A stretch of DNA of 64,000 nt, taken from NCBI RefSeq assembly GCF_003597675.1, contig NZ_CP030827.1:2728001-2792000 (forward strand), given 5' to 3'. Positions 1 through 64,000 of this stretch are shown in pieces. The stretch comes from Neorhizobium sp. NCHU2750. Its GTDB lineage: Bacteria; Pseudomonadota; Alphaproteobacteria; Rhizobiales; Rhizobiaceae. The number at the start of each line of letters is the position of its first letter. Positions within the stretch are counted from its first letter, which is position 1. A program made the position numbers and the translations under genes. The notes beneath the pieces were generated by a model, which was not told where the DNA came from, made no database searches, and saw only the letters and a program-made list of their open reading frames with translations.

Positions 1-769
1 CAGCCGGGGTCGCCTGCATGGACGGAAGCGAGAACATCTGCTCCGGCGAAATGGCGTGCTCGCCGGCCTGCATGGTCAATACGGCATCGGGAGCGGCGGC
101 AATCACCGCCTCGTCCGACATCGGCTTGTAACCGGTGACGGTCGGCGCCGCGTTGACGCCGCCGGCAAGCTCTATGATCGCGCCGGCTTCGGTATCAGCG
201 CCCCCAGCTATCAGCCGGCCATTGGCAACCGACAGCACGAACAAAACCTTCTTCTTGTCGCCGGGGATTTTCGCCACATCGGCCTCGATCGCCTTCAGGC
301 CATCGTCGGTCTTCTTGGCAAGCGCGTCGGCCTTGTCGGCAAGACCAACGGCGGCGCCGACGTCACGGATCTTCTGGCCGATCTTGTCGGCCTTCGGCGG
401 CGTCGGAATGATGACGACCGGCACTTCGCTGGCCTTCAGGATATCCAGGACCTGCGGCGGGCCGGAGCCTTCCTCCATCAGGATCAGGTCCGGCTTCTGC
501 GAGAGAACGCCCTCGGCGGAGAGCTGGCGCATATAGCCGACATTCGGCTTCGAATTGGCTTGCTCCGGATAGAAGCTCGTCGTGTCGCGCGCCACGATGC
601 GGTCCTGCGCGCCGAGATCGTAGAGGATTTCGGTGATCGTGCCGCCGATGGAAACGATCCGCTTGGCTTCGGGATTGCCCCTGTCGGCAGCCGATGCACC
701 ACCGGCAACCAGAGACGCACCGACCACAACGACGGTGAAAATTTGCCGGAACCCGAACGAGGAAATCAT
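1..769 (-). CDS. hmuT: Hemin ABC transporter periplasmic binding protein HmuT (partial)
   Basis: Periplasmic heme-binding component of an HmuTUV-type ABC importer, delivering hemin to the inner-membrane permease. Only the N-terminal 256 codons are present; the C-terminus runs off the left edge. The translation opens with a hydrophobic signal peptide ending near ASA, then RIVSIGGTITEILYDLG, which is typical of class III (BtuF/FhuD-like) binding proteins. LIAGG and AGAIIELAGGVN follow in the second half. The ATG at 769 has an AAGGA ribosome site at 779-783. It is divergent from two other heme genes starting at 936, which supports heme rather than siderophore specificity. hmuU and hmuV would be expected just left of the window (inference from rhizobial hmu loci). 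Confidence 0.9.
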   Translation of the reverse strand, partial: MISSFGFRQIFTVVVVGASLVAGGASAADRGNPEAKRIVSIGGTITEILYDLGAQDRIVARDTTSFYPEQANSKPNVGYMRQLSAEGVLSQKPDLILMEEGSGPPQVLDILKASEVPVVIIPTPPKADKIGQKIRDVGAAVGLADKADALAKKTDDGLKAIEADVAKIPGDKKKVLFVLSVANGRLIAGGADTEAGAIIELAGGVNAAPTVTGYKPMSDEAVIAAAPDAVLTMQAGEHAISPEQMFSLPSMQATPA

Positions 770-838
770 GATGATCCATCCTTTTCGCCGCCGCGGCCCG
801 AAAAGGACGGCAAGGAGGGCGGCGCTGCAAAACCTTAT

Positions 839-861
839 AACTTGAGTTGACTACGCAAGTT
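839..861. promoter_or_regulatory. Inverted repeat between divergent heme genes; candidate iron-responsive operator
   Basis: A 23-bp palindrome has perfect 6-bp arms (AACTTG and CAAGTT) around an 11-bp spacer. It sits between hmuT on the minus strand and the monooxygenase/hutX pair on the plus strand. A TTATAA that could serve as the hmuT -10 abuts it at 834-839. Rhizobial heme genes are normally controlled by Irr or RirA, but this sequence is not a clear match to either consensus as I remember them, so the role is inferred from position. A second motif, TAAAGTGA, is repeated directly at 904-911 and 916-923 just upstream of the plus-strand start. Confidence 0.3.
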
Positions 862-935
862 TTTTTGGCTTTTCAAGGGGAGAGGCCGCAGATATCTTGA
901 GCCTAAAGTGAAACTTAAAGTGAGGATTTTGATCC

Positions 936-1283
936 ATGTATATCGCAATGAACCGTTTCCGCGTCGTGCCGGGCTTTGAAGAGGCTTTTGAAGCCATCTG
1001 GAACGGCCGCAAGGGCCGGCTGGCGGAGCTTCCGGGCTATGTCGAGTTTCACATGCTGAAAGGTCCGAAGGCTGAGGATCACACGCTCTATGCATCCCAC
1101 ACCGTCTGGGAAAGCTTCGAGCACTTCCAGGCCTGGACCAAGTCGGAACAGTTCCGCGCCGCCCATGCCAGTGCCGGCGAGAACCGCGGCAAGGTCGAAT
1201 ATCTGTCCGGCCCGCAGTTCGAAGGCTTCGAGGTCATCATCCACGAAGACAAGAATGGCGCACGTCCCGCCGATGCGGCCTGA
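936..1283 (+). CDS. Antibiotic-biosynthesis-monooxygenase (ABM) fold protein, probable heme-degrading enzyme
   Basis: 115-residue protein of the dimeric ABM/IsdG fold, which oxidatively opens the heme ring to release iron. The N-terminus (YIAMNRFRVVPG), a central FHMLKG strand and the WESFEHFQAWTKSEQF segment are typical of the HmuQ/HmuD-like heme monooxygenases of rhizobia and Bradyrhizobium. ATG at 936 has a GAGG site at 922-925. It lies directly upstream of hutX with a 9-nt gap to that ATG and diverges from hmuT, so cytoplasmic heme breakdown is the natural role. A generic ABM quinol monooxygenase cannot be excluded from sequence alone. Confidence 0.8.
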   Translation: MYIAMNRFRVVPGFEEAFEAIWNGRKGRLAELPGYVEFHMLKGPKAEDHTLYASHTVWESFEHFQAWTKSEQFRAAHASAGENRGKVEYLSGPQFEGFEVIIHEDKNGARPADAA

Positions 1284-1292
1284 GGTCTCTTG

Positions 1293-1823
1293 ATGAACGC
1301 AGTGTCCGAAATCACGCCTGAACCGGCTGCCGGCCGCCGCGACCGCGCGCTTGCGGCACTTGCCGAAAAGCTCGATGGCATCGTCGAATCGATCGCCGCT
1401 TCTGCCGACGTGACACCCGCCGAAATTCTCGAAATCCTGCCTGAGGGTTCGGCCGTCATCGCATCGAAGGAAAGCTTCCTCGATATCTGGAACGAACTCA
1501 CCACCTGGGGCATCGTCCTCTTCCTCGTCCACACCGAAGACGTGGTGGCTGAGATCGACGGCAGCCTTCCCGTCGGTTCGGAAAGCCATGGCTGGTTCAA
1601 CATCCACGGCGACAGCCCGATCGGGGGCCACATCAAGAAGGACAATTGCGCCTCGGTGACCTTCGTCGACCGCGCCTTCCACGGCCGCCGTTCCTGTTCC
1701 ATTTGGTTCATGAACGCCAAGGGCGCACCGATGTTCAAGATCTTCGTCAAGCGCGACGAGGCCCGTGAGCTTCTGCCCGAACAGCTGGCGAAGTTCGAAG
1801 CTCTGCGCGCCCGCTACGCATAA
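1293..1823 (+). CDS. hutX: Heme utilization cytosolic carrier protein HutX
   Basis: 176-residue protein of the HutX/ChuX family, cytoplasmic heme carriers that pass imported heme to degrading enzymes. Family features include the N-terminal helical segment with TPAEILEILPEGSA, the central ESFLDIWNELTTWG and the C-terminal RSCSIWFMNAKGAPMFKIFV strand pair. ATG at 1293 is preferred over the TTG at 1290 because GAGG at 1282-1285 gives normal spacing. It follows the ABM-fold gene as a two-gene operon, which ends at the hairpin at 1847-1878. Length fits the family. Confidence 0.87.
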   Translation: MNAVSEITPEPAAGRRDRALAALAEKLDGIVESIAASADVTPAEILEILPEGSAVIASKESFLDIWNELTTWGIVLFLVHTEDVVAEIDGSLPVGSESHGWFNIHGDSPIGGHIKKDNCASVTFVDRAFHGRRSCSIWFMNAKGAPMFKIFVKRDEARELLPEQLAKFEALRARYA

Positions 1824-1846
1824 GACATACCGACAAGAAAAACGAA

Positions 1847-1878
1847 AAAGGCGGGCGCCTGCCGTAGCGCCCGCCTTT
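1847..1878. terminator. Bidirectional intrinsic terminator
   Basis: Twelve-base-pair stem (AAAGGCGGGCGC pairing with GCGCCCGCCTTT) around an 8-nt loop. A-rich sequence on the left and T-rich on the right let it work in both directions. It separates hutX from the convergent DUF3008 gene. Confidence 0.85.
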
Positions 1879-1931
1879 CCGGCCATTGGCCTCGGGATGT
1901 CCGGGTTCGGACCGGAAACATTTTCGACAAG

Positions 1932-2120
1932 TTAATGGTGAGCCACGTGTTCCGGCTTGCCCTTGTGCTTGGTCGAGGCGAAATCTTCGAGTTGGCTTTC
2001 GCTCATCGACTTTTCCATCTCCTTCGAAGCGCCCTTGAGGTCGCTCTTCTTCGCTTCGCCGCGCTTGGCGGCCAATGCGGCACCCGCCGCCTTCTGCTGT
2101 GCCTTCGACTTTGCCGGCAT
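1932..2120 (-). CDS. DUF3008 family small basic protein
   Basis: 62-residue, lysine/alanine-rich protein. It begins MPAKSKAQQKAAGAA, has a central MEKSMSESQLEDFAST segment and ends with a His-rich tail. This pattern matches the DUF3008 family, small soluble proteins of unknown function common in alphaproteobacteria. ATG at 2120 follows a strong GGAGG at 5-nt spacing. An EcfG-type promoter at 2177-2152 would give a leader of about 25 nt, suggesting induction under general stress. The open frame continues upstream, but that extension lies in the divergent promoter region and lacks family character. Confidence 0.85.
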   Translation of the reverse strand: MPAKSKAQQKAAGAALAAKRGEAKKSDLKGASKEMEKSMSESQLEDFASTKHKGKPEHVAHH

Positions 2121-2151
2121 GTCTGCCTCCATCGTGATATCTAGGCTTTCC

Positions 2152-2177
2152 AACCTCCCAACGACGATTTTCGTTCC
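2152..2177 (-). promoter_or_regulatory. EcfG/RpoE2-type general-stress promoter of the DUF3008 gene
   Basis: On the minus strand GGAAC (2177-2173) is followed after 17 nt by GGTT (2155-2152). This fits the alphaproteobacterial general-stress sigma consensus GGAAC-N16/17-CGTT except for the first base of the -10. It lies about 32 bp upstream of the start at 2120 and is back to back with a similar element on the plus strand. Confidence 0.6.
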
Positions 2178-2190
2178 ATTCGACAAGCGC

Positions 2191-2215
2191 GGAACCTCTG
2201 CATCGGCCAAGGGTT
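2191..2215 (+). promoter_or_regulatory. EcfG/RpoE2-type promoter of the 73-aa gene
   Basis: GGAAC at 2191-2195 and GGTT at 2212-2215 are separated by 16 nt, one mismatch from the GGAAC-N16-CGTT stress-sigma consensus. It lies 60 bp upstream of the start at 2275 and 13 bp from the opposing element at 2152-2177. Confidence 0.55.
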
Positions 2216-2274
2216 TTCCCCGTGAAGCCTGCGGAACCGTCGCGGGCACCGATCTGGCAGAAGAGGAAAAGGCC

Positions 2275-2496
2275 ATGAATGCCGCAGACAATAAGAACAG
2301 CAGTGCCGAGGATCTGGAGCAGGAACAGCTCGACACCACCAATCCGGAAGCCCTGAAAGAGGCCGTCCGCCTCGGCAAGGATGACAATTATCTGGTCAAG
2401 AGCGATCTCGAAGATGCCGACCAGCGCGAGGGCGAAGACCAGCCCGACGGCCGCCCGAGCCCGCTGGCGAATGCCGACAATCCCGAGGCCGACTGA
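2275..2496 (+). CDS. Small acidic hypothetical protein
   Basis: 73-residue, very acidic, Asp/Glu/Asn/Gln-rich protein with no membrane segment, rich in EDLEQEQ- and EDADQREGEDQ-type stretches; likely unstructured. I do not recognise a family. ATG at 2275 follows an AGAGGAAAAGG ribosome site. It is divergent from the DUF3008 gene, each with its own stress-type promoter, and sits upstream of the similarly promoted nucleotidyltransferase operon. A stress-protective, hydrophilin-like role is a guess from composition and promoter only. Confidence 0.7.
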   Translation: MNAADNKNSSAEDLEQEQLDTTNPEALKEAVRLGKDDNYLVKSDLEDADQREGEDQPDGRPSPLANADNPEAD

Positions 2497-2505
2497 AGCC
2501 TCGAC

Positions 2506-2531
2506 GGAACTTCTTGAACCTCTCGCGTGTT
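2506..2531 (+). promoter_or_regulatory. EcfG/RpoE2-type promoter of the nucleotidyltransferase operon
   Basis: GGAAC at 2506-2510 is followed after 17 nt by TGTT (2528-2531), a near match to GGAAC-N16/17-CGTT. Transcription would begin near 2537, which places the translation start at the ATG at 2563 rather than at upstream in-frame codons. Confidence 0.5.
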
Positions 2532-2562
2532 GCTTCTCGACTGGGAGAAATGGAGACACGCC

Positions 2563-3492
2563 ATGGACGCCGACACGATACCGACGACGAAGTCGGAGCC
2601 GACGGCCGGGATAGAAGCCGCCGGCAACGAGATGAGGGGCCGAGACAGCAATGGCCCCGACAGTGAACGCGGCAGCCATCCCCTGCACCTGATGCCGGGG
2701 ATGGAGGTGAAGGCAGCCCCGACGCTTGCCGATGCAGACGCCGAAGCCTTCGTCTCCGAAGCGCTGGAGGATCTTGTCGCCTGCCACATTCCCTTTCTGC
2801 TGGCCGGCACATTCGCCATCAGCGCCTATACCGGCATCAGCCGCCCGACCAAGGATCTCGACATCTTCTGCAAGGCCGGCGACTACACCCGCATCCTCGC
2901 CCATTTCAAGGAGAAGGGCTACGAGATCGAGGTGGAGGACGACCGCTGGCTCGGCAAGATCCGTAAGGGCCGCCACTTCATCGACGTCATCTTCGCCGCC
3001 TCCAACGGCACGATGCCGATCAGCGACAGCTGGTTCGAAAACGCCCGCCAGATCGAGATGAACGGCCACAAGGTGCGCATCATCGCGCCGACCGAACTGA
3101 TCTGGTCGAAATGCTTCGTCCAGCTCCGCCATCGCTATGACGGCGGTGATATCGTCCACATGATCCTGCGCGCCCATGACGAGATCGATTGGCAGCGGCT
3201 GCTGAACCATATGGAAGTGCACTGGGAAGTGCTGTTGATCCATCTTCTCAACTTCCGCTGGATCTACCCGACCGAGCGCGACAAGGTGCCGGACTGGCTG
3301 CTCGATGAACTGCTTGACCGCCTGAAGGCGCAGCGTGAACTGCCCTTGCCGCAGATGAAGATCTGCCGCGGCCGCATGTTCAGCCGTGTCGATTTCGAGA
3401 TCGACGTCAAGGAATGGGGCTTTGCCGATGTCGGCGGCGAAGGCGACCTGCGCGACGGCATCGACGAGGAAACGCGACAAGGAGGCCAATAA
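2563..3492 (+). CDS. Nucleotidyltransferase-fold (MNT/AbiEii-like) protein
   Basis: 309 residues. An ~55-residue Gly/Asp/Glu-rich leader precedes a minimal-nucleotidyltransferase-like core. That core has LLAGTFAISAYTG, then RPTKDLDIFCK with the DxD metal pair, a second acidic strand (HFIDVIF), and a C-terminal helical region with WSKCFVQLRHRYDGGDIVHMI. The fold suggests NMP transfer, but the substrate is unknown. ATG at 2563 follows GGAGA, and the stress-type promoter at 2506-2531 also favours it. The stop overlaps the next ATG by one base (TAATG), so the pair is translationally coupled to the metallophosphoesterase. No toxin or antitoxin partner is evident. Confidence 0.75.
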   Translation: MDADTIPTTKSEPTAGIEAAGNEMRGRDSNGPDSERGSHPLHLMPGMEVKAAPTLADADAEAFVSEALEDLVACHIPFLLAGTFAISAYTGISRPTKDLDIFCKAGDYTRILAHFKEKGYEIEVEDDRWLGKIRKGRHFIDVIFAASNGTMPISDSWFENARQIEMNGHKVRIIAPTELIWSKCFVQLRHRYDGGDIVHMILRAHDEIDWQRLLNHMEVHWEVLLIHLLNFRWIYPTERDKVPDWLLDELLDRLKAQRELPLPQMKICRGRMFSRVDFEIDVKEWGFADVGGEGDLRDGIDEETRQGGQ

Positions 3493-4277
3493 TGGCGAAG
3501 GCACCCGAAAGGAAGCAGGATGCCGGTTCGGCATCCAGGACAAACGGCAGCCCCGACGGTCAAAAGGATGCCAGGCAGCGCATCGCTGCCGTCGGCGACC
3601 TGCATGTGAAGGAGCACGGTTCGGCATCCTACAAGGAGCTTTTCACCGAGATCTCCCAGGCCGCCGACATTCTCGTCCTGACCGGCGACCTCACCGATCT
3701 CGGCAAGCCCACCGAGGCGGAATTGCTCGCGGCGGATCTGCGCTCCTGCTCCATTCCGATCGTCGGCGTGCTCGGCAATCATGACTATGAATGCGGCCAT
3801 GTCGACGAGGTGAGAGCCATCGTCAAGGATGCCGGCGTGCATCTGCTCGAAGGTTCGGCGATCGAGATCAACGGCATCGGCTTTGCCGGGGTGAAGGGCT
3901 TTGCCGGTGGTTTCGGCCGCTATATGCTCGGCTCCTTCGGCGAGCCGGCCATCAAGGCGATGGTGGCCGAAAGCGTCGAGGAAACGATGCGGCTCGAAAA
4001 CGCGCTGAGGCAGGTCAAATCCGAACGCGCCATGGTGGTGCTGCACTACGCCCCCATCCAGCAAACCGTGGAAGGCGAGCCACCGGAAATCTTTCCCTTC
4101 CTCGGCTCCTCCCGGCTGGCCGAGACGATCGACCGCTTTCCGGTGAAAGCCGTCGTCCACGGCCACGCCCATCGGGGTACCTACGAAGGCCGAACCCCCG
4201 GCGGCGCCCCGGTCTACAACGTCGCCTCCCACATCGAGAAGCCGACGGGAAAGGCCTATGCGCTCTTGGAGATGTGA
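3492..4277 (+). CDS. Calcineurin-like metallophosphoesterase
   Basis: 261 residues. After a 35-residue basic, disordered-looking N-terminus come the motifs of the calcineurin-like phosphoesterase superfamily: GDLHVKEHG (DxH), LTGDLTDLG (GDx2D), LGNHDYE (GNHD), VLHYAP and HGHAHRG (GHxH). All metal ligands appear intact. The enzyme should be cytoplasmic, as no signal peptide or membrane segment is seen; its substrate is unknown. Its GGAGG lies in the end of the upstream nucleotidyltransferase gene and the start overlaps that stop, so the two enzymes are made together and may act on the same modified substrate (inference). Confidence 0.88.
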   Translation: MAKAPERKQDAGSASRTNGSPDGQKDARQRIAAVGDLHVKEHGSASYKELFTEISQAADILVLTGDLTDLGKPTEAELLAADLRSCSIPIVGVLGNHDYECGHVDEVRAIVKDAGVHLLEGSAIEINGIGFAGVKGFAGGFGRYMLGSFGEPAIKAMVAESVEETMRLENALRQVKSERAMVVLHYAPIQQTVEGEPPEIFPFLGSSRLAETIDRFPVKAVVHGHAHRGTYEGRTPGGAPVYNVASHIEKPTGKAYALLEM

Positions 4278-4334
4278 GCAGTGGTGATATCGATTTTCGT
4301 CTCTGTAGATGAGAGACAAGTGGTTGATTAAAAA

Positions 4335-4481
4335 AGCCCCCTCCCAAACCCTCCCCACAAGGGGGAGGGCTTAACCCGGCATCACCGCCGACACTTTCTA
4401 TTGCCGATCGAGGCAGGAGGCCGCCACGAATCCTCTCCCCCCTTGTGGGGGAGATGGCCGGCAGGCCAGAGGGGGAATCGC
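4335..4481. repeat. RIME-like rhizobial intergenic palindromic element (copy 1)
   Basis: Two GC-rich palindromes, CCCTCCCC-ACAAG-GGGGAGGG and CTCCCCCCTTGTGGGGGAGA followed by GGCCGGCAGGCC, flank about 65 bp. The same two modules occur in opposite order at 26422-26556. This architecture matches the mosaic intergenic elements of Rhizobiaceae (RIME type). Together with the treZ promoter it fills the 334-bp gap between the phosphoesterase gene and treZ. Confidence 0.75.
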
Positions 4482-4551
4482 AAAGGATGGCAGGCAGCCA
4501 TCAGGCAAACGACGCCCGCGACGAAAACCTTCCGCCCCATCCCATGCCCAT

Positions 4552-4576
4552 GGAACTCCCAGCCCTTTCGCCCGTT
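4552..4576 (+). promoter_or_regulatory. EcfG/RpoE2-type promoter of treZ-treY
   Basis: Exact match to GGAAC-N16-CGTT: GGAAC at 4552-4556 and CGTT at 4573-4576. The ATG of treZ is 36 bp further on, leaving a leader of about 30 nt with GGAGG at 4597-4601. Stress-sigma control of trehalose synthesis is common in alphaproteobacteria. Confidence 0.72.
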
Positions 4577-4611
4577 TGCCGCTCTCTTTCACCAGTGGAG
4601 GACCGGATTGC

Positions 4612-6423
4612 ATGACGGACGTTGAGGCCGCCGAGGAGTTTCGCGTTTTCCCCAAAACCTGGGGAGCGGAATATGTTGCTGTCGGTGAAGTGCGCTTTCG
4701 CCTCTGGGCACCGGGACAGGAGACCGTCACGCTGCGCCTGAACGGCGACGATACCGAGATGAGCGCGGCTCGCGACGGCTGGTTCGAACTCTTGGCAACC
4801 GGCGTCTCCGCCGGTGCCGAATACAATTACGTCCTCGAAAACGGAATGACCGTCCCCGACCCCGCATCGCGGGCGCAAAAAGACGGCGTCAACGGCCCCT
4901 CCCTCGTCATCGACCCCACCAGCTATGACTGGCAGGACACAAGCTGGAAAGGCCGCCCCTGGGAAGAGGCGGTCATCTACGAACTGCATTTCGGCACATT
5001 CACCCGGGAAGGCACGTTTCGTGCCGCTATCGACAGGCTAGACTATCTTGCCGATCTCGGCATCACCATGATCGAGGTCATGCCGCTTGCCCAGTTCGGC
5101 GGCGAACATGGCTGGGGCTATGACGGCGTACTGCTCTATGCGCCGCATTCGGCCTATGGCCCGCCGGAGGATTTCAAGGCCTTTGTCGATGCCGCCCATC
5201 ATCACGGCATCTCCGTCGTGCTCGATATCGTGCTCAACCATTTCGGCCCCGAGGGCAATTACCTGCCGCTTCTGGCACCGGATTTCTTCCACAAGGAGCG
5301 GATGACGCCCTGGGGCGCCGGCATTGCCTATGATGCCGATGCCGCCCGCGCCTATATGGCGGAAGCCCCTCTTTATTGGCTGGAGGAATTCCATCTCGAT
5401 GGCCTGCGCTTCGATGCGATCGACCAGATCGAGGATGTGTCGGACACCCATATGCTGGTCGAGATCGCCGAGCGCATCCGTGCCGAGATCACCGACCGGC
5501 CGATCCACCTCACGACCGAAGACTGCCGCAACGTCACCTTCCTTCACCCCCGCACCGAAGACGGGTCCGCACCGCTGTTTACCGGCGAATGGAACGACGA
5601 TTTCCACAATGCCGTCCATGTGTTCCTGACCGGCGAGACCCATGCCTATTATAAGGATTTCGCCGAAAGCCCGGAAAAGCTCGTCGCCCGCTGTTTGGCG
5701 GAAGGCTTTGCCTATCAGGGCGAGGTATCACCGCAATCGGGCCAGAAGCGCGGCGTCGACAGCAAAGGCCAGCCGCCCACAGCCTTTGTCGACTTCATCC
5801 AGAACCACGACCAGACCGGCAACAGAGCCCAGGGCGAGCGGCTGATTGTGCTTGCCGGAGACGCCCGCACGAAAGTGTTTCTCGCCACCCTGCTTCTCTC
5901 GCCGCATATCCCGCTGATCTTCATGGGCGAGGACTATGGCGAGACGAACCCCTTCCTGTTCTTCACCGATTTTCACGGCGATCTGGCGAAGGCCGTGCGC
6001 GAGGGCCGGGCACGGGAGTTCGAAGGCCATGCCGGGCACGGAGAAAAAGTGCCCGACCCGAATGCGAAAAAGACCTTCGAGGCTTCCAAACTCGACTGGA
6101 AAAAGCTCGACACGCCTCAGGGCCGCGACTGGTTCGATTTCACCTCCGAACTGCTCAAGCTGCGGCGGGAGATGATCGTCCCGCTTCTGCCAACGGCTGC
6201 CGGCGGCACCGGCAAAGTCATCGAAACCGGCCACGGCTTCCTCGCCGTCTCCTGGGATTTTCCGAAAGGCAGATACGCAATCGCCCTCAATATCGGCGAT
6301 GCCGCACGGCCGCTGCCGAAACTGCCCGGCAAGCCGGTCTACGCCTATCCGAAGAGAGACCACCCCGAACGGGTGACGGACCTTGCCCCCCATTCCATCC
6401 TCGTCAGCTTCGAGAAGGTGTGA
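4612..6423 (+). CDS. treZ: Malto-oligosyltrehalose trehalohydrolase TreZ
   Basis: 603-residue GH13 enzyme that releases trehalose from maltooligosyl-trehalose made by TreY. An N-terminal CBM48-like domain (about 10-100, VRFRLWAPGQETVTLRL) precedes the barrel. The catalytic residues are visible: nucleophile D268 in DGLRFDAID, acid/base E303 in LTTED, and stabiliser D400 in FIQNHDQTGN. A C-terminal beta domain follows. ATG at 4612 with GGAGG at 4597-4601 is chosen over an upstream TTG that overlaps the -10 of the promoter. treY begins 9 nt after the stop. The promoter implies induction by general or osmotic stress. Confidence 0.97.
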   Translation: MTDVEAAEEFRVFPKTWGAEYVAVGEVRFRLWAPGQETVTLRLNGDDTEMSAARDGWFELLATGVSAGAEYNYVLENGMTVPDPASRAQKDGVNGPSLVIDPTSYDWQDTSWKGRPWEEAVIYELHFGTFTREGTFRAAIDRLDYLADLGITMIEVMPLAQFGGEHGWGYDGVLLYAPHSAYGPPEDFKAFVDAAHHHGISVVLDIVLNHFGPEGNYLPLLAPDFFHKERMTPWGAGIAYDADAARAYMAEAPLYWLEEFHLDGLRFDAIDQIEDVSDTHMLVEIAERIRAEITDRPIHLTTEDCRNVTFLHPRTEDGSAPLFTGEWNDDFHNAVHVFLTGETHAYYKDFAESPEKLVARCLAEGFAYQGEVSPQSGQKRGVDSKGQPPTAFVDFIQNHDQTGNRAQGERLIVLAGDARTKVFLATLLLSPHIPLIFMGEDYGETNPFLFFTDFHGDLAKAVREGRAREFEGHAGHGEKVPDPNAKKTFEASKLDWKKLDTPQGRDWFDFTSELLKLRREMIVPLLPTAAGGTGKVIETGHGFLAVSWDFPKGRYAIALNIGDAARPLPKLPGKPVYAYPKRDHPERVTDLAPHSILVSFEKV

Positions 6424-6432
6424 GCCGCCCTG

Positions 6433-8976
6433 ATGATCCCGACCGCGACCTACCGCATCCAGTTCCGCAACGGCATGACCTTCGACCGCGCGGCAGCGCT
6501 CGTGCCCTACCTGAAACGGCTCGGCATCAGCCATCTCTATGCTTCGCCGGTCTTCACCGCCACGACCGGCTCCACGCATGGCTATGACGTCACCGACGCC
6601 AGCGGGATCGATCCGGCAATCGGCGGCCGCGAAGGTTTTGACCGGATGGCAGCCGCCCTCAAGATGGAAGGCCTCGGCCTGATCCTCGATATCGTGCCGA
6701 ACCACATGGCCGCATCGCTGGAAAACCCGTGGTGGCGCGATGTGGTGGAACATGGGCATAAGAGCCGCTACACCCGCCATTTCGATATCGACTGGTCACG
6801 CCGCCTCACCCTGCCCTTTCTCGGCGATACGTTCGAAGCAGTCCTCGAGGCGGGCGATATCTCGGTGAAGCCCGATCCGAAGACCGGCAAGCCGTCGCTC
6901 GCCTATTATGACAGCTTCTATCCGCTCGATCCCGACACCTATGTCGGCAGTGAGGAAGAGGTGCTGCAGATCAACGACAAGGCCGCAGTCGCCGACCTGC
7001 ACGACGCACAGCCCTATCGCCTGATGTCCTGGCGGGATGCGCCGCGCGATCTCTCCTATCGCCGCTTCTTCGAGATCACCGGCCTTGCCGGCATCCGCGT
7101 CGAGGATGATCACGTCTTCGACGACACCCACCGCCTCATCCTCGACCTCGTCCGCTCCGGCGCAGTCGACGGGTTGCGCGTCGACCATGTCGACGGTCTT
7201 GCGGACCCGAAGGCCTATCTGGAACGGCTGCGAAAGGAAGCAGGTCCGGATTGCTACATCACGGTGGAAAAGATCCTCGGCGACGAAGAGGACATTTCGC
7301 CGGACTGGCCGATCTCCGGCACGACCGGTTACGAATTTATCGCAGACTTGAGCGACGCGCTTGTCGATGCCGACCAGCTGGGCGAGCTGCAGGCCGCCTA
7401 TGCAGGCGTGGCTGGCGCCGCACCGGACATGCCTACGGAACTACGCGCCGCCAAATTGCTGATGGCCGACAATAACTTCGCCGGTGAACTTGCCACGCTC
7501 GTCAAGCTTGCTGAATCGATACATGAAGAGATGCGCGGCGATGCAGCCGCCCTCTCGCAGACAGCCATCCGGGCCGGCCTGCGCGAACTGCTCGCAGCCT
7601 TCCCCGTCTATCGAACCTATGGCACCCCGGCCGGCATGCCGCCCGAGGGCCGGCAATTGCTGCAAAGGGTCGTCGAGCATGTGAGGCGCAACCAGTCCGC
7701 TGCCGACCTCTCAGCTCTGCCCCTGCTTGTCACGGTCCTGAATGGCGACGTGCCGGGACAGCTCGCCGAAAAAGCCTCGACCTTCCGCACCCGCTTCCAG
7801 CAACTGACCGGCCCGCTGATGGCAAAGTCGGTCGAGGATACGCTGTTCTTCCGCCACCATGCGCTGCTTGCCTTGAACGAAGTCGGTGCCGAGCCCCTGC
7901 CGCGTGAATTTTCGCTCCAACGGTTTCACGACCGGATGGCCGCGCGCCAAAGGCTGCAGCCACAGGCACTGTCCGGGACCTCCACTCACGATACGAAACG
8001 CGGCGAGGATGCCCGCGCCCGGCTCTATGCGCTGAGCGAGGCGCCGCAGGTCTTTGCCGATGCCGTGGCCCGCTGGCGGGAAATGAACGCCGGGGCCGTG
8101 CAGCAGCTCGACGATGGCCCGGCGCCCGAACCGGCTGTCGAATGGATGCTCTATCAGGCGCTCGCCGGTGCCTGGCCGCCAGAGATGGCGGCCGATGATG
8201 CCGAAGAACTGGCGGCGCTCGATGCGCGTTTTCAGCCCTATGTCGAAAAGGCGCTTCGGGAGGCAAAGCTGCGCACCAACTGGAGCGACGGCAATGCCGG
8301 CTACGAGGAAGCGGTGAAGCTCTACGCCCATCGCCTTCTTTCGCTCGACAACGAGGCATTTCTCGGCGATTTCGCCGCCACCATCCGGCCCTTCATCCGC
8401 GCCGGCAGCGTCAATAGCCTGACCCAGACCCTGGTCAAGCTCTTGAGCCCCGGCGTGCCCGATATCTATCAGGGCAGCGAGACGAGCGACCTGTCGCTCG
8501 TCGATCCCGATAACCGCCGCGAACCGGATTTCGATGCGCTGATGCAGCAATTGCCGGAAACCACCTCGCCGCTGAATTCCGCTGACGAGGAGGAGTGGCT
8601 AAGCGGGCGCCTCAAGCAGCACGTCATCGCCCGTCTGCTGCAGTTGCGGAAGGATCGCCCCGAACTCTTTTCCAGGGGCACCTACCTTCCCCTTTCAGCC
8701 ACCGGCAAGAGAGCGCGCAATATCTTAGCCTTTGCCCGACAGTATAAGGATGAGGCCGTCATCCTCATTGCCCCGCGTCTCGTGCTTGAGGCACTGGCCA
8801 ACCTTGCCAATGCAAGCGCCGCCGCCTGGGCCGAAACCGCAGTACCGCTCGAAGCGCCCCTGTCGGGCAGACGCTACCGGGATATTTTCACCGGCCGCAT
8901 ATTCGATTTCAACGATCAGGTCGCCGTCAACTGGGCCTTTGCCGAACATCCTTTCGCAGTCCTCGTCGCGGAGTAA
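6433..8976 (+). CDS. treY: Malto-oligosyltrehalose synthase TreY
   Basis: 847-residue GH13 intramolecular transglycosylase that turns the reducing-end alpha-1,4 bond of maltodextrins into alpha,alpha-1,1, giving maltooligosyl-trehalose for TreZ. The start MIPTATYRIQFRNGMTFDRA is characteristic of the family. Catalytic residues are nucleophile D251 (VDGLRVDHVDG), acid/base E279 (TVEKILG) and D520 (STHDTKRGED). Length is at the upper end of the normal range. It follows treZ by 9 nt as the second gene of a stress-promoted operon, which ends at the hairpin at 9028-9060. No glgX/treX debranching enzyme is nearby. Confidence 0.97.
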   Translation: MIPTATYRIQFRNGMTFDRAAALVPYLKRLGISHLYASPVFTATTGSTHGYDVTDASGIDPAIGGREGFDRMAAALKMEGLGLILDIVPNHMAASLENPWWRDVVEHGHKSRYTRHFDIDWSRRLTLPFLGDTFEAVLEAGDISVKPDPKTGKPSLAYYDSFYPLDPDTYVGSEEEVLQINDKAAVADLHDAQPYRLMSWRDAPRDLSYRRFFEITGLAGIRVEDDHVFDDTHRLILDLVRSGAVDGLRVDHVDGLADPKAYLERLRKEAGPDCYITVEKILGDEEDISPDWPISGTTGYEFIADLSDALVDADQLGELQAAYAGVAGAAPDMPTELRAAKLLMADNNFAGELATLVKLAESIHEEMRGDAAALSQTAIRAGLRELLAAFPVYRTYGTPAGMPPEGRQLLQRVVEHVRRNQSAADLSALPLLVTVLNGDVPGQLAEKASTFRTRFQQLTGPLMAKSVEDTLFFRHHALLALNEVGAEPLPREFSLQRFHDRMAARQRLQPQALSGTSTHDTKRGEDARARLYALSEAPQVFADAVARWREMNAGAVQQLDDGPAPEPAVEWMLYQALAGAWPPEMAADDAEELAALDARFQPYVEKALREAKLRTNWSDGNAGYEEAVKLYAHRLLSLDNEAFLGDFAATIRPFIRAGSVNSLTQTLVKLLSPGVPDIYQGSETSDLSLVDPDNRREPDFDALMQQLPETTSPLNSADEEEWLSGRLKQHVIARLLQLRKDRPELFSRGTYLPLSATGKRARNILAFARQYKDEAVILIAPRLVLEALANLANASAAAWAETAVPLEAPLSGRRYRDIFTGRIFDFNDQVAVNWAFAEHPFAVLVAE

Positions 8977-9027
8977 GATTGTGCCCGCCCCTGCGAATCC
9001 CGCCAAAAAACACGCCCCTGAAACGAC

Positions 9028-9060
9028 GAAACCGCCCGACCTCACGGTCAGGCGGTTTTC
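9028..9060. terminator. Bidirectional terminator between treY and the small membrane-peptide genes
   Basis: GAAACCGCC-GACC stem halves pair with GGTC-GGCGGTTTTC around a TCAC loop. A tracts flank one side and T tracts the other, so it serves the convergent transcripts from both strands. Confidence 0.8.
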
Positions 9061-9088
9061 TTCTGCTGCCGCATCTTGTTTCCCGGTT

Positions 9089-9163
9089 TTATCGAATGCC
9101 GAGGAATGACAGGATGGCGAGCACGATCACGACGGCTCCGACGAGCCAGACAATGCTGTTCAT
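9089..9163 (-). CDS. 24-aa single-span membrane peptide (paralog A)
   Basis: A 24-residue peptide, MNSIVWLVG… ending FLGIR, made almost entirely of one hydrophobic transmembrane segment (residues 4-21) with a basic C-terminus. ATG at 9163 follows AGGAGAG. It lies 49 bp downstream of a near-identical second gene (same first 12 residues apart from V5/I5), so this is a tandem duplication. Conservation of reading frame, ribosome site and hydrophobic pattern in both copies argues that they are real genes. Function unknown; expression probably comes from the stress promoter at 9317-9341. Confidence 0.75.
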   Translation of the reverse strand: MNSIVWLVGAVVIVLAILSFLGIR

Positions 9164-9212
9164 GATGCTCTCCTGAAAATGTCTTGATGAATGGGGTTTG
9201 TAGAGGCTTCGC

Positions 9213-9287
9213 TCAGGCAAAACCGACAAGGTTGAGAACCGCGATGACGATCACGACTGCTCCAACCAACCAAATGATGCTGTTCAT
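9213..9287 (-). CDS. 24-aa single-span membrane peptide (paralog B)
   Basis: First gene of the tandem pair: 24 residues, MNSIIWLVG… ending NLVGFA, one transmembrane helix. ATG at 9287 follows AAGGAGAAC with good spacing. An exact EcfG-type promoter lies 30 bp upstream, leaving a very short leader. Small one-span peptides of this size commonly associate with membrane enzymes or respond to envelope stress, but nothing in the sequence names a partner. The C-terminal thirds of the two copies have diverged while the N-terminal 16 residues are conserved. Confidence 0.75.
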   Translation of the reverse strand: MNSIIWLVGAVVIVIAVLNLVGFA

Positions 9288-9316
9288 GACGTTCTCCTTT
9301 CGATGTCGCAAAAGTG

Positions 9317-9341
9317 AACGATCACGCCCCAAAAAGGTTCC
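9317..9341 (-). promoter_or_regulatory. EcfG/RpoE2-type promoter of the tandem membrane peptides
   Basis: On the minus strand, GGAAC (9341-9337) and CGTT (9320-9317) are separated by exactly 16 nt, a perfect match to the stress-sigma consensus. It lies 30 bp upstream of the first ATG. Confidence 0.72.
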
Positions 9342-9404
9342 CATGTTGCATCGCGCAACAGCAGCCGAAGCCACTGTTGGACAGGAGTATTGTCGAAGAA
9401 ATGT

Positions 9405-9809
9405 CTACAGCCTGTCGCGCCTGAGGCCCGAGCCGCGGTCGAGCTTGCCCTGCTCCGCCTTGTAGAAGAACTGGCTCGCGACAAGCCACCCTTTCAGCGG
9501 CCTCAAGGGAAGGATGCAGGTCAACAGCAGGAACGGCAGCGATGTCAGAAGATGCACCCAGAAGGGCGGCTGGTAGAAGGTTTCGATCCACACAGCCAGC
9601 GCCACGCTCGGCACGCAGGCAAAGCAGATGACGAAGAAGGCCGGGCCATCGGCCGGATCGGCAAAGCCGTAGTCAAGTCCGCAGACTTCGCAGGCCGGCC
9701 TGACTGTCAGAAAGCCCTCGAAAAGATGCCCCCGCCCGCAGCGCGGGCAGTGGCCTCGAAGGCCGGTACGACAAGGCGAAAGTGTCGGCCATTGCGCATC
9801 ATGTCCCAT
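9405..9809 (-). CDS. DUF983 family membrane protein
   Basis: 134 residues. An N-terminal zinc-ribbon-like segment with two Cys pairs (HCPRCGRGHLFEGFL and ACEVCGLDYG) is followed by two predicted membrane helices (about 60-80 and 86-106). This matches DUF983, integral-membrane zinc-ribbon proteins of unknown function that are frequent in alphaproteobacteria. The ATG at 9809 opens a Met-Gly-His leader that looks natural, though no strong ribosome site is seen. It is a single gene between the lipoprotein gene and the stress-promoted peptide pair. Confidence 0.85.
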   Translation of the reverse strand: MGHDAQWPTLSPCRTGLRGHCPRCGRGHLFEGFLTVRPACEVCGLDYGFADPADGPAFFVICFACVPSVALAVWIETFYQPPFWVHLLTSLPFLLLTCILPLRPLKGWLVASQFFYKAEQGKLDRGSGLRRDRL

Positions 9810-9947
9810 GGGTCCGGCTTCCTCTCGATGTGATCGAGATTGGCGTAACTCCGAACATTAGCATTCATCAAGGCACCAAGTTGTAGCGCGTCAATCTGCC
9901 TCTCCGAAAAGCTGCAAACCATCAAGCTGCTGCAACCGTTCCGTAGA

Positions 9948-10223
9948 TCAGTCCCAGAGCGGCTCGGGAATGACGTGCCGTTCGATGATCTTCAGGCTCC
10001 TGTCCGGCAAGATGACATAGGTTTCCTGCAATTGCTCGCCCCATTGATTGTAGAAATTATGGGTGAACGTGCTGCCGATCGGCGACTTAGTCAGCTTGGT
10101 GCGCGGCTGGCCGCCATAGGTGATGCTGCCCGGAATGGGATTGAGCCCGGCACTGTTCAGGCCGCCGGTGGTGCAGCCCGCCAGTGCGACCGCCACGACA
10201 AGCAGGGCGACTGCCTTCTTCAT
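9948..10223 (-). CDS. Small lipoprotein of unknown function
   Basis: 91 residues with a classic lipoprotein signal: MKK, a hydrophobic stretch, then lipobox LAGC with the lipidated Cys at residue 17. The mature part contains GGQPRTKLTKSPIGSTFTHNF and a C-terminal ILPDRSLKIIERHVIPEP, resembling short periplasmic lipoproteins of rhizobia. ATG at 10223 follows a GAGG-type site. The open frame continues upstream through the divergent amidase's promoter region, but that extension lacks a signal sequence. Role unknown. Confidence 0.8.
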   Translation of the reverse strand: MKKAVALLVVAVALAGCTTGGLNSAGLNPIPGSITYGGQPRTKLTKSPIGSTFTHNFYNQWGEQLQETYVILPDRSLKIIERHVIPEPLWD

Positions 10224-10383
10224 GATCTGATCCTCGATAGGGAACCCATGCGCCGGCCCTTCATCGTCTAAGCCGGATGACATCGACAGATAGGGCATGG
10301 CCGATAATTCTGCTACCCTTGACGCAGATATCGGGTAATTCTTTGTCACCCGCCAAACCTGAAAATCATTCAAGGAAATCCTC

Positions 10384-11745
10384 GTGAGCAGACCCGTTTC
10401 CGGCATGTCGATCGCCGAATTGTCGATGTTGATCCACTCTGGCGTGATGAGCCCCGTCGAGATCGCTGAAGCCGTCTTCGACGCGATCGAAACCCATGCC
10501 GACAAGGCGATCTTCGTCTCCCTGCTGAAGGATCGCGCCATGGCCGAGGCGCAGGCCGCCGCAAAGCGCGTCAGCGAGGGCCGCTCATTCGGCTGGCTGG
10601 ACGGCGTGCCGATCGCCTGGAAGGATCTCTTCGACATCGAGGGCATGGCCACCACCGCCGGTTCGACCGTCCTCGCCAGCCAACCCATCGCCACCAGGGA
10701 TGCCGCCGTCGTCGATTTGGTCCGCCAGGCCGGCATGGTCGCCATCGGCCGCACCAACATGAGCGAATTCGCCTTTTCCGGCATCGGCATCAATCCGCAT
10801 TACGGCACGCCCCGTAACCCGAAAAGCACCGATGTTCCGCGCATCACCGGCGGCTCGTCCTCCGGTTCTGCTGCAGCGGTTGCCGCCGGCCTCGTCCCCG
10901 TCGCGATCGGCACCGATACCGGCGGCTCGATCCGCATTCCGGCAGCGCTGAACGGCATCGTCGGCTACAAGGCAAGCCGCGGCCGCTATTCGATGGATGG
11001 CGTCTTCCCGCTGGCACAGAGCCTTGATTGCCTCGGCCCGCTCTGCCGCAGCGTTCAGGATGCGATCTGGGTCGATGCCGCCATGCGCGGCGCCACAAGA
11101 CCGGACGTGACGCGCGGCACCGACAGCGTGCTTGATCTCGTCGTGCCGGAAAACGCCGTCTTCGACGGCGCCGAGCAAGGTGTCGTGGCGGCCTTCGAGG
11201 CAGCCCTCTCGCGGCTGGAAAAGCAGGGCGCGCGCGTCAGCCGCATCCGCATCCCCGCCTTCGAGGCGATTGCCGAACTGATGAAGGCCCGTGGCGCCCT
11301 GGTGACGGCCGAAGCCTTCGCCCTGCACCGCGAACGCCTGACCGGCCCCGTTGCCGATGAGATCGACCCGCGCGTCGTCGCCCGCATCCGTCTCGGCGGC
11401 AACATTTCCATGGCCGACTATATCGACATCCTCGAAATCCGCCGCCGCCTGACGAAGGAAACCGAAGACCTGCTCGCCGGCCGCCTCGTCGCATTGCCGT
11501 CCGTCGCCCATGTCGCTCCACCGAGCGAGCCGCTGCTGAAGGACGACGATCTGTTCTTCGCCACCAATGGCAAGACCCTGCGCAACACCGGCTTCGGCAA
11601 TTTCCTCGACTGGTGCGGCGTCTCCATCCCCTGCGGCAGCGGCGATGCCGGCATGCCGGTCGGCTTCCTCCTGTCCGGAGCAGCCGGCGAGGACGAAAAG
11701 CTTCTCTCAGCCGCATTGCGCTACGAAGAGGTCATCCGCGGCTGA
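10384..11745 (+). CDS. Amidase-signature family amidohydrolase
   Basis: 453-residue amidase-signature enzyme that hydrolyses a carboxamide by a Ser-cisSer-Lys triad. All three are visible: K80 in PIAWKDLFD, cis-Ser S158 in ITGGSSSGS, and nucleophile S182 in [15 protein letters not shown]. The C-terminal half is short and lacks the GatA tRNA-amidotransferase extension, and gatB/gatC are not adjacent, so a stand-alone amidase is likely; substrate unknown. GTG at 10384 is used because AAGGA at 10372-10376 is well placed; the next ATG is 8 codons in and lacks a site. Confidence 0.88.
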
Positions 11746-11802
11746 TCCCGAGCCGATCCATCTGCCTCCGTAAATCGCGGCTCCTCGCTGCTTTGCCTCA
11801 CC

Positions 11803-11836
11803 TTGATGTCCTGCGCTGTCTTGCGCAGGACATCAA
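11803..11836. repeat. Perfect 14-bp inverted repeat (hairpin)
   Basis: TTGATGTCCTGCGC and GCGCAGGACATCAA are perfect complements separated by six bases (TGTCTT). It lies 57 bp after the amidase stop and 49 bp before the next proposed start. There is no T-tract after it, so it is not a standard intrinsic terminator on the plus strand. Confidence 0.7.
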
Positions 11837-11885
11837 CACCCGGCATTCTCGGCCATGGCGAATTCATCGCCTGGATGAATGCGCG

Positions 11886-12395
11886 TTGACGAGCCAGAAG
11901 CAATATTCCTCCGACGGCACGAAGATCGGCATCCTGGACGACCAGGGTACGGAAACGGTCATTTCCTTCGACGAGTTCTGCTCCCGCCTTGGCGTCGACG
12001 GCTGGGTGCGGCTGCACGGCAGCGATTACAGCGGCCTTGCGGCGCTCGCGACCGAGCTCGTCCACTTCAATCTGGGCGTCACCGACAATGCGGTCGGCAG
12101 GCGCTATGCGATGGTCGAGATCCTGCGGCCGGGCAAACGCCTCGCCGACGGCGGCGAGCAGCTTCCGGTCGTCGATATCAGCCGTTACCGGCTCGCAGAT
12201 TGCATAGAGGTCATCCAGCACCTTCCGCTTGACGACATCACCGCCGAGCAGCTCCGGCACTCCCTGCCCTCGATCCGATCGAAGGCGGAAGTCCGCAAGG
12301 CCCTGATCGCCCGCTATCGCCCGATGCTGCCGAAAGCAAGCGAGGACGACCTTTTGGCCCACGGCATAGCACTCAGCCGCTTCAGCTTTATCTGA
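11886..12395 (+). CDS. Hypothetical protein, no recognised family
   Basis: About 169 residues, soluble, alpha/beta composition. It contains GILDDQGTETVISFDEFCSRLG near the N-terminus (split for length: GILDDQGTET, then VISFDEFC), a central WVRLHGSDYSGLAALATEL, and a C-terminal helical segment with RSKAEVRKALIARYRPML. I recognise no family. No in-frame ATG precedes the conserved-looking part; the TTG at 11886 with a weak GGAT is the best start I can find, so the N-terminus is uncertain. It is the last gene before the tRNA-Met island boundary at 12469. Confidence 0.5.
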   Translation: MTSQKQYSSDGTKIGILDDQGTETVISFDEFCSRLGVDGWVRLHGSDYSGLAALATELVHFNLGVTDNAVGRRYAMVEILRPGKRLADGGEQLPVVDISRYRLADCIEVIQHLPLDDITAEQLRHSLPSIRSKAEVRKALIARYRPMLPKASEDDLLAHGIALSRFSFI

Positions 12396-12468
12396 TGGAT
12401 GAGGAGAGCCTAACGCGAAAATGTCGACGCAAGCCCAATGAACAAGCAAAACCATCGGAAATAAGGTG

Positions 12469-12488
12469 GAGAAATTTGGTAGCGGGGG
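12469..12488 (+). repeat. Direct repeat, island left end (attL-like)
   Basis: GAGAAATTTGGTAGCGGGGG; identical to 15552-15571. It duplicates the 3' end of the tRNA-Met gene and marks the left island junction. Confidence 0.8.
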
Positions 12489-12822
12489 ACCGCTCCAGTT
12501 ACTATCACCTACTGGAAACAGGCCAGTTTGTGGACTCGGATCGTGGCAGATCAAGCTCAAGCGGGTTCTGGCTGAGGCCCTGCCGTCCGTATCCCCCCGC
12601 CCGCTGCGAACGGCAGCCCTGAGGCATCAAAGAAAAGTTCTAGCTGCCTGGCTGGAAGTGTTGGCTCAAGTGCATGAAGCCGCGCGGCCGCCGGGGACGT
12701 ATCGGGGGAAAAGGGCAGAGCTATGAGCGAGAATGACGCAATGAGGTGTTAAATTTCACCTACCGTCAACAAAAGCTTTACCGTCACGCGTTAGCCTATA
12801 AAATGCTGACGCGAGGCTTAAC
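12489..12822. other. Island left flank without a confident gene
   Basis: About 330 bp between the left repeat and the 276-aa gene. An open frame of 86 codons on the plus strand (12466-12726) crosses the repeat itself. It contains WQIKLKRVLAEALPSV and a helical, basic C-terminal half, but I recognise no family and its start lies outside the island. It may be the tail of a gene truncated at integration. The last 70 bp carry the promoter-like sequences of the downstream gene. Confidence 0.4.
12761..12802 (+). promoter_or_regulatory. Putative promoter/operator of the island two-gene module
   Basis: A direct repeat TACCGTCA occurs at 12761-12768 and 12779-12786 (18-bp period), followed by a -10-like TATAAA at 12797-12802. 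The start is at 12823 with GAGG at 12813-12816. Direct repeats overlapping the promoter fit autoregulation by the encoded proteins, an inference only. Confidence 0.35.
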
Positions 12823-13653
12823 ATGAAATACGCGATGAGACCGGACGAAATGCGAGTGATCATCCGGCCAGCAGATGCGCCGGATGATAGTTCGCGCCTC
12901 ATTCAGGCTAGCGTTTTCGCGAAAATGTTCAATTCGGTGTTCTCCGCGATCAAGGCGGCAAACAAAGATGCGACCGAAAAAAAGTCCCGAAGCGAATTCT
13001 TTATATCTCATTTAAAAATGGGGTCGAACGAGTTTGGCATCCTCGAACACAAACGCACGTCAGGCGATACTCCGTCGCCTTCGATCGACTTGTTTAAACG
13101 CTGCGCCACTAGCGTCATCAGGAATGAGTTCGATAGAGTTGACCAGTTTCCAGAGGTTGCAAAAGGCCTTGTCCGCATTGGCGACAAGCTGAATCCAAAC
13201 TACGCAATTCTTGCGCAGTTCGCGGACATGGAATTACCAATTGATGGTTTTTTCGCCAAGCAAACTCAACGCTACAAGCAGCACCGCAAAGAGCGGCTCG
13301 CTCCTCCCTACTTTGCTGGGAATGCGATCGGCTCTTTCGAGGGTGTGATTGGCAATATAGATTATCGAGGTGCCGCATGGACTGGCCATATCGTATTGCC
13401 AGGCGGCGCGGGTGTGCAGATCGAGTGTGTCTTCGACAAAACCAAAGGCGAAGACAGCTTTAATCCGTTCGGCAACAAGCGGGTATCAGTGACGGGCAGA
13501 GCAATTTACACCGGCGAAAGCCAACTCCCTGAACGGATTGAAGTGATAACCATTCAGGAGATACATTCTGCTAAGTCATACTTGAGCATCCAAGGGTCGC
13601 TCACAGGTAAGCAATATCTCGACTGGGATGCATCACTTGAAAACCTGCAGTAG
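12823..13653 (+). CDS. Conserved-looking hypothetical protein paired with a PIN protein
   Basis: 276 residues, soluble. The N-terminal half is helical, with SRLIQASVFAKMFNSVFSAI and a strand EFFISHLKMGSNEFGIL. The C-terminal ~110 residues look like a small beta-barrel, with repeated strands (SFEGVIGNIDYRGAAWTG, GVQIECVFDK, KRVSVTGRAIYTG, RIEVITIQEI). I do not recognise a named family. ATG at 12823 follows GAGG. The 3' end overlaps the PIN gene by 26 nt, a coupling typical of toxin-antitoxin operons in which the upstream protein neutralises the nuclease. Function unknown; antitoxin or nuclease-recruiting partner is inference. Confidence 0.75.
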   Translation: MKYAMRPDEMRVIIRPADAPDDSSRLIQASVFAKMFNSVFSAIKAANKDATEKKSRSEFFISHLKMGSNEFGILEHKRTSGDTPSPSIDLFKRCATSVIRNEFDRVDQFPEVAKGLVRIGDKLNPNYAILAQFADMELPIDGFFAKQTQRYKQHRKERLAPPYFAGNAIGSFEGVIGNIDYRGAAWTGHIVLPGGAGVQIECVFDKTKGEDSFNPFGNKRVSVTGRAIYTGESQLPERIEVITIQEIHSAKSYLSIQGSLTGKQYLDWDASLENLQ

Positions 13654-14215
13654 TACGAATCTCTTCTTCGACACGAATGTCCTTTTGAGCCACGCGAATT
13701 CCGACGCAGGAAGCGCGGCGCCTGACATAGAGAAGATTCTTGAGGAAGCCTATGCAGGCAAGAGATCGCTCTGGGTTAGCAGCATAATTTTCGCAGAGTT
13801 GCGCCCCTCCCTATTCGTCGCTGGCAAGTTCGAAAGTGTGACAAAGCTTGCGTCGTATATTCGGTCGATCGCAACAGTCGTGTCTCCGGATCCCGATATG
13901 ATGCTGAGGGCCGGGAGACTGCGTGATCAGCGATGGAACAGATCGGGAAGGACCGCGGAAGAAAAGTACCGGACTATGTCTCTTGGTGACGCGTTGCACA
14001 TTGTTTCAGCGCTTTGGGTGAAAGAAGCGACAAATGTTCCAGATCTTCAGTTTCTCACTTTCGATGATGGTAAATCAAGATCAGACGAGGGTAAGTCGCT
14101 TTCATTACTTAGGCTGGAGGAATACACTGATGGGATATCAAATCATCCGGACGTCATTGCCTCAGCCGCCCTCTATCGCACCAGGCCCATACTAAGCCAG
14201 ACAGCCATGTTTTGA
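13628..14215 (+). CDS. PIN-domain ribonuclease-like protein
   Basis: 195-residue PIN-fold protein. The four acidic metal-binding positions are in place: D15 in FFDTNVLLSH, E57 in IIFAELRP, D121 in SLGDALHIVSALW, and an Asp near 146 in FLTFDDGKS. About 40 residues follow the core, making it longer than typical VapC toxins (~130 residues). ATG at 13628 lies inside the upstream 276-aa gene, a 26-nt overlap. A strong terminator (14235-14254) closes the operon. Single-strand RNA cleavage is the usual activity of the fold; the target is unknown. Confidence 0.82.
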   Translation: MHHLKTCSSTNLFFDTNVLLSHANSDAGSAAPDIEKILEEAYAGKRSLWVSSIIFAELRPSLFVAGKFESVTKLASYIRSIATVVSPDPDMMLRAGRLRDQRWNRSGRTAEEKYRTMSLGDALHIVSALWVKEATNVPDLQFLTFDDGKSRSDEGKSLSLLRLEEYTDGISNHPDVIASAALYRTRPILSQTAMF

Positions 14216-14234
14216 CGGCCCTCCCACACACACG

Positions 14235-14254
14235 GCCCGCTTCGGCGGGCTTTT
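14235..14254 (+). terminator. Intrinsic terminator of the PIN operon
   Basis: GCCCGC-TTCG-GCGGGC hairpin immediately followed by TTTT, 19 bp after the PIN stop codon. Confidence 0.85.
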
Positions 14255-14307
14255 CTCACAATTGGCAAGTGATAGATTAATTGTTCAATTGCGACGAGGG
14301 GGTGAGC

Positions 14308-14835
14308 ATGCCAGATGGTGATAGCTTCATAGGCAAGGCAATATTGGCTGCACTAGGGATTGCGCTGGCAGCCCTGGTAACCTGGATCACGAATACCTTC
14401 GTCAAATCCAAACAAGAACAAGCCGATCGGACGAGAATGACGAGCGTGCTGCTCGGCGAGTTGATGAATATCCATAATCACTACTACTACTCACGGGCAG
14501 AAATACCACAATTCGCAAAAAGCGCAGATGACGTTCTACAACTAAAGTTTTCCAAATACGGGCCAATGGCTTTTGTTGGAAAAGATCTGGCCCAGTTAGG
14601 CTTTTTGAGTAATGATGACATTACTCAGATCATGCAGATAAATCTGATTATCCGAAATACAGACACCGCAATTGACGCGCTTATTGAAATGAGCACGCAT
14701 AACGATGGCGTAGATACCAGCAAACTGTGGGATCGCATGGGTTACGTGATCGAGACAACACAAAGTGTTGTCGCTCGGATTTTCCACGCCAATAAGAATA
14801 TCCGATACTTAATCCCTGACGAATTTATTAAATAG
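14308..14835 (+). CDS. Membrane-anchored hypothetical protein
   Basis: 175 residues. One N-terminal transmembrane helix (about residues 7-29, ILAALGIALAALVTWITNTF) is followed by a basic boundary KSKQEQADR and a cytoplasmic helical domain of ~140 residues, with SVLLGELMNIHNHYYYSRAE and FLSNDDITQIMQINLIIRN. I recognise no named family, though the build resembles anchored accessory proteins found on small islands. ATG at 14308 follows GAGGGGG; an upstream TTG is less likely. It lies between two terminators, so it is a single-gene transcript. Confidence 0.65.
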   Translation: MPDGDSFIGKAILAALGIALAALVTWITNTFVKSKQEQADRTRMTSVLLGELMNIHNHYYYSRAEIPQFAKSADDVLQLKFSKYGPMAFVGKDLAQLGFLSNDDITQIMQINLIIRNTDTAIDALIEMSTHNDGVDTSKLWDRMGYVIETTQSVVARIFHANKNIRYLIPDEFIK

Positions 14836-14863
14836 CCCCTCTTTCCGCCAGCGTGAAATTGCA

Positions 14864-14886
14864 GGCCGCTTCGGTGGGTTTTTTTG
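14864..14886 (+). terminator. Probable terminator of the membrane-anchored gene
   Basis: Short GGCCGC-TTCG-GTGGGT hairpin followed by seven Ts, 28 bp after the stop. The stem includes a G-T pair, so it is weaker than the terminator at 14235. A second hairpin, GCACGGCCC with GGGCCGTGC, follows within about 50 bp. Confidence 0.55.
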
Positions 14887-14949
14887 TGCCTTGTGAATTT
14901 GCAACTTGTTGCACGGCCCCAACATATGGGCCGTGCATCGCGTTTACGC

Positions 14950-15132
14950 TTAGACGGTCTCGGGATCTGCGAGCCTATCCATATAGGTCATGCCGTCGGC
15001 CCCAGGCACTAGCGCTTCGAGCGAGATAGTTTTGAACTGATCGAACTCCCGATTGTAGGCCCGGAGGAATTGGGCGGCCTCCTTGTCGATGTTCTCGACG
15101 AAAAGCGTGCCTTCCATGACAGCCAGCGACAT
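14950..15132 (-). CDS. Short hypothetical protein on the island
   Basis: 60 residues: MSLAVMEGTLFVENIDKEAAQ at the start (here split: MSLAVMEGTL, then FVENIDKEAAQ), ending with a helical and acidic tail GMTYMDRLADPETV. The start at 15132 has a weak GGGG site; an internal ATG at 15117 is possible. No family is recognised. The composition looks protein-like, but the frame could equally be the remnant of a larger gene decayed during island evolution. Confidence 0.35.
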   Translation of the reverse strand: MSLAVMEGTLFVENIDKEAAQFLRAYNREFDQFKTISLEALVPGADGMTYMDRLADPETV

Positions 15133-15276
15133 GGCCCCAGAAGCGGACCCGGCACGACAATTTCCGCAAGCGCGCCAACACACGGAAGGCTACCGACGAT
15201 GCCAAGGTGGAAATCAGCAAAGTCATTTGGATGATGGTGAAGGATCTCGTCGCCGAGGAGGAAGGGACCTCTTCGG

Positions 15277-15552
15277 GTCGACCGCGATAAAAATCAGGCG
15301 ATCCTCGATTCGGTCGACGAACCGGAAAACGTGATCGAGCTGCAGCCGAATGCAGTGAGGCGGTTTCGCGAGAACGTCAACGGCCTAGCGAAGATACTTT
15401 CGGGAGGGGGAGAGGTTTCGCCGGGAGTTGCTATTCCTTTCCGGCAGATGGTTACCGCGGTCGTTGTCGAGCCGCGCGCCGCATATGAAACCTATCAGAT
15501 TGGGATCAAGGGCTTTTTATCTGGTCTCATCAGTGGAGACAAACATTCAGTG
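15277..15552 (+). pseudogene. C-terminal remnant of a serine-recombinase-like gene
   Basis: The open stretch reads VDRDKNQAILDSVDEPENVI then ELQPNAVRRFRENVNGLAKIL, ending VVVEPRAAYETYQIGIKGFL. This order (Pro-Asn-…-YRxxVxxL, a central arm, then a beta strand with VEP and IxIxG) resembles the C-terminal region of large site-specific serine recombinases. The upstream frame is broken by a stop and a frame change near 15260-15290, and no resolvase catalytic domain is present. It abuts the right island repeat, where an integrase gene would be expected. The assignment rests on pattern memory, not a search. Confidence 0.4.
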
Positions 15553-15571
15553 AGAAATTTGGTAGCGGGGG
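15552..15571 (+). repeat. Direct repeat, island right end (attR-like) inside the tRNA-Met 3' end
   Basis: GAGAAATTTGGTAGCGGGGG; second copy of the island boundary repeat. Positions 15560-15571 are the last 12 nt of the tRNA gene on the opposite strand. Confidence 0.8.
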
Positions 15572-15636
15572 GCGGAATTGAACCGCCGACCTCAGGGTTA
15601 TGAATCCTGCGCTCTCACCAACTGAGCTACCCAGCC
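15560..15636 (-). tRNA. tRNA-Met (anticodon CAT), probable elongator
   Basis: 77 nt including an encoded CCA. The 5' end is GGCTGGG, the D arm GCTC…GAGC, anticodon loop TTCATAA, T arm GGCGG-TTCAATT-CCGCC, and the 3' end CCCCGCT-A-CCA. The anticodon stem lacks the three consecutive G-C pairs of the initiator, and G2-C71, C3-G70 and A73 fit methionine identity. Two non-canonical pairs are present: U4 opposite C69 in the acceptor stem and A31 opposite C39 in the anticodon stem. The 3' end is the island attachment site. A CAU tRNA-Ile cannot be formally excluded. Confidence 0.85.
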
Positions 15637-15869
15637 ACGCCCGACGAAGCTGCTTTGAAAGCGTCTGCCTCGCGGAATGAGCGGCTTATAAAGGCAGGCC
15701 GCGAACCTTGTCAAGCACATGACAGGAGAAAAACAGGGGAGTTTCAAACCTGTTTTCTGGCACGTTCGGCGCCGCCTGACGATACGGCAAGACGCACGTC
15801 AGGATACACGCATGCCTGCCGTCGCCACCGCGACATCAGGGATCGGGGCAGAGCAAAAGTCCGTTATGT

Positions 15870-17066
15870 TCAGGCGGCAACCGGCTGAGCCAGCAACTGG
15901 CGAAGCGAGGCTTCCGCCGCCTCGGCCCGCTCGGAGCGCTCGATGAAGCCGCCGCCATAGACGCGTGCATCCGGCCCCGGTGCCGAATAGAGCACGCAGG
16001 CCTGGCCGGGTGCGACACCAGCCTCGCCGATCGAAAGATCGACATAGATGCCGCGTTCATCGACATGCAGGGTCGCCGGTGTCGGCGGCCGCGTCGAGCG
16101 CACCTTGGCAAAGCAGGCAAAGCCTTGGCCCGCATCCTGTTCGAGCGACGAATCGCCGAGCCAGTTCATGTCGCGCAGATAGACCCGGTGCGTATCGAGC
16201 GCTTCCTTCGGCCCGACGATCACCCGGCGCGAGCGCGCATCGAGATAGACGACGTAAAGCGGTTCGCCGGTTGCCACGCCGAGCCCCTTGCGCTGGCCGA
16301 TGGTGAAATGGACGATCCCGTCATGGCGGCCGAGTACGCGGCCGTCCATATGGACGATATCGCCGGCGAGCGCCGCATTCGGCTTCACCTTGTTGATGAT
16401 GTCGGCATATTTGCCGGCCGGCACGAAGCAGATGTCCTGGCTGTCGGCCTTCTTGGCGACGATCAGGTCCATGTCTTCGGCAAGCACCCGCACATCGGCC
16501 TTCGACATGCCGCCGAGCGGAAAGCGCAGATAATCGATCTGCTCCTGCGTCGTGGCAAACAGGAACCAGCTCTGGTCGCGGTCGCTGTCGATTGGGCGAT
16601 AGAGCGCCCGGCGGCTCGGATTGTCCGACGTCGGGTTGGCGGAAGAGCGGATATAGTGACCGGTCGCCAAGGCGTCGGCTCCGAGTTCGCGCGCGGTTGC
16701 CAGGAGATCGGCAAACTTGACCGTCTGGTTGCAGGCAACGCAGGGAACAGGCGTCTCGCCCATCGCATAGGCTTCGGCAAACGGATTGATCACCGTCTCG
16801 CGAAAACGCTTTTCGTAGTCGAGGACATAATGCGGGATGCCGAGCGTTTCGCAAACGCGGCGCGCATCGTCGATATCCTGCCCGGCACAGCAGGAGCCCG
16901 CGCGGTGGACGGCAGCACCGTGGTCGTAGAGCTGCAGCGTGATGCCCAGCACGTCATAGCCCTGCCGTTTCAAAAGCCCGGCCACGACGGACGAATCCAC
17001 CCCACCCGACATGGCGACAACCACGCGCGTATCTTCCGGCTTCTTGTCAAAATCCAGCGTATTCAC
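15870..17066 (-). CDS. mnmA: tRNA-specific 2-thiouridylase MnmA
   Basis: 398 residues. Cytoplasmic enzyme that thiolates U34 of tRNA-Lys, -Glu and -Gln with ATP and a persulfide sulfur donor. It has the PP-loop SGGVDSS, the [11 protein letters not shown] region, the first catalytic Cys in [11 protein letters not shown], the second in SQDICFVP, and a C-terminal barrel ([20 protein letters not shown]). The GTG at 17066 opens the conserved [21 protein letters not shown]; the frame is open further upstream but that part is not conserved-looking. It is a single gene next to tRNA-Met. Confidence 0.95.
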
Positions 17067-17231
17067 GGGACAACTCTCGCAGCAATCTCTTGTGCCTTGC
17101 CGATCACCGGTGGCACTTCGCGCCCGAGGCGGGTTCGTCCGCCTGCCGGGCAATGTTGCTCGGATATAGAAACTATTCGTCCGACGTGCAAGCAGCGCAA
17201 CCGAAACAGCGACCGGGGCGCGTTTCGCCCG

Positions 17232-17333
17232 CTATTTCGACGGCCTGTTCATGTCCCACACGACCCAGCGGAAGAAGAGGTAGATACAATAGAAAAAGAA
17301 CAGAAGGGGAAGCAGATGCTGCAGTTGCGTCAT
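17232..17333 (-). CDS. Possible 33-aa membrane peptide
   Basis: 33 residues: MTQLQHLLPLLFFFYCIYLF then FRWVVWDMNRPSK, i.e. one very hydrophobic aromatic-rich helix with a basic C-terminus. ATG at 17333 has no clear ribosome site. A strong hairpin at 17347-17371 lies just upstream, so it may depend on read-through from the mechanosensitive channel gene. Real small-protein architecture, but support is limited to composition. Confidence 0.35.
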   Translation of the reverse strand: MTQLQHLLPLLFFFYCIYLFFRWVVWDMNRPSK

Positions 17334-17346
17334 AATAAAGTCCGAA

Positions 17347-17371
17347 CGTCACCCGCCCATGGCGGGTGACG
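17347..17371 (-). terminator. Hairpin downstream of the MscS-family gene
   Basis: Perfect 11-bp stem CGTCACCCGCC/GGCGGGTGACG with a three-base loop, 73 bp past the channel gene's stop. There is no long T-tract, so termination may be partial or factor-assisted. Confidence 0.5.
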
Positions 17372-17443
17372 CGGCTTACGCAATGCTGCCGCCAAAATCG
17401 AGGCGGAAGATAATCAACTATCAGTTATCCTGTGAATGAAGCA

Positions 17444-18568
17444 TCACGATTGCAGCGCTGCATGCTGGGCGGCGGAGTGCGCTGCGGCCATGTCGGCCCG
17501 GTCCAACTGCCGGTCGGTGCGCACCTTCGGCAGCGCCTGCGGATAATCGCGCTGGATGAATTCCACCAGCTTTTCGCGCATCTCGCAGCGAATGTCGAAA
17601 ACCTTCGGCGCGCTGCTGGCCGAGACGAGAATGCGGATTTCCATCACGCTCTCGCGGAAATCCGTCACCTGCACATTGACCACCCGCTTGTCCCAGAGCT
17701 TCGACGCAGCGGCGATCTCCTCCACCTTGGAGCGCAAGGCGGAAACGGGCACCGTATAGTCCAGATAGATCATCACCGTACCGATCAGTGCCGAGCTTTC
17801 GCGGGTCCAGTTCTGGAACGGGTTCTCGATGAAATAGGACAGCGGCAGGATCATCCGCCGCCAGTCCCACAGCTTCACCACCACATAGGTGGAGGTGATC
17901 TCCTCGACATTGCCCCACTCCCCCTCGACGATCAGCGCATCGTCGATGCGGATCGGCTGGGTGATGGCAAGCTGAATGCCGGCAAACAGGTTCTTCAGCA
18001 TCGGCTGTAGTGCCAAGCCCAGCACGATACCTGCGACACCGGCCGATGCCAGCACGCTGACCCCGTATTGCTGCACCGCCGGAAAGGTCATCAACATCGC
18101 CGCAACAGTAAGAATGACGATCATGAAGCCCGCGATGCGCTCGGCTATCCGCGACTGGGTGACGTGGGTGCGCGCAAGCAGGTTGTCTTCCGCATCGAGC
18201 TTGAACCGTCTCAGATAGACCGTCGTCCAGATATGCAGAACGGTCTTCGTCGCCCAGCCGACAAGGATGATGAAGGCGAGGAGCAGGATATGGCGGAAAA
18301 GCTCGGCGGGCCCAGGAGCGAGCGGCGCAAGCGTGACGGCGAGCGACAGCGTGAAGGTGAGAATACCGAGCCGGAGCGGCCGCTTGCCTCTTGAAACGAG
18401 CGATCGCCAGAACAGATCCTTGTTCTCGACCACGCGGGTAAAAAGGCGGAATGCGAACCGATGCACCATGAGCCCGATCAGGATGGCTGCGGCCAGCACG
18501 GCAAGACTGACCACCCAGTTCGGCAGCCAATCGGTATATTGGCGGAATTCGGCGATGAAAGCGTTCAT
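17444..18568 (-). CDS. MscS-family small-conductance mechanosensitive channel
   Basis: 374 residues, inner-membrane channel opening on hypo-osmotic shock. Four predicted membrane spans precede the pore-lining TM3-like helix, rich in Gly/Ala (VSVLASAGVAGIVLGLALQP), then the family strand FAGIQLAITQPIRIDD, the beta domain (EWGNVEEITSTYVVVKLWD) and a C-terminal alpha/beta domain. Extra N-terminal spans relative to E. coli MscS suit the larger MscS-like class. The start is uncertain: ATG 18568 is used, while an in-frame ATG at 18641 would add 24 non-hydrophobic residues. Neither has a strong ribosome site. It is divergent from the DUF1810 gene. Confidence 0.9.
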   Translation of the reverse strand: MNAFIAEFRQYTDWLPNWVVSLAVLAAAILIGLMVHRFAFRLFTRVVENKDLFWRSLVSRGKRPLRLGILTFTLSLAVTLAPLAPGPAELFRHILLLAFIILVGWATKTVLHIWTTVYLRRFKLDAEDNLLARTHVTQSRIAERIAGFMIVILTVAAMLMTFPAVQQYGVSVLASAGVAGIVLGLALQPMLKNLFAGIQLAITQPIRIDDALIVEGEWGNVEEITSTYVVVKLWDWRRMILPLSYFIENPFQNWTRESSALIGTVMIYLDYTVPVSALRSKVEEIAAASKLWDKRVVNVQVTDFRESVMEIRILVSASSAPKVFDIRCEMREKLVEFIQRDYPQALPKVRTDRQLDRADMAAAHSAAQHAALQS

Positions 18569-18665
18569 CGCATCGCAGTTAGGGTGCAATGCAGCATCGG
18601 AAAGGCCGGTCGCAAAAATATCATCTTTGTCCGCCTTCATGCCGCAATTGGGTGAGGAGAAAATC

Positions 18666-19100
18666 ATGAACGAGCGATCCGAGGTTTTCGATCTCACGCG
18701 TTTCGTCGAGGCACAGGCGGAGATCTACAATCAGGTGATCGCCGAACTGCGCGACGGGGAGAAGCGAAGCCATTGGATGTGGTATATTTTCCCACAGTTC
18801 ACCGGGCTCGGCGCCTCGGCCATGTCGCAGCGTTTTGCCATCAACTCGCGGGCCGAAGCCGTCGCCTATCTTGAACACCCGCTGCTTGGCTGGCGGCTTG
18901 GCGAATGCACGGCGGCCATGCTGTCCCACGAAGGTCGCAAGCCAGGCGAAATTCTCGGTTCTCCTGACGACATGAAATTCAAGAGCTCGATGACCCTGTT
19001 CCACATGGTCAGCGAAAAGGGCTCGCCTTTCGAGCGAGCCCTTCATGTCTTCTACAAAGGGGAGCACGACGAACGAACCGTCGCGCTCCTGAGGCTTTAA
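18666..19100 (+). CDS. DUF1810 family protein
   Basis: 144 residues. It carries the family signature RFVEAQAEIYNQVIAEL, then RSHWMWYIFPQFTGLG and the C-terminal MKFKSSMTLF and HVFYKGEHDERTVALL. DUF1810 (calpastatin-named in some annotations) has no established biochemical role; bacterial members are small soluble cytoplasmic proteins. ATG at 18666 follows GAGGAGA. Its stop overlaps the convergent Tim44-domain gene by 4 bp, leaving no room for a terminator. Confidence 0.9.
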   Translation: MNERSEVFDLTRFVEAQAEIYNQVIAELRDGEKRSHWMWYIFPQFTGLGASAMSQRFAINSRAEAVAYLEHPLLGWRLGECTAAMLSHEGRKPGEILGSPDDMKFKSSMTLFHMVSEKGSPFERALHVFYKGEHDERTVALLRL

Positions 19101-20158
19101 GCCGCCGACTGGATGGCGGAAAGCTGCCAGTCATTGGCCGGCCTGCGCACGAAGGTCCATACTTCGACCGTCTCCGTCTCATGGTTCGGATCGCCGTCGA
19201 CGACCTTGCCATTGTTGCGGTCGCGCAGGAAATCGATCGACGAATAGCGCATCGCCACCGTCGCATATTCCTGGCCGTTCTCGCGCCATGCTTCCGACAG
19301 GTCGCCCTGCAGCAGCTTGACGTCCTTCACCTCGTTCTTGACGCCATTGGTGGCGTTCTCACCGAGTTCCTCGGCGAGATAGGACATCGCTTCCGGCGTG
19401 GTGAGGCTGCGCAGCTTGGCATAGTCCTCGTCCGCATAGGCGCCCTGGATCTCCGTCAGCAGCTTTTCGAACTGGCTGAGATCGCGGTTGGTGATGCCGA
19501 TCTCGTCGGTATCCGGACCTGCCTGACGCGGGGCAGCCTGATAGCCGCCGCCGAAGCCGGCCGAAGAGGCCCCGCCACCGCCGATCTTGGGGATCTGGAA
19601 ACCACCCTGCCCCGGCTGCTGCGACTGGTAGGCATTGTTCTGCGGCTGATTGTAGTCATCCGCACCATAGCCGCGTGCATTGCCGGCCGGACCTGCGGCC
19701 TGCTGCTGGCGGCGGGCGAAGAACCGCAGCGCCAGCATGGCCAGACCGGCGATCAGCGCGATCTGCAACAGCATGCCCATGAAGCCGGCCATGCCGCCGA
19801 AGCCCGTGCCCATCAGCATGCCGAACAGGCCGCCAAGGGCCAGACCGCCGAGAAGGCCACCGAACATCCCGCCGAACATGCCCGGACGGCGCGGCTGCGC
19901 GGCCTGTCCCATGCCGTTCGAAGGTGTGGTTGCGTTCTGCTGGGTATTCGGCGTCATCGAACGATTGATACCGCCGGCGGCGCCCGGTGCCGTATTGGTG
20001 GTCGGCGGAGCGGAAAATGTGCGCGTGCCGCGGCTGCCGAAGCTCGAACCGCCGCTCGCGCGACGTGCTTCCGCCATATCGACGGCAGTTAGCGAAACCG
20101 CCATCCCGACCGCAAGGATCGCGAAGAGTTTCTGGAAACGCCGAAGCTTGGATAACAT
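19097..20158 (-). CDS. Tim44-like domain membrane protein
   Basis: 353 residues. It has an N-terminal signal/anchor (to about residue 32), a low-complexity region, a Gly/Met-rich membrane segment (GMFGGMFGGLLGGLALGG, then MLLQIALIAGLAMLALRFF), a Gln/Gly/Pro-rich linker, and a C-terminal Tim44-like domain (~205-353). The last contains FEKLLTEIQGAYADEDYAKL and the closing VEVWTFVRRPANDWQLSAIQ. Tim44 domains bind membranes or import machinery in mitochondria; bacterial members are uncharacterised membrane-associated proteins. ATG at 20158 follows AGAGGAGA, preferred over a preceding TTG. Confidence 0.88.
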   Translation of the reverse strand: MLSKLRRFQKLFAILAVGMAVSLTAVDMAEARRASGGSSFGSRGTRTFSAPPTTNTAPGAAGGINRSMTPNTQQNATTPSNGMGQAAQPRRPGMFGGMFGGLLGGLALGGLFGMLMGTGFGGMAGFMGMLLQIALIAGLAMLALRFFARRQQQAAGPAGNARGYGADDYNQPQNNAYQSQQPGQGGFQIPKIGGGGASSAGFGGGYQAAPRQAGPDTDEIGITNRDLSQFEKLLTEIQGAYADEDYAKLRSLTTPEAMSYLAEELGENATNGVKNEVKDVKLLQGDLSEAWRENGQEYATVAMRYSSIDFLRDRNNGKVVDGDPNHETETVEVWTFVRRPANDWQLSAIQSAA

Positions 20159-20348
20159 CAATTTCTCCTCTGGCCGCCCGATGCGGTCCGTGACCCTGAT
20201 ATGGGGAATGCCGGACGAAATTTTAGAGGCTCCGCCAATTTTTCCCGCTTTAGTAGTTACAGAACTTGATCACGGGAGCCAATCTATACATTTACAACCA
20301 TTAGATGTTTTTCAACGAGTCCCGATCACAAAAACGGGAGCGGAACGG

Positions 20349-20382
20349 AAAAGGGCCCGATGCACGCGCATCGGACCCTTTT
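20349..20382 (-). terminator. Terminator of serA
   Basis: Stem AAAAGGG-C-CCGATGC with GCATCGG-A-CCCTTTT (one mismatch) around an ACGC loop, 40 bp beyond the serA stop. It ends the serC-serA transcription region before the Tim44-domain gene. Confidence 0.85.
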
Positions 20383-20421
20383 CTCTTTCCCGGGAGGAAA
20401 TTCACTTTGAAGCTGGCGACC

Positions 20422-22017
20422 TCAGTCGACGTTGAACACCAGCGGGCGTGCCTGGCGGATGGCCGGGTTGGCGGTCAGTTGAGAGAGAACGTCTTCCGAT
20501 ACCGGTGCATCGACATAAAGCAGCGCGATCGCATCACCGGATTCCTTCTCGCGGCCGAGCTGGAAGTTGGCGATGTTGACGCCGGCATTACCGAGCGTCG
20601 TTCCCATGAAGCCGATCATGCCGGGAACGTCGGTGTTGGAGATGTAGACCATGTTGGCGCCGACATCGGCATCCAGGTTGATGCCCTTGATCTGGATGAA
20701 GCGCGGCTTGCCGTCGGAGAACACGGTACCGGCAACGGAACGGGTCTGCTTGTCGGTCTTCACCGTCAGCTTGATGTAACCGTCATAGACACCGGTCTTG
20801 TCACGCTTGACCTCGGAAAGGACGATGCCCTTTTCCTTGATCATGATCGGGGCCGAAACCATGTTGACGTCGGCCACCTGGTTGCGGATCAGACCGGCGA
20901 GCAGGGCCGAGGTCAGCGCACGGGTGTTCATGTTGGCGGTGGCGCCATCGAACAGGATCTCGATTTCCTTGATCGGATCATCCGAAACCTGGCCGACGAA
21001 AGCGCCGAGAACGTCGGCGAGCTTGATGAACGGCTTCAGGATCGGCGCTTCCTCAGCGGTGATCGACGGCATGTTGATGGCGTTCGAGACGGCACCCTTG
21101 ACGAGATAGTCCGACATCTGCTCGGCGACCTGAAGGGCGACGTTTTCCTGCGCTTCCGTCGTCGAAGCGCCGAGATGCGGCGTGCAGACGACGTTCGGAA
21201 GACCGAAGAGCGGGCTCGCGGTAGCGGGCTCGACTTCGAACACGTCGAAACCGGCGCCAGCGACATGACCGGACTTGATGGCGTCGGCAAGCGCTGCCTC
21301 ATCGACCAGACCACCGCGGGCGCAGTTGATGATGCGCACACCGGGCTTGGTCTTGGCGAGGTTTTCGCGCCCGAGAATGCCGCGGGTCTTGTCGGTCATC
21401 GGCACATGCAGCGTGATGAAGTCAGCGCGGGCGAGCAGATCGTCCAGCTCGACCTTTTCAACGCCCATTTCCTGCGCCCGTTCGGCCGACAGGAAGGGAT
21501 CGTAGGCGATGACGTTCATGCCGAGACCAATGGCCTTGCGGCAGACGATGCCGCCGATATTACCGGCACCGATGACGCCGAGCGTCTTGCCGGTGATCTC
21601 GACACCCATGAATTTCGATTTTTCCCACTTGCCAGCCTGGGTCGAGGCATCGGCCGCAGGCAGCTGGCGGGAAACGGCAAACATCAGCGCGATGGCGTGT
21701 TCGGCCGTCGTGATCGAGTTGCCGAACGGCGTGTTCATGACGATGATACCGCGCTTGGAAGCCGCCGGAATATCGACATTGTCGACGCCGATACCGGCGC
21801 GACCGATGACCTTGAGATTGGTCGCGGCAGCGATCAGCTTTTCGGTCGCCTTGGTGGCCGAGCGGATGGCAAGACCGTCATAGTTGCCGATGATTTCGGC
21901 GAGCTTGTCCTTGTCCTTGCCGAGCTTCGGCTGGAAATCGACTTCGACGCCGCGATCGCGGAAAATCTGGACGGCGGTTTCCGACAGTTCGTCGGATACG
22001 AGTACGCGAGGTGCCAT
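20422..22017 (-). CDS. serA: D-3-phosphoglycerate dehydrogenase SerA (long form)
   Basis: 531 residues; first step of the phosphorylated serine pathway, oxidising 3-phosphoglycerate to 3-phosphohydroxypyruvate with NAD+. N-terminal catalytic and Rossmann domains carry GVIGAGNIGGIV, the catalytic Arg in NCARGGLVDE, and the Glu/His pair (VEPA region, TPHLGASTTEAQ). An allosteric-substrate-binding region (~315-450) and a C-terminal ACT-type domain (NTDVPGMIGFMGTTLG) follow, so feedback regulation by serine is possible. ATG at 22017 follows AGGAG. It lies 91 bp downstream of serC, which makes the substrate for the same pathway's next step. Confidence 0.97.
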   Translation of the reverse strand: MAPRVLVSDELSETAVQIFRDRGVEVDFQPKLGKDKDKLAEIIGNYDGLAIRSATKATEKLIAAATNLKVIGRAGIGVDNVDIPAASKRGIIVMNTPFGNSITTAEHAIALMFAVSRQLPAADASTQAGKWEKSKFMGVEITGKTLGVIGAGNIGGIVCRKAIGLGMNVIAYDPFLSAERAQEMGVEKVELDDLLARADFITLHVPMTDKTRGILGRENLAKTKPGVRIINCARGGLVDEAALADAIKSGHVAGAGFDVFEVEPATASPLFGLPNVVCTPHLGASTTEAQENVALQVAEQMSDYLVKGAVSNAINMPSITAEEAPILKPFIKLADVLGAFVGQVSDDPIKEIEILFDGATANMNTRALTSALLAGLIRNQVADVNMVSAPIMIKEKGIVLSEVKRDKTGVYDGYIKLTVKTDKQTRSVAGTVFSDGKPRFIQIKGINLDADVGANMVYISNTDVPGMIGFMGTTLGNAGVNIANFQLGREKESGDAIALLYVDAPVSEDVLSQLTANPAIRQARPLVFNVD

Positions 22018-22108
22018 GGTCTGGGCTCCTGATAAAGGGTTCAGTCTCTGAATGCGGGATGAAACGGTGCCGCCCCCGATGCGGGGATACGCGGCACCGG
22101 AAATCGGA

Positions 22109-23290
22109 TCAGGCAGCAGCCTTGTTGAGCGTCGCCTTCTGCGTTTCGAACGCATAGGTCAGCCACGGCATCAGGGCCTTCATATCGGCCTCTTCGATCG
22201 TGGCGCCGGCCCATATGCGAAGACCGGACGGAGCGTCACGGTAAGCGCCGATGTCGAGGGCCACGCCTTCCTTTTCGAGGATGGACACCATCCCCTTGGC
22301 GAATGCGGCCTGCGCATCGGCATCAAGTGCAGCAACCTCGGCGTCTGCGATCTTCAGGCAGACGGATGTGTTGGAGCGTGTCTCGTCGACCTGCGCGAGA
22401 TTGGCGATCCAGTCGTTTGCCGCAACGAAATCAAAGATGACCTTGGCATTGGCATCGGCACGAGCGATCAGCCCCCTGAGGCCACCGACCGACTTTGCCC
22501 AGTTGAGCGCATCGATATAGTCCTCGACGCAGAGCATCGACGGGGTGTTGATCGTCTCGCCCTTGAAAATGCCTTCGGAAAGCTTGCCGCCCGAGGTCAT
22601 GCGGAAGATCTTCGGCAGCGGCCAGGCCGGAACGTAGGTCGTGAGACGCTCGACGGCACGCGGGGAAAGAATGATCATGCCGTGACCACCCTCGCCGCCC
22701 AGAACCTTCTGCCAGGAGAAGGTGACGACGTCGAGCTTGGCAAAGTCCATGTCCTGCGCGAATGCGGCCGAGGTCGCGTCGCAGATCGTCAGGCCCTTGC
22801 GGTCTGCCGGAATGAAATCGGCGTTCGGAACACGCACGCCCGAGGTCGTGCCGTTCCAGGTGAAGACGACGTCACGGTCGAAATCGACTTCCTTGAGGTT
22901 CGGAAGGAGACCGTAATCGGCCTCGAACTTGCGAACATCCTTGAGCTTCAGCTGCTTGACGACATCGGTGACCCAGCCGGAGCCGAAGCTTTCCCAGGCC
23001 AGCATGTCGACGCCGCGCTCACCGAGCAGCGACCAGAGCGCCATTTCGACAGCGCCGGTATCGGACGCAGGAACGATGCCGATGCGGTAATCGGCCGGCA
23101 CGTTCAGCACTTCGCGGGTGAGATTGATGGCCTGTGCCAGCTTGTCCTTGCCAACCTTGGCGCGGTGCGAACGACCGAGCGGGGCATCGGAAAGCGCTTC
23201 AAGCGACCAACCGGGACGCTTGGCGCAGGGGCCAGAAGAAAAATGAGCATTATGCGGACGTACGTCCGGCTTCGCGGCGGCATTGGCCAT
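22109..23290 (-). CDS. serC: Phosphoserine aminotransferase SerC
   Basis: 393-residue PLP enzyme, step two of serine synthesis: 3-phosphohydroxypyruvate plus glutamate to phosphoserine. It is the alphaproteobacterial type, opening with [19 protein letters not shown], with PLP lysine K195 in [14 protein letters not shown] and the phosphate-binding region in [22 protein letters not shown] at 23290 follows GGAAGGG. It is cotranscribed upstream of serA, and the leader contains a hairpin consistent with the serC RNA motif. Confidence 0.96.
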
Positions 23291-23360
23291 ATGTATACCC
23301 TTCCAGGTAATTGGCTCCTCGTTGGGGAGGAGTGTCCCGCCGCCGTGAATATGCCTGTCG
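23291..23360 (-). ncRNA. Putative serC-motif leader RNA
   Basis: Immediately upstream of serC the transcript contains a perfect CTCCTC-CCCAAC-GAGGAG hairpin (23332-23315), preceded by the GC-rich segment CGGCGGGACA and followed by a short single-stranded stretch to the ribosome site. A conserved serC RNA motif is known upstream of alphaproteobacterial serC, and position and hairpin agree. Exact boundaries and ligand or mechanism cannot be given from sequence. Confidence 0.55.
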
Positions 23361-23451
23361 CCGGGAGCAGTCAAGCGGGCCCGTGTCGCAAGCGGGAAAA
23401 ATTCTATCCCGCCAACGCCCGATCGCCGCGCCGACACGCAGGGCAGAACGC

Positions 23452-23475
23452 AAAAAGCCGCCCGAAGGCGGCTCT
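23452..23475 (-). terminator. Terminator of the outer-membrane barrel gene
   Basis: AGCCGCC-TTCG-GGCGGCT hairpin followed by TTTTT on the minus strand, 21 bp after the stop at 23496. Confidence 0.85.
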
Positions 23476-23495
23476 GAGCTCAGGATGCAAATGAC

Positions 23496-24323
23496 TTACT
23501 TGTAGACCGGCAGCGCTGGTGGCGGTTCGTAGGCCACCGGGGTCTGGCATCCACCGAACGTGTAGCGGGCACCGATTCGCGCTTCGTGAGAGGCAAAGCC
23601 CTTGTCGCGGCCCGGGCCGCCATTTTCCTCGTAACCGAACATGTCGCCACCCAGGATGCGGCGATAGCGATAACCGATATCCGCCTTCAGATTGCAGGTG
23701 ATGTCGATAGAGGTACCTGCCATGAACGCATAGCTGAGGCGCCACTTGCTCTTGCCGTCGTGATCGGTCGTGTAGCATCCGGGCACCGACGGATCGTCGC
23801 AGATCGTGTTGTGCAGCTTGCTCCACTTGACGTAGGAACCACCGATACCGGCGCCGACATACGGCGTGAAATAGCCATAGGTGCCGAGATCCACATAGGC
23901 GTTCGCCATCAGCGTATACGCCTTCATGTTGGCCCGGTCATCGGACGTACAGGCCACCGTGCCGCAATAGCCGCTGGTGCCGCCCTTGAAATCGGACTTG
24001 CCGAGATAGTCGAAGGTCAGATCGGTGCGCAGATAGTTGTTGATCTGGTAACCGACGCCGCCGCCGAGAATGAAGCTATCCTTCAGGTCGGTATGGCTGA
24101 AATCGACGAGATTGGAATTCGACCCCTGGAAATATTCCGCTCCGCGGATGCGGTTGAAGGAGTAACCGGTATCGCCGCGCAGATACCAGCCGCTCGACTG
24201 CTGCACCGTAATTTCCGGCGCGTCCTGCAAAGGTGCCGGTTGCGGTTCGACGAGATCGGCGGAATGGGCAACTCCCACCGACAGCATCGCTGCGGCAAGC
24301 GCGGCTGCAATGCGCTTTTTCAT
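23496..24323 (-). CDS. Outer-membrane beta-barrel protein (Omp25/RopB-like)
   Basis: 275 residues. It has a signal peptide (MKKRIAAALAAAMLSVGVAH then SA cleavage), a short Pro-rich periplasmic linker with ADLVEPQ, then alternating-polarity strands typical of an eight-stranded porin-like barrel (SGWYLRGDTGYSFN, FTPYVGAGIGGSYV, ADIGYRYRRI, EARIGARYTFG). It ends in a Pro-rich tail with VYK rather than the usual terminal aromatic. Two Cys pairs (GYCGTVAC; ICDDPSVPGC) suggest loop disulfides. ATG at 24323 follows GGAGAA. It is a single gene with its own terminator; the exact function is unknown. Confidence 0.85.
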   Translation of the reverse strand: MKKRIAAALAAAMLSVGVAHSADLVEPQPAPLQDAPEITVQQSSGWYLRGDTGYSFNRIRGAEYFQGSNSNLVDFSHTDLKDSFILGGGVGYQINNYLRTDLTFDYLGKSDFKGGTSGYCGTVACTSDDRANMKAYTLMANAYVDLGTYGYFTPYVGAGIGGSYVKWSKLHNTICDDPSVPGCYTTDHDGKSKWRLSYAFMAGTSIDITCNLKADIGYRYRRILGGDMFGYEENGGPGRDKGFASHEARIGARYTFGGCQTPVAYEPPPALPVYK

Positions 24324-24554
24324 AGTTCGGTTCTCCAAGCTTCATGGCGGAGGGTGGCGCTCCTCGCGCAGCACCGTATTGGTCATGAAGAATAAAGATT
24401 AAAGGTTAAGCCCCAATTAACTATAGCTATTTACCGACCTGTCTCACTCCAAGACAGCGACGTTACTTGCCCCGCTCACGCAAATGTCACCCCTTCCGCA
24501 ATGGAGCAGATCGCCCTCTCTCGCGTTGACATGCGCAACGAGGAAGGAAGACCT

Positions 24555-26390
24555 GTGAAGCATTCGAAAGACGACGCGGGCAAGTCGATCGTGAAAAGCG
24601 TCGATGTGCCCCGCCCCATCGCCGAACACGGCGCCATCGGCAATATGCGCACCATCGCGCTCGTCGCCCGAGATTGCGCCATTGATTATCTCTGCTGGCC
24701 GAACTTCGATAGCCCGACCATCTTTGCAGCACTGCTCGACCCGCAAAAGGGCGGGGCCTTCGAGCTGGAGCCGAAGATTGCCAATGCGCGCCGCCTGCAG
24801 ATGTACATCCCGGAAAGCAACGTTCTCCTCACGCGATGGCTGGGCAACGACAAGAGCGCCGAGATCACCGATCTGATGCCGCTGCCGAAAAGCGACAAGG
24901 AACCCTCCTCGCTCATCCGTCGCGTTGCCGTCACCCGCGGCGAAGTGACATTCCGGCTGAAATGCTGGCCGCGCTTCGACTATGCCCGCCAGACACCGAA
25001 AGTGGTGACCCGCAAGGGGCATGCTTATTTCCATTGCGGTGATCTTACCCTGCGCCTCTCCGGCCCCGTGACATTCCACGGCAAGAAGGGTGCGGCCAGT
25101 GCTGAATTCACCTTGAAGAGCGGTGAGAGCATCGACTTCGTCCTCGACGCGGACGAGACGCCGCATGCCCCGAACCGCGACACGATCGATGCCGCCATTC
25201 GCGACACGACAGGCTATTGGCAGGGCTGGGCGAAGAAATCGACCTACCGTGGCCGCTGGCGCTCGGCCGTTACCCGCTCGGCGCTGGCGCTGAAGATGCT
25301 GACCTCCGCCGAATACGGCTCGATCGCCGCAGCCGGCACGTTCGGCCTGCCGGAAGCACCCGGTGGGGAACGCAACTGGGACTATCGCGCCACCTGGATC
25401 CGTGACGCATCCTTCTCGATCTATGCCCTGATGCGCCTCGGCTATCTCGATGAGGCCAACGCCTTCGGCCGCTGGATCACCCAACGGACAGACCGCTCCG
25501 ATGGCCATGTGCAGATCATGTACAACATGGATGGCAGCCGCGTCGCCAGGGAGGATGCGCTCGACCACCTGTCAGGTTACGGCGGCGCCCGCCCGGTGCG
25601 GATCGGCAACGACGCTGCGGGCCAGGTCCAGCTCGATATTTACGGCGAACTGCTCGATTCCATCTACATCAGCAACAAATACGGCGGCTCGATCTCCCAC
25701 GAGAACTGGCTCGCAGTCCGGAATACCGTCGACCATGTCTGCGAGATCTGGCGCAATCCCGATGCCGGCATATGGGAGGCCCGCAGCGAGCCGCAGGAGC
25801 ATCTCCATTCGCGCCTGATGTGCTGGGTGGCCGTCGACCGGGCCCTGAGGCTGGCGCAGAAACGCTCGCTCGCCGCCCCCTTTGCGCGATGGGTCGAGGC
25901 CCGCAACGCCATCACCGAGGATATCTGGCAGAATTTCTGGAACGAGGAACACGGCCATTTCGTCCACGCCAAGGGTGGAACCCAGCTCGATGCGTCGATG
26001 CTGATGATGCCCCTCGTCCGCTTCATCAGCGCCACCGACCCCAAATGGCTGGCGACACTCGATGCCATGTCCCGCGAGCTCGCCGATGACAGCCTCGTCA
26101 TGCGCTACAAATGGCAGGACGGACTGGACGGACACGAGGGCTTTTTCGGCGCCTGCTCGTTCTGGTTCGTCGAATGCCTCGCCCGCGCCGGCCGGCTGCA
26201 GGAGGCCGAAATCAATATGGAAAAACTGCTGCTCTTCGGCAACCACCTGCAGCTCTATGCCGAAGAATTCGATCCGCGCGGAGAATTCCTCGGCAATTTC
26301 CCCCAGGCCCTCACCCATCTCGCCCTGATCAGCGCCGCCTTCTATCTCGATGGCGCCCTCGACGGCAAGTTCAGGGAATGGCGGCCGTAG
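24555..26390 (+). CDS. Glycoside hydrolase family 15 protein (glucoamylase/trehalase-like)
   Basis: 611 residues. An N-terminal beta domain (IAEHGAIGNMRTIALVARDC, then DYLCWPNFDSPTIFAALLD) precedes an (alpha/alpha)6 barrel with NWDYRATWIRDASFSIYAL, the catalytic-acid region IWEARSEPQEHLHSRLM, and a C-terminal LYAEEFDPRGEFLGNFPQ containing the base. It hydrolyses alpha-glucosidic bonds; members act on maltodextrins, isomaltose or trehalose, and the substrate cannot be told here. GTG at 24555 is chosen because GAGGAAGGAAG lies directly upstream; ATGs at 24501 and 24531 have no site. A functional link with treZY is possible but unproven. Confidence 0.88.
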   Translation: MKHSKDDAGKSIVKSVDVPRPIAEHGAIGNMRTIALVARDCAIDYLCWPNFDSPTIFAALLDPQKGGAFELEPKIANARRLQMYIPESNVLLTRWLGNDKSAEITDLMPLPKSDKEPSSLIRRVAVTRGEVTFRLKCWPRFDYARQTPKVVTRKGHAYFHCGDLTLRLSGPVTFHGKKGAASAEFTLKSGESIDFVLDADETPHAPNRDTIDAAIRDTTGYWQGWAKKSTYRGRWRSAVTRSALALKMLTSAEYGSIAAAGTFGLPEAPGGERNWDYRATWIRDASFSIYALMRLGYLDEANAFGRWITQRTDRSDGHVQIMYNMDGSRVAREDALDHLSGYGGARPVRIGNDAAGQVQLDIYGELLDSIYISNKYGGSISHENWLAVRNTVDHVCEIWRNPDAGIWEARSEPQEHLHSRLMCWVAVDRALRLAQKRSLAAPFARWVEARNAITEDIWQNFWNEEHGHFVHAKGGTQLDASMLMMPLVRFISATDPKWLATLDAMSRELADDSLVMRYKWQDGLDGHEGFFGACSFWFVECLARAGRLQEAEINMEKLLLFGNHLQLYAEEFDPRGEFLGNFPQALTHLALISAAFYLDGALDGKFREWRP

Positions 26391-26421
26391 GAACCATCTC
26401 GAGCAGCAATAGCACATGGGC

Positions 26422-26556
26422 AAGTCCCCCTCTGGCCTGCCGGCCATCTCCCCCACAAGGGGGGAGAAAACTTGCGGCAACCGCCAGCCTCAATCGAGCC
26501 GAGGCAGTGCAGCCAGGTTAAGCCCTCCCCCTTGTGGGGAGGGTTGGGAGGGGTTC
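26422..26556. repeat. RIME-like intergenic palindromic element (copy 2, inverted)
   Basis: Contains TCCCCCTCTGGCCTGCCGGCC, cut here as TCCCCCTCTGGCC plus TGCCGGCC, then CATCTCCCCCACAAGG and later AAGCCCTCCCCCTTGTGGGG. These are the same modules as 4335-4481 in reverse orientation. It lies between the GH15 gene and the convergent glmM and may act as their terminator. Confidence 0.75.
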
Positions 26557-26603
26557 TTGTTGAGGTGCGTCATCCGTTCCGTCAGGACGTGGATAAAATC
26601 TTA

Positions 26604-27959
26604 TCAAGCTGCTTCCGAACGCACGTTGCCAATCACGTCGATCAGGCCGTTGACGATCTTTTCCACCTGGGCCCGATCGTCGCCTTCCGCCATCACCCGG
26701 ATCAAAGGCTCGGTGCCCGACGGGCGGATGACAAGGCGGCCCTTTGAACCGAGTTCGCCCTCCGCATCGGCGATCGCCTGACGCACAGCCAGATCTTCCA
26801 GCGGTTTGCCGCCGGAGAAGCGGACATTCTTCAAGAGCTGCGGCACCGGCTCGAACCGGCGGCAGACTTCGCTCACCGGACGGCCGAGCTTCTTGACGCA
26901 GGCGAGGATCTGCAGTGCAGCCACGAGGCCATCGCCGGTCGTGCCGAAATCCGAAAGCACGATATGGCCGGACTGCTCGCCGCCGACGTTGAAATCATTG
27001 TGGCGCATATGCTCGACGACGTAACGGTCGCCGACCTTGGTGCGCGCCAGCGTCAGGCCCTTGGAGCCGAGGAAGCGTTCGAGCCCGAGATTGGACATCA
27101 CGGTTGCAACGATGCCGCCGCCCGTCAGCCGCTGATCCTGTGCCCAGCTTTCGGCGATCACCGCCATCAGCTGGTCGCCATCGACGATCTCGCCATGTTC
27201 GTCGACGATGATCACGCGGTCCGCGTCGCCATCGAGCGCGATGCCGATATCGGCCCGCACCTCATGCACCTTCTTCTGCAGGCGCTCGGGGCTCGTCGAG
27301 CCGCAATCGAGATTGATGTTCGTGCCGGTCGGCTCGTTGCCGATCGTCACCACTTCCGCGCCGAGTTCCCACAGCACGGACGGCGCCACCTTGTAGGCCG
27401 CACCATTGGCGCAATCGATCGCCACACGCAGACCCTGCAGGGTCACGTCGCGCGGCAGGGTGCGCTTGGCATGTTCGACATAGCGGTCATGCACGCCGTC
27501 GATACGCTTGGCCCGGCCGATGTCGACCGACTTGGCCAGCTGCGACGTCAGGTCCTGCTCCAGCAACTCCTCGATACGGCCCTCGATCTCGTCGGAAAGC
27601 TTGTAGCCGTCGGGACCGAAAAGCTTGATGCCGTTATCCTCGAAGGGATTATGCGAGGCGGAAATCATCACGCCCACATCGGCGCGCAGCGAGCGCGTCA
27701 GCATGGCAACCGCCGGCGTCGGGATCGGGCCGAGAATGAAGGCATCGAGGCCGGCTGCGGTAAACCCGGCCACCATCGCGTTTTCCAGCATATAGCCCGA
27801 AAGCCGGGTATCCTTGCCGATCACCACCCGGTGGCGATGGCTGCCGTTGCGGAAGATCGTGCCGACGGCAATGCCCACCCGCATCGCAAGGTCGGGCGTC
27901 ATCGGAAAGACATTCGAATGTCCGCGAATGCCATCGGTACCGAAATAACGGCGTGCCAT
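26604..27959 (-). CDS. glmM: Phosphoglucosamine mutase GlmM
   Basis: 451 residues; converts glucosamine-6-phosphate to glucosamine-1-phosphate for UDP-GlcNAc, peptidoglycan and LPS. It has the N-terminal [14 protein letters not shown], the active-site phosphoserine in [15 protein letters not shown], the metal loop [14 protein letters not shown], the sugar-binding GGEQSGHIV, and the C-terminal phosphate-binding [18 protein letters not shown] at 27959 follows AAGGAG. ftsH lies upstream on the same strand, but a strong terminator at 28137-28173 separates them, so glmM has its own promoter. Confidence 0.98.
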
Positions 27960-28136
27960 GTAATCTCCTTTTTCGTCGCGCGACCTGCGCGCTGCGGATC
28001 AGGGCAGGCCTGTATTTCCGCTGCCGCGTCATCAAGGATCGGCGTTTTCCGGCTCATGCCACAGGTCCGGGGCACAAGCACTTAAATTAGCGTCAAAGCC
28101 GATCATATCCCGTGACCGGATAAGTGTTCGTTAACA

Positions 28137-28173
28137 TAAAAGGCCGCCGGACCTGGGTCCACGGCGGCCTTTT
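28137..28173 (-). terminator. Terminator of ftsH
   Basis: Stem AAGGCCGCCG/CGGCGGCCTT with a 12-nt loop that itself contains a short GACC/GGTC pairing. A/T tracts lie on both sides. It is 22 bp beyond the ftsH stop. Confidence 0.88.
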
Positions 28174-28194
28174 GAAGTTTTGTTAAGCCAGGTT

Positions 28195-30129
<1,935 letters not shown>

Positions 30130-30231
30130 CGAACTCCCCGGACTGCAACGGCCGACGCTTGAGCGGCCGCCTTAATTGCCCATAACATAAGGTTGCGTCT
30201 CGCCCTTGCCAAGGCAAGGCGGCATCGCGGT

Positions 30232-31581
30232 TTAGCTTTTCCGCTCGAAAACCTTAATCTTGGCGGCAGGAAGTGCATCGCATCCGAACAATTCCCCAAG
30301 CTCGCGCCCTAGAATAAGATCGAACTGCGGCAAAAAACGGTCGAATGGGGCCAGCAGAGGCGTAATCATCACACTCGGTTTATCGCCCTCAGGCAGCATC
30401 GAGGCTGCATGCGGCAGGACCGGAATTACCCGCATGGCGATGGCCGGCGGCACATCCGGGAACATCTCGGCCGAAACTGCCCGATCGCCCACGGACGCTG
30501 CGACCACGATGTCCTCGTCGGACATGTTGCAAATCCGGTAGCGGGCATCCCAGATGCCATGCTCGCCGGCCGCCAGGCACACGCTCGGCAGATCGCGGTT
30601 CTCCCTGTGCATGAAAAGCCCCTGCCGGCGCAGGTCGAAAATCACCCGGCCGACCGTCATGCGCCCCATCCGGCGCCCTTCGAGCATGGCCATGACCCGA
30701 TCCATTGCCGCGGCGGCGGGAAGATGCGTCCTCCCGCCGAGGATCGCCGTCAGCACGGCGAGCAGATGCCGAAGTGCTTCCACGTCCTCGTTATGCGCCT
30801 CGAAGGCAAGTTCGGCGAGCACGCCATGGCGAATTTGCAGGTGGCGACGGCAGATCATGGCGGCATCTTCGGAAAGCCGCTCCCGCCGCCGGCCCGCGCT
30901 CTCGGCCAAATCAGCCTGCTCCGGGACCTCTGCGGACAGGGCCCGGCGCACGCGCACCCGTTCATAATGCTGTTCATCGGCATTGCTGGGATCGTCCACC
31001 CATCCCCTGCCCTCGGCTCTGAGAACCTCGCGGATCGCCTCGCGACGCACCGACAGCAATGGGCGAAGCAACCAGCGGCGACGGTCGAGAAGCACCGCCT
31101 CCGCCATGCCCGCCAAGCCGAGATTGGCCTCGGCCTCACTGCGGGCTGCCCGCATAGCGATCGTTTCCATCTGATCGTCGAGCGTGTGGCCGGTGATGAT
31201 CACGTCGGCGCAAAGATCATCGGCAGCCTGCATCAACAGCCGGTAACGGGCCTCGCGAGCGGCGGCCGAAATGCCCGACGCGGGCTTTTCGCCCTCCCAG
31301 CGCAGAATGGCATGCTGTATGGAAAGCTCACGACATAGCAGCCCCACCGCCTCCGCTTCGGCGGCAGCCTCGGGCCGCAGACCGTGGTCGATCGTCGCTG
31401 CAACGAGGCGATGGCCGGCAAAGCTGCCAGCGGCAAGCATCCGATGAAGGAGGACGAGCAATCCGGCCGAATCACTGCCGCCGGACACCGCGACAAGGAT
31501 CGTCGTGGGTCCCGTCAGCCTGTCGATGAAACTGTTCAACGCATCGGCCGGCGCGACGGGCGGAACCGGGTCCTTGGTCAC
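30232..31581 (-). CDS. tilS: tRNA(Ile)-lysidine synthase TilS
   Basis: 449 residues; ATP-dependent addition of lysine to C34 of the CAU-anticodon tRNA-Ile so it reads AUA. It has the PP-loop AVSGGSDSAGLLVLL, the second motif ATIDHGLRPEAAAEAE, ITGHTLDDQMET and ARYRLLMQAA; the C-terminal half is less conserved. GTG at 31581 lies 15 nt after the cpoB stop without a strong ribosome site, so translation may be coupled to cpoB. This order (tol-pal, cpoB, tilS, ftsH) is conserved in rhizobia. Confidence 0.95.
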   Translation of the reverse strand: MTKDPVPPVAPADALNSFIDRLTGPTTILVAVSGGSDSAGLLVLLHRMLAAGSFAGHRLVAATIDHGLRPEAAAEAEAVGLLCRELSIQHAILRWEGEKPASGISAAAREARYRLLMQAADDLCADVIITGHTLDDQMETIAMRAARSEAEANLGLAGMAEAVLLDRRRWLLRPLLSVRREAIREVLRAEGRGWVDDPSNADEQHYERVRVRRALSAEVPEQADLAESAGRRRERLSEDAAMICRRHLQIRHGVLAELAFEAHNEDVEALRHLLAVLTAILGGRTHLPAAAAMDRVMAMLEGRRMGRMTVGRVIFDLRRQGLFMHRENRDLPSVCLAAGEHGIWDARYRICNMSDEDIVVAASVGDRAVSAEMFPDVPPAIAMRVIPVLPHAASMLPEGDKPSVMITPLLAPFDRFLPQFDLILGRELGELFGCDALPAAKIKVFERKS

Positions 31582-31596
31582 GGCGGCATTACCCGA

Positions 31597-32640
31597 TCAG
31601 CAGCCGAGGCGCTTCTGCTCGCTGCTGACCTTGGACAGCACGGCTTTCGCGGCGGTCGGATAACGGCGCGGCACTTCCTTGAGCGTCGCACAGGCCGTGT
31701 CGTTATTGTCGAGCGCGGCGAGCGACATGCCAAGCTTCAACAGCATTTCCGGAGCCTTGGGCGACTTGCCATAGGTCTGGTGGGCATTGAGGAAGGTCTT
31801 GGCCGCGTCGTTGTACTTGCCCTGCGAATACTGTGCTTCGCCCAACCAGAAATTGGCGTCGGCCAGCCTGCTGCTCTTCGGATAGGAGGCGATGTAGCCG
31901 GAGAATTCACTTTCGGCGAGCTGGTAGTCGCCGGTCAACACATGCTCATAGGCAATCTTGTAATCATCGGCTTCGCTGCCGGTACCGAGCGAGGCAGTCT
32001 GCTGCTGGTCCTTGGACCCGGCCTGACCGCCACGCGAGGCGCCGGTATCGACGCCCGGAAGGGCGGAAGAATTGCGGGCCGTATCATTGCGGCTTGAGCC
32101 GATAGGATTGCCGTTCTGGTCGAACGTAACCGAGCCGAGCGTCGACGGCCCGGGCGCCGTGTCGCTGCCCTGTGCACCGCCAGCAGACGGCGGCTGATCG
32201 ATCACACGAGCGACATCATCGCCGCCGGACGGCGCATCCGAAGCTTGAGAGGGCGAAGAGGAAGGGCGGCTGGACGCCACGGCCGGTTGCCCGCCCGTGT
32301 CGCCCAAATCGCTTCTCTTCTTCTTTTCCAGCTCCTGGAAGCGGAATTCGTTATCTTCCTGCGCCTTGCGCATCTGCTCCTGCATCTGCAGCAGTTGATA
32401 ACTCATTTCCTCGATCCGGCCGTTCAACTGCCGGACCTCGTCCTGGAGCTGCTGGATACGAACGGCATCATTGCTCTGCGCCAGGATCACTTGGCCTTGT
32501 TCAGGGGCCTGGTCGTTCTGCGCCTGTTGCGGAGCGCTCTGCTCGCCGTGGAAGAGTTTCGGCAACGAAAACTGGAAGGCCCCGGCAGGGCCAGTCATTG
32601 CCGCCAGCCCCAGCATTGCTGCCAAGACAATTTTCTTCAT
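31597..32640 (-). CDS. cpoB: Cell division coordinator CpoB (YbgF), Tol-Pal associated
   Basis: 347 residues, periplasmic. A signal peptide ends near AGA-FQ. A coiled coil follows (about 50-110, DAVRIQQLQDEVRQLNGRIE, then EMSYQLLQMQEQMRKAQED), then a long Ser/Gly/Pro-rich linker and C-terminal TPR repeats (~225-345, LTGDYQLAESEFSGYI, FWLGEAQYSQGKYNDAA). CpoB links Tol energy state to peptidoglycan synthesis during constriction. ATG at 32640 follows AGGA; upstream in-frame codons precede the signal peptide. The leader contains a long hairpin at 32660-32706. Confidence 0.93.
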   Translation of the reverse strand: MKKIVLAAMLGLAAMTGPAGAFQFSLPKLFHGEQSAPQQAQNDQAPEQGQVILAQSNDAVRIQQLQDEVRQLNGRIEEMSYQLLQMQEQMRKAQEDNEFRFQELEKKKRSDLGDTGGQPAVASSRPSSSPSQASDAPSGGDDVARVIDQPPSAGGAQGSDTAPGPSTLGSVTFDQNGNPIGSSRNDTARNSSALPGVDTGASRGGQAGSKDQQQTASLGTGSEADDYKIAYEHVLTGDYQLAESEFSGYIASYPKSSRLADANFWLGEAQYSQGKYNDAAKTFLNAHQTYGKSPKAPEMLLKLGMSLAALDNNDTACATLKEVPRRYPTAAKAVLSKVSSEQKRLGC

Positions 32641-32659
32641 GTCGTTCGTCCTGCTCTCC

Positions 32660-32706
32660 GCGCATCGACCCAAAAGCCAGGATGGCTTTTGGAAAGTACG
32701 ATGCGC
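32660..32706 (-). promoter_or_regulatory. Long two-part hairpin in the cpoB leader
   Basis: Outer stem GCGCATCG/CGATGCGC (8 bp) and inner stem CAAAAGCCA/TGGCTTTTG (9 bp), separated by an asymmetric internal loop. The structure ends 20 nt before the cpoB ATG, directly next to its ribosome site, and lies well past the pal terminator, so it belongs to the cpoB leader rather than to termination. Confidence 0.5.
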
Positions 32707-32865
32707 AACTTAGATTCTACAGCGTCCCTTGTGCGCCGGCCCGCCGACGCACGGAGCTGTAGTGCGCCGGATTGGCGCGAAACGGATTCTTTATAACTGC
32801 CGCCAAAAAGCAACCAAGTCCGCCTTCAAAATCGAGATAATCAGGGCCAAACTAAGGAAAAACAA

Positions 32866-32891
32866 AAAGGGTGGCCCGAAGGCCACCCTTT
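32866..32891 (-). terminator. Terminator of pal
   Basis: AAAGGGTGGCC/GGCCACCCTTT stem with a 4-nt loop, followed on the minus strand by a T-rich run. It is 47 bp after the pal stop. Confidence 0.9.
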
Positions 32892-32937
32892 CTTAACGAA
32901 TTGTCATCTTCGGGCACCCTTGCGAGGCCGCCGCAGA

Positions 32938-33471
32938 TTACATGCCGGCGCCACCGAGAACGGTCACAGCGCGACGATTCTGGTTCCAGCAGGAAATGTC
33001 GTCGCAAACGGCGACCGGGCGTTCCTTGCCGTAGGAGATCGTCTTCATGCGGCCTGCCGGAACGCCGCGCGAAGCGAGGTATTCCTTGGTGGCGGCTGCA
33101 CGGCGTGCGCCAAGAGCAAGGTTGTATTCGCGCGTGCCGCGTTCGTCGGCATGGCCTTCGATCGTGATCGCATAGTTCGGGTAGCGGGCAAGCCACTGGG
33201 CCTGACGGTCGAGCGTCTGCTGGGCGTCTGCACGGATCGAGGTCGAGTCGGTGTCGAAGTGGATGACGTCGCCGACATTGACGGTGAAGTCCTGGCTGGA
33301 GCCCGGCGTTGCCGAACCTGCACCGCCGAGGCCAAGTTCGCCTGCGCTGTTCGGCAGGTTCTTCTTGCTGGCGCAGCCCGCCAGCGCCAGCGCCAGCGTG
33401 AGTGCGATAACGGCAGGATTGCGAGCGAGGGTCTGCATACGGCTCATCGCCGGGGTATCAGTGCGGCTCAT
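32938..33471 (-). CDS. pal: Peptidoglycan-associated lipoprotein Pal
   Basis: 177 residues, outer-membrane lipoprotein that binds peptidoglycan and TolB. Lipobox LALAGC has its Cys at residue 33. A Gly/Ser linker leads into the OmpA-like domain (~65-175): VIHFDTDSTSIRADAQQTL, YAITIEGHADERGTREYNLA and RMKTISYGKERP. Two extra Cys (VCDDISCW) may form a disulfide. ATG at 33471 follows AAGGAGAG. It is the last gene of the tolQ-tolR-tolA-tolB-pal run, with its own terminator. Confidence 0.97.
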   Translation of the reverse strand: MSRTDTPAMSRMQTLARNPAVIALTLALALAGCASKKNLPNSAGELGLGGAGSATPGSSQDFTVNVGDVIHFDTDSTSIRADAQQTLDRQAQWLARYPNYAITIEGHADERGTREYNLALGARRAAATKEYLASRGVPAGRMKTISYGKERPVAVCDDISCWNQNRRAVTVLGGAGM

Positions 33472-33656
33472 GGCCGGTCTCTCCTTAGGATCATGAATAA
33501 TCAGAGTTGCCAGACTGTAACCGGCTTCGGTTAACCATGTTCAAATGGCTATGGTTAACCAAATCTTCCGGTGTCCCTTATCTGCCCCATTCCCGCGAGA
33601 TTGGGGCAGCAAAGAGGCGAGAACGCCTCACGCTTGATTGCAGCTGTTTATACACG

Positions 33657-34964
33657 CTATTCCAGCAGCGGCGACCATGCCGGGTCGGACGCGTAGGCCG
33701 GCGTCTTGACGACCTGATCGTTGTAACCGGTCAGGTCGATCGAATGAAGCTGCGGGCCGCCGGCACCGGCCTCCTGGCGGAAGAACATCAGCACGCGGCC
33801 GTTCGGCGCCCAGGTCGGACCTTCGTTGTGGAAGCCGGTCGTCAGGATGCGCTCGCCCGAACCGTCCGGCTTCATCACGCCGATCGAGAACTGGCCGCCA
33901 GACTGCTTGGTGAAGGCGATCAGATCGCCGCGCGGAGACCAGACAGGCGTCGAATAGGCACCGTCGCCGAAGGAGATGCGCTGCTGGCCGGAACCATCCG
34001 CATTCATCACATAGATCTGCTGACGCCCGCCACGGTCGCTCTCGAACGTGATCTTCTGGCCATCGGGCGAGTACGAAGGAGCCGTGTCGATCGCAGCCGT
34101 CGAAGTCAGCCGCGTCGTCGTGCGCGAGCGCAGGTCCATCGTGTAGATATTGGCATTGCCGTCCTGCTGAAGGCTCATGATCACCTTCTGGCCATCCGGT
34201 GAGAAGCGCGGCGAGAACGTCATGCCGGGGAAGTTGCCGACCACTTCGCGCTGTCCTGTTTCCAACTGCAGCAGGTAGACGCGCGGCTGGTTGCCCTCGA
34301 ACGACATGTAGGTGACTTCCTGCCGGTTCGGCGAGAAGCGCGGTGTCAGCACCAGGTCCTTGCCGTTGGTCAGCATGCGAACGTTGAAGCCGTCCTGATC
34401 CATGATCGCGAGCTGGCGGACGCGCTGCGTCTTCGGACCGCTTTCGGAGACGAATACGACGCGGGTATCGAAATAACCCTTTTCGCCGGTAATGCGCTCA
34501 TAGATCGCGTCGGCGATGATATGGGCGAGACGACGCCAGTTGTCCGGTTGGGTGAAGAACTGCTGCCCCATCATCTGGCTGCCGGCATAGGTGTCCCACA
34601 GGCGGAACTCGGCGCGCAGGCGGCCATCCGCTTCACGGCTGACACGGCCGACGACAAGCGCCTGAGCGTTGATCGCCGTCCAGTCCTGGAAGCGCGGCGC
34701 CTTGTTCGGGTCGGCGATCTTTTCGATGAAAGCTGCCTTGTTGACCGGCGCAAAAAGACCCGAGCGCTGCAGGTCGGCGGCAACCACCTGGGAGATCTGT
34801 GCCCCCATCTGGTCGTTCGACATGAAATCGGTGATGGCGATCGGCAATGGCTGAACATTGCCCTTGTTGATGTTGATTTCCACCGCCGCTCGAGCTGGAG
34901 TGGAAAGCGTCATCGCCATTCCGGCAATCGCCAGCATGAGACCGATGAGGGAATGTCTGATCAT
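33657..34964 (-). CDS. tolB: Tol-Pal system beta-propeller protein TolB
   Basis: 435 residues, periplasmic. A signal peptide is cleaved near ARAAVEI, followed by the N-terminal alpha/beta domain (about 30-165) and a six-bladed propeller made of WD-like repeats. Those repeats read [48 protein letters not shown] and [16 protein letters not shown]. TolB bridges TolA and Pal. ATG at 34964 follows GAAAGG, 30 nt after tolA. Pal follows after a 185-bp gap. Confidence 0.97.
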
Positions 34965-34994
34965 ATCGCTAAAGCCTTTCAGCTACTTGATGTC

Positions 34995-36182
34995 CTAGAG
35001 CCCCAGATCGCTGGGATCGAAATTGACGGCGACCTCGCTCCAGGCGTCGTATTTGTCGGCCGGCAGGCCCTTGAAGGGTTGCGACTTCAGGACGGCGCGC
35101 AGCGCACTGCCCTCCATCGTCCGGCGCGCCATGGAAGACCCGCCGGTCGACGTGACTTCCGGATCGCCGATGATCATGCCTGACTTGTCGAGCTTGAAGG
35201 TGACGCGGATCACCATGCCCTGCAGTCCTTCGATGCCGGCAATGGTCGACCAGTTGTTCTGGATCTGACCCTTCAGCGCATCCATTTCGCTGAGGCTGAG
35301 CTTCGAACTTGTCGACGGCTTGGTGCTGCCCATCGAGGCCGCCGAAGCGGAGCGCTTCGCGCCGCCGCCGGCCGCCTCCTGCTTGTTGAGCAAGGCCGCG
35401 ATCTGATCCTCGTTGAAGTCGCTCTTTTGCGACGAAGCGGACTTGGCCATCTCCTGCTTCTTGCCTTCCTTCTTGTCGGTCGGCTTGGCAGTTTCCTTGG
35501 CATCGGTCTTGTCGGTCTTGGCCGTTTCTGTCGGCTTCGGATCCGGCTTTTTCTCCACCGGCTTTTCAGGCGGCTTCTCGACCGGCTTCGCTTCCTGTTT
35601 CGGTTCTTCCGGCGGCTTCGGCTTGGCAGCCGGCAGCGGCACGGCCGATGGCAACGGCGCTTCCTCCGCCTTGGTCTCCGTCGGAGCAGGCGCCGGCTCG
35701 GGCGTCGGGGTGGGAACCGGTTCGGGCTTCGGCGGCGTCGGCTCGGGCGTCGGTTTCGGCAGCGAAGCCATTTCGGTCGGCTTCGGCGCGGTCTCTTCCT
35801 TTACGACGTCCTTGACGTCGTTCTGCTCGGGCGTCGGGGTCGGAGTCGGCCGTTCAGTCGGCTTCGGCGCCGCCGCGGTCTCAACCGGCTGCGGCTTCTT
35901 CGACGGCGTCGGCGGTGTCTTCAGGTCGACGTCGTTCTCGCCGGCATTCTCGGCGTTCTCGACGACCTTCTGGTTTTTCGTCTGCTTCGGCGAAGGCTTG
36001 TCCGACATCGGAGCCTTCTTGTCGCCCTGCTGCATTTGCGTCAGGGCAGAGACCGGCACGATATCGACCGGAAGTGCCTCGACGTCAGCGACAGTCAAGG
36101 GCGCCGGCGCACTGAGCGTGACAAGCGCCCAGGTCAGAACCAGCGTATGAAGAACCAGCGATGTGCCGAGGCTTCCCTTCAT
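34995..36182 (-). CDS. tolA: TolA-like envelope-spanning protein
   Basis: 395 residues. N-terminal membrane anchor (about 6-27), then a very long Pro/Lys/Glu/Thr-rich periplasmic stretch (about 55-265, repeats such as PTPTPEQ and PKPTEMASLPKPTPEP). The C-terminal domain is TonB/TolA-like (~295-395, LKGQIQNNWSTIAGIEGLQG, VRVTFKLDKSG). It transmits TolQR energy to TolB-Pal. The linker is Pro-rich rather than the Ala-rich helix of enteric TolA, normal for rhizobia. It starts 9 nt after the tolR stop. Confidence 0.92.
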   Translation of the reverse strand: MKGSLGTSLVLHTLVLTWALVTLSAPAPLTVADVEALPVDIVPVSALTQMQQGDKKAPMSDKPSPKQTKNQKVVENAENAGENDVDLKTPPTPSKKPQPVETAAAPKPTERPTPTPTPEQNDVKDVVKEETAPKPTEMASLPKPTPEPTPPKPEPVPTPTPEPAPAPTETKAEEAPLPSAVPLPAAKPKPPEEPKQEAKPVEKPPEKPVEKKPDPKPTETAKTDKTDAKETAKPTDKKEGKKQEMAKSASSQKSDFNEDQIAALLNKQEAAGGGAKRSASAASMGSTKPSTSSKLSLSEMDALKGQIQNNWSTIAGIEGLQGMVIRVTFKLDKSGMIIGDPEVTSTGGSSMARRTMEGSALRAVLKSQPFKGLPADKYDAWSEVAVNFDPSDLGL

Positions 36183-36191
36183 GGCACCCGA

Positions 36192-36653
36192 TCACTTATC
36201 CGTTTCCTGGAGCGTCACGAGGCCGATATTCTTGTAGCCTGCCGCGGATATGCGGGCCATGACCTTCATCACGACGCCATAGGCTGCAGCCGTATCGCCG
36301 CGGACATAGATGCGCTCGTTATAGCCGGTCGTGGCGATAGCCTGCAGCTTCGGCACGATCTCGTCGATCGCGATCGGCGTTTCCTGCAGATAGATCTGCC
36401 CGTCGGTATTGACCGAAACGGTGATCGGCTGGGTATCGGAATTCATCGCCTTGGCCTGCGTTTCCGGCAGGTCGATCGGCACGCCGACCGTCAGCATCGG
36501 CGCGGCCACCATGAAGATGATCAACAGCACGAGCATGACGTCGACCAGCGGCGTGACGTTGATCTCGCTGATCACGCCGCCACGGTTGCGACCGCCGCGA
36601 CGGCCGCGACGACCACCGCCCGATGCTCCACTTGCTCCGCCAGACATGCCCAT
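36192..36653 (-). CDS. tolR: TolR, ExbD-family energiser
   Basis: 153 residues. A Gly/Arg-rich cytoplasmic leader is followed by a single span with the essential Asp (EINVTPLVDVMLVLLIIFMV), then a periplasmic domain (PIDLPETQAKAM, RGDTAAAYGVVMKVMARI). It works with TolQ as a proton-driven motor at the inner membrane. Start at 36653; tolQ stops 29 bp upstream. The N-terminal low-complexity leader is longer than in enteric bacteria. Confidence 0.95.
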   Translation of the reverse strand: MGMSGGASGASGGGRRGRRGGRNRGGVISEINVTPLVDVMLVLLIIFMVAAPMLTVGVPIDLPETQAKAMNSDTQPITVSVNTDGQIYLQETPIAIDEIVPKLQAIATTGYNERIYVRGDTAAAYGVVMKVMARISAAGYKNIGLVTLQETDK

Positions 36654-36682
36654 GTGTCAGATCTCCTTCGACTGTCGACCCG

Positions 36683-37402
36683 TTACTGTGCCGCCTGACG
36701 CGGCTGCAGCTTTTCGTCGATCTGGCGTGAGAGGATGGCGGAAAACTCGTCGGCAAAGCCTTCCATGCGCGAATGCAGCTTGCCCGCTTCGGACATGAAC
36801 TTGTTGTAGGCGATAACTGCGGGAATAGCGGCGACGAGGCCGATGGCGGTTGCGAGCAGCGCTTCGGCGATACCCGGCGCCACGACCGCGAGGTTGGTCG
36901 ACTTCGAACCGGCAATCGCCTGGAACGAGGTCATGATACCGACAACCGTACCGAAGAGGCCGATGAAGGGGCCGGCAGAACCGATCGTCGCCAACGATCC
37001 GAGACGGGCCGCGTAGGATTCGCCTTCGCGCGCCATCGTCACGTCCATCGCCCGGTCGATGCGCATCTGCAGCCCGATAGGCGAGCGTGCGCCGCGCTCG
37101 AAGCTTTTCTTCCATTCGCGCATCGCGGCAACGAAGATTGCGGCAAGGCCGTTGTTCTGACGCTCGCCGAGCGTCCGGTAGAGTTCTTCCAGCGACTGAC
37201 CGGACCAGAACACCTGCTCGAACTGGTCGAACTGCTTCCGCGCCTTGGTGAAGTTGATGTATTTGTCGATCACGATCGCCCACGTCCAGATCGACGCCCC
37301 GATCAGCCCGACCATGACGAGCTTGACGATAATGCCCGCCTGCATGAACAGCGACCACAGACTGACGTCATGCGTCGCGGCTTCCAAAGCTACCTGTTCC
37401 AT
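36683..37402 (-). CDS. tolQ: TolQ, ExbB/MotA-family proton channel
   Basis: 239 residues with three spans: SLFMQAGIIVKLVMVGLIGA near the N-terminus, then FIGLFGTVVGIMTSFQAI and ALLATAIGLVAAIPAVIAYN. It forms the stator-like complex with TolR. ATG at 37402 is preferred over a preceding TTG because of the GGGGAT site. First gene of tolQ-R-A-B-pal; ybgC lies 342 bp upstream in the same direction. Confidence 0.96.
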   Translation of the reverse strand: MEQVALEAATHDVSLWSLFMQAGIIVKLVMVGLIGASIWTWAIVIDKYINFTKARKQFDQFEQVFWSGQSLEELYRTLGERQNNGLAAIFVAAMREWKKSFERGARSPIGLQMRIDRAMDVTMAREGESYAARLGSLATIGSAGPFIGLFGTVVGIMTSFQAIAGSKSTNLAVVAPGIAEALLATAIGLVAAIPAVIAYNKFMSEAGKLHSRMEGFADEFSAILSRQIDEKLQPRQAAQ

Positions 37403-37744
37403 CAACTATCCCCGAATCCAAACGCCCGGCGTGGTGACCGGGCGGGTTCCAAAGCGCATGCTCGCGAATATCTGTCTGACCACCGAGAGCGCAGCCCTAA
37501 CCCCAAGATGTCCTGAGTTTATGCTTGGCTTCTCGCCTTCAAATTTGGTCAAAGGAAGGCGTGCGTTGCACAAATTCCTCACCGGCGAGTAAGACACCAT
37601 TATCGTTAATAATGGGTTACAACGCAGCGCTCTATCTCATTGGGAAGACTCAAAAACCCCGACTTCTTTGCAGAGTGCGGGACCGCCTTAACAAAGACCG
37701 TCGCCCGGACCGGCATCCCTCAAGGCGAATCAGTCTGCCACCTG
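37403..37744. other. ybgC-tolQ intergenic region
   Basis: 342 bp without a recognisable gene. It must hold the tolQ promoter. A 7-bp-arm inverted repeat CCATTAT-CGTTA-ATAATGG lies at 37597-37615, the only AT-rich stretch in the region. A GGAAC followed by CGTT occurs on the minus strand, but with a 21-nt spacer, too long for a stress-sigma promoter. Confidence 0.5.
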
Positions 37745-38194
37745 TCAGACCGGATGACCGAGGAATTTCTCGGCGATCGTCTCGGGCAGACGCCGCGGCC
37801 GGCCATGCTTGTTGATAACCGCAATGACCACCTTGGCGGCGATCAGCAGCGTCTCGCCGCGGCGGATCTGCTGGTTGAGCACCATCTTGGCCCCCCCAGC
37901 TTTTTCGGTCGATGTGGTGATGGTGATGACGTCGTCCATCCGCGCCGGCTGCTTGAAATCGATCTCCATCCGGTGGACGACGAAGACCAGCCCCTCCTCG
38001 TCCGCCTCGATCAGCGCGCTCTGTTCGCAACCGAGGCAGCGCAGATAGTCGCTGCGGCCGCGCTCGAGGAAATGCAGGTAGCGGGCGTGATAGATGAGGC
38101 CGGAGAAATCGGTGTCTTCATAATAGACGCGCTGGACGAGCTTATGGCCATTCTCGGTCAATTCGCCCGCCAGCAGAAATTTTTCACTATCCAT
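37745..38194 (-). CDS. ybgC: Tol-Pal-associated acyl-CoA thioesterase YbgC
   Basis: 149 residues, hot-dog-fold thioesterase hydrolysing short- to medium-chain acyl-CoA or acyl-ACP. It has the family motif VYYEDTDFSGLIYHARYLHF with the catalytic Asp, then FLERGRSDYLR and FVVHRMEIDFKQPARMDD. Small cytoplasmic enzyme encoded at the head of tol-pal clusters; its link to Tol function is unclear. ATG at 38194. It is divergent from sqdB with about 120 bp between starts. Confidence 0.95.
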   Translation of the reverse strand: MDSEKFLLAGELTENGHKLVQRVYYEDTDFSGLIYHARYLHFLERGRSDYLRCLGCEQSALIEADEEGLVFVVHRMEIDFKQPARMDDVITITTSTEKAGGAKMVLNQQIRRGETLLIAAKVVIAVINKHGRPRRLPETIAEKFLGHPV

Positions 38195-38316
38195 GTGGCT
38201 TGCCTTGGAAAAACCTTATCGTCCACTGGATATTGGGAACACGGTGCCCCACTATCCAAAGGGCGTCATATTTCCTCCCTAACAGGAATGTTTCAGAAAG
38301 CCACTGGAGAATTTTT

Positions 38317-39537
38317 ATGAAGATAGCGGTCATGGGCGGCGACGGTTTCATCGGTTGGCCGACGTCCCTTCACCTGTCGAATGCAGGCCATGAGGTCCAC
38401 ATTCTCGACAATCTGTCCCGCCGCTGGATCGATACGGAACTGGGCGTGCAGTCGCTGACGCCGATGGACAGCATCCAGGAGCGCACCCGCATCTGGCATG
38501 CCGAAACCGGCCGTCGCATTCACTTCAACCTGATCGACCTCGCCAAGGATTACGAGCTTCTGAAGAACTGGCTCTCCGAAAACCGGCCGGATGCGATCGT
38601 TCATTTTGCCGAGCAGCGCGCAGCCCCCTATTCGATGAAGAGCGACCGCCACAAGAACTACACGGTCAACAACAACGTCAACGCTACCCACAATCTGCTG
38701 AACGCGCTGGTCGAGCTCGAACTCGACACGCATCTCGTCCATCTCGGCACGATGGGCGTCTATGGCTATTCGACCGTCGGTGCGGCGATCCCCGAAGGCT
38801 ACCTGCCGGTCGGCATCGAGACGATGGCCGGAGAGACGGTCTCGCAGGAGATCCTCTACCCGTCGAACCCCGGCTCGATCTACCACATGACCAAATGCCT
38901 CGATCAGCTTCTCTTCGCCTTCTACGCCAAGAACGACCGACTGAGGATCACCGACCTGCACCAGGGCATCGTCTGGGGCACCCATACGGCCGAGACCCGC
39001 ATCCACGAGCAATTGATCAATCGCTTCGATTATGACGGGGATTACGGCACGGTCTTGAATCGTTTTCTCATCCAGGCGGCGATCGGCTATCCGCTGACCG
39101 TGCACGGCACCGGCGGCCAGACCCGCGCCTTCATCCACATCCAGGATTCGGTGCGCTGCATCGAGATCGCCCTCAACAATCCCCCCGCCCGCGGTGGCCG
39201 GGTGGAGATCTTCAACCAGATGACCGAGACACATCGCGTCCGCGACCTGGCGGAGATGATCTCGAAAATGACCGGCGCCCGCATCGCCTGGCTTCCGAAC
39301 CCGCGCAAGGAAGCGCCTGAAAACGACCTCGTCGTCAAGAACGAGAAGTTTCTCGGCCTCGGCCTCGAGCCGACGACGCTCGGCGAAGGTCTTCTGTCGG
39401 AGATCGTCGACGTTGCGAAGAAATACGCCTATCGCGTTGATCGGACCCGCGTTCCCGCCGTCTCCGCCTGGACCAAGGATATCGCCGCAACCGTCGAGCG
39501 CGACCCGGAAGGCAAGCGGCTGAAGTCGGTTTCGTAA
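38317..39537 (+). CDS. sqdB: UDP-sulfoquinovose synthase SqdB
   Basis: 406 residues, short-chain-dehydrogenase-like enzyme that makes UDP-sulfoquinovose from UDP-glucose and sulfite, the head group donor of sulfolipid SQDG. It has the NAD-binding start KIAVMGGDGFIGWPTSLHL, the substrate region AEQRAAPYSMKSD, a Thr-Met pair (HLGTMGVYGYS) and the Tyr-Lys pair (SIYHMTKCLDQLL). ATG at 38317 follows GGAGA; upstream in-frame codons lack family character. sqdD and sqdC follow, as in the Sinorhizobium sqdBDC operon, here after a palindromic repeat. Confidence 0.97.
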   Translation: MKIAVMGGDGFIGWPTSLHLSNAGHEVHILDNLSRRWIDTELGVQSLTPMDSIQERTRIWHAETGRRIHFNLIDLAKDYELLKNWLSENRPDAIVHFAEQRAAPYSMKSDRHKNYTVNNNVNATHNLLNALVELELDTHLVHLGTMGVYGYSTVGAAIPEGYLPVGIETMAGETVSQEILYPSNPGSIYHMTKCLDQLLFAFYAKNDRLRITDLHQGIVWGTHTAETRIHEQLINRFDYDGDYGTVLNRFLIQAAIGYPLTVHGTGGQTRAFIHIQDSVRCIEIALNNPPARGGRVEIFNQMTETHRVRDLAEMISKMTGARIAWLPNPRKEAPENDLVVKNEKFLGLGLEPTTLGEGLLSEIVDVAKKYAYRVDRTRVPAVSAWTKDIAATVERDPEGKRLKSVS

Positions 39538-39583
39538 CGGACACGGCGCGGCGTCGATGATGCCGCGACCAATCATACCTTCT

Positions 39584-39675
39584 CCGTCATCCTCGGGCTT
39601 GCCCCGAGGATCTGCCTTGGTCGAAGATGGACTGAACGGCAGTGGATCCTCGGGACAGCCCGAGGATGACGACGG
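39584..39675. repeat. Palindromic intergenic repeat between sqdB and sqdD
   Basis: An outer inverted repeat CGTCATCCTCGGG/CCCGAGGATGACG brackets two inner CCTCGG(G)-type palindromes (CCCCGAGGATC and GGATCCTCGGGACAG). The whole ~90 bp can fold as a long cruciform. Elements with TCATCCTCGGG ends are common between genes in Rhizobiales. Confidence 0.7.
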
Positions 39676-39702
39676 CAAGCAACGTCACAAGCGACAGACG
39701 CC

Positions 39703-40530
39703 ATGAAAAACGCCTTCGTCACCCTGGTCACCAATGCCGACTACGTCATGGGCGCCACCGCCCTCGTGCATTCGTTGCGCCGCACGGCAACCCGGGCGGA
39801 TATCGTCATCCTCCACACCCATGCCGTAACGGCCCAGCAGCTTGAATACCTGCAGTCTCTGGGCTGCCGCATCATCGCGGTCGATCACCTGCCCCTTTCG
39901 GACGATTTCAACCAGCGCCATGCGCGCAAGAACCTGCATGGTGCCGCCCCCTTCACCAAGGGCCGCAAGCCGGATTTTCACACGCCGCTCGACAATTTCT
40001 GCAAGCTGCGCCTTTGGCAACTGACGGAATATCGAACGGTCGTCTTCCTCGATGCCGATATCGTCGTGCTGAAGAACATCGACAAGCTGTTCGACTATCC
40101 GGAATTCTCGGCCGCGCCGAATGTCTATGAAAGCCTTGCGGACTTTCACCGGCTGAATTCCGGTGTCTTCGTTGCCAAGCCGTCGACGGATACATTCGAG
40201 CGCATGCTGGAGGCCTTAGATCAGCCCGACGTCTTCTGGCGCCGCACCGACCAGACGTTTCTCGAAACCTTCTTTCCCGACTGGCACGGCCTGCCGGTGA
40301 CGATGAACATGCTGCAATATGTGTGGTTCAACATGCCGGCCCTGTGGGACTGGAAGAGCGCCGCAATCCTCCACTACCAGTATGAAAAGCCGTGGGAAGC
40401 TGATCATCCGAAAGCAGAAAGGCTGCGCCCGCTGATCGACCTCTGGCACGCCTTTCACGAAAACCGCGACATTCCCGACATTGCGGGACTGCCCAATCCC
40501 TCAACAACGTCGGCCGGAGCTATCGCGTGA
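39703..40530 (+). CDS. sqdD: GT8-family glycosyltransferase, SqdD-like
   Basis: 275 residues, glycogenin-like family 8 glycosyltransferase. It has the N-terminal NAFVTLVTNADYVMGATALV and the metal-binding DxD in VVFLDADIVVLKNID; LNSGVFVAKPS and LHYQYEKPWE are further family positions. In Sinorhizobium SqdD is thought to work with SqdC in transferring sulfoquinovose to diacylglycerol; that assignment rests on operon context. Start at 39703; no strong ribosome site. The stop overlaps the next gene's GTG. Confidence 0.9.
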   Translation: MKNAFVTLVTNADYVMGATALVHSLRRTATRADIVILHTHAVTAQQLEYLQSLGCRIIAVDHLPLSDDFNQRHARKNLHGAAPFTKGRKPDFHTPLDNFCKLRLWQLTEYRTVVFLDADIVVLKNIDKLFDYPEFSAAPNVYESLADFHRLNSGVFVAKPSTDTFERMLEALDQPDVFWRRTDQTFLETFFPDWHGLPVTMNMLQYVWFNMPALWDWKSAAILHYQYEKPWEADHPKAERLRPLIDLWHAFHENRDIPDIAGLPNPSTTSAGAIA

Positions 40531-41408
40531 ACATTCTCGTCTCGGGCGGTACGGGACTTGTCGGCCGCTATATCGTCGGGGGTCTTCTCGCGGCCGGACA
40601 CTCGGTCACCGTCGGCGGACGCAACCCGCCCGCCGGGAACCTGTTCTCGGCACCCGTGCCGTTCCTTCGCCTCGACCTCGATCCGCGACGCAACCAGATA
40701 AACGCCTTTGCCGGGATGGATGCCTTCGTCCATGCCGCATTCAATCACCTGCCGGGTAAATATCGGGGCGGTGAAGGGCGCGACCCGAAGCGCTTTCGCC
40801 GTCTCAATCTCGACGGCTCGGTCAAGCTTTTCGAAAGCGCTAAGGCAGCGGGGGTCACTCGGGTCGTCTTTCTCTCCAGCCGCGCGGTTTATGACGGGCT
40901 TGCCGCCGGCACGCTGCTGACCGAGGATCTGGCACTTTCGCCGACCTCTCTCTACGGTGAGATCAAGCTTCAATGCGAACAGGCACTGTCCGCCCTCTCA
41001 GGCCCGGGTTTCGTCACCGCCTCGCTTCGGGCAACCGGCGTCTATGGGTCACTGCTGCCCAACAAATGGGACGAGCTGATTGCCGATGCCCTTTCGGGCA
41101 AGCCGCTCGCGCCGCGCGCCGGGACGGAGGTCCATGGAGACGATGTCGCGGCCGCCATACGCCTGATGATCGAAAGCGCCCCTGACTCGGTCAATGGAGA
41201 AAGCTTCAACCTCTCCGACATCACCATCGACACCCGCACGATCGTCGAGCGTCTGGGTCTGTCTGCACAGCTTGTCGCGCTCTCGGCGCTGTCTGCCAAT
41301 ATCATGGACACCGCAAAAATCCGCCGCATCGGCTGGAAGCCCGGAGGGATGCGGCGGCTCGATGAAACGGTCGGGGTGTTGAAACACTCCCTCGACGCCG
41401 ATCACTGA
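40527..41408 (+). CDS. sqdC: NAD-dependent epimerase/dehydratase family protein, SqdC-like
   Basis: 293 residues, extended short-chain dehydrogenase fold. It has NILVSGGTGLVGRYIVGGLL (Rossmann), FLSSRAVYDGL, and a Tyr-Lys pair in SLYGEIKLQCEQAL; a C-terminal substrate-binding part follows. GTG at 40527 overlaps the sqdD stop (GTGA), so translation is coupled. Third gene of the sulfolipid operon; the precise reaction of SqdC has not been settled as far as I know. The 3' end overlaps a convergent gene by 7 bp. Confidence 0.88.
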   Translation: MNILVSGGTGLVGRYIVGGLLAAGHSVTVGGRNPPAGNLFSAPVPFLRLDLDPRRNQINAFAGMDAFVHAAFNHLPGKYRGGEGRDPKRFRRLNLDGSVKLFESAKAAGVTRVVFLSSRAVYDGLAAGTLLTEDLALSPTSLYGEIKLQCEQALSALSGPGFVTASLRATGVYGSLLPNKWDELIADALSGKPLAPRAGTEVHGDDVAAAIRLMIESAPDSVNGESFNLSDITIDTRTIVERLGLSAQLVALSALSANIMDTAKIRRIGWKPGGMRRLDETVGVLKHSLDADH

Positions 41409-41845
41409 TGCGGCGAGGCATGCCGCTGGATATTGCCGTCCTTGCCATGCCGTTCCGGCGGACGGCGATCCTTCTTGCGTGCCTCGATGAGCTTTGCCTG
41501 CTGCTCTGCCCATTTCTGCCCGGCATCGCCGCCCCATAGAAGCCAGGCGATATAGCCGGTCGAGGGATCCTCGTCGCTGCCGAAATTCTCCGCCCGCTTG
41601 TCCACCTTATGGCGGGCGAAATAGCTGACCATGCGCTTAACCGTCAGGTCGGAAAGCGACTTGCGATGCTGCAGGTCGCGGGCCCGCGCGATCCCGACCG
41701 TGGTGCCGCCGCGGCGGAATTTGGCCCTGAGCTTGAGCCCCTTTTCGGCGGCAGACGCCACCTCGGCCGGCGGCCGGTTATCGGCAGGAATATGATCGGG
41801 AGTACGATTGTGTGACGAGCGGTTCTCTGTGGTTCTCTCAGCCAT
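41402..41845 (-). CDS. Small basic protein with a phage-associated conserved segment
   Basis: 147 residues. A disordered polar leader is followed by a conserved-looking core, KGLKLRAKFRRGGTTVGIAR, then ARDLQHRKSLSDLTVKRMVS and GYIAWLLWGGDAGQKWAEQQ. I have seen similar RARDL…TVKRM…AWLLWGGD segments in phage-associated conserved proteins, but no function is known to me. ATG at 41845 follows GGAGGG and overlaps the stop of the DUF2945 gene, giving an operon under the stress-type promoter at 42084-42108. DNA binding is only suggested by its basic charge. Confidence 0.7.
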   Translation of the reverse strand: MAERTTENRSSHNRTPDHIPADNRPPAEVASAAEKGLKLRAKFRRGGTTVGIARARDLQHRKSLSDLTVKRMVSYFARHKVDKRAENFGSDEDPSTGYIAWLLWGGDAGQKWAEQQAKLIEARKKDRRPPERHGKDGNIQRHASPHQ

Positions 41846-42059
41846 GAGCCCTCCGGATTTCCGACTGGCTCTTGAGCACACGATCACCATCCTCCTGTTC
41901 GATCAGGAAGGCGGGCTTGTCACGATCGGCCTTGCGGCTGATCGTCTTGCCCTTGATCTTGCGTGTCACGTCTGCCGTGAATGTCCGGGTGACCTTGCCC
42001 TGCGCCCTGGAGCGCCCCCATGTCCATTCGACATTGGTTCCGACTTGGATTTTCTGCAT
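41838..42059 (-). CDS. DUF2945 (hypervirulence-associated Tudor-like) small protein
   Basis: 73 residues, with GTNVEWTWGRSRAQGKVTRT and DRDKPAFLIEQEDGDRVLKS. This is the signature of DUF2945 proteins, small beta-barrel (Tudor/SH3-like) proteins of unknown function found widely in bacteria and fungi. ATG at 42059 follows AAGGAG at 42066-42071. It is the first gene of a two-gene operon with the downstream start overlapping its stop by 8 bp. The promoter resembles an EcfG site, consistent with stress induction. Confidence 0.88.
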   Translation of the reverse strand: MQKIQVGTNVEWTWGRSRAQGKVTRTFTADVTRKIKGKTISRKADRDKPAFLIEQEDGDRVLKSQSEIRRAHG

Positions 42060-42083
42060 CAGCGGCTCCTTTCCTCATTGGGA

Positions 42084-42108
42084 AACTCAAGCAGCCGGAT
42101 GATGTTCC
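42084..42108 (-). promoter_or_regulatory. EcfG/RpoE2-type promoter of the DUF2945 operon
   Basis: On the minus strand GGAAC (42108-42104) and AGTT (42087-42084) lie 16 nt apart, one mismatch from the stress-sigma consensus, 25 bp upstream of the start. The MITE-like element begins only 12 bp further upstream. Confidence 0.58.
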
Positions 42109-42119
42109 GAAATCAGCCT

Positions 42120-42394
42120 TTAGAGCCTTTCCTGGTTAAATTGAAGCGCTCTGCCGGAGCAGGTTTTCGACAGGGCAAAGGCGATTGGCGACGGGCATAC
42201 CCTACGGTACGTCCGAGCCGATCGCGTTTGATCCTGGCGGAAAGATGCCCGGCCCTTCGGGTTGGCTGAAGCGGGCCGCCTGATCGACCGGCCGGCTTGG
42301 CCGTAAGCTTTGGCTACGACGCGCGCCGGCCGGTCGACCATGCGACTCCGCTTGAGCCAACAGAGCGTTTCAATTTAACCAGGAAAGGCTCTAA
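42120..42394. repeat. MITE-like element with 34-bp terminal inverted repeats
   Basis: The 34-bp ends (42120-42153 and 42361-42394) are inverted copies with one mismatch, each starting TTAGAGCCTTTCCTGG on its own strand. The 275-bp interior holds a second imperfect inverted pair around CCGGCCGGTCGA (near 42280 and 42325) and no transposase. An open frame of 73 codons on the minus strand is not convincing as a gene. The terminal TTA bases could be a target duplication. The right end supplies the stop codon of the Nudix gene. Confidence 0.75.
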
Positions 42395-42911
42395 GATCGA
42401 GATCGCCATCTCGCTGGACGACATGGCGGGGCGTGGCCGGCAGATCCTCGATCTCCTCGGCAATGAAATAGGGCGGGATGTCGAGTGCCCGCAGGGCCTT
42501 CGTCGTCGCCGGCACCCATTTGAACTCGAGATCATGGGTATCGACGACCCGGTGGACTATATCGGTCGGATGGAAGGGAAAACTCTCCGGCAGTTCCATG
42601 CGATAGTAGAAGCCCAGTTCGTGCCAGTCCTCGCCCTCGTAGTGGAAGAAATTCTCCACTACCCACAGGAGCGGACCGATCCCGGCCGTCACGCCGAGTT
42701 CCTCGACCATCTCTCGCGCCAGCGTTTCTTCCGACGTCTCGCCCACTTCCGCCCGCCCGCCGGGAAAGGTCCAGAACGCCTCATGCGTGGCGCGATGGAC
42801 GAGCACATGGTCATTTCGGAAGGCAAGTCCCGCAATCCGCATCTGGAAGATGCGCTTCGGCTTGAACTTCATGCGGATACGCAGGTCCTGCGGCACGGTC
42901 TTCTCACTCAT
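42375..42911 (-). CDS. Nudix hydrolase
   Basis: 178 residues with an intact Nudix box, [20 protein letters not shown] then ELG (pattern G-x5-E-x7-REVxEExG), so a nucleoside-diphosphate-linked substrate is hydrolysed; which one is unknown. ATG at 42911 lies inside the end of ruvB (ATGAGTGA, 8-bp overlap), placing it at the end of the ruv operon. The last few residues (LRAFPG) and the stop are encoded by the terminal repeat of the MITE-like element, so the natural C-terminus was probably replaced. The Nudix core is complete, so activity is likely kept. Confidence 0.9.
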
Positions 42912-43944
42912 CGTCAAGGTTCATGCGGAACTGCGCCGCCTCCATTTCCTTCGGCGGCTGCAGGCCGAGATGTTTCCAGGCGATCGCAGTCAGCACCCGC
43001 CCGCGCGGCGTGCGCTGGATGAAACCTTGCTGGATCATGTAGGGCTCGATAATATCCTCGATCGCATCGCGCGGCTCCGACAGTCCCGCCGCGATCGTCT
43101 CGATGCCGACCGGTCCGCCGGCGAAATTCACCGCGATCATGTTGAGGTAACGCTTGTCGAGCTGGTCGAAGCCGGCATGGTCGACATTGAGGCGTGTCAG
43201 CGCCTCGTCGGCAATCTCCTTCGTCACCGTCTCCGCCCGCGCCACCTCGGCGAAATCGCGCACCCGGCGCAGCAGGCGGCCGGCGATACGCGGCGTGCCA
43301 CGCGCCCGCCTTGCAATCTCGCGGGCACCATCATCGCTCATATTGAGGCCCATCAGCCGCGCCCCGCGCCGTACGATGCCCTCAAGCTCCTCCACCGTAT
43401 AGAAGGAGAGCCGGACCGGAATGCCGAAACGGTCGCGCAGCGGCGTGGTCAGAAGCCCGATACGGGTCGTTGCCGCAACGAGGGTGAATTTCGACAGATC
43501 GATCTTCACCGACCGCGCCGCCGGCCCCTCGCCGATGATCAGGTCGAGCTGGAAATCCTCCATCGCCGGATAGAGGATTTCTTCGACAGCCGGATTGAGC
43601 CGGTGGATTTCATCGATGAACAGCACGTCGCGTTCTTCGAGATTGGTGAGGAGTGCGGCGAGATCCCCCGCCTTGGCGATGACCGGACCGGAGGTCGAGC
43701 GGAAATTGACGCCGAGTTCCTTCGCCATGATCTGCGCCAGCGTCGTCTTGCCGAGCCCCGGCGGCCCGACGAAAAGCACGTGGTCGAGCGCTTCGCCACG
43801 GTTCTTCGCCGCCTCGATGAAGATCTTCAGATTGGCCCGCGCCTCAGCCTGGCCGGTAAATTCGTCGAGCGACTGCGGCCTGAGCGCCGTATCGATATCC
43901 TCGCCACGCTTTTCCGGCGAGATGAGGCGGGTTTCATCGGTCAT
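42904..43944 (-). CDS. ruvB: Holliday junction branch-migration ATPase RuvB
   Basis: 346 residues, AAA+ motor that drives branch migration with RuvA. It has the N-terminal [20 protein letters not shown], Walker [10 protein letters not shown], Walker [18 protein letters not shown], sensor 1 [11 protein letters not shown] and a C-terminal winged helix ([17 protein letters not shown]). Its ATG at 43944 overlaps the stop of the upstream VapC-type toxin gene by 4 bp (ATGA), so ruvB translation is coupled to a toxin gene rather than to ruvA. Nudix follows by an 8-bp overlap. Confidence 0.98.
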
Positions 43945-44336
43945 GCGAGAAGTTCCATTCCGGGTATTCTTCGGGCTGCTGCCTTATCGAATGTAACAGT
44001 ATGCCCGCAACCGGCGCGTCGCGCCGCCCAGGCGATAAGATAATCGGGCAGATCGCCGGCGACATCGCCCTGGCTGAACAGCGCATCAAGTTCCTCTGTA
44101 TGCTCGACCAGCAAACAGTCTGCGGCGAGCAGATCCTGCAATACCTGAACGATGGTCGCCATGGGATATCTCATCCGCCTGTTGAGCACCCACACCGTTT
44201 CCGCCAGAACCACCGCACTGATATAGGCAGGGCTGTCGGCCGACCGTTCGCTGAGAAAGCGCCGGGCTGCCTCGCTTTGCTCGGATTGCTCATCAACAAG
44301 AAAGCGGACCAGGACATTGGTATCGATGCCGATCAC
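43941..44336 (-). CDS. VapC-family PIN toxin between ruvA and ruvB
   Basis: 131 residues, complete PIN domain. All four acidic residues are present: D5 ([13 protein letters not shown]), E46 ([10 protein letters not shown]), D98 ([11 protein letters not shown]) and D117 ([10 protein letters not shown]). An active RNase, usually cutting tRNA or rRNA, is expected. Its start overlaps the antitoxin stop by 4 bp and its stop overlaps ruvB by 4 bp. The pair sits between ruvA and ruvB, which are normally contiguous. Nothing suggests decay. Confidence 0.93.
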
Positions 44337-44617
44337 CCGTCCCGCTCCGTCGGTTCACCCATGATGCGTGCATCATCATCCGCCGCTGCCTGCCCGATGG
44401 CATCGCGCATCTCTTCAACGGTCAGGTTTTCACCGGTCGGCGGCTTGCCGAGAATGCCGGCAAAATCCATCAGCTTCTTGTTCCTCGGGATCGCCACGAC
44501 CTGACCATCGCGCGCGGCGACATAAAAACGTGTACCGGGCAGCAGTTGCAATTCATCGCGAACGTCGCTGGGGATCGTGATCTGCCCCTTGGAGGTCATG
44601 GTGGTAAACGAGCCCAT
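44333..44617 (-). CDS. AbrB/SpoVT-family antitoxin (VapB type) between ruvA and ruvB
   Basis: 94 residues. The N-terminal swapped-hairpin DNA-binding domain reads MTSKGQITIPSDVRDELQLL, then PGTRFYVAARDGQVVAIPRN. A C-terminal tail with TVEEMRDAIGQAAADDDARI would wrap the toxin. ATG at 44617 follows GAGG; an internal ATG at 44599 opens the core domain. Two TCTTAC half-sites sit at 44619-44624 and 44638-44643 on the plus strand, consistent with autorepression. The gene begins 60 bp after the ruvA stop. Confidence 0.92.
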   Translation of the reverse strand: MGSFTTMTSKGQITIPSDVRDELQLLPGTRFYVAARDGQVVAIPRNKKLMDFAGILGKPPTGENLTVEEMRDAIGQAAADDDARIMGEPTERDG

Positions 44618-44618
44618 T

Positions 44619-44643
44619 TCTTACCTCGACAAATTTTTCTTAC
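44619..44643 (-). promoter_or_regulatory. Direct GTAAGA half-sites upstream of the first antitoxin gene
   Basis: On the minus strand GTAAGA occurs at 44643-44638 and again at 44624-44619, 19 bp apart, immediately before the antitoxin ATG. The same hexamer forms a palindrome in front of the second antitoxin gene (45994-46010), suggesting related operator recognition. Confidence 0.45.
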
Positions 44644-44677
44644 ATTTCTATATCAGTATTCCGCGAAGGAACCAATC

Positions 44678-45292
44678 TTACCGAGCCAGTTCCTTCAGTC
44701 CCAGTCGGATCAGCTTGGCGCTGTCAGCCCCTTCGCCTGCCGTCTTCATCGCTGCAGCCACGGCATTGGCGGCCTGGTCGCGCGAATAGCCGAGATTGGT
44801 CAGCGCCGAGACCGCATCGGAGACCGGCGCGGAGGCGACCCCTTCGCCGAGTTCCTGCTTGAGCCCGATATTGGCAGACGCCTCGCCCGCAAAGGCCGGC
44901 GCCTTGTTCTTCAGTTCGGTAACGATGCGCACGGCAACCTTCGGCCCGACCCCTTGCGCCCGCGAAACGGCCGTCTTGTCCTGCAGCGCGATCGCATTCG
45001 CGAGTTCCGATGGCGTCAGCGTCGAAAGCACCGCCAGCGCCACCTTTGAGCCCACGCCCTGCACGCTCTGCAAAAGGTTGAACCACTCACGCTCCAGCGC
45101 CGAGACGAAGCCGAACAGCTTCAACTGGTCCTCGCGCACATAGGTCTCGATGAACAGCACCACCGCTTCGCCGACATTGAGCCGCGACAGCGTACGCGAC
45201 GAGCAGAATGCCTCGTAACAGACGCCATGCACGTCGACCAATGCATAGTCGTCGCCGATCTCGTCGATAGTGCCCTTGAGCTTGCCGATCAT
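44678..45292 (-). CDS. ruvA: Holliday junction DNA-binding protein RuvA
   Basis: 204 residues; tetramer that holds the four-way junction and loads RuvB. It has N-terminal OB fold [20 protein letters not shown], helix-hairpin-helix regions [20 protein letters not shown] and [19 protein letters not shown], and a C-terminal domain III ([20 protein letters not shown]) that contacts RuvB. Its ATG at 45292 overlaps the stop of a second PIN toxin gene by 4 bp. No independent ribosome site is obvious, so expression is probably coupled to the toxin. Confidence 0.98.
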
Positions 45293-45720
45293 GTTTGGTT
45301 TCCTGAAAGAGGATGCGTGTCGGGTGCGATCACATCGATACCCGGAAAATAGCTGCGATAGCCGGATGGGTCACGCGTCAGCAACGTATATCCACGGATC
45401 GTCGCATGCGCGCCAATCAGGAAATCCGGCAATACACGCTCACGCCGTCCGCCGGCGGACCGATACCGGCGAAAGGCATAAGAGGCCGCGAACGCCGCTG
45501 ACCAAGGCAGGTTTTCACGAATGAACTGGTTGCGCGGCAAAAGCGCATCCACGGTTTCAAACCTATCGTATCGATAGGAGAATTCCGAAAAGATGATTTG
45601 ATTGATCACCACGCTGCCGCGCGCCACGGCCGCCAGCAATTGCCGTCGCGACCATTCAAGCCAATGCGGATCGCGCACCGCAAGGTCGACGAGAATATTG
45701 GTGTCGATGAGCGTTACCAT
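45289..45720 (-). CDS. VapC-family PIN toxin between ruvC and ruvA
   Basis: 143 residues. The acidic quartet is present: D6 ([13 protein letters not shown]), E46 ([10 protein letters not shown]), D99 ([12 protein letters not shown]) and D117 ([10 protein letters not shown]). Sequence differs clearly from the other toxin at 43941-44336, so these are two unrelated acquisitions or very old duplicates. ATG at 45720 is 4 nt after the antitoxin stop; its own stop overlaps ruvA by 4 bp. RNase toxin activity is expected from the intact site. Confidence 0.93.
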
Positions 45721-45724
45721 GCCG

Positions 45725-45976
45725 TTATCGATCGCGCGTTATCCGCATCAGCTCATCGGCATCGACAGCCTGGTCGCCGGTCCCGCCCAGTTGATCGAGC
45801 GTGGTGATGAAACGATCAAGCCGCGCACGGTCTGCGTCTGCGGTGGTTCCATTTTTGGGCGTAAGAGTAATCACGCCACCTTCCACGCCGAAGATCACCT
45901 CGCTGTTCGGCCCGATGCCCACCAGCTCGCGAAGATCCCGCGGTATGGTCACCTGCCCTTTGGATGTCACACGCAT
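45725..45976 (-). CDS. AbrB-family antitoxin between ruvC and ruvA
   Basis: 83 residues. An N-terminal AbrB swapped-hairpin (RVTSKGQVTIPRDLRELVGI) precedes an acidic C-terminal tail with LDRFITTLDQLGGTGDQAVD, likely the toxin-binding part. ATG at 45976 follows AAAGGAGAA. A perfect palindrome GTAAGA-AAATA-TCTTAC lies 17 bp upstream, a good autoregulatory operator. The gene starts 69 bp beyond the ruvC stop. Confidence 0.93.
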   Translation of the reverse strand: MRVTSKGQVTIPRDLRELVGIGPNSEVIFGVEGGVITLTPKNGTTADADRARLDRFITTLDQLGGTGDQAVDADELMRITRDR

Positions 45977-45993
45977 GACCTGTTCTCCTTTGA

Positions 45994-46010
45994 GTAAGAA
46001 AATATCTTAC
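45994..46010. promoter_or_regulatory. Palindromic operator of the second toxin-antitoxin pair
   Basis: GTAAGA-AAATA-TCTTAC, a perfect 17-bp palindrome between ruvC and the antitoxin start. It shares its half-site with the direct repeats at 44619-44643 before the other antitoxin gene. Confidence 0.6.
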
Positions 46011-46045
46011 CTTGAGAACAAGTCAAGAACAACGCCACTTGCGGC

Positions 46046-46555
46046 CTATCCCGCCAGAGCCTGCCGCATGCGGTGTCCACCACGATTATGGGCGTGGCAG
46101 ATCGCGATCGCCAGCGCATCGGCCGCGTCATTGCCCTTGAATTCCACTTTCGGCATGAGGATTTTCAGCATCAGGTGGATCTGCTGCTTTTCGCCGTGAC
46201 CGACACCGATCACCGATTTCTTCACGGCGTTCGGCGCGTATTCGGCAACCGGCAGTCCCGCCCGCGCCGGCACCAGCATGACAACGCCGCGCGCCTGACC
46301 GAGCTTCAGCGTCGCGACCGCATCCTTGTTGACGAAAGTCTGCTCGACGGCCGCCTCATCGGGCTTGTAGGCATGCACCACCTCGGCCAGCCCGTCATGC
46401 AGCTGGCAGAGACGCGATGCCAGGTCGAGATCGCCATCGGAGGTCACCGTCCCCGAGGCTACGAACTTCAGACTGTTGCCGATCGTGTCGATGACGCCCC
46501 AGCCGGTGCGGCGCAGTCCCGGATCGATACCGATGATTCGAATGATGTCTGCCAT
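46046..46555 (-). CDS. ruvC: Crossover junction endodeoxyribonuclease RuvC
   Basis: 169 residues; resolves Holliday junctions by symmetric nicking. It has the RNase-H-like start [20 protein letters not shown] with catalytic D11, E71 in VEQTFVNKD, and the D143/D146 pair in [18 protein letters not shown] at 46555 follows AAGGTAGGG. First gene of the ruv operon; ruvA and ruvB are displaced from it by toxin-antitoxin genes. yebC, its usual rhizobial neighbour, lies 4.5 kb away on the same strand after an interposed plus-strand block. Confidence 0.97.
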
Positions 46556-46739
46556 GGCCTACCCTACCTTCATACGCCTTTGAGTGCCATCGAAATATGA
46601 ACAAAACAGAAACATCCACATGCGGATGAGGTTTACCATCTGCTAACCATGACCCGAACCATTTCCGGTCACAATGCAACGCCCAACACCCCTCTGCGTT
46701 GTGTCGATGCTCGAATGATTCGAGAGGGAGGTAGAGGCG

Positions 46740-48104
46740 ATGTTCAAACGTCGTTCGTTGTTCAGCACTGTTCTCGTTCTACTTTTGGTTCAGAACGGGA
46801 TTCTGGCGATCCTGGCATCGCATCTCATTCCCGATTGGACGGCGGTCATGATGATCGCGCTGGCAGCGGGCGTTATCGTTCTTTCGGTAGCGACGGCCAT
46901 GATGGCCACCCGTATTGCCGGCCCCGGCGCATCCGCCCGCATATCGGCAGCCATGCCGCCGGCAAGTCACCAGAAAAAGCTGCAGATCAAGAGCGTGGCT
47001 CTCGACAGCCGTTCACGGATGCCGCCAAACCCCGCCGAGAAGCGGATTTCCTCTGCCGAACCCATAAGGCTGAAGCTGGAAAACACCGGCGGAGAAAGCG
47101 ATCTCTTGCGTCTGCGCGCCGCCGAGGGAGCCCTCGATACTCTCGACACCGGCCTGCGGCGGCTCGCCGCTGGCGATCTCGGTGTCCGCTGCGAAACGGA
47201 GTTCCCGCCACAATTCGAAGGCCTGCGATGCGATTTCAACCGCGCACTCGATGCGCTTGATGGGAGCATCGCCGAAATCACCCTCTCGGCCAGCGCCCTT
47301 CATGGCGAATGTGCCGAGGCAAGGCTTCGCCTGATGCAGGAACGGTCCACCGCCGCCGGCGAACTGTCGCAATTGTCGGCTGCCGGCAACGGATTGAAGG
47401 ATATCGCCGATCTTCTCAACCGGCACGAAGCGGCTTTGACGCAGGTCTTGCAAATGGCCTCTGCGGCCCGCCAGTCCCACGTCGGGCAACAGAGCGCCGT
47501 CGAGACAGCCGCCAGATCGGCCACGGCGCTTGCCGACAGTAAGTCTGCCGCCGCATCCGTTGCCGAACTCATGCGGGATGTCGCCTTCCGCACCAATATG
47601 CTCGCCGTCAACGTCAACCTCGCAGCGGCCGAGCCCGCACCGGGCCAGGCCATGCTCCGCGCCTTTGCCGCAGAACTGCAGGCAATCGTCGAGCAGGGGG
47701 CGAATGCAGCGCGCGATGTGTCGATCCTCGAACGGGAAATCGCCCGATCCGCAGCCTCCACCATATCCGCCTGTGCCAAGGTGGGTGCAGAACATGAAAA
47801 GATCGACACCGACCTTGCCGAACTGGAGACGACGCTTGCGACGATCAGCGAAGCCACGGCCCCGCTGTCGGATCTTGTGGCACGCACCGCCACGATCGTC
47901 GCCTCCAACGCGCATTCGGCCAACCGCCGGCGCGACCTCGACCATGTTCTGGATACAGTCCTCGCGCGCATGGCCCAGGATCTGGCAACCATCAACCGTC
48001 ATTGCGGAAGGTTCATCCCCGTCACCTTGCTGCGGGAAAATGGCCCGCCCACCGATGACCGGCCACCCCGCCGCCGCACTCATCTCCAATTGATCAAGAC
48101 CTGA
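46740..48104 (+). CDS. Degenerate methyl-accepting-chemotaxis-like membrane protein
   Basis: 454 residues. Two N-terminal spans (about 7-27 and 32-56) are joined by a very short periplasmic loop, so there is no ligand domain. A HAMP-like segment follows (LRRLAAGDLGVRCETEFPP, then QFEGLRCDFNRALDALDG), and then a long coiled region. The hairpin-tip region reads VAFRTNMLAVNVNLAAAEPA, resembling but clearly departing from the chemoreceptor tip IAFQTNLLALNAAVEAARAG. ATG at 46740 follows GGGAGGTAGAGG. Probably membrane-anchored signalling or structural; chemotaxis coupling is doubtful given the altered tip. Confidence 0.75.
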   Translation: MFKRRSLFSTVLVLLLVQNGILAILASHLIPDWTAVMMIALAAGVIVLSVATAMMATRIAGPGASARISAAMPPASHQKKLQIKSVALDSRSRMPPNPAEKRISSAEPIRLKLENTGGESDLLRLRAAEGALDTLDTGLRRLAAGDLGVRCETEFPPQFEGLRCDFNRALDALDGSIAEITLSASALHGECAEARLRLMQERSTAAGELSQLSAAGNGLKDIADLLNRHEAALTQVLQMASAARQSHVGQQSAVETAARSATALADSKSAAASVAELMRDVAFRTNMLAVNVNLAAAEPAPGQAMLRAFAAELQAIVEQGANAARDVSILEREIARSAASTISACAKVGAEHEKIDTDLAELETTLATISEATAPLSDLVARTATIVASNAHSANRRRDLDHVLDTVLARMAQDLATINRHCGRFIPVTLLRENGPPTDDRPPRRRTHLQLIKT

Positions 48105-48239
48105 GAGGAGAATGGTGGCTCAGTACCTTTTTCACGGCCGAAGGGTCGCATGAGGTCAAGCGGGTGCCTAGATAGAGGCGAACCAAATATCGATTGCCCT
48201 TTATCGACTACCCCTCATTGATTTGCCAAGGTAGGCCCC

Positions 48240-49247
48240 ATGATCCCGTTTTCGATCCTCGACCTCTCGCCGATCGGCGAAGGTTATTCCGTCCGTGACG
48301 CACTCGACCAGTCTCGCCGCATGGCGATCAAGGCCGAGGAACAGGGCTACAGGCGCGTCTGGCTCGCCGAACACCACGGCATGCCCGGCATCGCCAGCGC
48401 CGCAACCTCGATTGTTATCGCCCATGTCGGCGCCGCCACGAAGACGATCCGCGTCGGCTCCGGCGGCGTCATGCTGCCCAACCACTCGCCGCTGGTGATC
48501 GCCGAACAGTTCGGCACGCTGGAAGCCCTGTTGCCGGGACGTGTCGATCTCGGCCTCGGCCGGGCGCCGGGAACGGACATGCGCACCGCAAGCGCGCTTC
48601 GCCGCAACATGGATGCCGGGGCGGAAAATTTCCCGCAGGATATAGTCGAGCTGAAGCACCTTCTCGGCACGCCGATCGAAAACCAGGCGATCATCGCCGT
48701 CCCCGGAACCGAAGCGAGAGTTCCCCTCTGGCTTCTGGGATCGAGCCTCTACAGCGCCCATCTCGCGGCAGCGCTTGGACTTCCCTATGCCTTTGCCTCG
48801 CATTTTGCCCCGGACATGCTGATGGATGCGATAGCCATCTACCGCGATCGTTTCCAGCCGTCGGACGAGCTTGAAAAGCCCTATGTCATGGTCGGTGTGA
48901 TGGGTGTCGCCGCCGATACCGACGAGGAGGCCGAGCGGCTCTTCACCTCCTCGCAGCAGCAGTTCGTCAATCTGCGCAAGAATGTCCGCACCCGTTTCCC
49001 CAAGCCGCTCAACAGCATGGATGGCTTCTGGACGCCGATGGAAAAGATGAGCGTCGAACACACGCTGCGCTACGCCGCCGTCGGCGCACCGAAGACTCTG
49101 GAGACAAAACTCGGACACTTTCTTGCCGAGACGCAAGCCGACGAACTGATCGTCTCCATGCCGATCCACGACATCGACAAGCGCCTTCGCTCCGTCGAGT
49201 TGTTTGCCTCTCTGTCGCTGATGGAGAAGGAAAAGCTCGTCGCCTGA
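48240..49247 (+). CDS. LLM-class flavin-dependent oxidoreductase (MsnO8-like)
   Basis: 335 residues, bacterial-luciferase-like monooxygenase using FMNH2. It opens [20 protein letters not shown], with [19 protein letters not shown] and [20 protein letters not shown], and then [11 protein letters not shown], a combination typical of the one-component luciferase-like MsnO8 subfamily. Substrate unknown. ATG at 48240. It stands alone between the chemoreceptor-like gene and the phosphate transporter, all on the plus strand. Confidence 0.93.
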
Positions 49248-49395
49248 ACGGCAGCCCGCGACCGGCAATCCTGACACTCCTCCTCCGTCGGCAACGGCAT
49301 GATGCCGGCGGCGCTTTGGCTTTAGCCCCTGTCACAACAGGTTCACCGCCCGCGGTTAGCATTTGTTAACTTTGGCAACGTGTGGAGTATCGAAC

Positions 49396-50997
49396 GTGAC
49401 AGATGCCATCGCCCAGGGGGGCACTTCCTCCTCCGCCCATCCGCTTGAAGGCCGCAGTCCGATCGGCAAGTGGTTCCTGCCTATCTTCGGCCTGCTGTTG
49501 CTCGCCGGCCTCGTTTATGTCGGCGCGTCGCTGGCCGGCGATCTTGAGGTTGCCAATTCCGTGCCCTGGGCGCTGCTCGGCATCGCGCTCCTGATCGCGC
49601 TGGGCTTCGAATTCGTCAACGGCTTCCACGACACCGCCAATGCGGTTGCGACCGTCATCTACACCCGCTCCATGCCGGCGGAACTCGCCGTCGTCTGGTC
49701 GGGGGTCTTCAATTTCCTCGGCGTTCTTCTTTCCACCGGCGCCGTCGCCTTCGGCATCGTGGCGCTTCTGCCGGTCGAGCTTATCCTGCAGGTCGGCTCC
49801 GGTGCCGGCCTTGCCATGGTCTTTGCGCTGCTGATCGCCGCCATCGTCTGGAACCTTGGCACCTGGTATCTCGGCCTGCCCTCGTCGAGTTCCCACACGC
49901 TGATCGGCTCTATCATCGGCGTCGGCCTTGCCAACCAGTTCCTCGCCCCGCAAGGTTCGGCGACAAGCGGTGTCGACTGGTCGCAGGCCGGCAATATCGG
50001 CATGTCGCTGCTCGTCTCCCCGATCGTCGGCTTCGGTCTCTCGGCCGTGCTGCTCCTGGTGATGAAGGTGCTGATCCGCAACAAGGCGCTTTACGAAGCA
50101 CCGAAGGGCAACCAGCCGCCGCCATGGTGGATCCGTGGCCTGTTGATCTTCACCTGTACCGGCGTCAGCTTCGCCCATGGCTCCAATGACGGCCAGAAGG
50201 GCATGGGCCTGATCATGCTGATCCTGATCGGCCTCGTGCCCACCGCCTTTGCGCTCAACCGAACCCCCGATCCGCAATATCTGCAGGCTTACGATCAGGC
50301 CTCCACCAATGTCGAGACCGTGCTGGCCAAATACGCCAAGCCGGGCATCACCGTCGCCGACGCCAAGGCTGAGGTATCGAAGGCGGTCAAGAGCAAGACC
50401 TGGACCGATGAGACGACCGTTGCCCTGCAGCAGTTCATCCATTCATCGAGTGACCAGATCTCGAAATTCCCGACGCTCGAAGCCGTGCCGACCGCGCTCA
50501 TCGGCAACATCCGCAACGACGTCTATCTGATCGGCGAAGCCTTGAAGCTGATCGACAAGAACAAGCTTCTGCCCATGCAGGCGGGCGATCTCGATGCGGT
50601 AAAGGCCTATCATGGCGCCGTCGACAACGCGACCAAGTTCATCCCGCTCTGGGTCAAGGTCGCCGTAGCACTCGCGCTCGGCCTCGGCACCATGGTCGGC
50701 TGGAAGCGCATCGTCGTCACCGTCGGCGAGAAGATCGGCAAGACCCACCTGACCTATGGTCAGGGCGCCTCCGCCGAAGTCGTCGCCATGCTGACAATCG
50801 GCGCCGCAGATCATCTCGGCCTGCCGGTCTCGACCACCCACGTCCTGTCCTCTGGCGTCGCCGGCACCATGGCCGCCAATGGCTCGGGCCTGCAATGGTC
50901 GACGGTGCGCAACATGATCATGGCCTGGGTGCTGACCCTGCCCGCCTCGATCGGGCTCGCCTTCATCCTGTTCATCGTGCTGCGCCAGGTATTTTAG
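49396..50997 (+). CDS. Inorganic phosphate transporter (PitA family)
   Basis: 533 residues, multi-span inner-membrane carrier moving metal-phosphate with protons. The duplicated PiT signature is present: GFEFVNGFHDTANAVATVIY in the N-terminal half, with LPSSSSHTLIGSIIGVG, and LPVSTTHVLSSGVAGTMAA plus CTGVSFAHGSNDGQKGMGLI in the C-terminal half. A ~120-residue hydrophilic insert (about 300-425) separates them. GTG at 49396 follows GGAG with good spacing and is preferred over an upstream TTG. It ends at a strong bidirectional terminator. Confidence 0.95.
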   Translation: MTDAIAQGGTSSSAHPLEGRSPIGKWFLPIFGLLLLAGLVYVGASLAGDLEVANSVPWALLGIALLIALGFEFVNGFHDTANAVATVIYTRSMPAELAVVWSGVFNFLGVLLSTGAVAFGIVALLPVELILQVGSGAGLAMVFALLIAAIVWNLGTWYLGLPSSSSHTLIGSIIGVGLANQFLAPQGSATSGVDWSQAGNIGMSLLVSPIVGFGLSAVLLLVMKVLIRNKALYEAPKGNQPPPWWIRGLLIFTCTGVSFAHGSNDGQKGMGLIMLILIGLVPTAFALNRTPDPQYLQAYDQASTNVETVLAKYAKPGITVADAKAEVSKAVKSKTWTDETTVALQQFIHSSSDQISKFPTLEAVPTALIGNIRNDVYLIGEALKLIDKNKLLPMQAGDLDAVKAYHGAVDNATKFIPLWVKVAVALALGLGTMVGWKRIVVTVGEKIGKTHLTYGQGASAEVVAMLTIGAADHLGLPVSTTHVLSSGVAGTMAANGSGLQWSTVRNMIMAWVLTLPASIGLAFILFIVLRQVF

Positions 50998-51024
50998 CAA
51001 GCCGGCATGGCGTACCTAAAACGG

Positions 51025-51054
51025 AAACGGCACCGGATCTCTCCGGTGCCGTTT
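51025..51054. terminator. Bidirectional terminator between the Pit and yebC genes
   Basis: Thirteen-bp perfect stem, AAACGGCACCGGA with TCCGGTGCCGTTT, and a 4-nt loop; A and T tracts at the ends serve both convergent genes. Confidence 0.92.
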
Positions 51055-51078
51055 GCAATTGCATCAGTGGCGGTTGAA

Positions 51079-51825
51079 TCAGGCCGAAAGCTTGGCCAGG
51101 ACCTCTTCCGACACCTCGAAATTCGAATAGACGTTCTGCACGTCGTCATCGTCTTCCAGATTGTCGATCAGCTTCATCAGCGAGGTCGCCTTTTCCTCGT
51201 CGACTTCGATCGTGTTTTGCGCCTTCCAGATCGCCTTGACCGTTTCGGCTTCACCGAGAACCGCTTCAAGCGCCTTGGACACTTCGTTCATGTCCTCGAA
51301 GCCGCAATAGATGGTGTGGCCTTCCTCGTCGGTCTCGACATCGTCGGCGCCGGCTTCGATCGCCGCTTCCATCACCTTGTCGGCATCGCCGACGGAGAGC
51401 TTGTAGGTGATTTCACCGACGTGATCGAAGGAGAAGGAAACCGATCCGGTCTCGCCAAGCGCACCGCCGGCCTTGGAAAAGATCGAACGGACGTTGGACG
51501 CGGTCCGGTTGCGGTTGTCGGTCAGAGCCTCGACGATGACGGCCGTGCCACCCGGGCCGTAACCCTCGTAGCGTACGGAATCATAGACCTCGGCATCGGC
51601 GCCGGAAGCCTTCTTGATCGCGCGATCGATATTGTCCTTCGGCATCGATTGTGCCTTGGCATTCTGCACCGCAAGGCGCAGCGCCGAATTCATCGCCGGA
51701 TCAGGCAGGCCCGTCTTGGCAGCAACGGTGATTTCACGCGCGAGCTTGGAAAACAGCTTCGAGCGAATGCCGTCCTGCTTGCCCTTGCGGTGCATGATGT
51801 TTTTGAACTGTGAATGGCCAGCCAT
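51079..51825 (-). CDS. yebC: YebC/PmpR-family translation/transcription factor
   Basis: 248 residues with the canonical start [19 protein letters not shown] and the three-domain YebC fold ([20 protein letters not shown] in domain 2; acidic C-terminal [15 protein letters not shown]). YebC proteins have been annotated as transcriptional regulators, and some members help ribosomes through polyproline stretches; which applies here is open. The gene lies near ruvC in many rhizobia, as here. ATG at 51825. Confidence 0.96.
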
Positions 51826-51944
51826 GGCACCCCTGATAGTTTTGCCTGTTTGGGAATGGGCGCCTTATAATTTCGAAGACGCGCCCGTTCAAGGCATTTC
51901 AGCCATTCGCCCGCAATGGCCGCTTCTAGAGCAATGCCGGCAAG

Positions 51945-51969
51945 GGAACAAACCCCGCCCCCTGTCGTT
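51945..51969 (+). promoter_or_regulatory. EcfG/RpoE2-type promoter of the oxidase-fold gene
   Basis: Exact GGAAC-N16-CGTT: GGAAC 51945-51949 and CGTT 51966-51969, 37 bp upstream of the ATG at 52006. Leader of about 30 nt with GAGGAGAAG. Confidence 0.72.
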
Positions 51970-52005
51970 TGGCTATCGAGTAAAACAGCAGAGGAGAAGA
52001 ACAGA

Positions 52006-52518
52006 ATGGCAAGCCTCACCGACGCTAAAAAGGCCCCCGAACGCCAGCTCTGGGACGAGATCAACGCCGTCCACGCCGGCATGCTGGGTCTGGAAGGTGC
52101 CCATTTGCACTTCCAGCCTATGGCTCCCAATCTCGACATCAAGACCAACACGATCTGGTTCTTCACCAAGGCCGATACGGATCTGGTGCGCGCCATCGGC
52201 GCCGGCTCGCGCGCGCATTTCTGCGTCACCGGCAAGAACCACGACTATCACGCCTGCCTCTCCGGCCTGATCGAAGTGCGGCTCGACCCGGCAAGGCGCG
52301 ACGAGTACTGGAGCGCGGTCACATCCGCCTGGTATGAACACGGCAAGGACGACCCGCTTCTGACCATGCTCGCCTTCCACGTCGAAGACGCGGAGATCTG
52401 GGCTTCGACCGGCAGCACGCTCAAGTTCGGCTGGGAAGTTGCCAAGGCCAACATGAAGGACGAAAAGGTGCCGGAAGTGGGCGTGAAGCAGCATCTCAGC
52501 TTTTCCGCCATGCACTGA
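52006..52518 (+). CDS. Pyridoxamine-5'-phosphate-oxidase-like general stress protein
   Basis: 170 residues, split-barrel flavin-binding fold of the general-stress-protein-26 type, with QLWDEINAVHAGMLGLEGAH, TIWFFTKADTDLVRAIGAG and AHFCVTGKNHDYHACLSG. A terminal WEVAKANMKDEKVPEVG segment follows. Relatives bind FMN/FAD or F420 without a settled reaction. ATG at 52006 follows GAGGAGAAG. The perfect stress-sigma promoter just upstream agrees with the family's stress association. Confidence 0.9.
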   Translation: MASLTDAKKAPERQLWDEINAVHAGMLGLEGAHLHFQPMAPNLDIKTNTIWFFTKADTDLVRAIGAGSRAHFCVTGKNHDYHACLSGLIEVRLDPARRDEYWSAVTSAWYEHGKDDPLLTMLAFHVEDAEIWASTGSTLKFGWEVAKANMKDEKVPEVGVKQHLSFSAMH

Positions 52519-52539
52519 TACGGCCTCGCTGCGGGACCT

Positions 52540-53388
52540 TTATAGGCCCTGCGGCACCAATATGGTCGGCTTTTTCGGCAGGCTGCGCATCGAGACTGTG
52601 ATGGTCTGCTGCTTGGCATAGGCAATGTCGAATTTTCCATCGAACATGGCAAGAAACGTCTCGAGCGGCGGCCCGAACCGGTGCATCGGCAGGATCAGCG
52701 ACGAGCGCAGCCGCTGCACCACCCGGCTCATGCTCTGCGCCCCCATGGTCAGCCCGCCGTCGACCGGCACCATCAGCACGTCGAGCCGACCGATCTCCGT
52801 ATATTGCGCTTCGTTCAGTTCGAAATGCAGATGTCCGAGATGGCCGATGCAAAGCCCCGCCACCTCAAAGATGAAGATCGAATTGCCGTTCTGTTCGATA
52901 CCGCCGCTCCAGGTGCGGATATCGGTAACGACATTGCGGATATAGACGTCGCCGATCATCTCGTGGATATCGGCCTTCTCGCCCGGCACATCGCTCCAGC
53001 CATGCAGCACATGCCTGATCGCGGGATCGGGGTTCAGCGTGTAATGGGTCGAATGCGCGTGGTTCATCGTTACCACGTCGGGCGTCCGGTAGGGTTGGTA
53101 TACGCCGCTATAGTCGGTAGCGATGCCAATGCCTTCTGGCGTCTCGATGAAATAGGTCGAGTGCCCGACAAAGGTGATCTTCACCTCTTCCCGCTCCGCA
53201 AGACTGCGCTTGGTGCCTGATTGCGTCAGCTGCACGCCGGATGGCCGGAAGCTTGCAAACTGCGCATGCGGCAGGTTCTGCGCGATCGCCTGGCACTGGC
53301 TGACCGGAAGGCCGCCATCCTGTGCCATGGCTGAAAATGCGGAAAGAAGGAGACTTGCGAAGGCGAATGCGAGATTTCGCAGCATCAT
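52540..53388 (-). CDS. Exported MBL-fold metallohydrolase
   Basis: 282 residues. A signal peptide (MMLRNLAFAFASLLLSAFSA then MAQ) directs export. The core has metallo-beta-lactamase-fold features, KITFVGHSTYFIETPEGIGI, TMNHAHSTHYTLNP in place of a classical HxHxDH, GHLGHLHFELN and LPMHRFGPPLETF. The metal site therefore looks altered from the canonical one. This resembles UlaG/RomA-like MBL proteins; substrate unknown. ATG at 53388 or the next codon is equally possible. Confidence 0.82.
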   Translation of the reverse strand: MMLRNLAFAFASLLLSAFSAMAQDGGLPVSQCQAIAQNLPHAQFASFRPSGVQLTQSGTKRSLAEREEVKITFVGHSTYFIETPEGIGIATDYSGVYQPYRTPDVVTMNHAHSTHYTLNPDPAIRHVLHGWSDVPGEKADIHEMIGDVYIRNVVTDIRTWSGGIEQNGNSIFIFEVAGLCIGHLGHLHFELNEAQYTEIGRLDVLMVPVDGGLTMGAQSMSRVVQRLRSSLILPMHRFGPPLETFLAMFDGKFDIAYAKQQTITVSMRSLPKKPTILVPQGL

Positions 53389-53559
53389 GCCACACCCCGG
53401 AAACTGCGTTCATTCTCATCCTGGGTTGCAAGGATGCGGGAAGCTCCGGGAACCGTCCAGCGCGCAGTGCTGTACACGCCTCACAATCATGTCATGTCGC
53501 AGCTCGGCCGACACCACGGTCGGCGAGAAAAACCCGGTGCCTTCGGGCGAAATGTTGCC

Positions 53560-53925
53560 TCAGACGATCAGCACGCGATGGCCGAACGGTGTCTTGTCGT
53601 CGAAATTGCGGGTGCCGATGCGATCGCTTTCGCCAGACAGCCTTTCCTCGTCCGGATTCTCCTCGCTCTCACCAGACACATCGGCGCCGGAGGCGTCGTG
53701 GCGCTTGTGCGGGTGGCGGTCGTCCAACGTATTGCGTTCTGCCTTTTCCTCGCGGTTGGTTTCCGCTTCATCGCGGGCCGCTTTAAGCGCCGCCAGATCC
53801 GCATTGACCTGCGACTGCCGGGCATCGGCCCAGGCATTGTCCGGCTCAGCAATCGAGAAACTGCTCTCCACCTTGACCGGCGCGGAAGCGGCCGTGGCGG
53901 CAACGGGAGTGACCGGATCAACCAT
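53560..53925 (-). CDS. Hydrophilic hypothetical protein
   Basis: 121 residues, strongly charged and low-complexity (ALKAARDEAETNREEKAERN, DDRHPHKRHDASGADVSGES), no membrane span, probably disordered, ending DDKTPFGHRVLIV. I recognise no family. ATG at 53925 follows GGAGAAAAG at good spacing, supporting expression. It lies 92 bp from the ymdB-like gene, same strand, but no stress-type promoter was found in front of it. Confidence 0.65.
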   Translation of the reverse strand: MVDPVTPVAATAASAPVKVESSFSIAEPDNAWADARQSQVNADLAALKAARDEAETNREEKAERNTLDDRHPHKRHDASGADVSGESEENPDEERLSGESDRIGTRNFDDKTPFGHRVLIV

Positions 53926-54017
53926 CGACTTTTCTCCAGCGGGCGCATTCCTGCGCCCCTGGATTGAGGTGCAGAAAACTGCTCACCCTCAGGATATGGT
54001 GATCAACCCGCCTGCGA

Positions 54018-54842
54018 TCAACGCCAGAAGCTCGGGATGTTCTCCGCAAGCCGCGGCCCGATCCTCAAGGGCTCGATCTTTTCGGCAAGCCCGGTGCGGT
54101 CCGAGATCTCGATGCCGACGCCGCAGATCGTCGCCGGACCGCTCGCCACTTCGAAACGGCTCTTCGGCATCTTGGAAATGAACCGGTTGAGCGGCTCTTC
54201 CTTGTCCATGCCGAGCGATGAATCGTAATCGCCGCACATGCCGGCATCCGACATGTAGCCGGTGCCGCCATTGAGGATCTGGCAATCGGCGGTCGGCACA
54301 TGCGTGTGCGTGCCGACGACGAGCGAGGCGCGGCCGTCGACGAAATGGCCAAAACACTGCTTTTCACTGGTCGCTTCCGCATGAAAGTCGAAGATGATCG
54401 CATCCGCCTGATCCTTCAGCGGTGCGGCTTCCAGAATGGTCTCGCCCGCCTTGAAGGGATCGTCGAGTTCCGGATGCATATAGACCCGGCCCATGATGTT
54501 GGCGACGAGCACGCGCGCCCCGTTGCGGGCATAGTAGAGCCCAGAGCCCTTGCCGGGCGTGCCGGCCGGATAATTGGCCGGGCGCAGGAACTGGTCGTGG
54601 CGGCCCGCAAAGCTCACCGCCTCCTTCTGGTCCCAGACATGGTTGCCGGTGGTCACCACGTCGGCGCCGGCATTGATGGTCTCGATAAAAATGTCTTCGG
54701 TAATGCCGAAACCGCCCGCCGCGTTCTCGCCGTTGACGATGACGAAGTCGAGTTTCAGGTCGGAGATCAAGCCCGGCAGCTTTTCCCATACGGCCGTTCG
54801 GCCGGTCTTGCCGACCAGATCACCTAGAAAGAGAAGGCGCAT
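54018..54842 (-). CDS. YmdB-family metallophosphoesterase (TIGR00282 type)
   Basis: 274 residues, starting MRLLFLGDLVGKTGRTAVWE with di-metal ligands in GDLVG, NGENAAGGFGIT, GNHVWDQKEA and the final GTHTHVPTADCQI. YmdB-type enzymes hydrolyse 2',3'- or 3',5'-cyclic mononucleotides and affect RNA turnover in Firmicutes; the role in rhizobia is not established. It begins 2 nt after the fau stop, so the two form an operon. Confidence 0.93.
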   Translation of the reverse strand: MRLLFLGDLVGKTGRTAVWEKLPGLISDLKLDFVIVNGENAAGGFGITEDIFIETINAGADVVTTGNHVWDQKEAVSFAGRHDQFLRPANYPAGTPGKGSGLYYARNGARVLVANIMGRVYMHPELDDPFKAGETILEAAPLKDQADAIIFDFHAEATSEKQCFGHFVDGRASLVVGTHTHVPTADCQILNGGTGYMSDAGMCGDYDSSLGMDKEEPLNRFISKMPKSRFEVASGPATICGVGIEISDRTGLAEKIEPLRIGPRLAENIPSFWR

Positions 54843-54844
54843 TC

Positions 54845-55444
54845 CTATCCAATCTTCGCAATGGCTCCATCGGACAGGTCGCGAAAGCCGCTTTCCGTCA
54901 GAATGCCATGAAGCCTGATATCATGAGGTTCTTCCGGCACTGATGCCACTTCCTGGCAGTCGAATGCAATGCCGATCAGCCGAGGATTGCGCCCTTTTTC
55001 ATGCAAACGGTGAATGGCGCGGTCATAATAGCCGCCGCCATAGCCGATCCGGTGACCTCTGCTATCAAATGCCGCAAGCGGCACGAGCATGATCTGAGGT
55101 TCGAGTTCGGGCACATCCGGCCCCGGCCCGACGGTCCCGAACACGCCGGACACCAGATCAACACCCGGCGTGAACGCGCGGAACACGATCGTCTCCTTGT
55201 CGAGAACGACTGGCACGCAGAGCCGACCGCCTTCGTCGCGCAGCACGTCCATCAGCAAGCGAACATCGACTTCCGAGCGAATCGGCAGGAAGCCGGACAC
55301 GGTGGTCCCGGCATCGAGTTCGATCGCGGCAGCGCCATACGCGGCAATCGACCGGCTCTTGTCCAGCCGGTCGGCCACGCCAAGCGCATCACGCGCAGCA
55401 AGCCTCTCGGCCCGCATCTGCGCCTTGATGGACTTGTTCTGCAT
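54845..55444 (-). CDS. fau: 5-formyltetrahydrofolate cyclo-ligase
   Basis: 199 residues; converts 5-formyl-THF to 5,10-methenyl-THF with ATP. It has the N-terminal NKSIKAQMRAERLAARDALG and the family region RIGYGGGYYDRAIHRL, with VPLAAFDSRGHRIG. ATG at 55444 starts 4 nt after the stop of the CNNM/CorC gene. In many proteobacteria fau follows zapA and 6S RNA; here the same order is kept but ~5 kb apart, interrupted by the kinase module and the CorC gene. Confidence 0.94.
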   Translation of the reverse strand: MQNKSIKAQMRAERLAARDALGVADRLDKSRSIAAYGAAAIELDAGTTVSGFLPIRSEVDVRLLMDVLRDEGGRLCVPVVLDKETIVFRAFTPGVDLVSGVFGTVGPGPDVPELEPQIMLVPLAAFDSRGHRIGYGGGYYDRAIHRLHEKGRNPRLIGIAFDCQEVASVPEEPHDIRLHGILTESGFRDLSDGAIAKIG

Positions 55445-55448
55445 GAAA

Positions 55449-56735
55449 TCAGGCCTTCTCGTTCGCCCGCGAGACGAGCAGCTTGTCGATACGGCGCCCG
55501 TCGAGATCGACGACCTCGAAGGTCCAGCCATGGGTCGAAAACTTCTCGCCGAGATCCGGCAGGTGCTTCAACTCGTCGAGCACGAAGCCTGCCACCGTCT
55601 CGTAGCCCGGATCGTCCTCGATCGAAATACCCATCTGCGCGCCGAATTCGTCGACCGGCATCCAGCCGGCGACAAGGTAGGACCCGTCGTCACGCGGCAC
55701 GATCGCAGGCTCTTCCGTCTCGTCTTCCTGGAACACGCCGGTGATTGCCTCAAGCACGTCACCCGAGCTGATGATGCCTTCGAAATGACCGTATTCGTCA
55801 TAGACCAGCACCATATGCGCCGGCGCCCGGCGCAACGCCTGGATCACGTCTAGCGCGCCGGTGAGGTCGGAAACGACAGGCGCCTCGCGCATGGCGCTCT
55901 GTATGTCGAAATGTCTGCCGCCAGCCATGAAGTCATAGGCATCCTTGACGAACAGCACGCCGAGGATTTCGTCGGAGCTTCCCTTGCGCACCGGCAGGCG
56001 CGAACGCGTCGTGGCACGCAGCTGGGCGCGGATTTCCTCCGGCTCGTCCTCGGTATCGACGACCTCGACATCGCGGCGCGGCGTCATCAGGCCACGTGCG
56101 GTTCGGTCGGCCAGGCGCATTACGCCGGAGATCATCTCGGACTCGCCGCTCTCGATGACGCCGGCGCTCTGCGCTTCGGCAAGCACCGTGCGGATTTCCT
56201 CGTCCGTCACCCTGTCGTCGGTCTCTCCCCGCTGGCGAAGAATCGTCAGCACGATGCGGCCGGAAATATCGAGAAACCAGACGATCGGCGCACCGAATGT
56301 GGCGATCAGCTTCATCGTCGGCGCAACCCGCGCGGCGACGGCCTCAGGCGCGCGAAGCGCGATCTGCTTCGGTACGAGTTCGCCGAGGATGAGCGACAGA
56401 TAGGTGATGACGACAACGACGCCACCGACGCCAAGCCAGTCGGCCACGTTTTCATGCAGGCCCTGGGCTTCCAGCCATTGGGTCAGACGCGTGCCGAGCG
56501 TTGCACCGGAAAAGGCGCCGGAAAGAACGCCCACGAGGGTAATGCCGATCTGTACGCTAGAAAGAAAACGGCCCGGGTCTTCCGCAAGCTTGATCGCGGT
56601 TGCGGCCCCCCGGTTACCCTGTTCGGCCATGACTTTCAGGCGCACGGGGCGAGAGGAAACGACGGCAAGCTCCGACATTGCCAGAACACCGTTGAGGACG
56701 GTGAGTGCAATGACGATGATGATTTCGGTTAACAA
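55449..56735 (-). CDS. Hemolysin-family CNNM/CBS/CorC membrane protein
   Basis: 428 residues. The N-terminal CNNM membrane domain (about 1-190; IIIVIALTVLNGVLAMSELA, SSVQIGITLVGVLSGAFSGA) is followed by a CBS pair (LMTPRRDVEVVDTEDEPEEI; AHMVLVYDEYGHFEGIISSG) and a C-terminal CorC/HlyC domain (VAGWMPVDEFGAQMG). Family members are linked to Mg/Co efflux; haemolysis is a historical label. TTG at 56735 is the only start giving the full first membrane helix, with a weak ribosome site. Confidence 0.9.
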   Translation of the reverse strand: MLTEIIIVIALTVLNGVLAMSELAVVSSRPVRLKVMAEQGNRGAATAIKLAEDPGRFLSSVQIGITLVGVLSGAFSGATLGTRLTQWLEAQGLHENVADWLGVGGVVVVITYLSLILGELVPKQIALRAPEAVAARVAPTMKLIATFGAPIVWFLDISGRIVLTILRQRGETDDRVTDEEIRTVLAEAQSAGVIESGESEMISGVMRLADRTARGLMTPRRDVEVVDTEDEPEEIRAQLRATTRSRLPVRKGSSDEILGVLFVKDAYDFMAGGRHFDIQSAMREAPVVSDLTGALDVIQALRRAPAHMVLVYDEYGHFEGIISSGDVLEAITGVFQEDETEEPAIVPRDDGSYLVAGWMPVDEFGAQMGISIEDDPGYETVAGFVLDELKHLPDLGEKFSTHGWTFEVVDLDGRRIDKLLVSRANEKA

Positions 56736-56944
56736 AAGTTGCTCTTGAGCTGGGACAATATCCTGCGCGCAATAACGATCGCCGCATCGGGCGGCAGCCG
56801 TTCCATTCCTTCAAAGTGATCTCGCGCACAGTTCGGAAAACCGGGAGCCGGTTCTCGGAACTATGCACCTTCATCAGAGGCTGGAATGATAGGGGCCTGT
56901 TGGCGCTATTGCAATGGCTGGAACAATTGAAGTCGGAACTTCGC

Positions 56945-57976
56945 TCATAACGCGATATCGAGAATGATCTCCGCCCGTGTTCCGACCGGACGCACGACAT
57001 ACTCAATCGACGAACCGAGCGTGGAGGCCATCGACTTGACGATCCGGCTTCCGAGCCCGGTCCCCTGCACCGTGTCGCCTTCCTTCCAGCCGATCCCGTC
57101 ATCCTCGACGGCAAGCAGCGCTTTTCCGTCGGGCTGGTGCTTGAACAGCACCCTCACCTCGCCGTCGCGGCCCGGTTCATAGGCATATTTGACCGCATTG
57201 GTCAGAAGTTCGGTGACGATCATACCGACGGAGACGGCCCGGTCGGATGTCAGCGCGATACAGTCGGCATCGAGCCTGATCGACGGTCCCTGGCGATCGA
57301 CGACCGTTCCCTGAACCTCGTTGACCAGCGTACCGAGATATTTGTCCATCTCCACCTGCCGCACGTCGTCCGACGTGTAGAGGCTGCGATGCATGCCGGC
57401 GATCGCGGTGATGCGCGCCTGCGTCTCGGCCAGCGCCTCCTTCACGTCCTCGTTCTTGCTGCTGCCGGCCTGAAGCCGGATCAGCGCCGCGACCAGCGCC
57501 AGACTGTTGGCCACCCGGTGATTGACCTCGGCCAGCAGGACTTCCGCCCGCTCCTTGCCAAGGCGGATTTCCTGCTCTGCCTTTTCCTTCTCGCGGCGAA
57601 GGTTTGCATTGCTGATCGCCTGGCCGATCGCATTCTGCATCAGCGGCCAGAATTCCTCGCCGACCGTCTTGATGACGTAGTCGGACGCGCCGTTCTTCAT
57701 CGCCTCGATGGCGATCGTCGCGTCGCTCGATCCGGTTACATAGATGACCGGAATGGTCGCATCGTGCTCCCGCAGGCGATGAAAGATATCGAGACCCGTC
57801 TCCGCCCGCAGGTAATGATCGAGAACGACGGCATCGATGCCGCCCTTCTCCATCACCGTCATGGCGCTTGCGCCATCGGTTGCAGGGATTACCTCATAGC
57901 CGGCACGACCAAGATGGCGTTCCGCGAGACGGGCAAGCGCGACGTCGTCGTCAACATACAGGATCGTTCGCGGCAT
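56945..57976 (-). CDS. Response-regulator/HisKA_2 hybrid histidine kinase
   Basis: 343 residues. A receiver domain (1-120, phospho-acceptor D53 in DAVVLDHYLRAETG) is linked by a coiled coil to a HisKA_2 domain (H153 in AEVNHRVANSLALVAALIRL) and an HATPase (TELLTNAVKYAYEPG; AVEDDGIGWKEGDTVQGTGL). A REC-HisKA_2 order, with the kinase as output of a receiver, implies that an upstream kinase controls it. HisKA_2/HWE kinases in alphaproteobacteria often feed PhyR and the general stress response. It starts 11 nt after the single-domain regulator. Confidence 0.92.
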   Translation of the reverse strand: MPRTILYVDDDVALARLAERHLGRAGYEVIPATDGASAMTVMEKGGIDAVVLDHYLRAETGLDIFHRLREHDATIPVIYVTGSSDATIAIEAMKNGASDYVIKTVGEEFWPLMQNAIGQAISNANLRREKEKAEQEIRLGKERAEVLLAEVNHRVANSLALVAALIRLQAGSSKNEDVKEALAETQARITAIAGMHRSLYTSDDVRQVEMDKYLGTLVNEVQGTVVDRQGPSIRLDADCIALTSDRAVSVGMIVTELLTNAVKYAYEPGRDGEVRVLFKHQPDGKALLAVEDDGIGWKEGDTVQGTGLGSRIVKSMASTLGSSIEYVVRPVGTRAEIILDIAL

Positions 57977-57987
57977 CTCTTCTCGTA

Positions 57988-58428
57988 TTATCCGGGTATC
58001 TGCATCACCGAGAAGAACAGACCGAGCTGTCTTATGGCGTGCGCGAAGTTATCGTAATCCACTGGCTTGGTAATATAGACATTCGCGCCGAGATCATAGC
58101 AGCGCTGAATTTCCCGCTCATCGTCCGTCGTCGTGAGGATCACTACGGGCAGTCGCTTCGCATGAGGGTTGGACTTCACCTTCTCGAGGATGTCAATACC
58201 CGACATATCGGGCAGGTTGAGGTCGAGCAGGATCAACAGGTAGCGGTCGTGATTGATCGATCCGGAGCGATCCGGCCCCAGAATGAAGTCGAGCGCCTCG
58301 GTACCGTTGGTGAAGGGCACGATGTCGTTGTTGACGCCGGCCCGCCGCACGTTCTTTTCGATCAGGCGGGCATGGCCCTCGTCGTCCTCGACCATGACGA
58401 TCGTGACTTCCTTGCCGGCTGCTTTCAT
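57988..58428 (-). CDS. Single-domain response regulator (Rcp1-like)
   Basis: 146 residues, receiver only: acidic pocket VMVEDDEGHARLIEKN, phospho-acceptor D69 in LLILLDLNLPDMSGIDIL, and Lys in VYITKPVDYDNF. The insert after LDFILG (GPDRSGSINHDRY) is typical of Rcp1-type regulators that pair with phytochrome-like or CHASE3 kinases. ATG at 58428 overlaps the kinase stop by 4 bp (ATGA), so kinase and regulator are translated together. Confidence 0.95.
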   Translation of the reverse strand: MKAAGKEVTIVMVEDDEGHARLIEKNVRRAGVNNDIVPFTNGTEALDFILGPDRSGSINHDRYLLILLDLNLPDMSGIDILEKVKSNPHAKRLPVVILTTTDDEREIQRCYDLGANVYITKPVDYDNFAHAIRQLGLFFSVMQIPG

Positions 58429-59924
58429 GACCCGTTACTCCTGACATACTGGGACAAATCGAGGGGCAGGCGAATGACGAATGTCGATCCGCCGCCCAAG
58501 GTTGACGTCACAGTAATTTCGCCGCCTAAATTTCTGACTAATGAGCGGACATGGGCAAGCCCGATCCCCTCACCCGCCTTATCCTGCACGCCGGCCCGCC
58601 GGAACAGTTCAAAGACGCGCTCCTGGTCTTCCTGAGCGATCCCCCGTCCGTTGTCGGCAACTTCGATCCTGACGGCGCTGCGCCCCATGGGTTTTGCCTG
58701 GACTGACAGGGCGAGCGGCCGGTCGGGATGCTTGTATTTTACCGCATTGTCGAACAGGTTGCCGAAAATCTGCTCCATCGAGAACCGGTCGGTCACCAGA
58801 CCGCGCGCCGCATCGACGGAAATGGACACCTCCCCGCCCGCATCACTGACCTGATGATAAACGCTTGCGGCCGTCGCTTCCAGCAATTCGCCGAGATCGA
58901 TCCGCTCCGGCTTCAATTCGCGCCGTCCGTCGCGGGAGATTTTGAGGATGGCGTTGATCAGACCGTCCATCTTCTTCGTCGACGACCGTATGAAGCCGAT
59001 CGCCTCCGGCAGATCCTCCTCCACCGCAAGCCGCGCCTCGCGCACCTCGTCTTCGCTCGGCTGCGCGCCATCGGCAAGCACATAGGTGCTGATCGATTTC
59101 AGCGACGCGTCGAGCTCACTGGTAAAACCCATGATGTTGACGAGCGGCGCCCTGAGATCATGCGAGACGATATAGGCGTAGCGCTGGATTTCCCGGTTTG
59201 CCTGGATCAGGTCTTCGGTGCGCTCGGTGACGCGCTCCTCCAGGCCGACATTCAGTTCCTCGACTTCGCCACGTGCCTTGTCGAGTTCGCGCACATGCTG
59301 CATGACGACGGCAATCGCCCCGCCGACCACGAGGATGATCAGCAACCCGCCACCGATCGTCACATATTGCAGCGACGCGGCGCTGTCGCGCAGATCACCG
59401 ATACCCCCGACCAGATGCCCGTCCAGCTCGTCGATCAACTTGCCGAGCGTATCGCGAAGCTGCTGCATGACGAGGAAGCCGGACTGGTTGCGCACGATCG
59501 CCAGCGCATCCCCAACCCGCCCCTTGCTCGCAAGGTCGAGCGTCGACTGCATCTCGGTCACTTTCTCGGCGATCAGGCGGCGAATGTCGGCAATCGGAAC
59601 CTTGACGGTCGTCTGGTTTCCCGCGACGCGCTCAAGCCTGTCGACCTGCGTCGGCAGTGCCTGGAGCGCCTTTTCATAGGGCTGGAGAAAGCCGTCATCC
59701 TGAATGAGCAGATAGCCACGCTGGCCCGATTCGGCCGAATTCATCAACAACAGCATGTCGGCCGCAGCCGAGCGCACCGCCCTCAGCTTCGTCACCTCGT
59801 CAAAATATGTATGCGTCATCCGTGCCAGGAAAAAGGACGACAGGACGATGGCCATGAGCAGTCCCGCACCGATCAAAAGCATCAAAAGCGACGATCGGGT
59901 GAAGGTTCTGTTCGATAAGGGCAT
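58425..59924 (-). CDS. CHASE3-domain sensor histidine kinase
   Basis: 499 residues. TM1 (~12-33), a periplasmic CHASE3 helical bundle (~37-185), TM2 (~188-208), a coiled coil (LDKARGEVEELNVGLEERVT), then HisKA with H255 (YIVSHDLRAPLVNIMGFTSE) and HATPase (NLFDNAVKYKHPDRPLALSV; ELFRRAGVQDKAGEGIGLAH). ATG at 59924 follows AAAGGACGG. First gene of a kinase–regulator–kinase operon. A -35-like TTGACA lies at 59984-59979 on the minus strand. Confidence 0.94.
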   Translation of the reverse strand: MPLSNRTFTRSSLLMLLIGAGLLMAIVLSSFFLARMTHTYFDEVTKLRAVRSAAADMLLLMNSAESGQRGYLLIQDDGFLQPYEKALQALPTQVDRLERVAGNQTTVKVPIADIRRLIAEKVTEMQSTLDLASKGRVGDALAIVRNQSGFLVMQQLRDTLGKLIDELDGHLVGGIGDLRDSAASLQYVTIGGGLLIILVVGGAIAVVMQHVRELDKARGEVEELNVGLEERVTERTEDLIQANREIQRYAYIVSHDLRAPLVNIMGFTSELDASLKSISTYVLADGAQPSEDEVREARLAVEEDLPEAIGFIRSSTKKMDGLINAILKISRDGRRELKPERIDLGELLEATAASVYHQVSDAGGEVSISVDAARGLVTDRFSMEQIFGNLFDNAVKYKHPDRPLALSVQAKPMGRSAVRIEVADNGRGIAQEDQERVFELFRRAGVQDKAGEGIGLAHVRSLVRNLGGEITVTSTLGGGSTFVIRLPLDLSQYVRSNGS

Positions 59925-60319
59925 GAAGCAAACCGTCCTTTGAGATTGACGGCATGAACTTGGCGACGAGGCCCCGATTGTCAAGCCGGAACAGCTTTGT
60001 CCGTCCGACACGCCTCACCGAGCCATTCTTGCGACCTTTTGCTCGATGCCAGCCTGTCACGAGGCTTTGATAGAGCGGAGACGAGCGAACACCCCCGCGT
60101 CCAATCGCCTCCGCCTGTCGTCAAAAACAATTGCCTCCGTCTCGACGGCTGGATAACAGCATGAAGTGTCCGGCGGCGAAAGAGCATACGGCGCATGGTA
60201 CGGTAGCGTACGCAAGTCGGGGAGGAAGGCGCTTTGCGCGGGAGTGCCGCACAAACCCAAAACATCATTCGCTGCACAGCAGCGGTTTTATCCGAAGAAT
60301 TCTGTCTGGAAAGAAAACA

Positions 60320-60480
60320 GTGCGATCCACCCTTCCGATGGTGACGTTCGATCCTGGGCGCCTACAAACGTAGGTGGGCGCCGTGTGCCCAAGCCCACGG
60401 GCCTGGACAGGGACAGCTCCCTTAGGATCGGGTATGGCCCCGAGGATTCAGTTGTTCCTGTCGGGAAGCGCAGACCGCAA
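60320..60480 (-). ncRNA. ssrS: 6S RNA (SsrS)
   Basis: The minus strand downstream of a -10-like TATATT (60490-60485) reads GCTGTTGCGGTCTGCGCTTC, then CCCGACAGGAACAACTGAAT, CCTCGGGGCCATACCCGATC, and CCAGGCCCGTGGGCTTGGGC, which I recognise as rhizobial 6S RNA. It lies directly behind zapA in the conserved zapA–ssrS–fau order. 6S RNA binds sigma-70 RNA polymerase in stationary phase. Ends are approximate (about 160 nt). The rest of the 59925-60577 gap has no gene I can support. Confidence 0.78.
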
Positions 60481-60577
60481 CAGCAATATATGGTCGAACC
60501 GCAATTCGCGCCAGTGGCTGGTCAGACGATTTTTGTGGTCTGTCACCTTTCCGGCCGGCTGGTCGCCCGGTGGCCGC

Positions 60578-60955
60578 TCAGTTCGCCTGTGCGGGCGTGC
60601 GGCCATTGAGTTTTGCCGCCAGTCCCTCGATGCGTGCGGCAAGCTCGCCGATCGTCGAGACGAGCACCTGCTCGCTCTGCTGCTGGTGTTCGAGCGATCC
60701 GTCCCGGTTGGATCTGAGGGCATCCACTTCCGCCTCGAGCGCCGACACCTTGCGGGTCATCTCCGACAACTCGTCCATGATCATGATGCCGGCCATGACC
60801 GTGATCCTCAGGTCGCCGATCTCGCCGAACTGGCTCTTCAGATGGCCGACATAACGGTCGAGCCGGTCCGCGAGCTGGCTCAGGTGATCTTCCTGTCCCT
60901 CTTCGCAGGCCATGCGATAGGCCTTGCCGTCGATCGTGACTGTTATCTGGGCCAT
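60578..60955 (-). CDS. zapA: Cell division protein ZapA
   Basis: 125 residues; stabilises FtsZ rings by bundling. The N-terminal MAQITVTIDGKAYRMACEEG and DHLSQLADRLDRYVGHLKSQ are typical, followed by a coiled coil (MTRKVSALEAEVDALRSNRD) for tetramerisation. ATG at 60955 lies 13 nt after the DUF4164 stop. 6S RNA follows about 100 bp downstream, as in many proteobacteria. Confidence 0.94.
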   Translation of the reverse strand: MAQITVTIDGKAYRMACEEGQEDHLSQLADRLDRYVGHLKSQFGEIGDLRITVMAGIMIMDELSEMTRKVSALEAEVDALRSNRDGSLEHQQQSEQVLVSTIGELAARIEGLAAKLNGRTPAQAN

Positions 60956-60968
60956 TTGAAACCTGTCC

Positions 60969-61241
60969 TTACCGATCCAGCACGGCGCGTATCGTCTCCA
61001 TCGCCGTCACCAGCCGCCGCGAAACCTCGCGATTGACCTCTTCCAGACGATTGGCGCGAAATTGCGACTGGTCGAGTTCCTGCGCCAGACGCGCGCGGTC
61101 GGCATGGACGCGGCGCACTTCGCCGTCGACATCGCGGTTCTCGCGCTGTCGCTCTATGCGTGCATCCACGGCATTCTCCAGGCTGCCGACCGCCGCACGC
61201 AGTTCTGAAAGCGCCATCTCAACCGTCTTGTCTGCCGGCAT
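60969..61241 (-). CDS. DUF4164 family coiled-coil protein
   Basis: 90 residues, nearly all coiled coil (SELRAAVGSLENAVDARIER, RRVHADRARLAQELDQSQFR, RLEEVNREVSRRLVTAMETI). Matches DUF4164, small alphaproteobacterial proteins encoded directly upstream of zapA. A division-related role beside ZapA is inferred from that conserved pairing. ATG at 61241. Divergent from tkt. Confidence 0.9.
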   Translation of the reverse strand: MPADKTVEMALSELRAAVGSLENAVDARIERQRENRDVDGEVRRVHADRARLAQELDQSQFRANRLEEVNREVSRRLVTAMETIRAVLDR

Positions 61242-61559
61242 TCATGATATCCCGCTGAGAATGCGAGTTCGGCCGAATCGGCCACTGGTTCTCGCCCATT
61301 GAGCGGCAAGATTATTCACCGCAATAATGCCGGTCAACAAACGACCACCCTTCCGGCCTCATCGACTTGTGGATCAAGCGCCTTATATTGTGTTTGAACG
61401 TTCCTGCTCAAACATGAGGCGGCTCCACCTAAACTTGCTCATTTTCTGGCGCCCGCCTCCCGCATTTGTTGACTTGCCCGTTCCACCTGATATGGATCAG
61501 GCGCTCCCTCAAAAGGCCCTTGAAGGGCTCCGACCGACACCGGATACAGTGGATTAGCC
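61242..61559. promoter_or_regulatory. Divergent DUF4164/zapA–tkt promoter region
   Basis: 318 bp without a gene. It contains TTATATTG (61383-61390, possible -10) followed by an inverted repeat GTTTGA-N10-TCAAAC at 61392-61413. Position suggests an operator for tkt, but the regulator cannot be named. Confidence 0.35.
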
Positions 61560-63533
61560 ATGACTTCTCGCGAACAAAACGACCGGATGGCAAATGCAAT
61601 CCGTTTTCTCGCCATGGATGCCGTCGAAAAGGCCAATTCCGGCCACCCAGGCATGCCGATGGGCATGGCCGACGTTGCAACCGTCCTCTTTTCCAAATAC
61701 CTGAAATTTGACCCGACGAAACCGCATTGGCCCGACCGCGACCGCTTCGTGCTGTCGGCCGGCCACGGTTCGATGCTGCTTTATTCGCTGCTCTATTTGA
61801 CCGGTTATGAAGACATGACCGTCGAGGACCTAAAGCAGTTCCGCCAGCTCGGCTCCAAGACCGCAGGTCACCCGGAATACGGCCATGCCACCGGCATCGA
61901 GACGACCACCGGCCCGCTCGGCCAGGGCATTGCCAATGCCGTTGGCATGGCGATCGCCGAACGCAAGCTGCGCGAGGAATTCGGCGCCGACCTGCAGGAT
62001 CACTACACCTATGTGATCAACGGCGACGGCTGCCTGATGGAAGGTATCAGCCATGAGGCCATCGCCCTTGCCGGCCACCTGAAGCTCAACAAGCTGGTCC
62101 TTTTCTGGGATAACAACTCGATCACCATCGACGGCGCCGTCTCGCTCTCCGATTCGACCGACCAGATTGCCCGCTTCAAGGCGGTTCACTGGAACACGAT
62201 CGAGATCGACGGCCACGACCAGGCTGCGATCGCCGACGCCATCGAGCAGGCCCACAAGTCCGACCGCCCGACCTTCATCGCCTGCAAGACCGTCATCGGC
62301 TTCGGCGCCCCGAACAAGGCCGGCAGCCACAAGGTTCACGGCTCTCCGCTTGGCGCCGAGGAAATTGCCGCGACCCGCAAGGCGCTGAACTGGGAATACG
62401 AACCCTTCATCGTCCCGAACGACGTGCTGTCCGAATGGCGTGCCGCCGGCACCCGCTCGGTCGATGCCGTCAAGGCCTGGGAAGGCCGCCTGGCAAAGTC
62501 CGACAAGAAGGCCGAATTCGACCGCCGCTTCGCCGGTGATCTGCCGGCCGGCTTCGATGCCGCCATCTCCGACTACAAGAAAAAGCTCGCCGAGACGAAG
62601 CCGACGATCGCGACCCGCAAGGCTTCCGAAGACGCGCTTGAAGTCATCAACGGCTTCCTGCCGGAAACGCTCGGCGGTTCCGCCGACCTGACGCCGTCGA
62701 ACAACACCAAGACCAGCCAGATGCATTCGATCACGCCGACGGATTTCGCCGGCCGCTACATGCACTGGGGTATTCGCGAACACGGCATGGCTTCGGCCAT
62801 GAACGGCATCGCGCTGCACGGCGGTCTGATCCCCTATGGCGGCGGCTTCATGATCTTCTCCGATTATTGCCGCCCGCCGATCCGCCTTGCCTCGCTGATG
62901 GGTATCCGCGTCATCCACGTCCTGACGCATGATTCGATCGGCGTCGGCGAAGACGGCCCAACCCACCAGCCGGTCGAGCAGATGGCATCCCTGCGCGCCA
63001 TCCCGAACCTGATGATGTTCCGCCCGGCCGATGCGGTTGAAACCGCCGAATGCTGGCAGATCGCCGTCACGACCAAGGATCGTCCGTCGGGCCTGGCGCT
63101 CACCCGCCAGAACCTGACGACCGTGCGCACCGAATATTCAGAAAAGAACCTCTCGACGCTCGGCGCCTATACGCTCGCCGGCAGCGCCGACGCCAAGGTG
63201 ACGATCTTCGCCTCGGGATCCGAAGTCGAACTCGCCGTCGCGGCCCGCAAGACGCTTGAGGAAAAGGGCATCTCGGTCCGCGTCGTCTCCGTTCCCTCGA
63301 CCGAACTGTTCTTCGAGCAGCCGGATGCCTACCGTGCCGAAGTCATCGGCAAGTCGCCGGTCAAGATTGCCGTCGAAGCCGGCGTTCGCGAAGGCTGGGA
63401 TGCGTTCATCGGTCCGGAAGGCACCTTTGTCGGCATGAAGAGCTTCGGCGCTTCCGGTCCGGCCAAGGACGTCTTCAAGCATTTCGGCATCACGGTCGAC
63501 GCCGTCGTCGCCGCTGCCGAGGCAAAAATTTAA
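61560..63533 (+). CDS. tkt: Transketolase
   Basis: 657-residue thiamine-diphosphate enzyme of the pentose-phosphate pathway, transferring two-carbon units between ketoses and aldoses. It has [36 protein letters not shown], the metal/ThDP loop [20 protein letters not shown] then DNNSITIDG, the catalytic [20 protein letters not shown] and [21 protein letters not shown] at 61560 has only a weak ribosome site. gap follows on the same strand after a terminator and a repeat, the conserved tkt-gap order of the rhizobial central-carbon cluster. Confidence 0.98.
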
Positions 63534-63538
63534 TTCTA

Positions 63539-63572
63539 AAAGGCTGCCCTAGATCAAAGTGGGGCAGCCTTC
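63539..63572 (+). terminator. Terminator of tkt
   Basis: AAGGCTGCCC/GGGCAGCCTT stem with a 12-13-nt loop, beginning 6 bp after the tkt stop; the T-tract is short. Confidence 0.75.
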
Positions 63573-63584
63573 ATACGCGCTAGA

Positions 63585-63682
63585 GCAGTTCCAGCAAAAG
63601 TGCGTAGCGGTTTTGCGTCCGAAACTGCGTCACATCAGGGAAGTAGAGCGATTTCGCGATTCGGAGAAAAGCGGAATTGCGT
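63585..63682. repeat. Rhizobial short intergenic palindromic repeat
   Basis: AGCAGTTCCAGCAAAAGTGCG on the left (split: AGCAGTTCCAGC then AAAAGTGCG), a central GCGGTTTTGCGTCCGAAACTGCG and the right end GGAGAAAAGCGGAATTGC form an imperfect palindrome. The pattern AGCA(A/G)TTCCAG…GCGGAATTGC is a frequent intergenic repeat of Rhizobiaceae. It lies in the gap leader region, 37 bp before the ATG. Confidence 0.6.
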
Positions 63683-63718
63683 TGAAACACAGCCCCAATA
63701 TCAGGGAGTAAAGCTCAT

Positions 63719-64000
63719 ATGACTGTAAAGGTTGCCATCAACGGCTTCGGCCGTATCGGCCGTAACGTGCTTCGCGCCATCGTCGAATCCGGTCGCACCG
63801 ACATCGAAGTCGTTGCCATCAACGATCTCGGCCCGGTCGAAACCAACGCCCACCTGCTCCGCTACGATTCGATCCACGGCAAGTTCCCGGCCGACGTGAA
63901 GGTCGACGGCGACACGATCTCGGTTGCCGGCGGCAAGCCGATCAAGGTCACCGCCGTCCGCGACCCGGCTACCCTGCCCCACAAGGAACTCGGCGTCGAC
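63719..64000 (+). CDS. gap: Glyceraldehyde-3-phosphate dehydrogenase (partial)
   Basis: First 94 codons of a type I GAPDH; the gene runs off the right edge. The start [20 protein letters not shown] is the conserved Rossmann opening, and [20 protein letters not shown] and [14 protein letters not shown] are typical family positions. The catalytic Cys lies beyond the window. ATG at 63719 follows GGGAG. It catalyses the NAD-linked glycolytic/gluconeogenic step and is encoded downstream of tkt. Confidence 0.97.

Follow-up and report, generated by a model that had tools for sequence, protein, structure and literature searches.

Two gaps of the ruvCAB operon of Rhizobiaceae, the one between ruvC and ruvA (site or slot 1) and the one between ruvA and ruvB (slot 2), recurrently carry VapBC toxin-antitoxin (TA) modules across dozens of genera. 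The reading in which we place moderate confidence is that these are two fixed VapBC slots, the first module (vapBC1) lying behind a putative LexA-controlled promoter of ruvAB and hence being a predicted member of the SOS response, and the second being built into the translation start of ruvB. In such an arrangement, growth-arrest and repair genes would probably be switched on together.

The arrangement was first noted in a window of 64,000 nucleotides, the whole stretch analyzed, from Neorhizobium sp. NCHU2750. Open reading frames and profile matches confirm the order given there by a sequence-only reading, ruvC–vapB–vapC–ruvA–vapB–vapC–ruvB–nudix on the minus strand (Table 1), with the nudix gene, which overlaps the end of ruvB, as the last gene of the apparent operon examined. 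That reading was also correct in finding all four conserved PIN acids intact in both toxins (D6/E46/D99/D117 in T1 and D5/E46/D98/D117 in T2), and its assignment of the antitoxins to the AbrB type is borne out by matches of both to PF04014. Each antitoxin precedes its toxin in the same direction, the first pair being 4 bp apart and the second overlapping by 4 bp, where the 3′ end of vapB2 runs into the GTG start of vapC2. The two TA genes occupy 684 of the 753 bp of gap 1 and about 680 of the 733 bp of gap 2; neither gap has space for the recombinase gene that an integrated mobile element or genomic island would carry. NCBIfam VapC models match the window toxins only below cut-off, and a sequence search against solved structures returned no meaningful relative for either. 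Scans for sigma-70 promoters and terminators were both at chance level (1 promoter with 1.4 expected; 3 terminators with 3.2 expected), the single promoter overlapping the LexA box.

Table 1. Features of the ruvCAB locus in the window, in order of transcription
Feature	Position	Strand	Basis or remark
LexA-box-like site GTTTCTGTTTTGTTC upstream of ruvC	46599..46613	-	one mismatch to GTTC-N7-GTTC
ruvC	46046..46555	-	PF02075; TIGR00228 over cut-off
LexA-box match GTTCTTGACTTGTTC	46016..46030	-	exact GTTC-N7-GTTC; -35-like TTGACT inside
Inverted repeat GTAAGATATTTTCTTAC, probable VapB1 operator (predicted)	45994..46010	-	repeat search of leader
vapB1 (A1), AbrB/MazE-fold antitoxin, 83 aa	45725..45976	-	PF04014, 43.8 bits (cut-off 24.7); TIGR01439
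vapC1 (T1), PIN-domain toxin, 143 aa, site-1 subfamily	45289..45720	-	PF01850, 37.7 (cut-off 23.6)
ruvA	44678..45292	-	TIGR00084; 4-bp start overlap with vapC1 stop
vapB2 (A2), AbrB/MazE-fold antitoxin, 94 aa	44333..44617	-	PF04014, 30.3; TIGR01439
vapC2 (T2), PIN-domain toxin, 131 aa, site-2 subfamily	43941..44336	-	PF01850, 51.2
ruvB	42904..43944	-	TIGR00635; 4-bp start overlap with vapC2 stop
Nudix hydrolase	42375..42917	-	PF00293

The family sample comprised 110 of the 149 ruvA-bearing genomes of Rhizobiaceae, drawn from 82 genera; about two thirds of the other 39 are among the most RuvA-divergent. Several of these 39 show slot toxins in the searches for T1-type and T2-like sequences. VapBC occurs in at least one of the two gaps in 46 of the 82 sampled genera, recurring at the same two junctions, so that the arrangement is no local oddity and a one-genome accident is rejected. 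Nor is the interleaving universal and neutral in the clade, an objection which that reading had raised against itself: occupancy is patchy, and purifying selection acts on toxin and antitoxin alike.

Counts of boxes and gaps were made on 217 loci, five of them from other families, that remained when 14 duplicates were dropped from 231. Gap lengths are bimodal, most gaps being either near-empty or filled by a single co-directional VapBC of about 700-780 bp, and none of 221 toxin and 215 antitoxin matches in the gaps lies on the opposite strand. Because both slots are often empty (site 1 in 60 of 103 and site 2 in 62 of 108 scorable family-sample loci), neither module is required. Both slots are filled in 58 loci, one or the other alone in 38 and 31, and neither in 76 (Fisher p about 1e-5, with kinship ignored), and occupancy of the two slots has changed at least 43 and at least 48 times on a Ruv tree of 203 loci. 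Loci L080 and L085, from Neorhizobium petrolearium and N. alkalisoli, have a module in each slot. Decayed TA remnants persist in some empty or partial loci, with a toxin tail recovered by a scar pattern in only 1 of 106 site-1-empty loci. Six other ORFs of 145-178 aa, found in the ruvA–ruvB gap of other genera, have no Pfam match.

The toxin tree includes, from the 20 other PIN proteins in the window's genome, the 10 whose frame the profile recognized. On it the VapC subfamilies are slot-specific, 97 site-1 and 95 site-2 toxins falling on opposite sides without mixing, and the idea that one VapBC was copied between the two slots of the operon is rejected. The deep split has branch supports of 0.65 and 0.98, and the slot sets are not strictly monophyletic, as two PIN proteins from elsewhere in the window's genome (L012 and L020) group within the site-1 and site-2 sides. 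Among 52 T2-like matches (E<1e-15) in 151 family genomes, compared by eye, 50 lie directly downstream of ruvA. The four PIN acids are conserved in all 97 site-1 toxins and, position by position, in 94, 94, 91 and 92 of 94 site-2 toxins. Median dN/dS is 0.09 for vapB1 (33 pairs), 0.08 for vapC1 (35 pairs), 0.13 for vapB2 and 0.12 for vapC2 (25 pairs each). With catalytic acids kept and dN/dS about 0.1, the modules look functional, and general toxin decay is rejected.

A GTTC-N7-GTTC box stands ahead of vapB1 in 96 of the 97 loci with site 1 occupied, against 0.15 expected, and in all 96 it is located after the ruvC stop. It occurs in none of 95 site-2 loci. Of 24 T1-type matches outside ruv, sorted by eye, 17 were scanned, and none has the box in the 420 bp upstream of the toxin. 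The same motif class is found in the NCHU2750 genome at recA and lexA, both placed by family, and at genes judged from their sequences to be uvrA/ssb and two imuA-like genes; GTTCTNNNNNTGTTC has 14 matches genome-wide compared with 4 for a reversed control, not all of them at recognizable SOS genes. In Alphaproteobacteria, GTTC-N7-GTTC has been described as the motif of LexA (PMC3323433). Among site-1-empty loci an exact box is present in 18 of 106, including three with TA remnants (L056, L060 and L095); since the other 88 have no exact box in gap 1, ruvAB can do without an internal SOS promoter. In the 110 bp upstream of ruvC, 74 of 92 site-1-occupied and 89 of 96 site-1-empty loci have a site with at most one mismatch (12 of 193 in shuffles), and such a LexA-like site could by itself regulate the entire operon. 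Adjoining the box, an inverted repeat with an arm of at least 5 is found in 81 of 92 site-1 leaders, the observed arm being reached in 1 of 92 shuffles (one each), and the sequence of the repeat goes with the type of antitoxin.

These features suggest a model in which slot 1 separates ruvA from an internal promoter under LexA control (GTTCTTGACTTGTTC, with its -35 within the N7), and slot 2 separates ruvA from the translation start of ruvB. The SOS promoter would transcribe the resident vapBC1 together with ruvA and ruvB, so that DNA damage would raise VapBC1 and RuvAB together, while VapB1 would also repress vapBC1 at the inverted repeat. A transient surplus of VapC1, a predicted RNase, could then slow translation during junction repair. 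VapC2 would represent a second module, its final codons doubling as the ruvB start region.

A different and unlikely explanation is that the modules are selfish tenants, addiction cassettes without a role in repair that are shielded in a valuable co-directional operon and spread by recombination in its flanks; on the same unlikely account, toxin killing combined with polar loss of ruvAB would protect them from deletion. The patchy presence with its many state changes, the strict co-orientation, the exchange in place described below, and the existence of T1-like relatives on plasmids (mostly of alphaproteobacteria, as listed by genus) all accord with such tenancy. It does not, however, predict a box at nearly every occupied site-1 locus and at none of the 17 non-ruv T1-type loci, although it could still fit if the box were an older ruvAB promoter that the tenant has exploited. 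Purifying selection on toxin catalysis fits tenancy and a repair role alike.

The identities of resident toxins in closely related hosts show how the contents of the slots have changed. Where Ruv identity is at least 97%, toxins are less than 60% identical in 32 of 61 site-1 and 19 of 33 site-2 pairs, and the remaining pairs all have toxin identities of at least 70% (29 at site 1) or at least 60% (14 at site 2). In one pair of loci, L089 and L101, gap 2 DNA is 97.3% identical as against 90.5% for ruvA and 89.7% for ruvB. Cassettes have therefore been exchanged in place, and pure vertical descent is rejected. It is improbable even in a form in which the ancestor of the family had a single VapBC in each slot, followed by many losses and fast toxin divergence. 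That form would account for the strict confinement of each subfamily to its slot and for the decayed remnants; intermediate toxin identities between hosts with near-identical Ruv are few, dN/dS near 0.1 speaks against fast evolution, and the explanation is weakened by the cassette of L089 and L101 being more alike than its flanks. Of 20 swapped pairs, 19 have a box that is 100% identical, and the pattern did not find it in the remaining pair. In the proposed model, cassettes would be lost through internal deletion and replaced through horizontal exchange, most simply by homologous recombination via near-identical ruv flanks, and because recombination would run through these flanks each slot would keep its own subfamily. 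The LexA box and the exchange in place, both overlooked in the sequence-only reading, would together connect toxin state with repair better than translational coupling does by itself.

Very improbable is a role of the VapBC pairs as anti-phage immune modules in a core operon, with phages that neutralize common types maintaining allelic diversity: the types differ from one another in a saturated, allele-like manner and each is under purifying selection, a picture that does resemble diversifying selection, but nothing examined at the loci ties VapBC to phage, and damage sensing would suit a LexA box at least equally well. A bolder extension of the SOS-linked model, which we regard as doubtful although worth stating, would make ruvCAB of Rhizobiaceae a damage-gated allelic locus, in which interchangeable VapBC types are kept diverse by selection and slot 1 is integrated with the LexA-controlled promoter of ruvAB. 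Repair would thereby be coupled to a programmable RNase brake, which incoming DNA recombining at ruv would swap.

Toxin-antitoxin modules are often regarded as genes of islands and plasmids, and their role in chromosomes is disputed. The dinB-yafN-yafO-yafP operon of Escherichia coli holds a TA pair within an SOS-controlled DNA-damage operon, but the TA family and the repair gene are different from those at ruv, and there is no second slot. In Rhizobiaceae, two TA subfamilies each keep to a fixed position in a core operon of recombination repair in dozens of genera, one of them behind an SOS box. Close relatives with nearly the same Ruv may have the module, lack it, carry another allele, or retain only a scar, providing a natural replicated experiment in which the question of whether a chromosomal TA module serves the cell or itself becomes directly testable.

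That VapBC adjoins ruvA is already published for Rhizobium leguminosarum 3841, where, as in NCHU2750, an AbrB-type antitoxin and a PIN toxin (RL3987-RL3988) lie directly upstream of RL3989 ruvA and RL3990 ruvB (PMC11406972). The account concerns one site, and the part of it available to us makes no mention of a LexA box, a second slot, exchange, or a family-wide pattern; our literature search found no paper on a two-slot, SOS-linked VapBC pattern in ruvCAB. By INSeq, vapC (RL3988) shares with ruvA and ruvB the class of genes required at every stage, and vapB, which has few insertion sites, is in the attachment-progressive class (PMC11406972). The shared class is compatible with co-dependence in this relative and is equally expected from polar insertions, and the class of vapB differs; polarity on ruvAB has to be considered when phenotypes of vapC insertions in rhizobia are interpreted. 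In Caulobacter crescentus, higBA was likewise inserted upstream of a conserved gene, higX, which thereby came under SOS control through a perfect LexA site, together with antitoxin autoregulation (PMC13384398); that case, unlike ruv, involves HigBA rather than VapBC, one lineage, one site, and a transcription factor downstream. Vibrionaceae resemble Rhizobiaceae in having one or two genes inserted in ruvCAB and a LexA site before ruvAB, in some species before ruvC as well, but the LexA motif is gammaproteobacterial and the inserted genes are not called toxin-antitoxin pairs in the portion available (PMC3323433). Sinorhizobium meliloti VapBC10, a chromosomal VapBC from the same bacterial family, has been shown to be a toxic tRNASer-cleaving RNase with its antidote, the VapB being described as having an HTH domain, and "ruv" is absent from the main text (PMC10945364).

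How tightly the toxins are joined to ruv translation differs between the slots. In the window, as the sequence-only reading had noted, both toxin stops share 4 bp with the next ruv start (45289-45292, and 43941-43944, ATGA), from which it had proposed translational coupling of both ruv genes. For ruvB the overlap recurs, 94 of the 101 loci with site 2 occupied having one of precisely 4 bp; for ruvA it is not conserved, an overlap of 4 bp being found in only 30 of 106 loci and a gap of 12-13 bp being commonest (43 of 106; neither set deduplicated), and coupling to ruvA is thus a variable trait. Among 22 PIN loci of the same genome, in 10 of which the PIN frame is unrecognized by profile, only the two ruv toxins overlap a downstream ORF start by 4 bp. 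The last codons of vapC2 (PGMELLA) hold a GGAA ribosome-binding-like stretch of ruvB, and its last 20 nt are 97% identical across 16 pairs with differing cassettes.

The ruvCAB locus in the window, on the minus strand, reads in the order ruvC, an AbrB/MazE-fold antitoxin gene (vapB1), a PIN toxin gene (vapC1), ruvA, a second antitoxin (vapB2), a second PIN toxin (vapC2), ruvB and nudix. This confirms the sequence-only reading, which had described two toxin-antitoxin (TA) modules interleaved with ruvCAB, each toxin gene overlapping the start of the next ruv gene by 4 bp. All gene assignments are backed by Pfam, and those of the Ruv proteins also by NCBIfam; both toxins match VapC-specific NCBIfam models, but below the model cut-offs, and are two of the 22 PIN matches in this genome. 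We refer to the ruvC-ruvA gap as site 1 (toxin T1) and to the ruvA-ruvB gap as site 2 (toxin T2).

Features of the two junctions and of the vapB1 leader
Feature	Position	Strand	Remark
Putative LexA box	46016-46030	minus	contains TTGACT, part of the region's only promoter-like match
Inverted repeat, after LexA box	46010-45994	minus	leader of vapB1
vapC1/ruvA overlap	45289-45292	minus	ATGA
vapC2/ruvB overlap	43941-43944	minus	ATGA

The interleaving extends well beyond the window. Loci were read in 35 congeneric genomes, in the best 80 named contigs among the matches listed, in 110 of 149 genomes with ruvA from an even sampling of the family, and in 24 genomes from other families of the order (19 readable at ruvA-ruvB, 16 at ruvC-ruvA), with gap content determined by iterated profile search over the ORFs of both gaps. 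Gap lengths are bimodal at both sites: most gaps either measure less than 300 bp or contain a single antitoxin-toxin pair in about 700-780 bp. Site 1 is filled in 22 and site 2 in 23 of the 35 congeners, with both filled in 16 and neither in six, one of which retains a site-2 remnant. In the family sample, site 1 is occupied in 39 of 103 scorable loci (seven not scorable, three with other content), site 2 in 39 of 108 (two not scorable, six with other content) and both in 21; the corresponding figures for the 80 named contigs are 45 and 40. By genus, VapBC is present in at least one gap in 46 of 82 (site 1 in 33, site 2 in 31, both in one genome in 18). All 221 toxin and 215 antitoxin matches in the gaps share the strand of the ruv genes. 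Among the readable loci outside the family, one (L297) alone carries an intact site-2 pair, and another (L060) keeps a degraded site-1 antitoxin preceded by a LexA box.

The toxins of the two slots belong to different subfamilies. A tree of 192 slot toxins, built together with 10 further PIN proteins of the window's genome, separates the 97 from site 1 completely from the 95 from site 2. One non-slot PIN protein nests on each side of this split, which prevents either set from being strictly monophyletic. With positions compared by eye across 151 family genomes, 50 of 52 T2-like matches with E<1e-15 immediately follow ruvA, and weaker ones lie mostly away from it; of 73 T1-like matches, 49 are at ruv, including all of the top 20, and 24 elsewhere. 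Plasmid relatives of T1 and T2 (127 and 100 records) all share less than 60% identity. The junctions differ as well: in 94 of 101 site-2 loci the toxin end and the ruvB start overlap by exactly 4 bp, and a 4-bp overlap with the ruvA start occurs in 30 of 106 site-1 loci, where the commonest spacing is 12-13 bp.

The cassettes are exchanged in place. Where two loci share Ruv proteins of 97% identity or more, their site-1 toxins fall below 60% identity in 32 of 61 pairs and reach at least 70% in the remaining 29. At site 2, toxin identity is under 50% in 19 of 33 such pairs and 60% or higher in the remaining 14. The slots change independently, since one pair (L044/L049) has similar toxins at site 1 (88%) and dissimilar ones at site 2 (32%), and another (L049/L146) shows the reverse (47% and 89%). 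Horizontal exchange of a whole cassette is indicated by L089/L101, in which the site-2 gap is 97.3% identical in DNA versus 90.5% for ruvA and 89.7% for ruvB. Pairs that carry different cassettes show abrupt boundaries. At site 1, gene identity is 50%, against 100% for the 15-bp LexA box in 19 of 20 pairs; in the remaining pair the pattern did not match a box. In 16 pairs differing at site 2, the genes are 47% identical, and identity reaches 97% over the final 20 nt ahead of ruvB. There is no space in the inserts for a recombinase, which makes homologous recombination through the flanking ruv sequences the simplest route.

Presence changes number at least 43 at site 1 and 48 at site 2 on a 203-locus tree. 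A pattern search found toxin-tail-like ends in nine of 106 empty loci at site 2 and one of 106 at site 1, and four partial site-2 loci (L052, L090, L114, L157) retain the toxin end running into ruvB with its 4-bp overlap; both observations fit deletion sparing the ruvB start region. An empty allele of about 70 bp is common to 12 of 106 empty site-2 loci (L027, L029, L031, L036, L042, L053, L065, L066, L072, L075, L091, L095), which are closely related to occupied ones. It carries, about 35 bp after ruvA, a CGTGTAT-like stretch that is perhaps a promoter; the pattern also matches two of 95 occupied loci.

Site 1 is further distinguished by a putative LexA box. The alphaproteobacterial LexA motif is GTTC-N7-GTTC, and putative LexA sites have been reported at alphaproteobacterial ruvCAB promoters (PMC3323433). 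In the window's genome the motif lies upstream of recA, lexA, a divergent uvrA/ssb pair and two imuA-like genes; other copies of a tighter box pattern lie inside ORFs or at genes without a recognised SOS role. The two genes that we take, from their sequence, to be imuA-like (L269 and L270) are on smaller contigs (C5 and C6), with the exact motif 76 and 78 bp upstream. After the ruvC stop and around the vapB1 leader, the exact box occurs in 96 of 97 occupied site-1 loci (the exception is L246), versus 0.15 expected from mononucleotide shuffles, and 90 of these 96 boxes share the 15-mer GTTCTTGACTTGTTC; the longest vapB1 ORF call begins upstream of the box in eight of the 96. The exact motif is found in 18 of 106 empty site-1 gaps and in none of 95 site-2 leaders. 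All 17 non-ruv T1-type toxins scanned lack it within 420 bp upstream, so the box is a property of the site rather than of the toxin family. In other families, two loci (L060, L303) have the box in the ruvC-ruvA gap but no intact TA pair, consistent with an older ruvAB promoter. The L303 box, GTTCTTGACATGTTC (position 2074, ruvB forward), lies about 90 bp before ruvA in a ruvC-ruvA gap of about 800 bp with no VapBC. Upstream of ruvC, a LexA-like site with one mismatch is conserved as well, and LexA may therefore act at two points of the operon.

Several features suggest that the modules remain functional. The four PIN acidic residues are invariant in all 97 site-1 toxins and kept in 94, 94, 91 and 92 of 94 site-2 toxins, and median dN/dS in close pairs is 0.08 for vapC1 (n=35), 0.09 for vapB1 (n=33), 0.12 for vapC2 (n=25) and 0.13 for vapB2 (n=25). 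An inverted repeat is present in 81 of 92 site-1 leaders, and its sequence tracks antitoxin type (18 examined per type): TEKGQ antitoxins have GTAATAC…GTATTAC in 18 of 18, and TSKGQ antitoxins GTAAG…CTTAC in 11, a different repeat in five and none in two. With slot 1 lying between a putative LexA-controlled promoter and ruvA, DNA damage relieving LexA would lead to transcription of vapBC1 together with ruvA and onward; the antitoxin, encoded first, would then repress the promoter again, and toxin excess during recovery could act as a brake on translation. At slot 2, the toxin end forms the ruvB start region.

In INSeq of Rhizobium leguminosarum 3841, vapC (RL3988), ruvA (RL3989) and ruvB (RL3990) share one class, that of genes required at every stage, and vapB (RL3987) is reported as attachment-progressive, flagged for few insertion sites (PMC11406972). 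These classes fit co-dependence of the TA pair and ruvAB, and would equally be expected if the insertions simply had polar effects on ruvAB. Since ruvA and ruvB carry consecutive locus numbers, site 2 is probably unoccupied in that genome. In Caulobacter, higBA-higX is a known case of an autoregulated, LexA-controlled TA pair preceding a conserved gene (PMC13384398), and inserted genes in ruvCAB are known from Vibrio (PMC3323433). The titles and abstract beginnings listed, in which subscription journals are thinly covered, include no paper that describes a pair of VapBC slots in ruvCAB or connects them with LexA.

Some loci depart from the general pattern. Tandem or half-decayed double modules occupy one slot in L073, L189 and L220, and G070:C1:69696-70897 holds two site-1 toxins; these are possible intermediates of cassette replacement. 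In one congener (L038, genome G016) ruvA and ruvB match in broken frames, perhaps from sequencing error, and its site-2 gap estimate is unreliable. In seven loci of other genera (L178, L179, L183, L185, L225, L230, L061) the ruvA-ruvB gap holds an ORF of 145-178 aa that has a 4-bp overlap with the ruvA stop and, in the six scanned, no Pfam match. This ORF mostly fills the space between the two genes.
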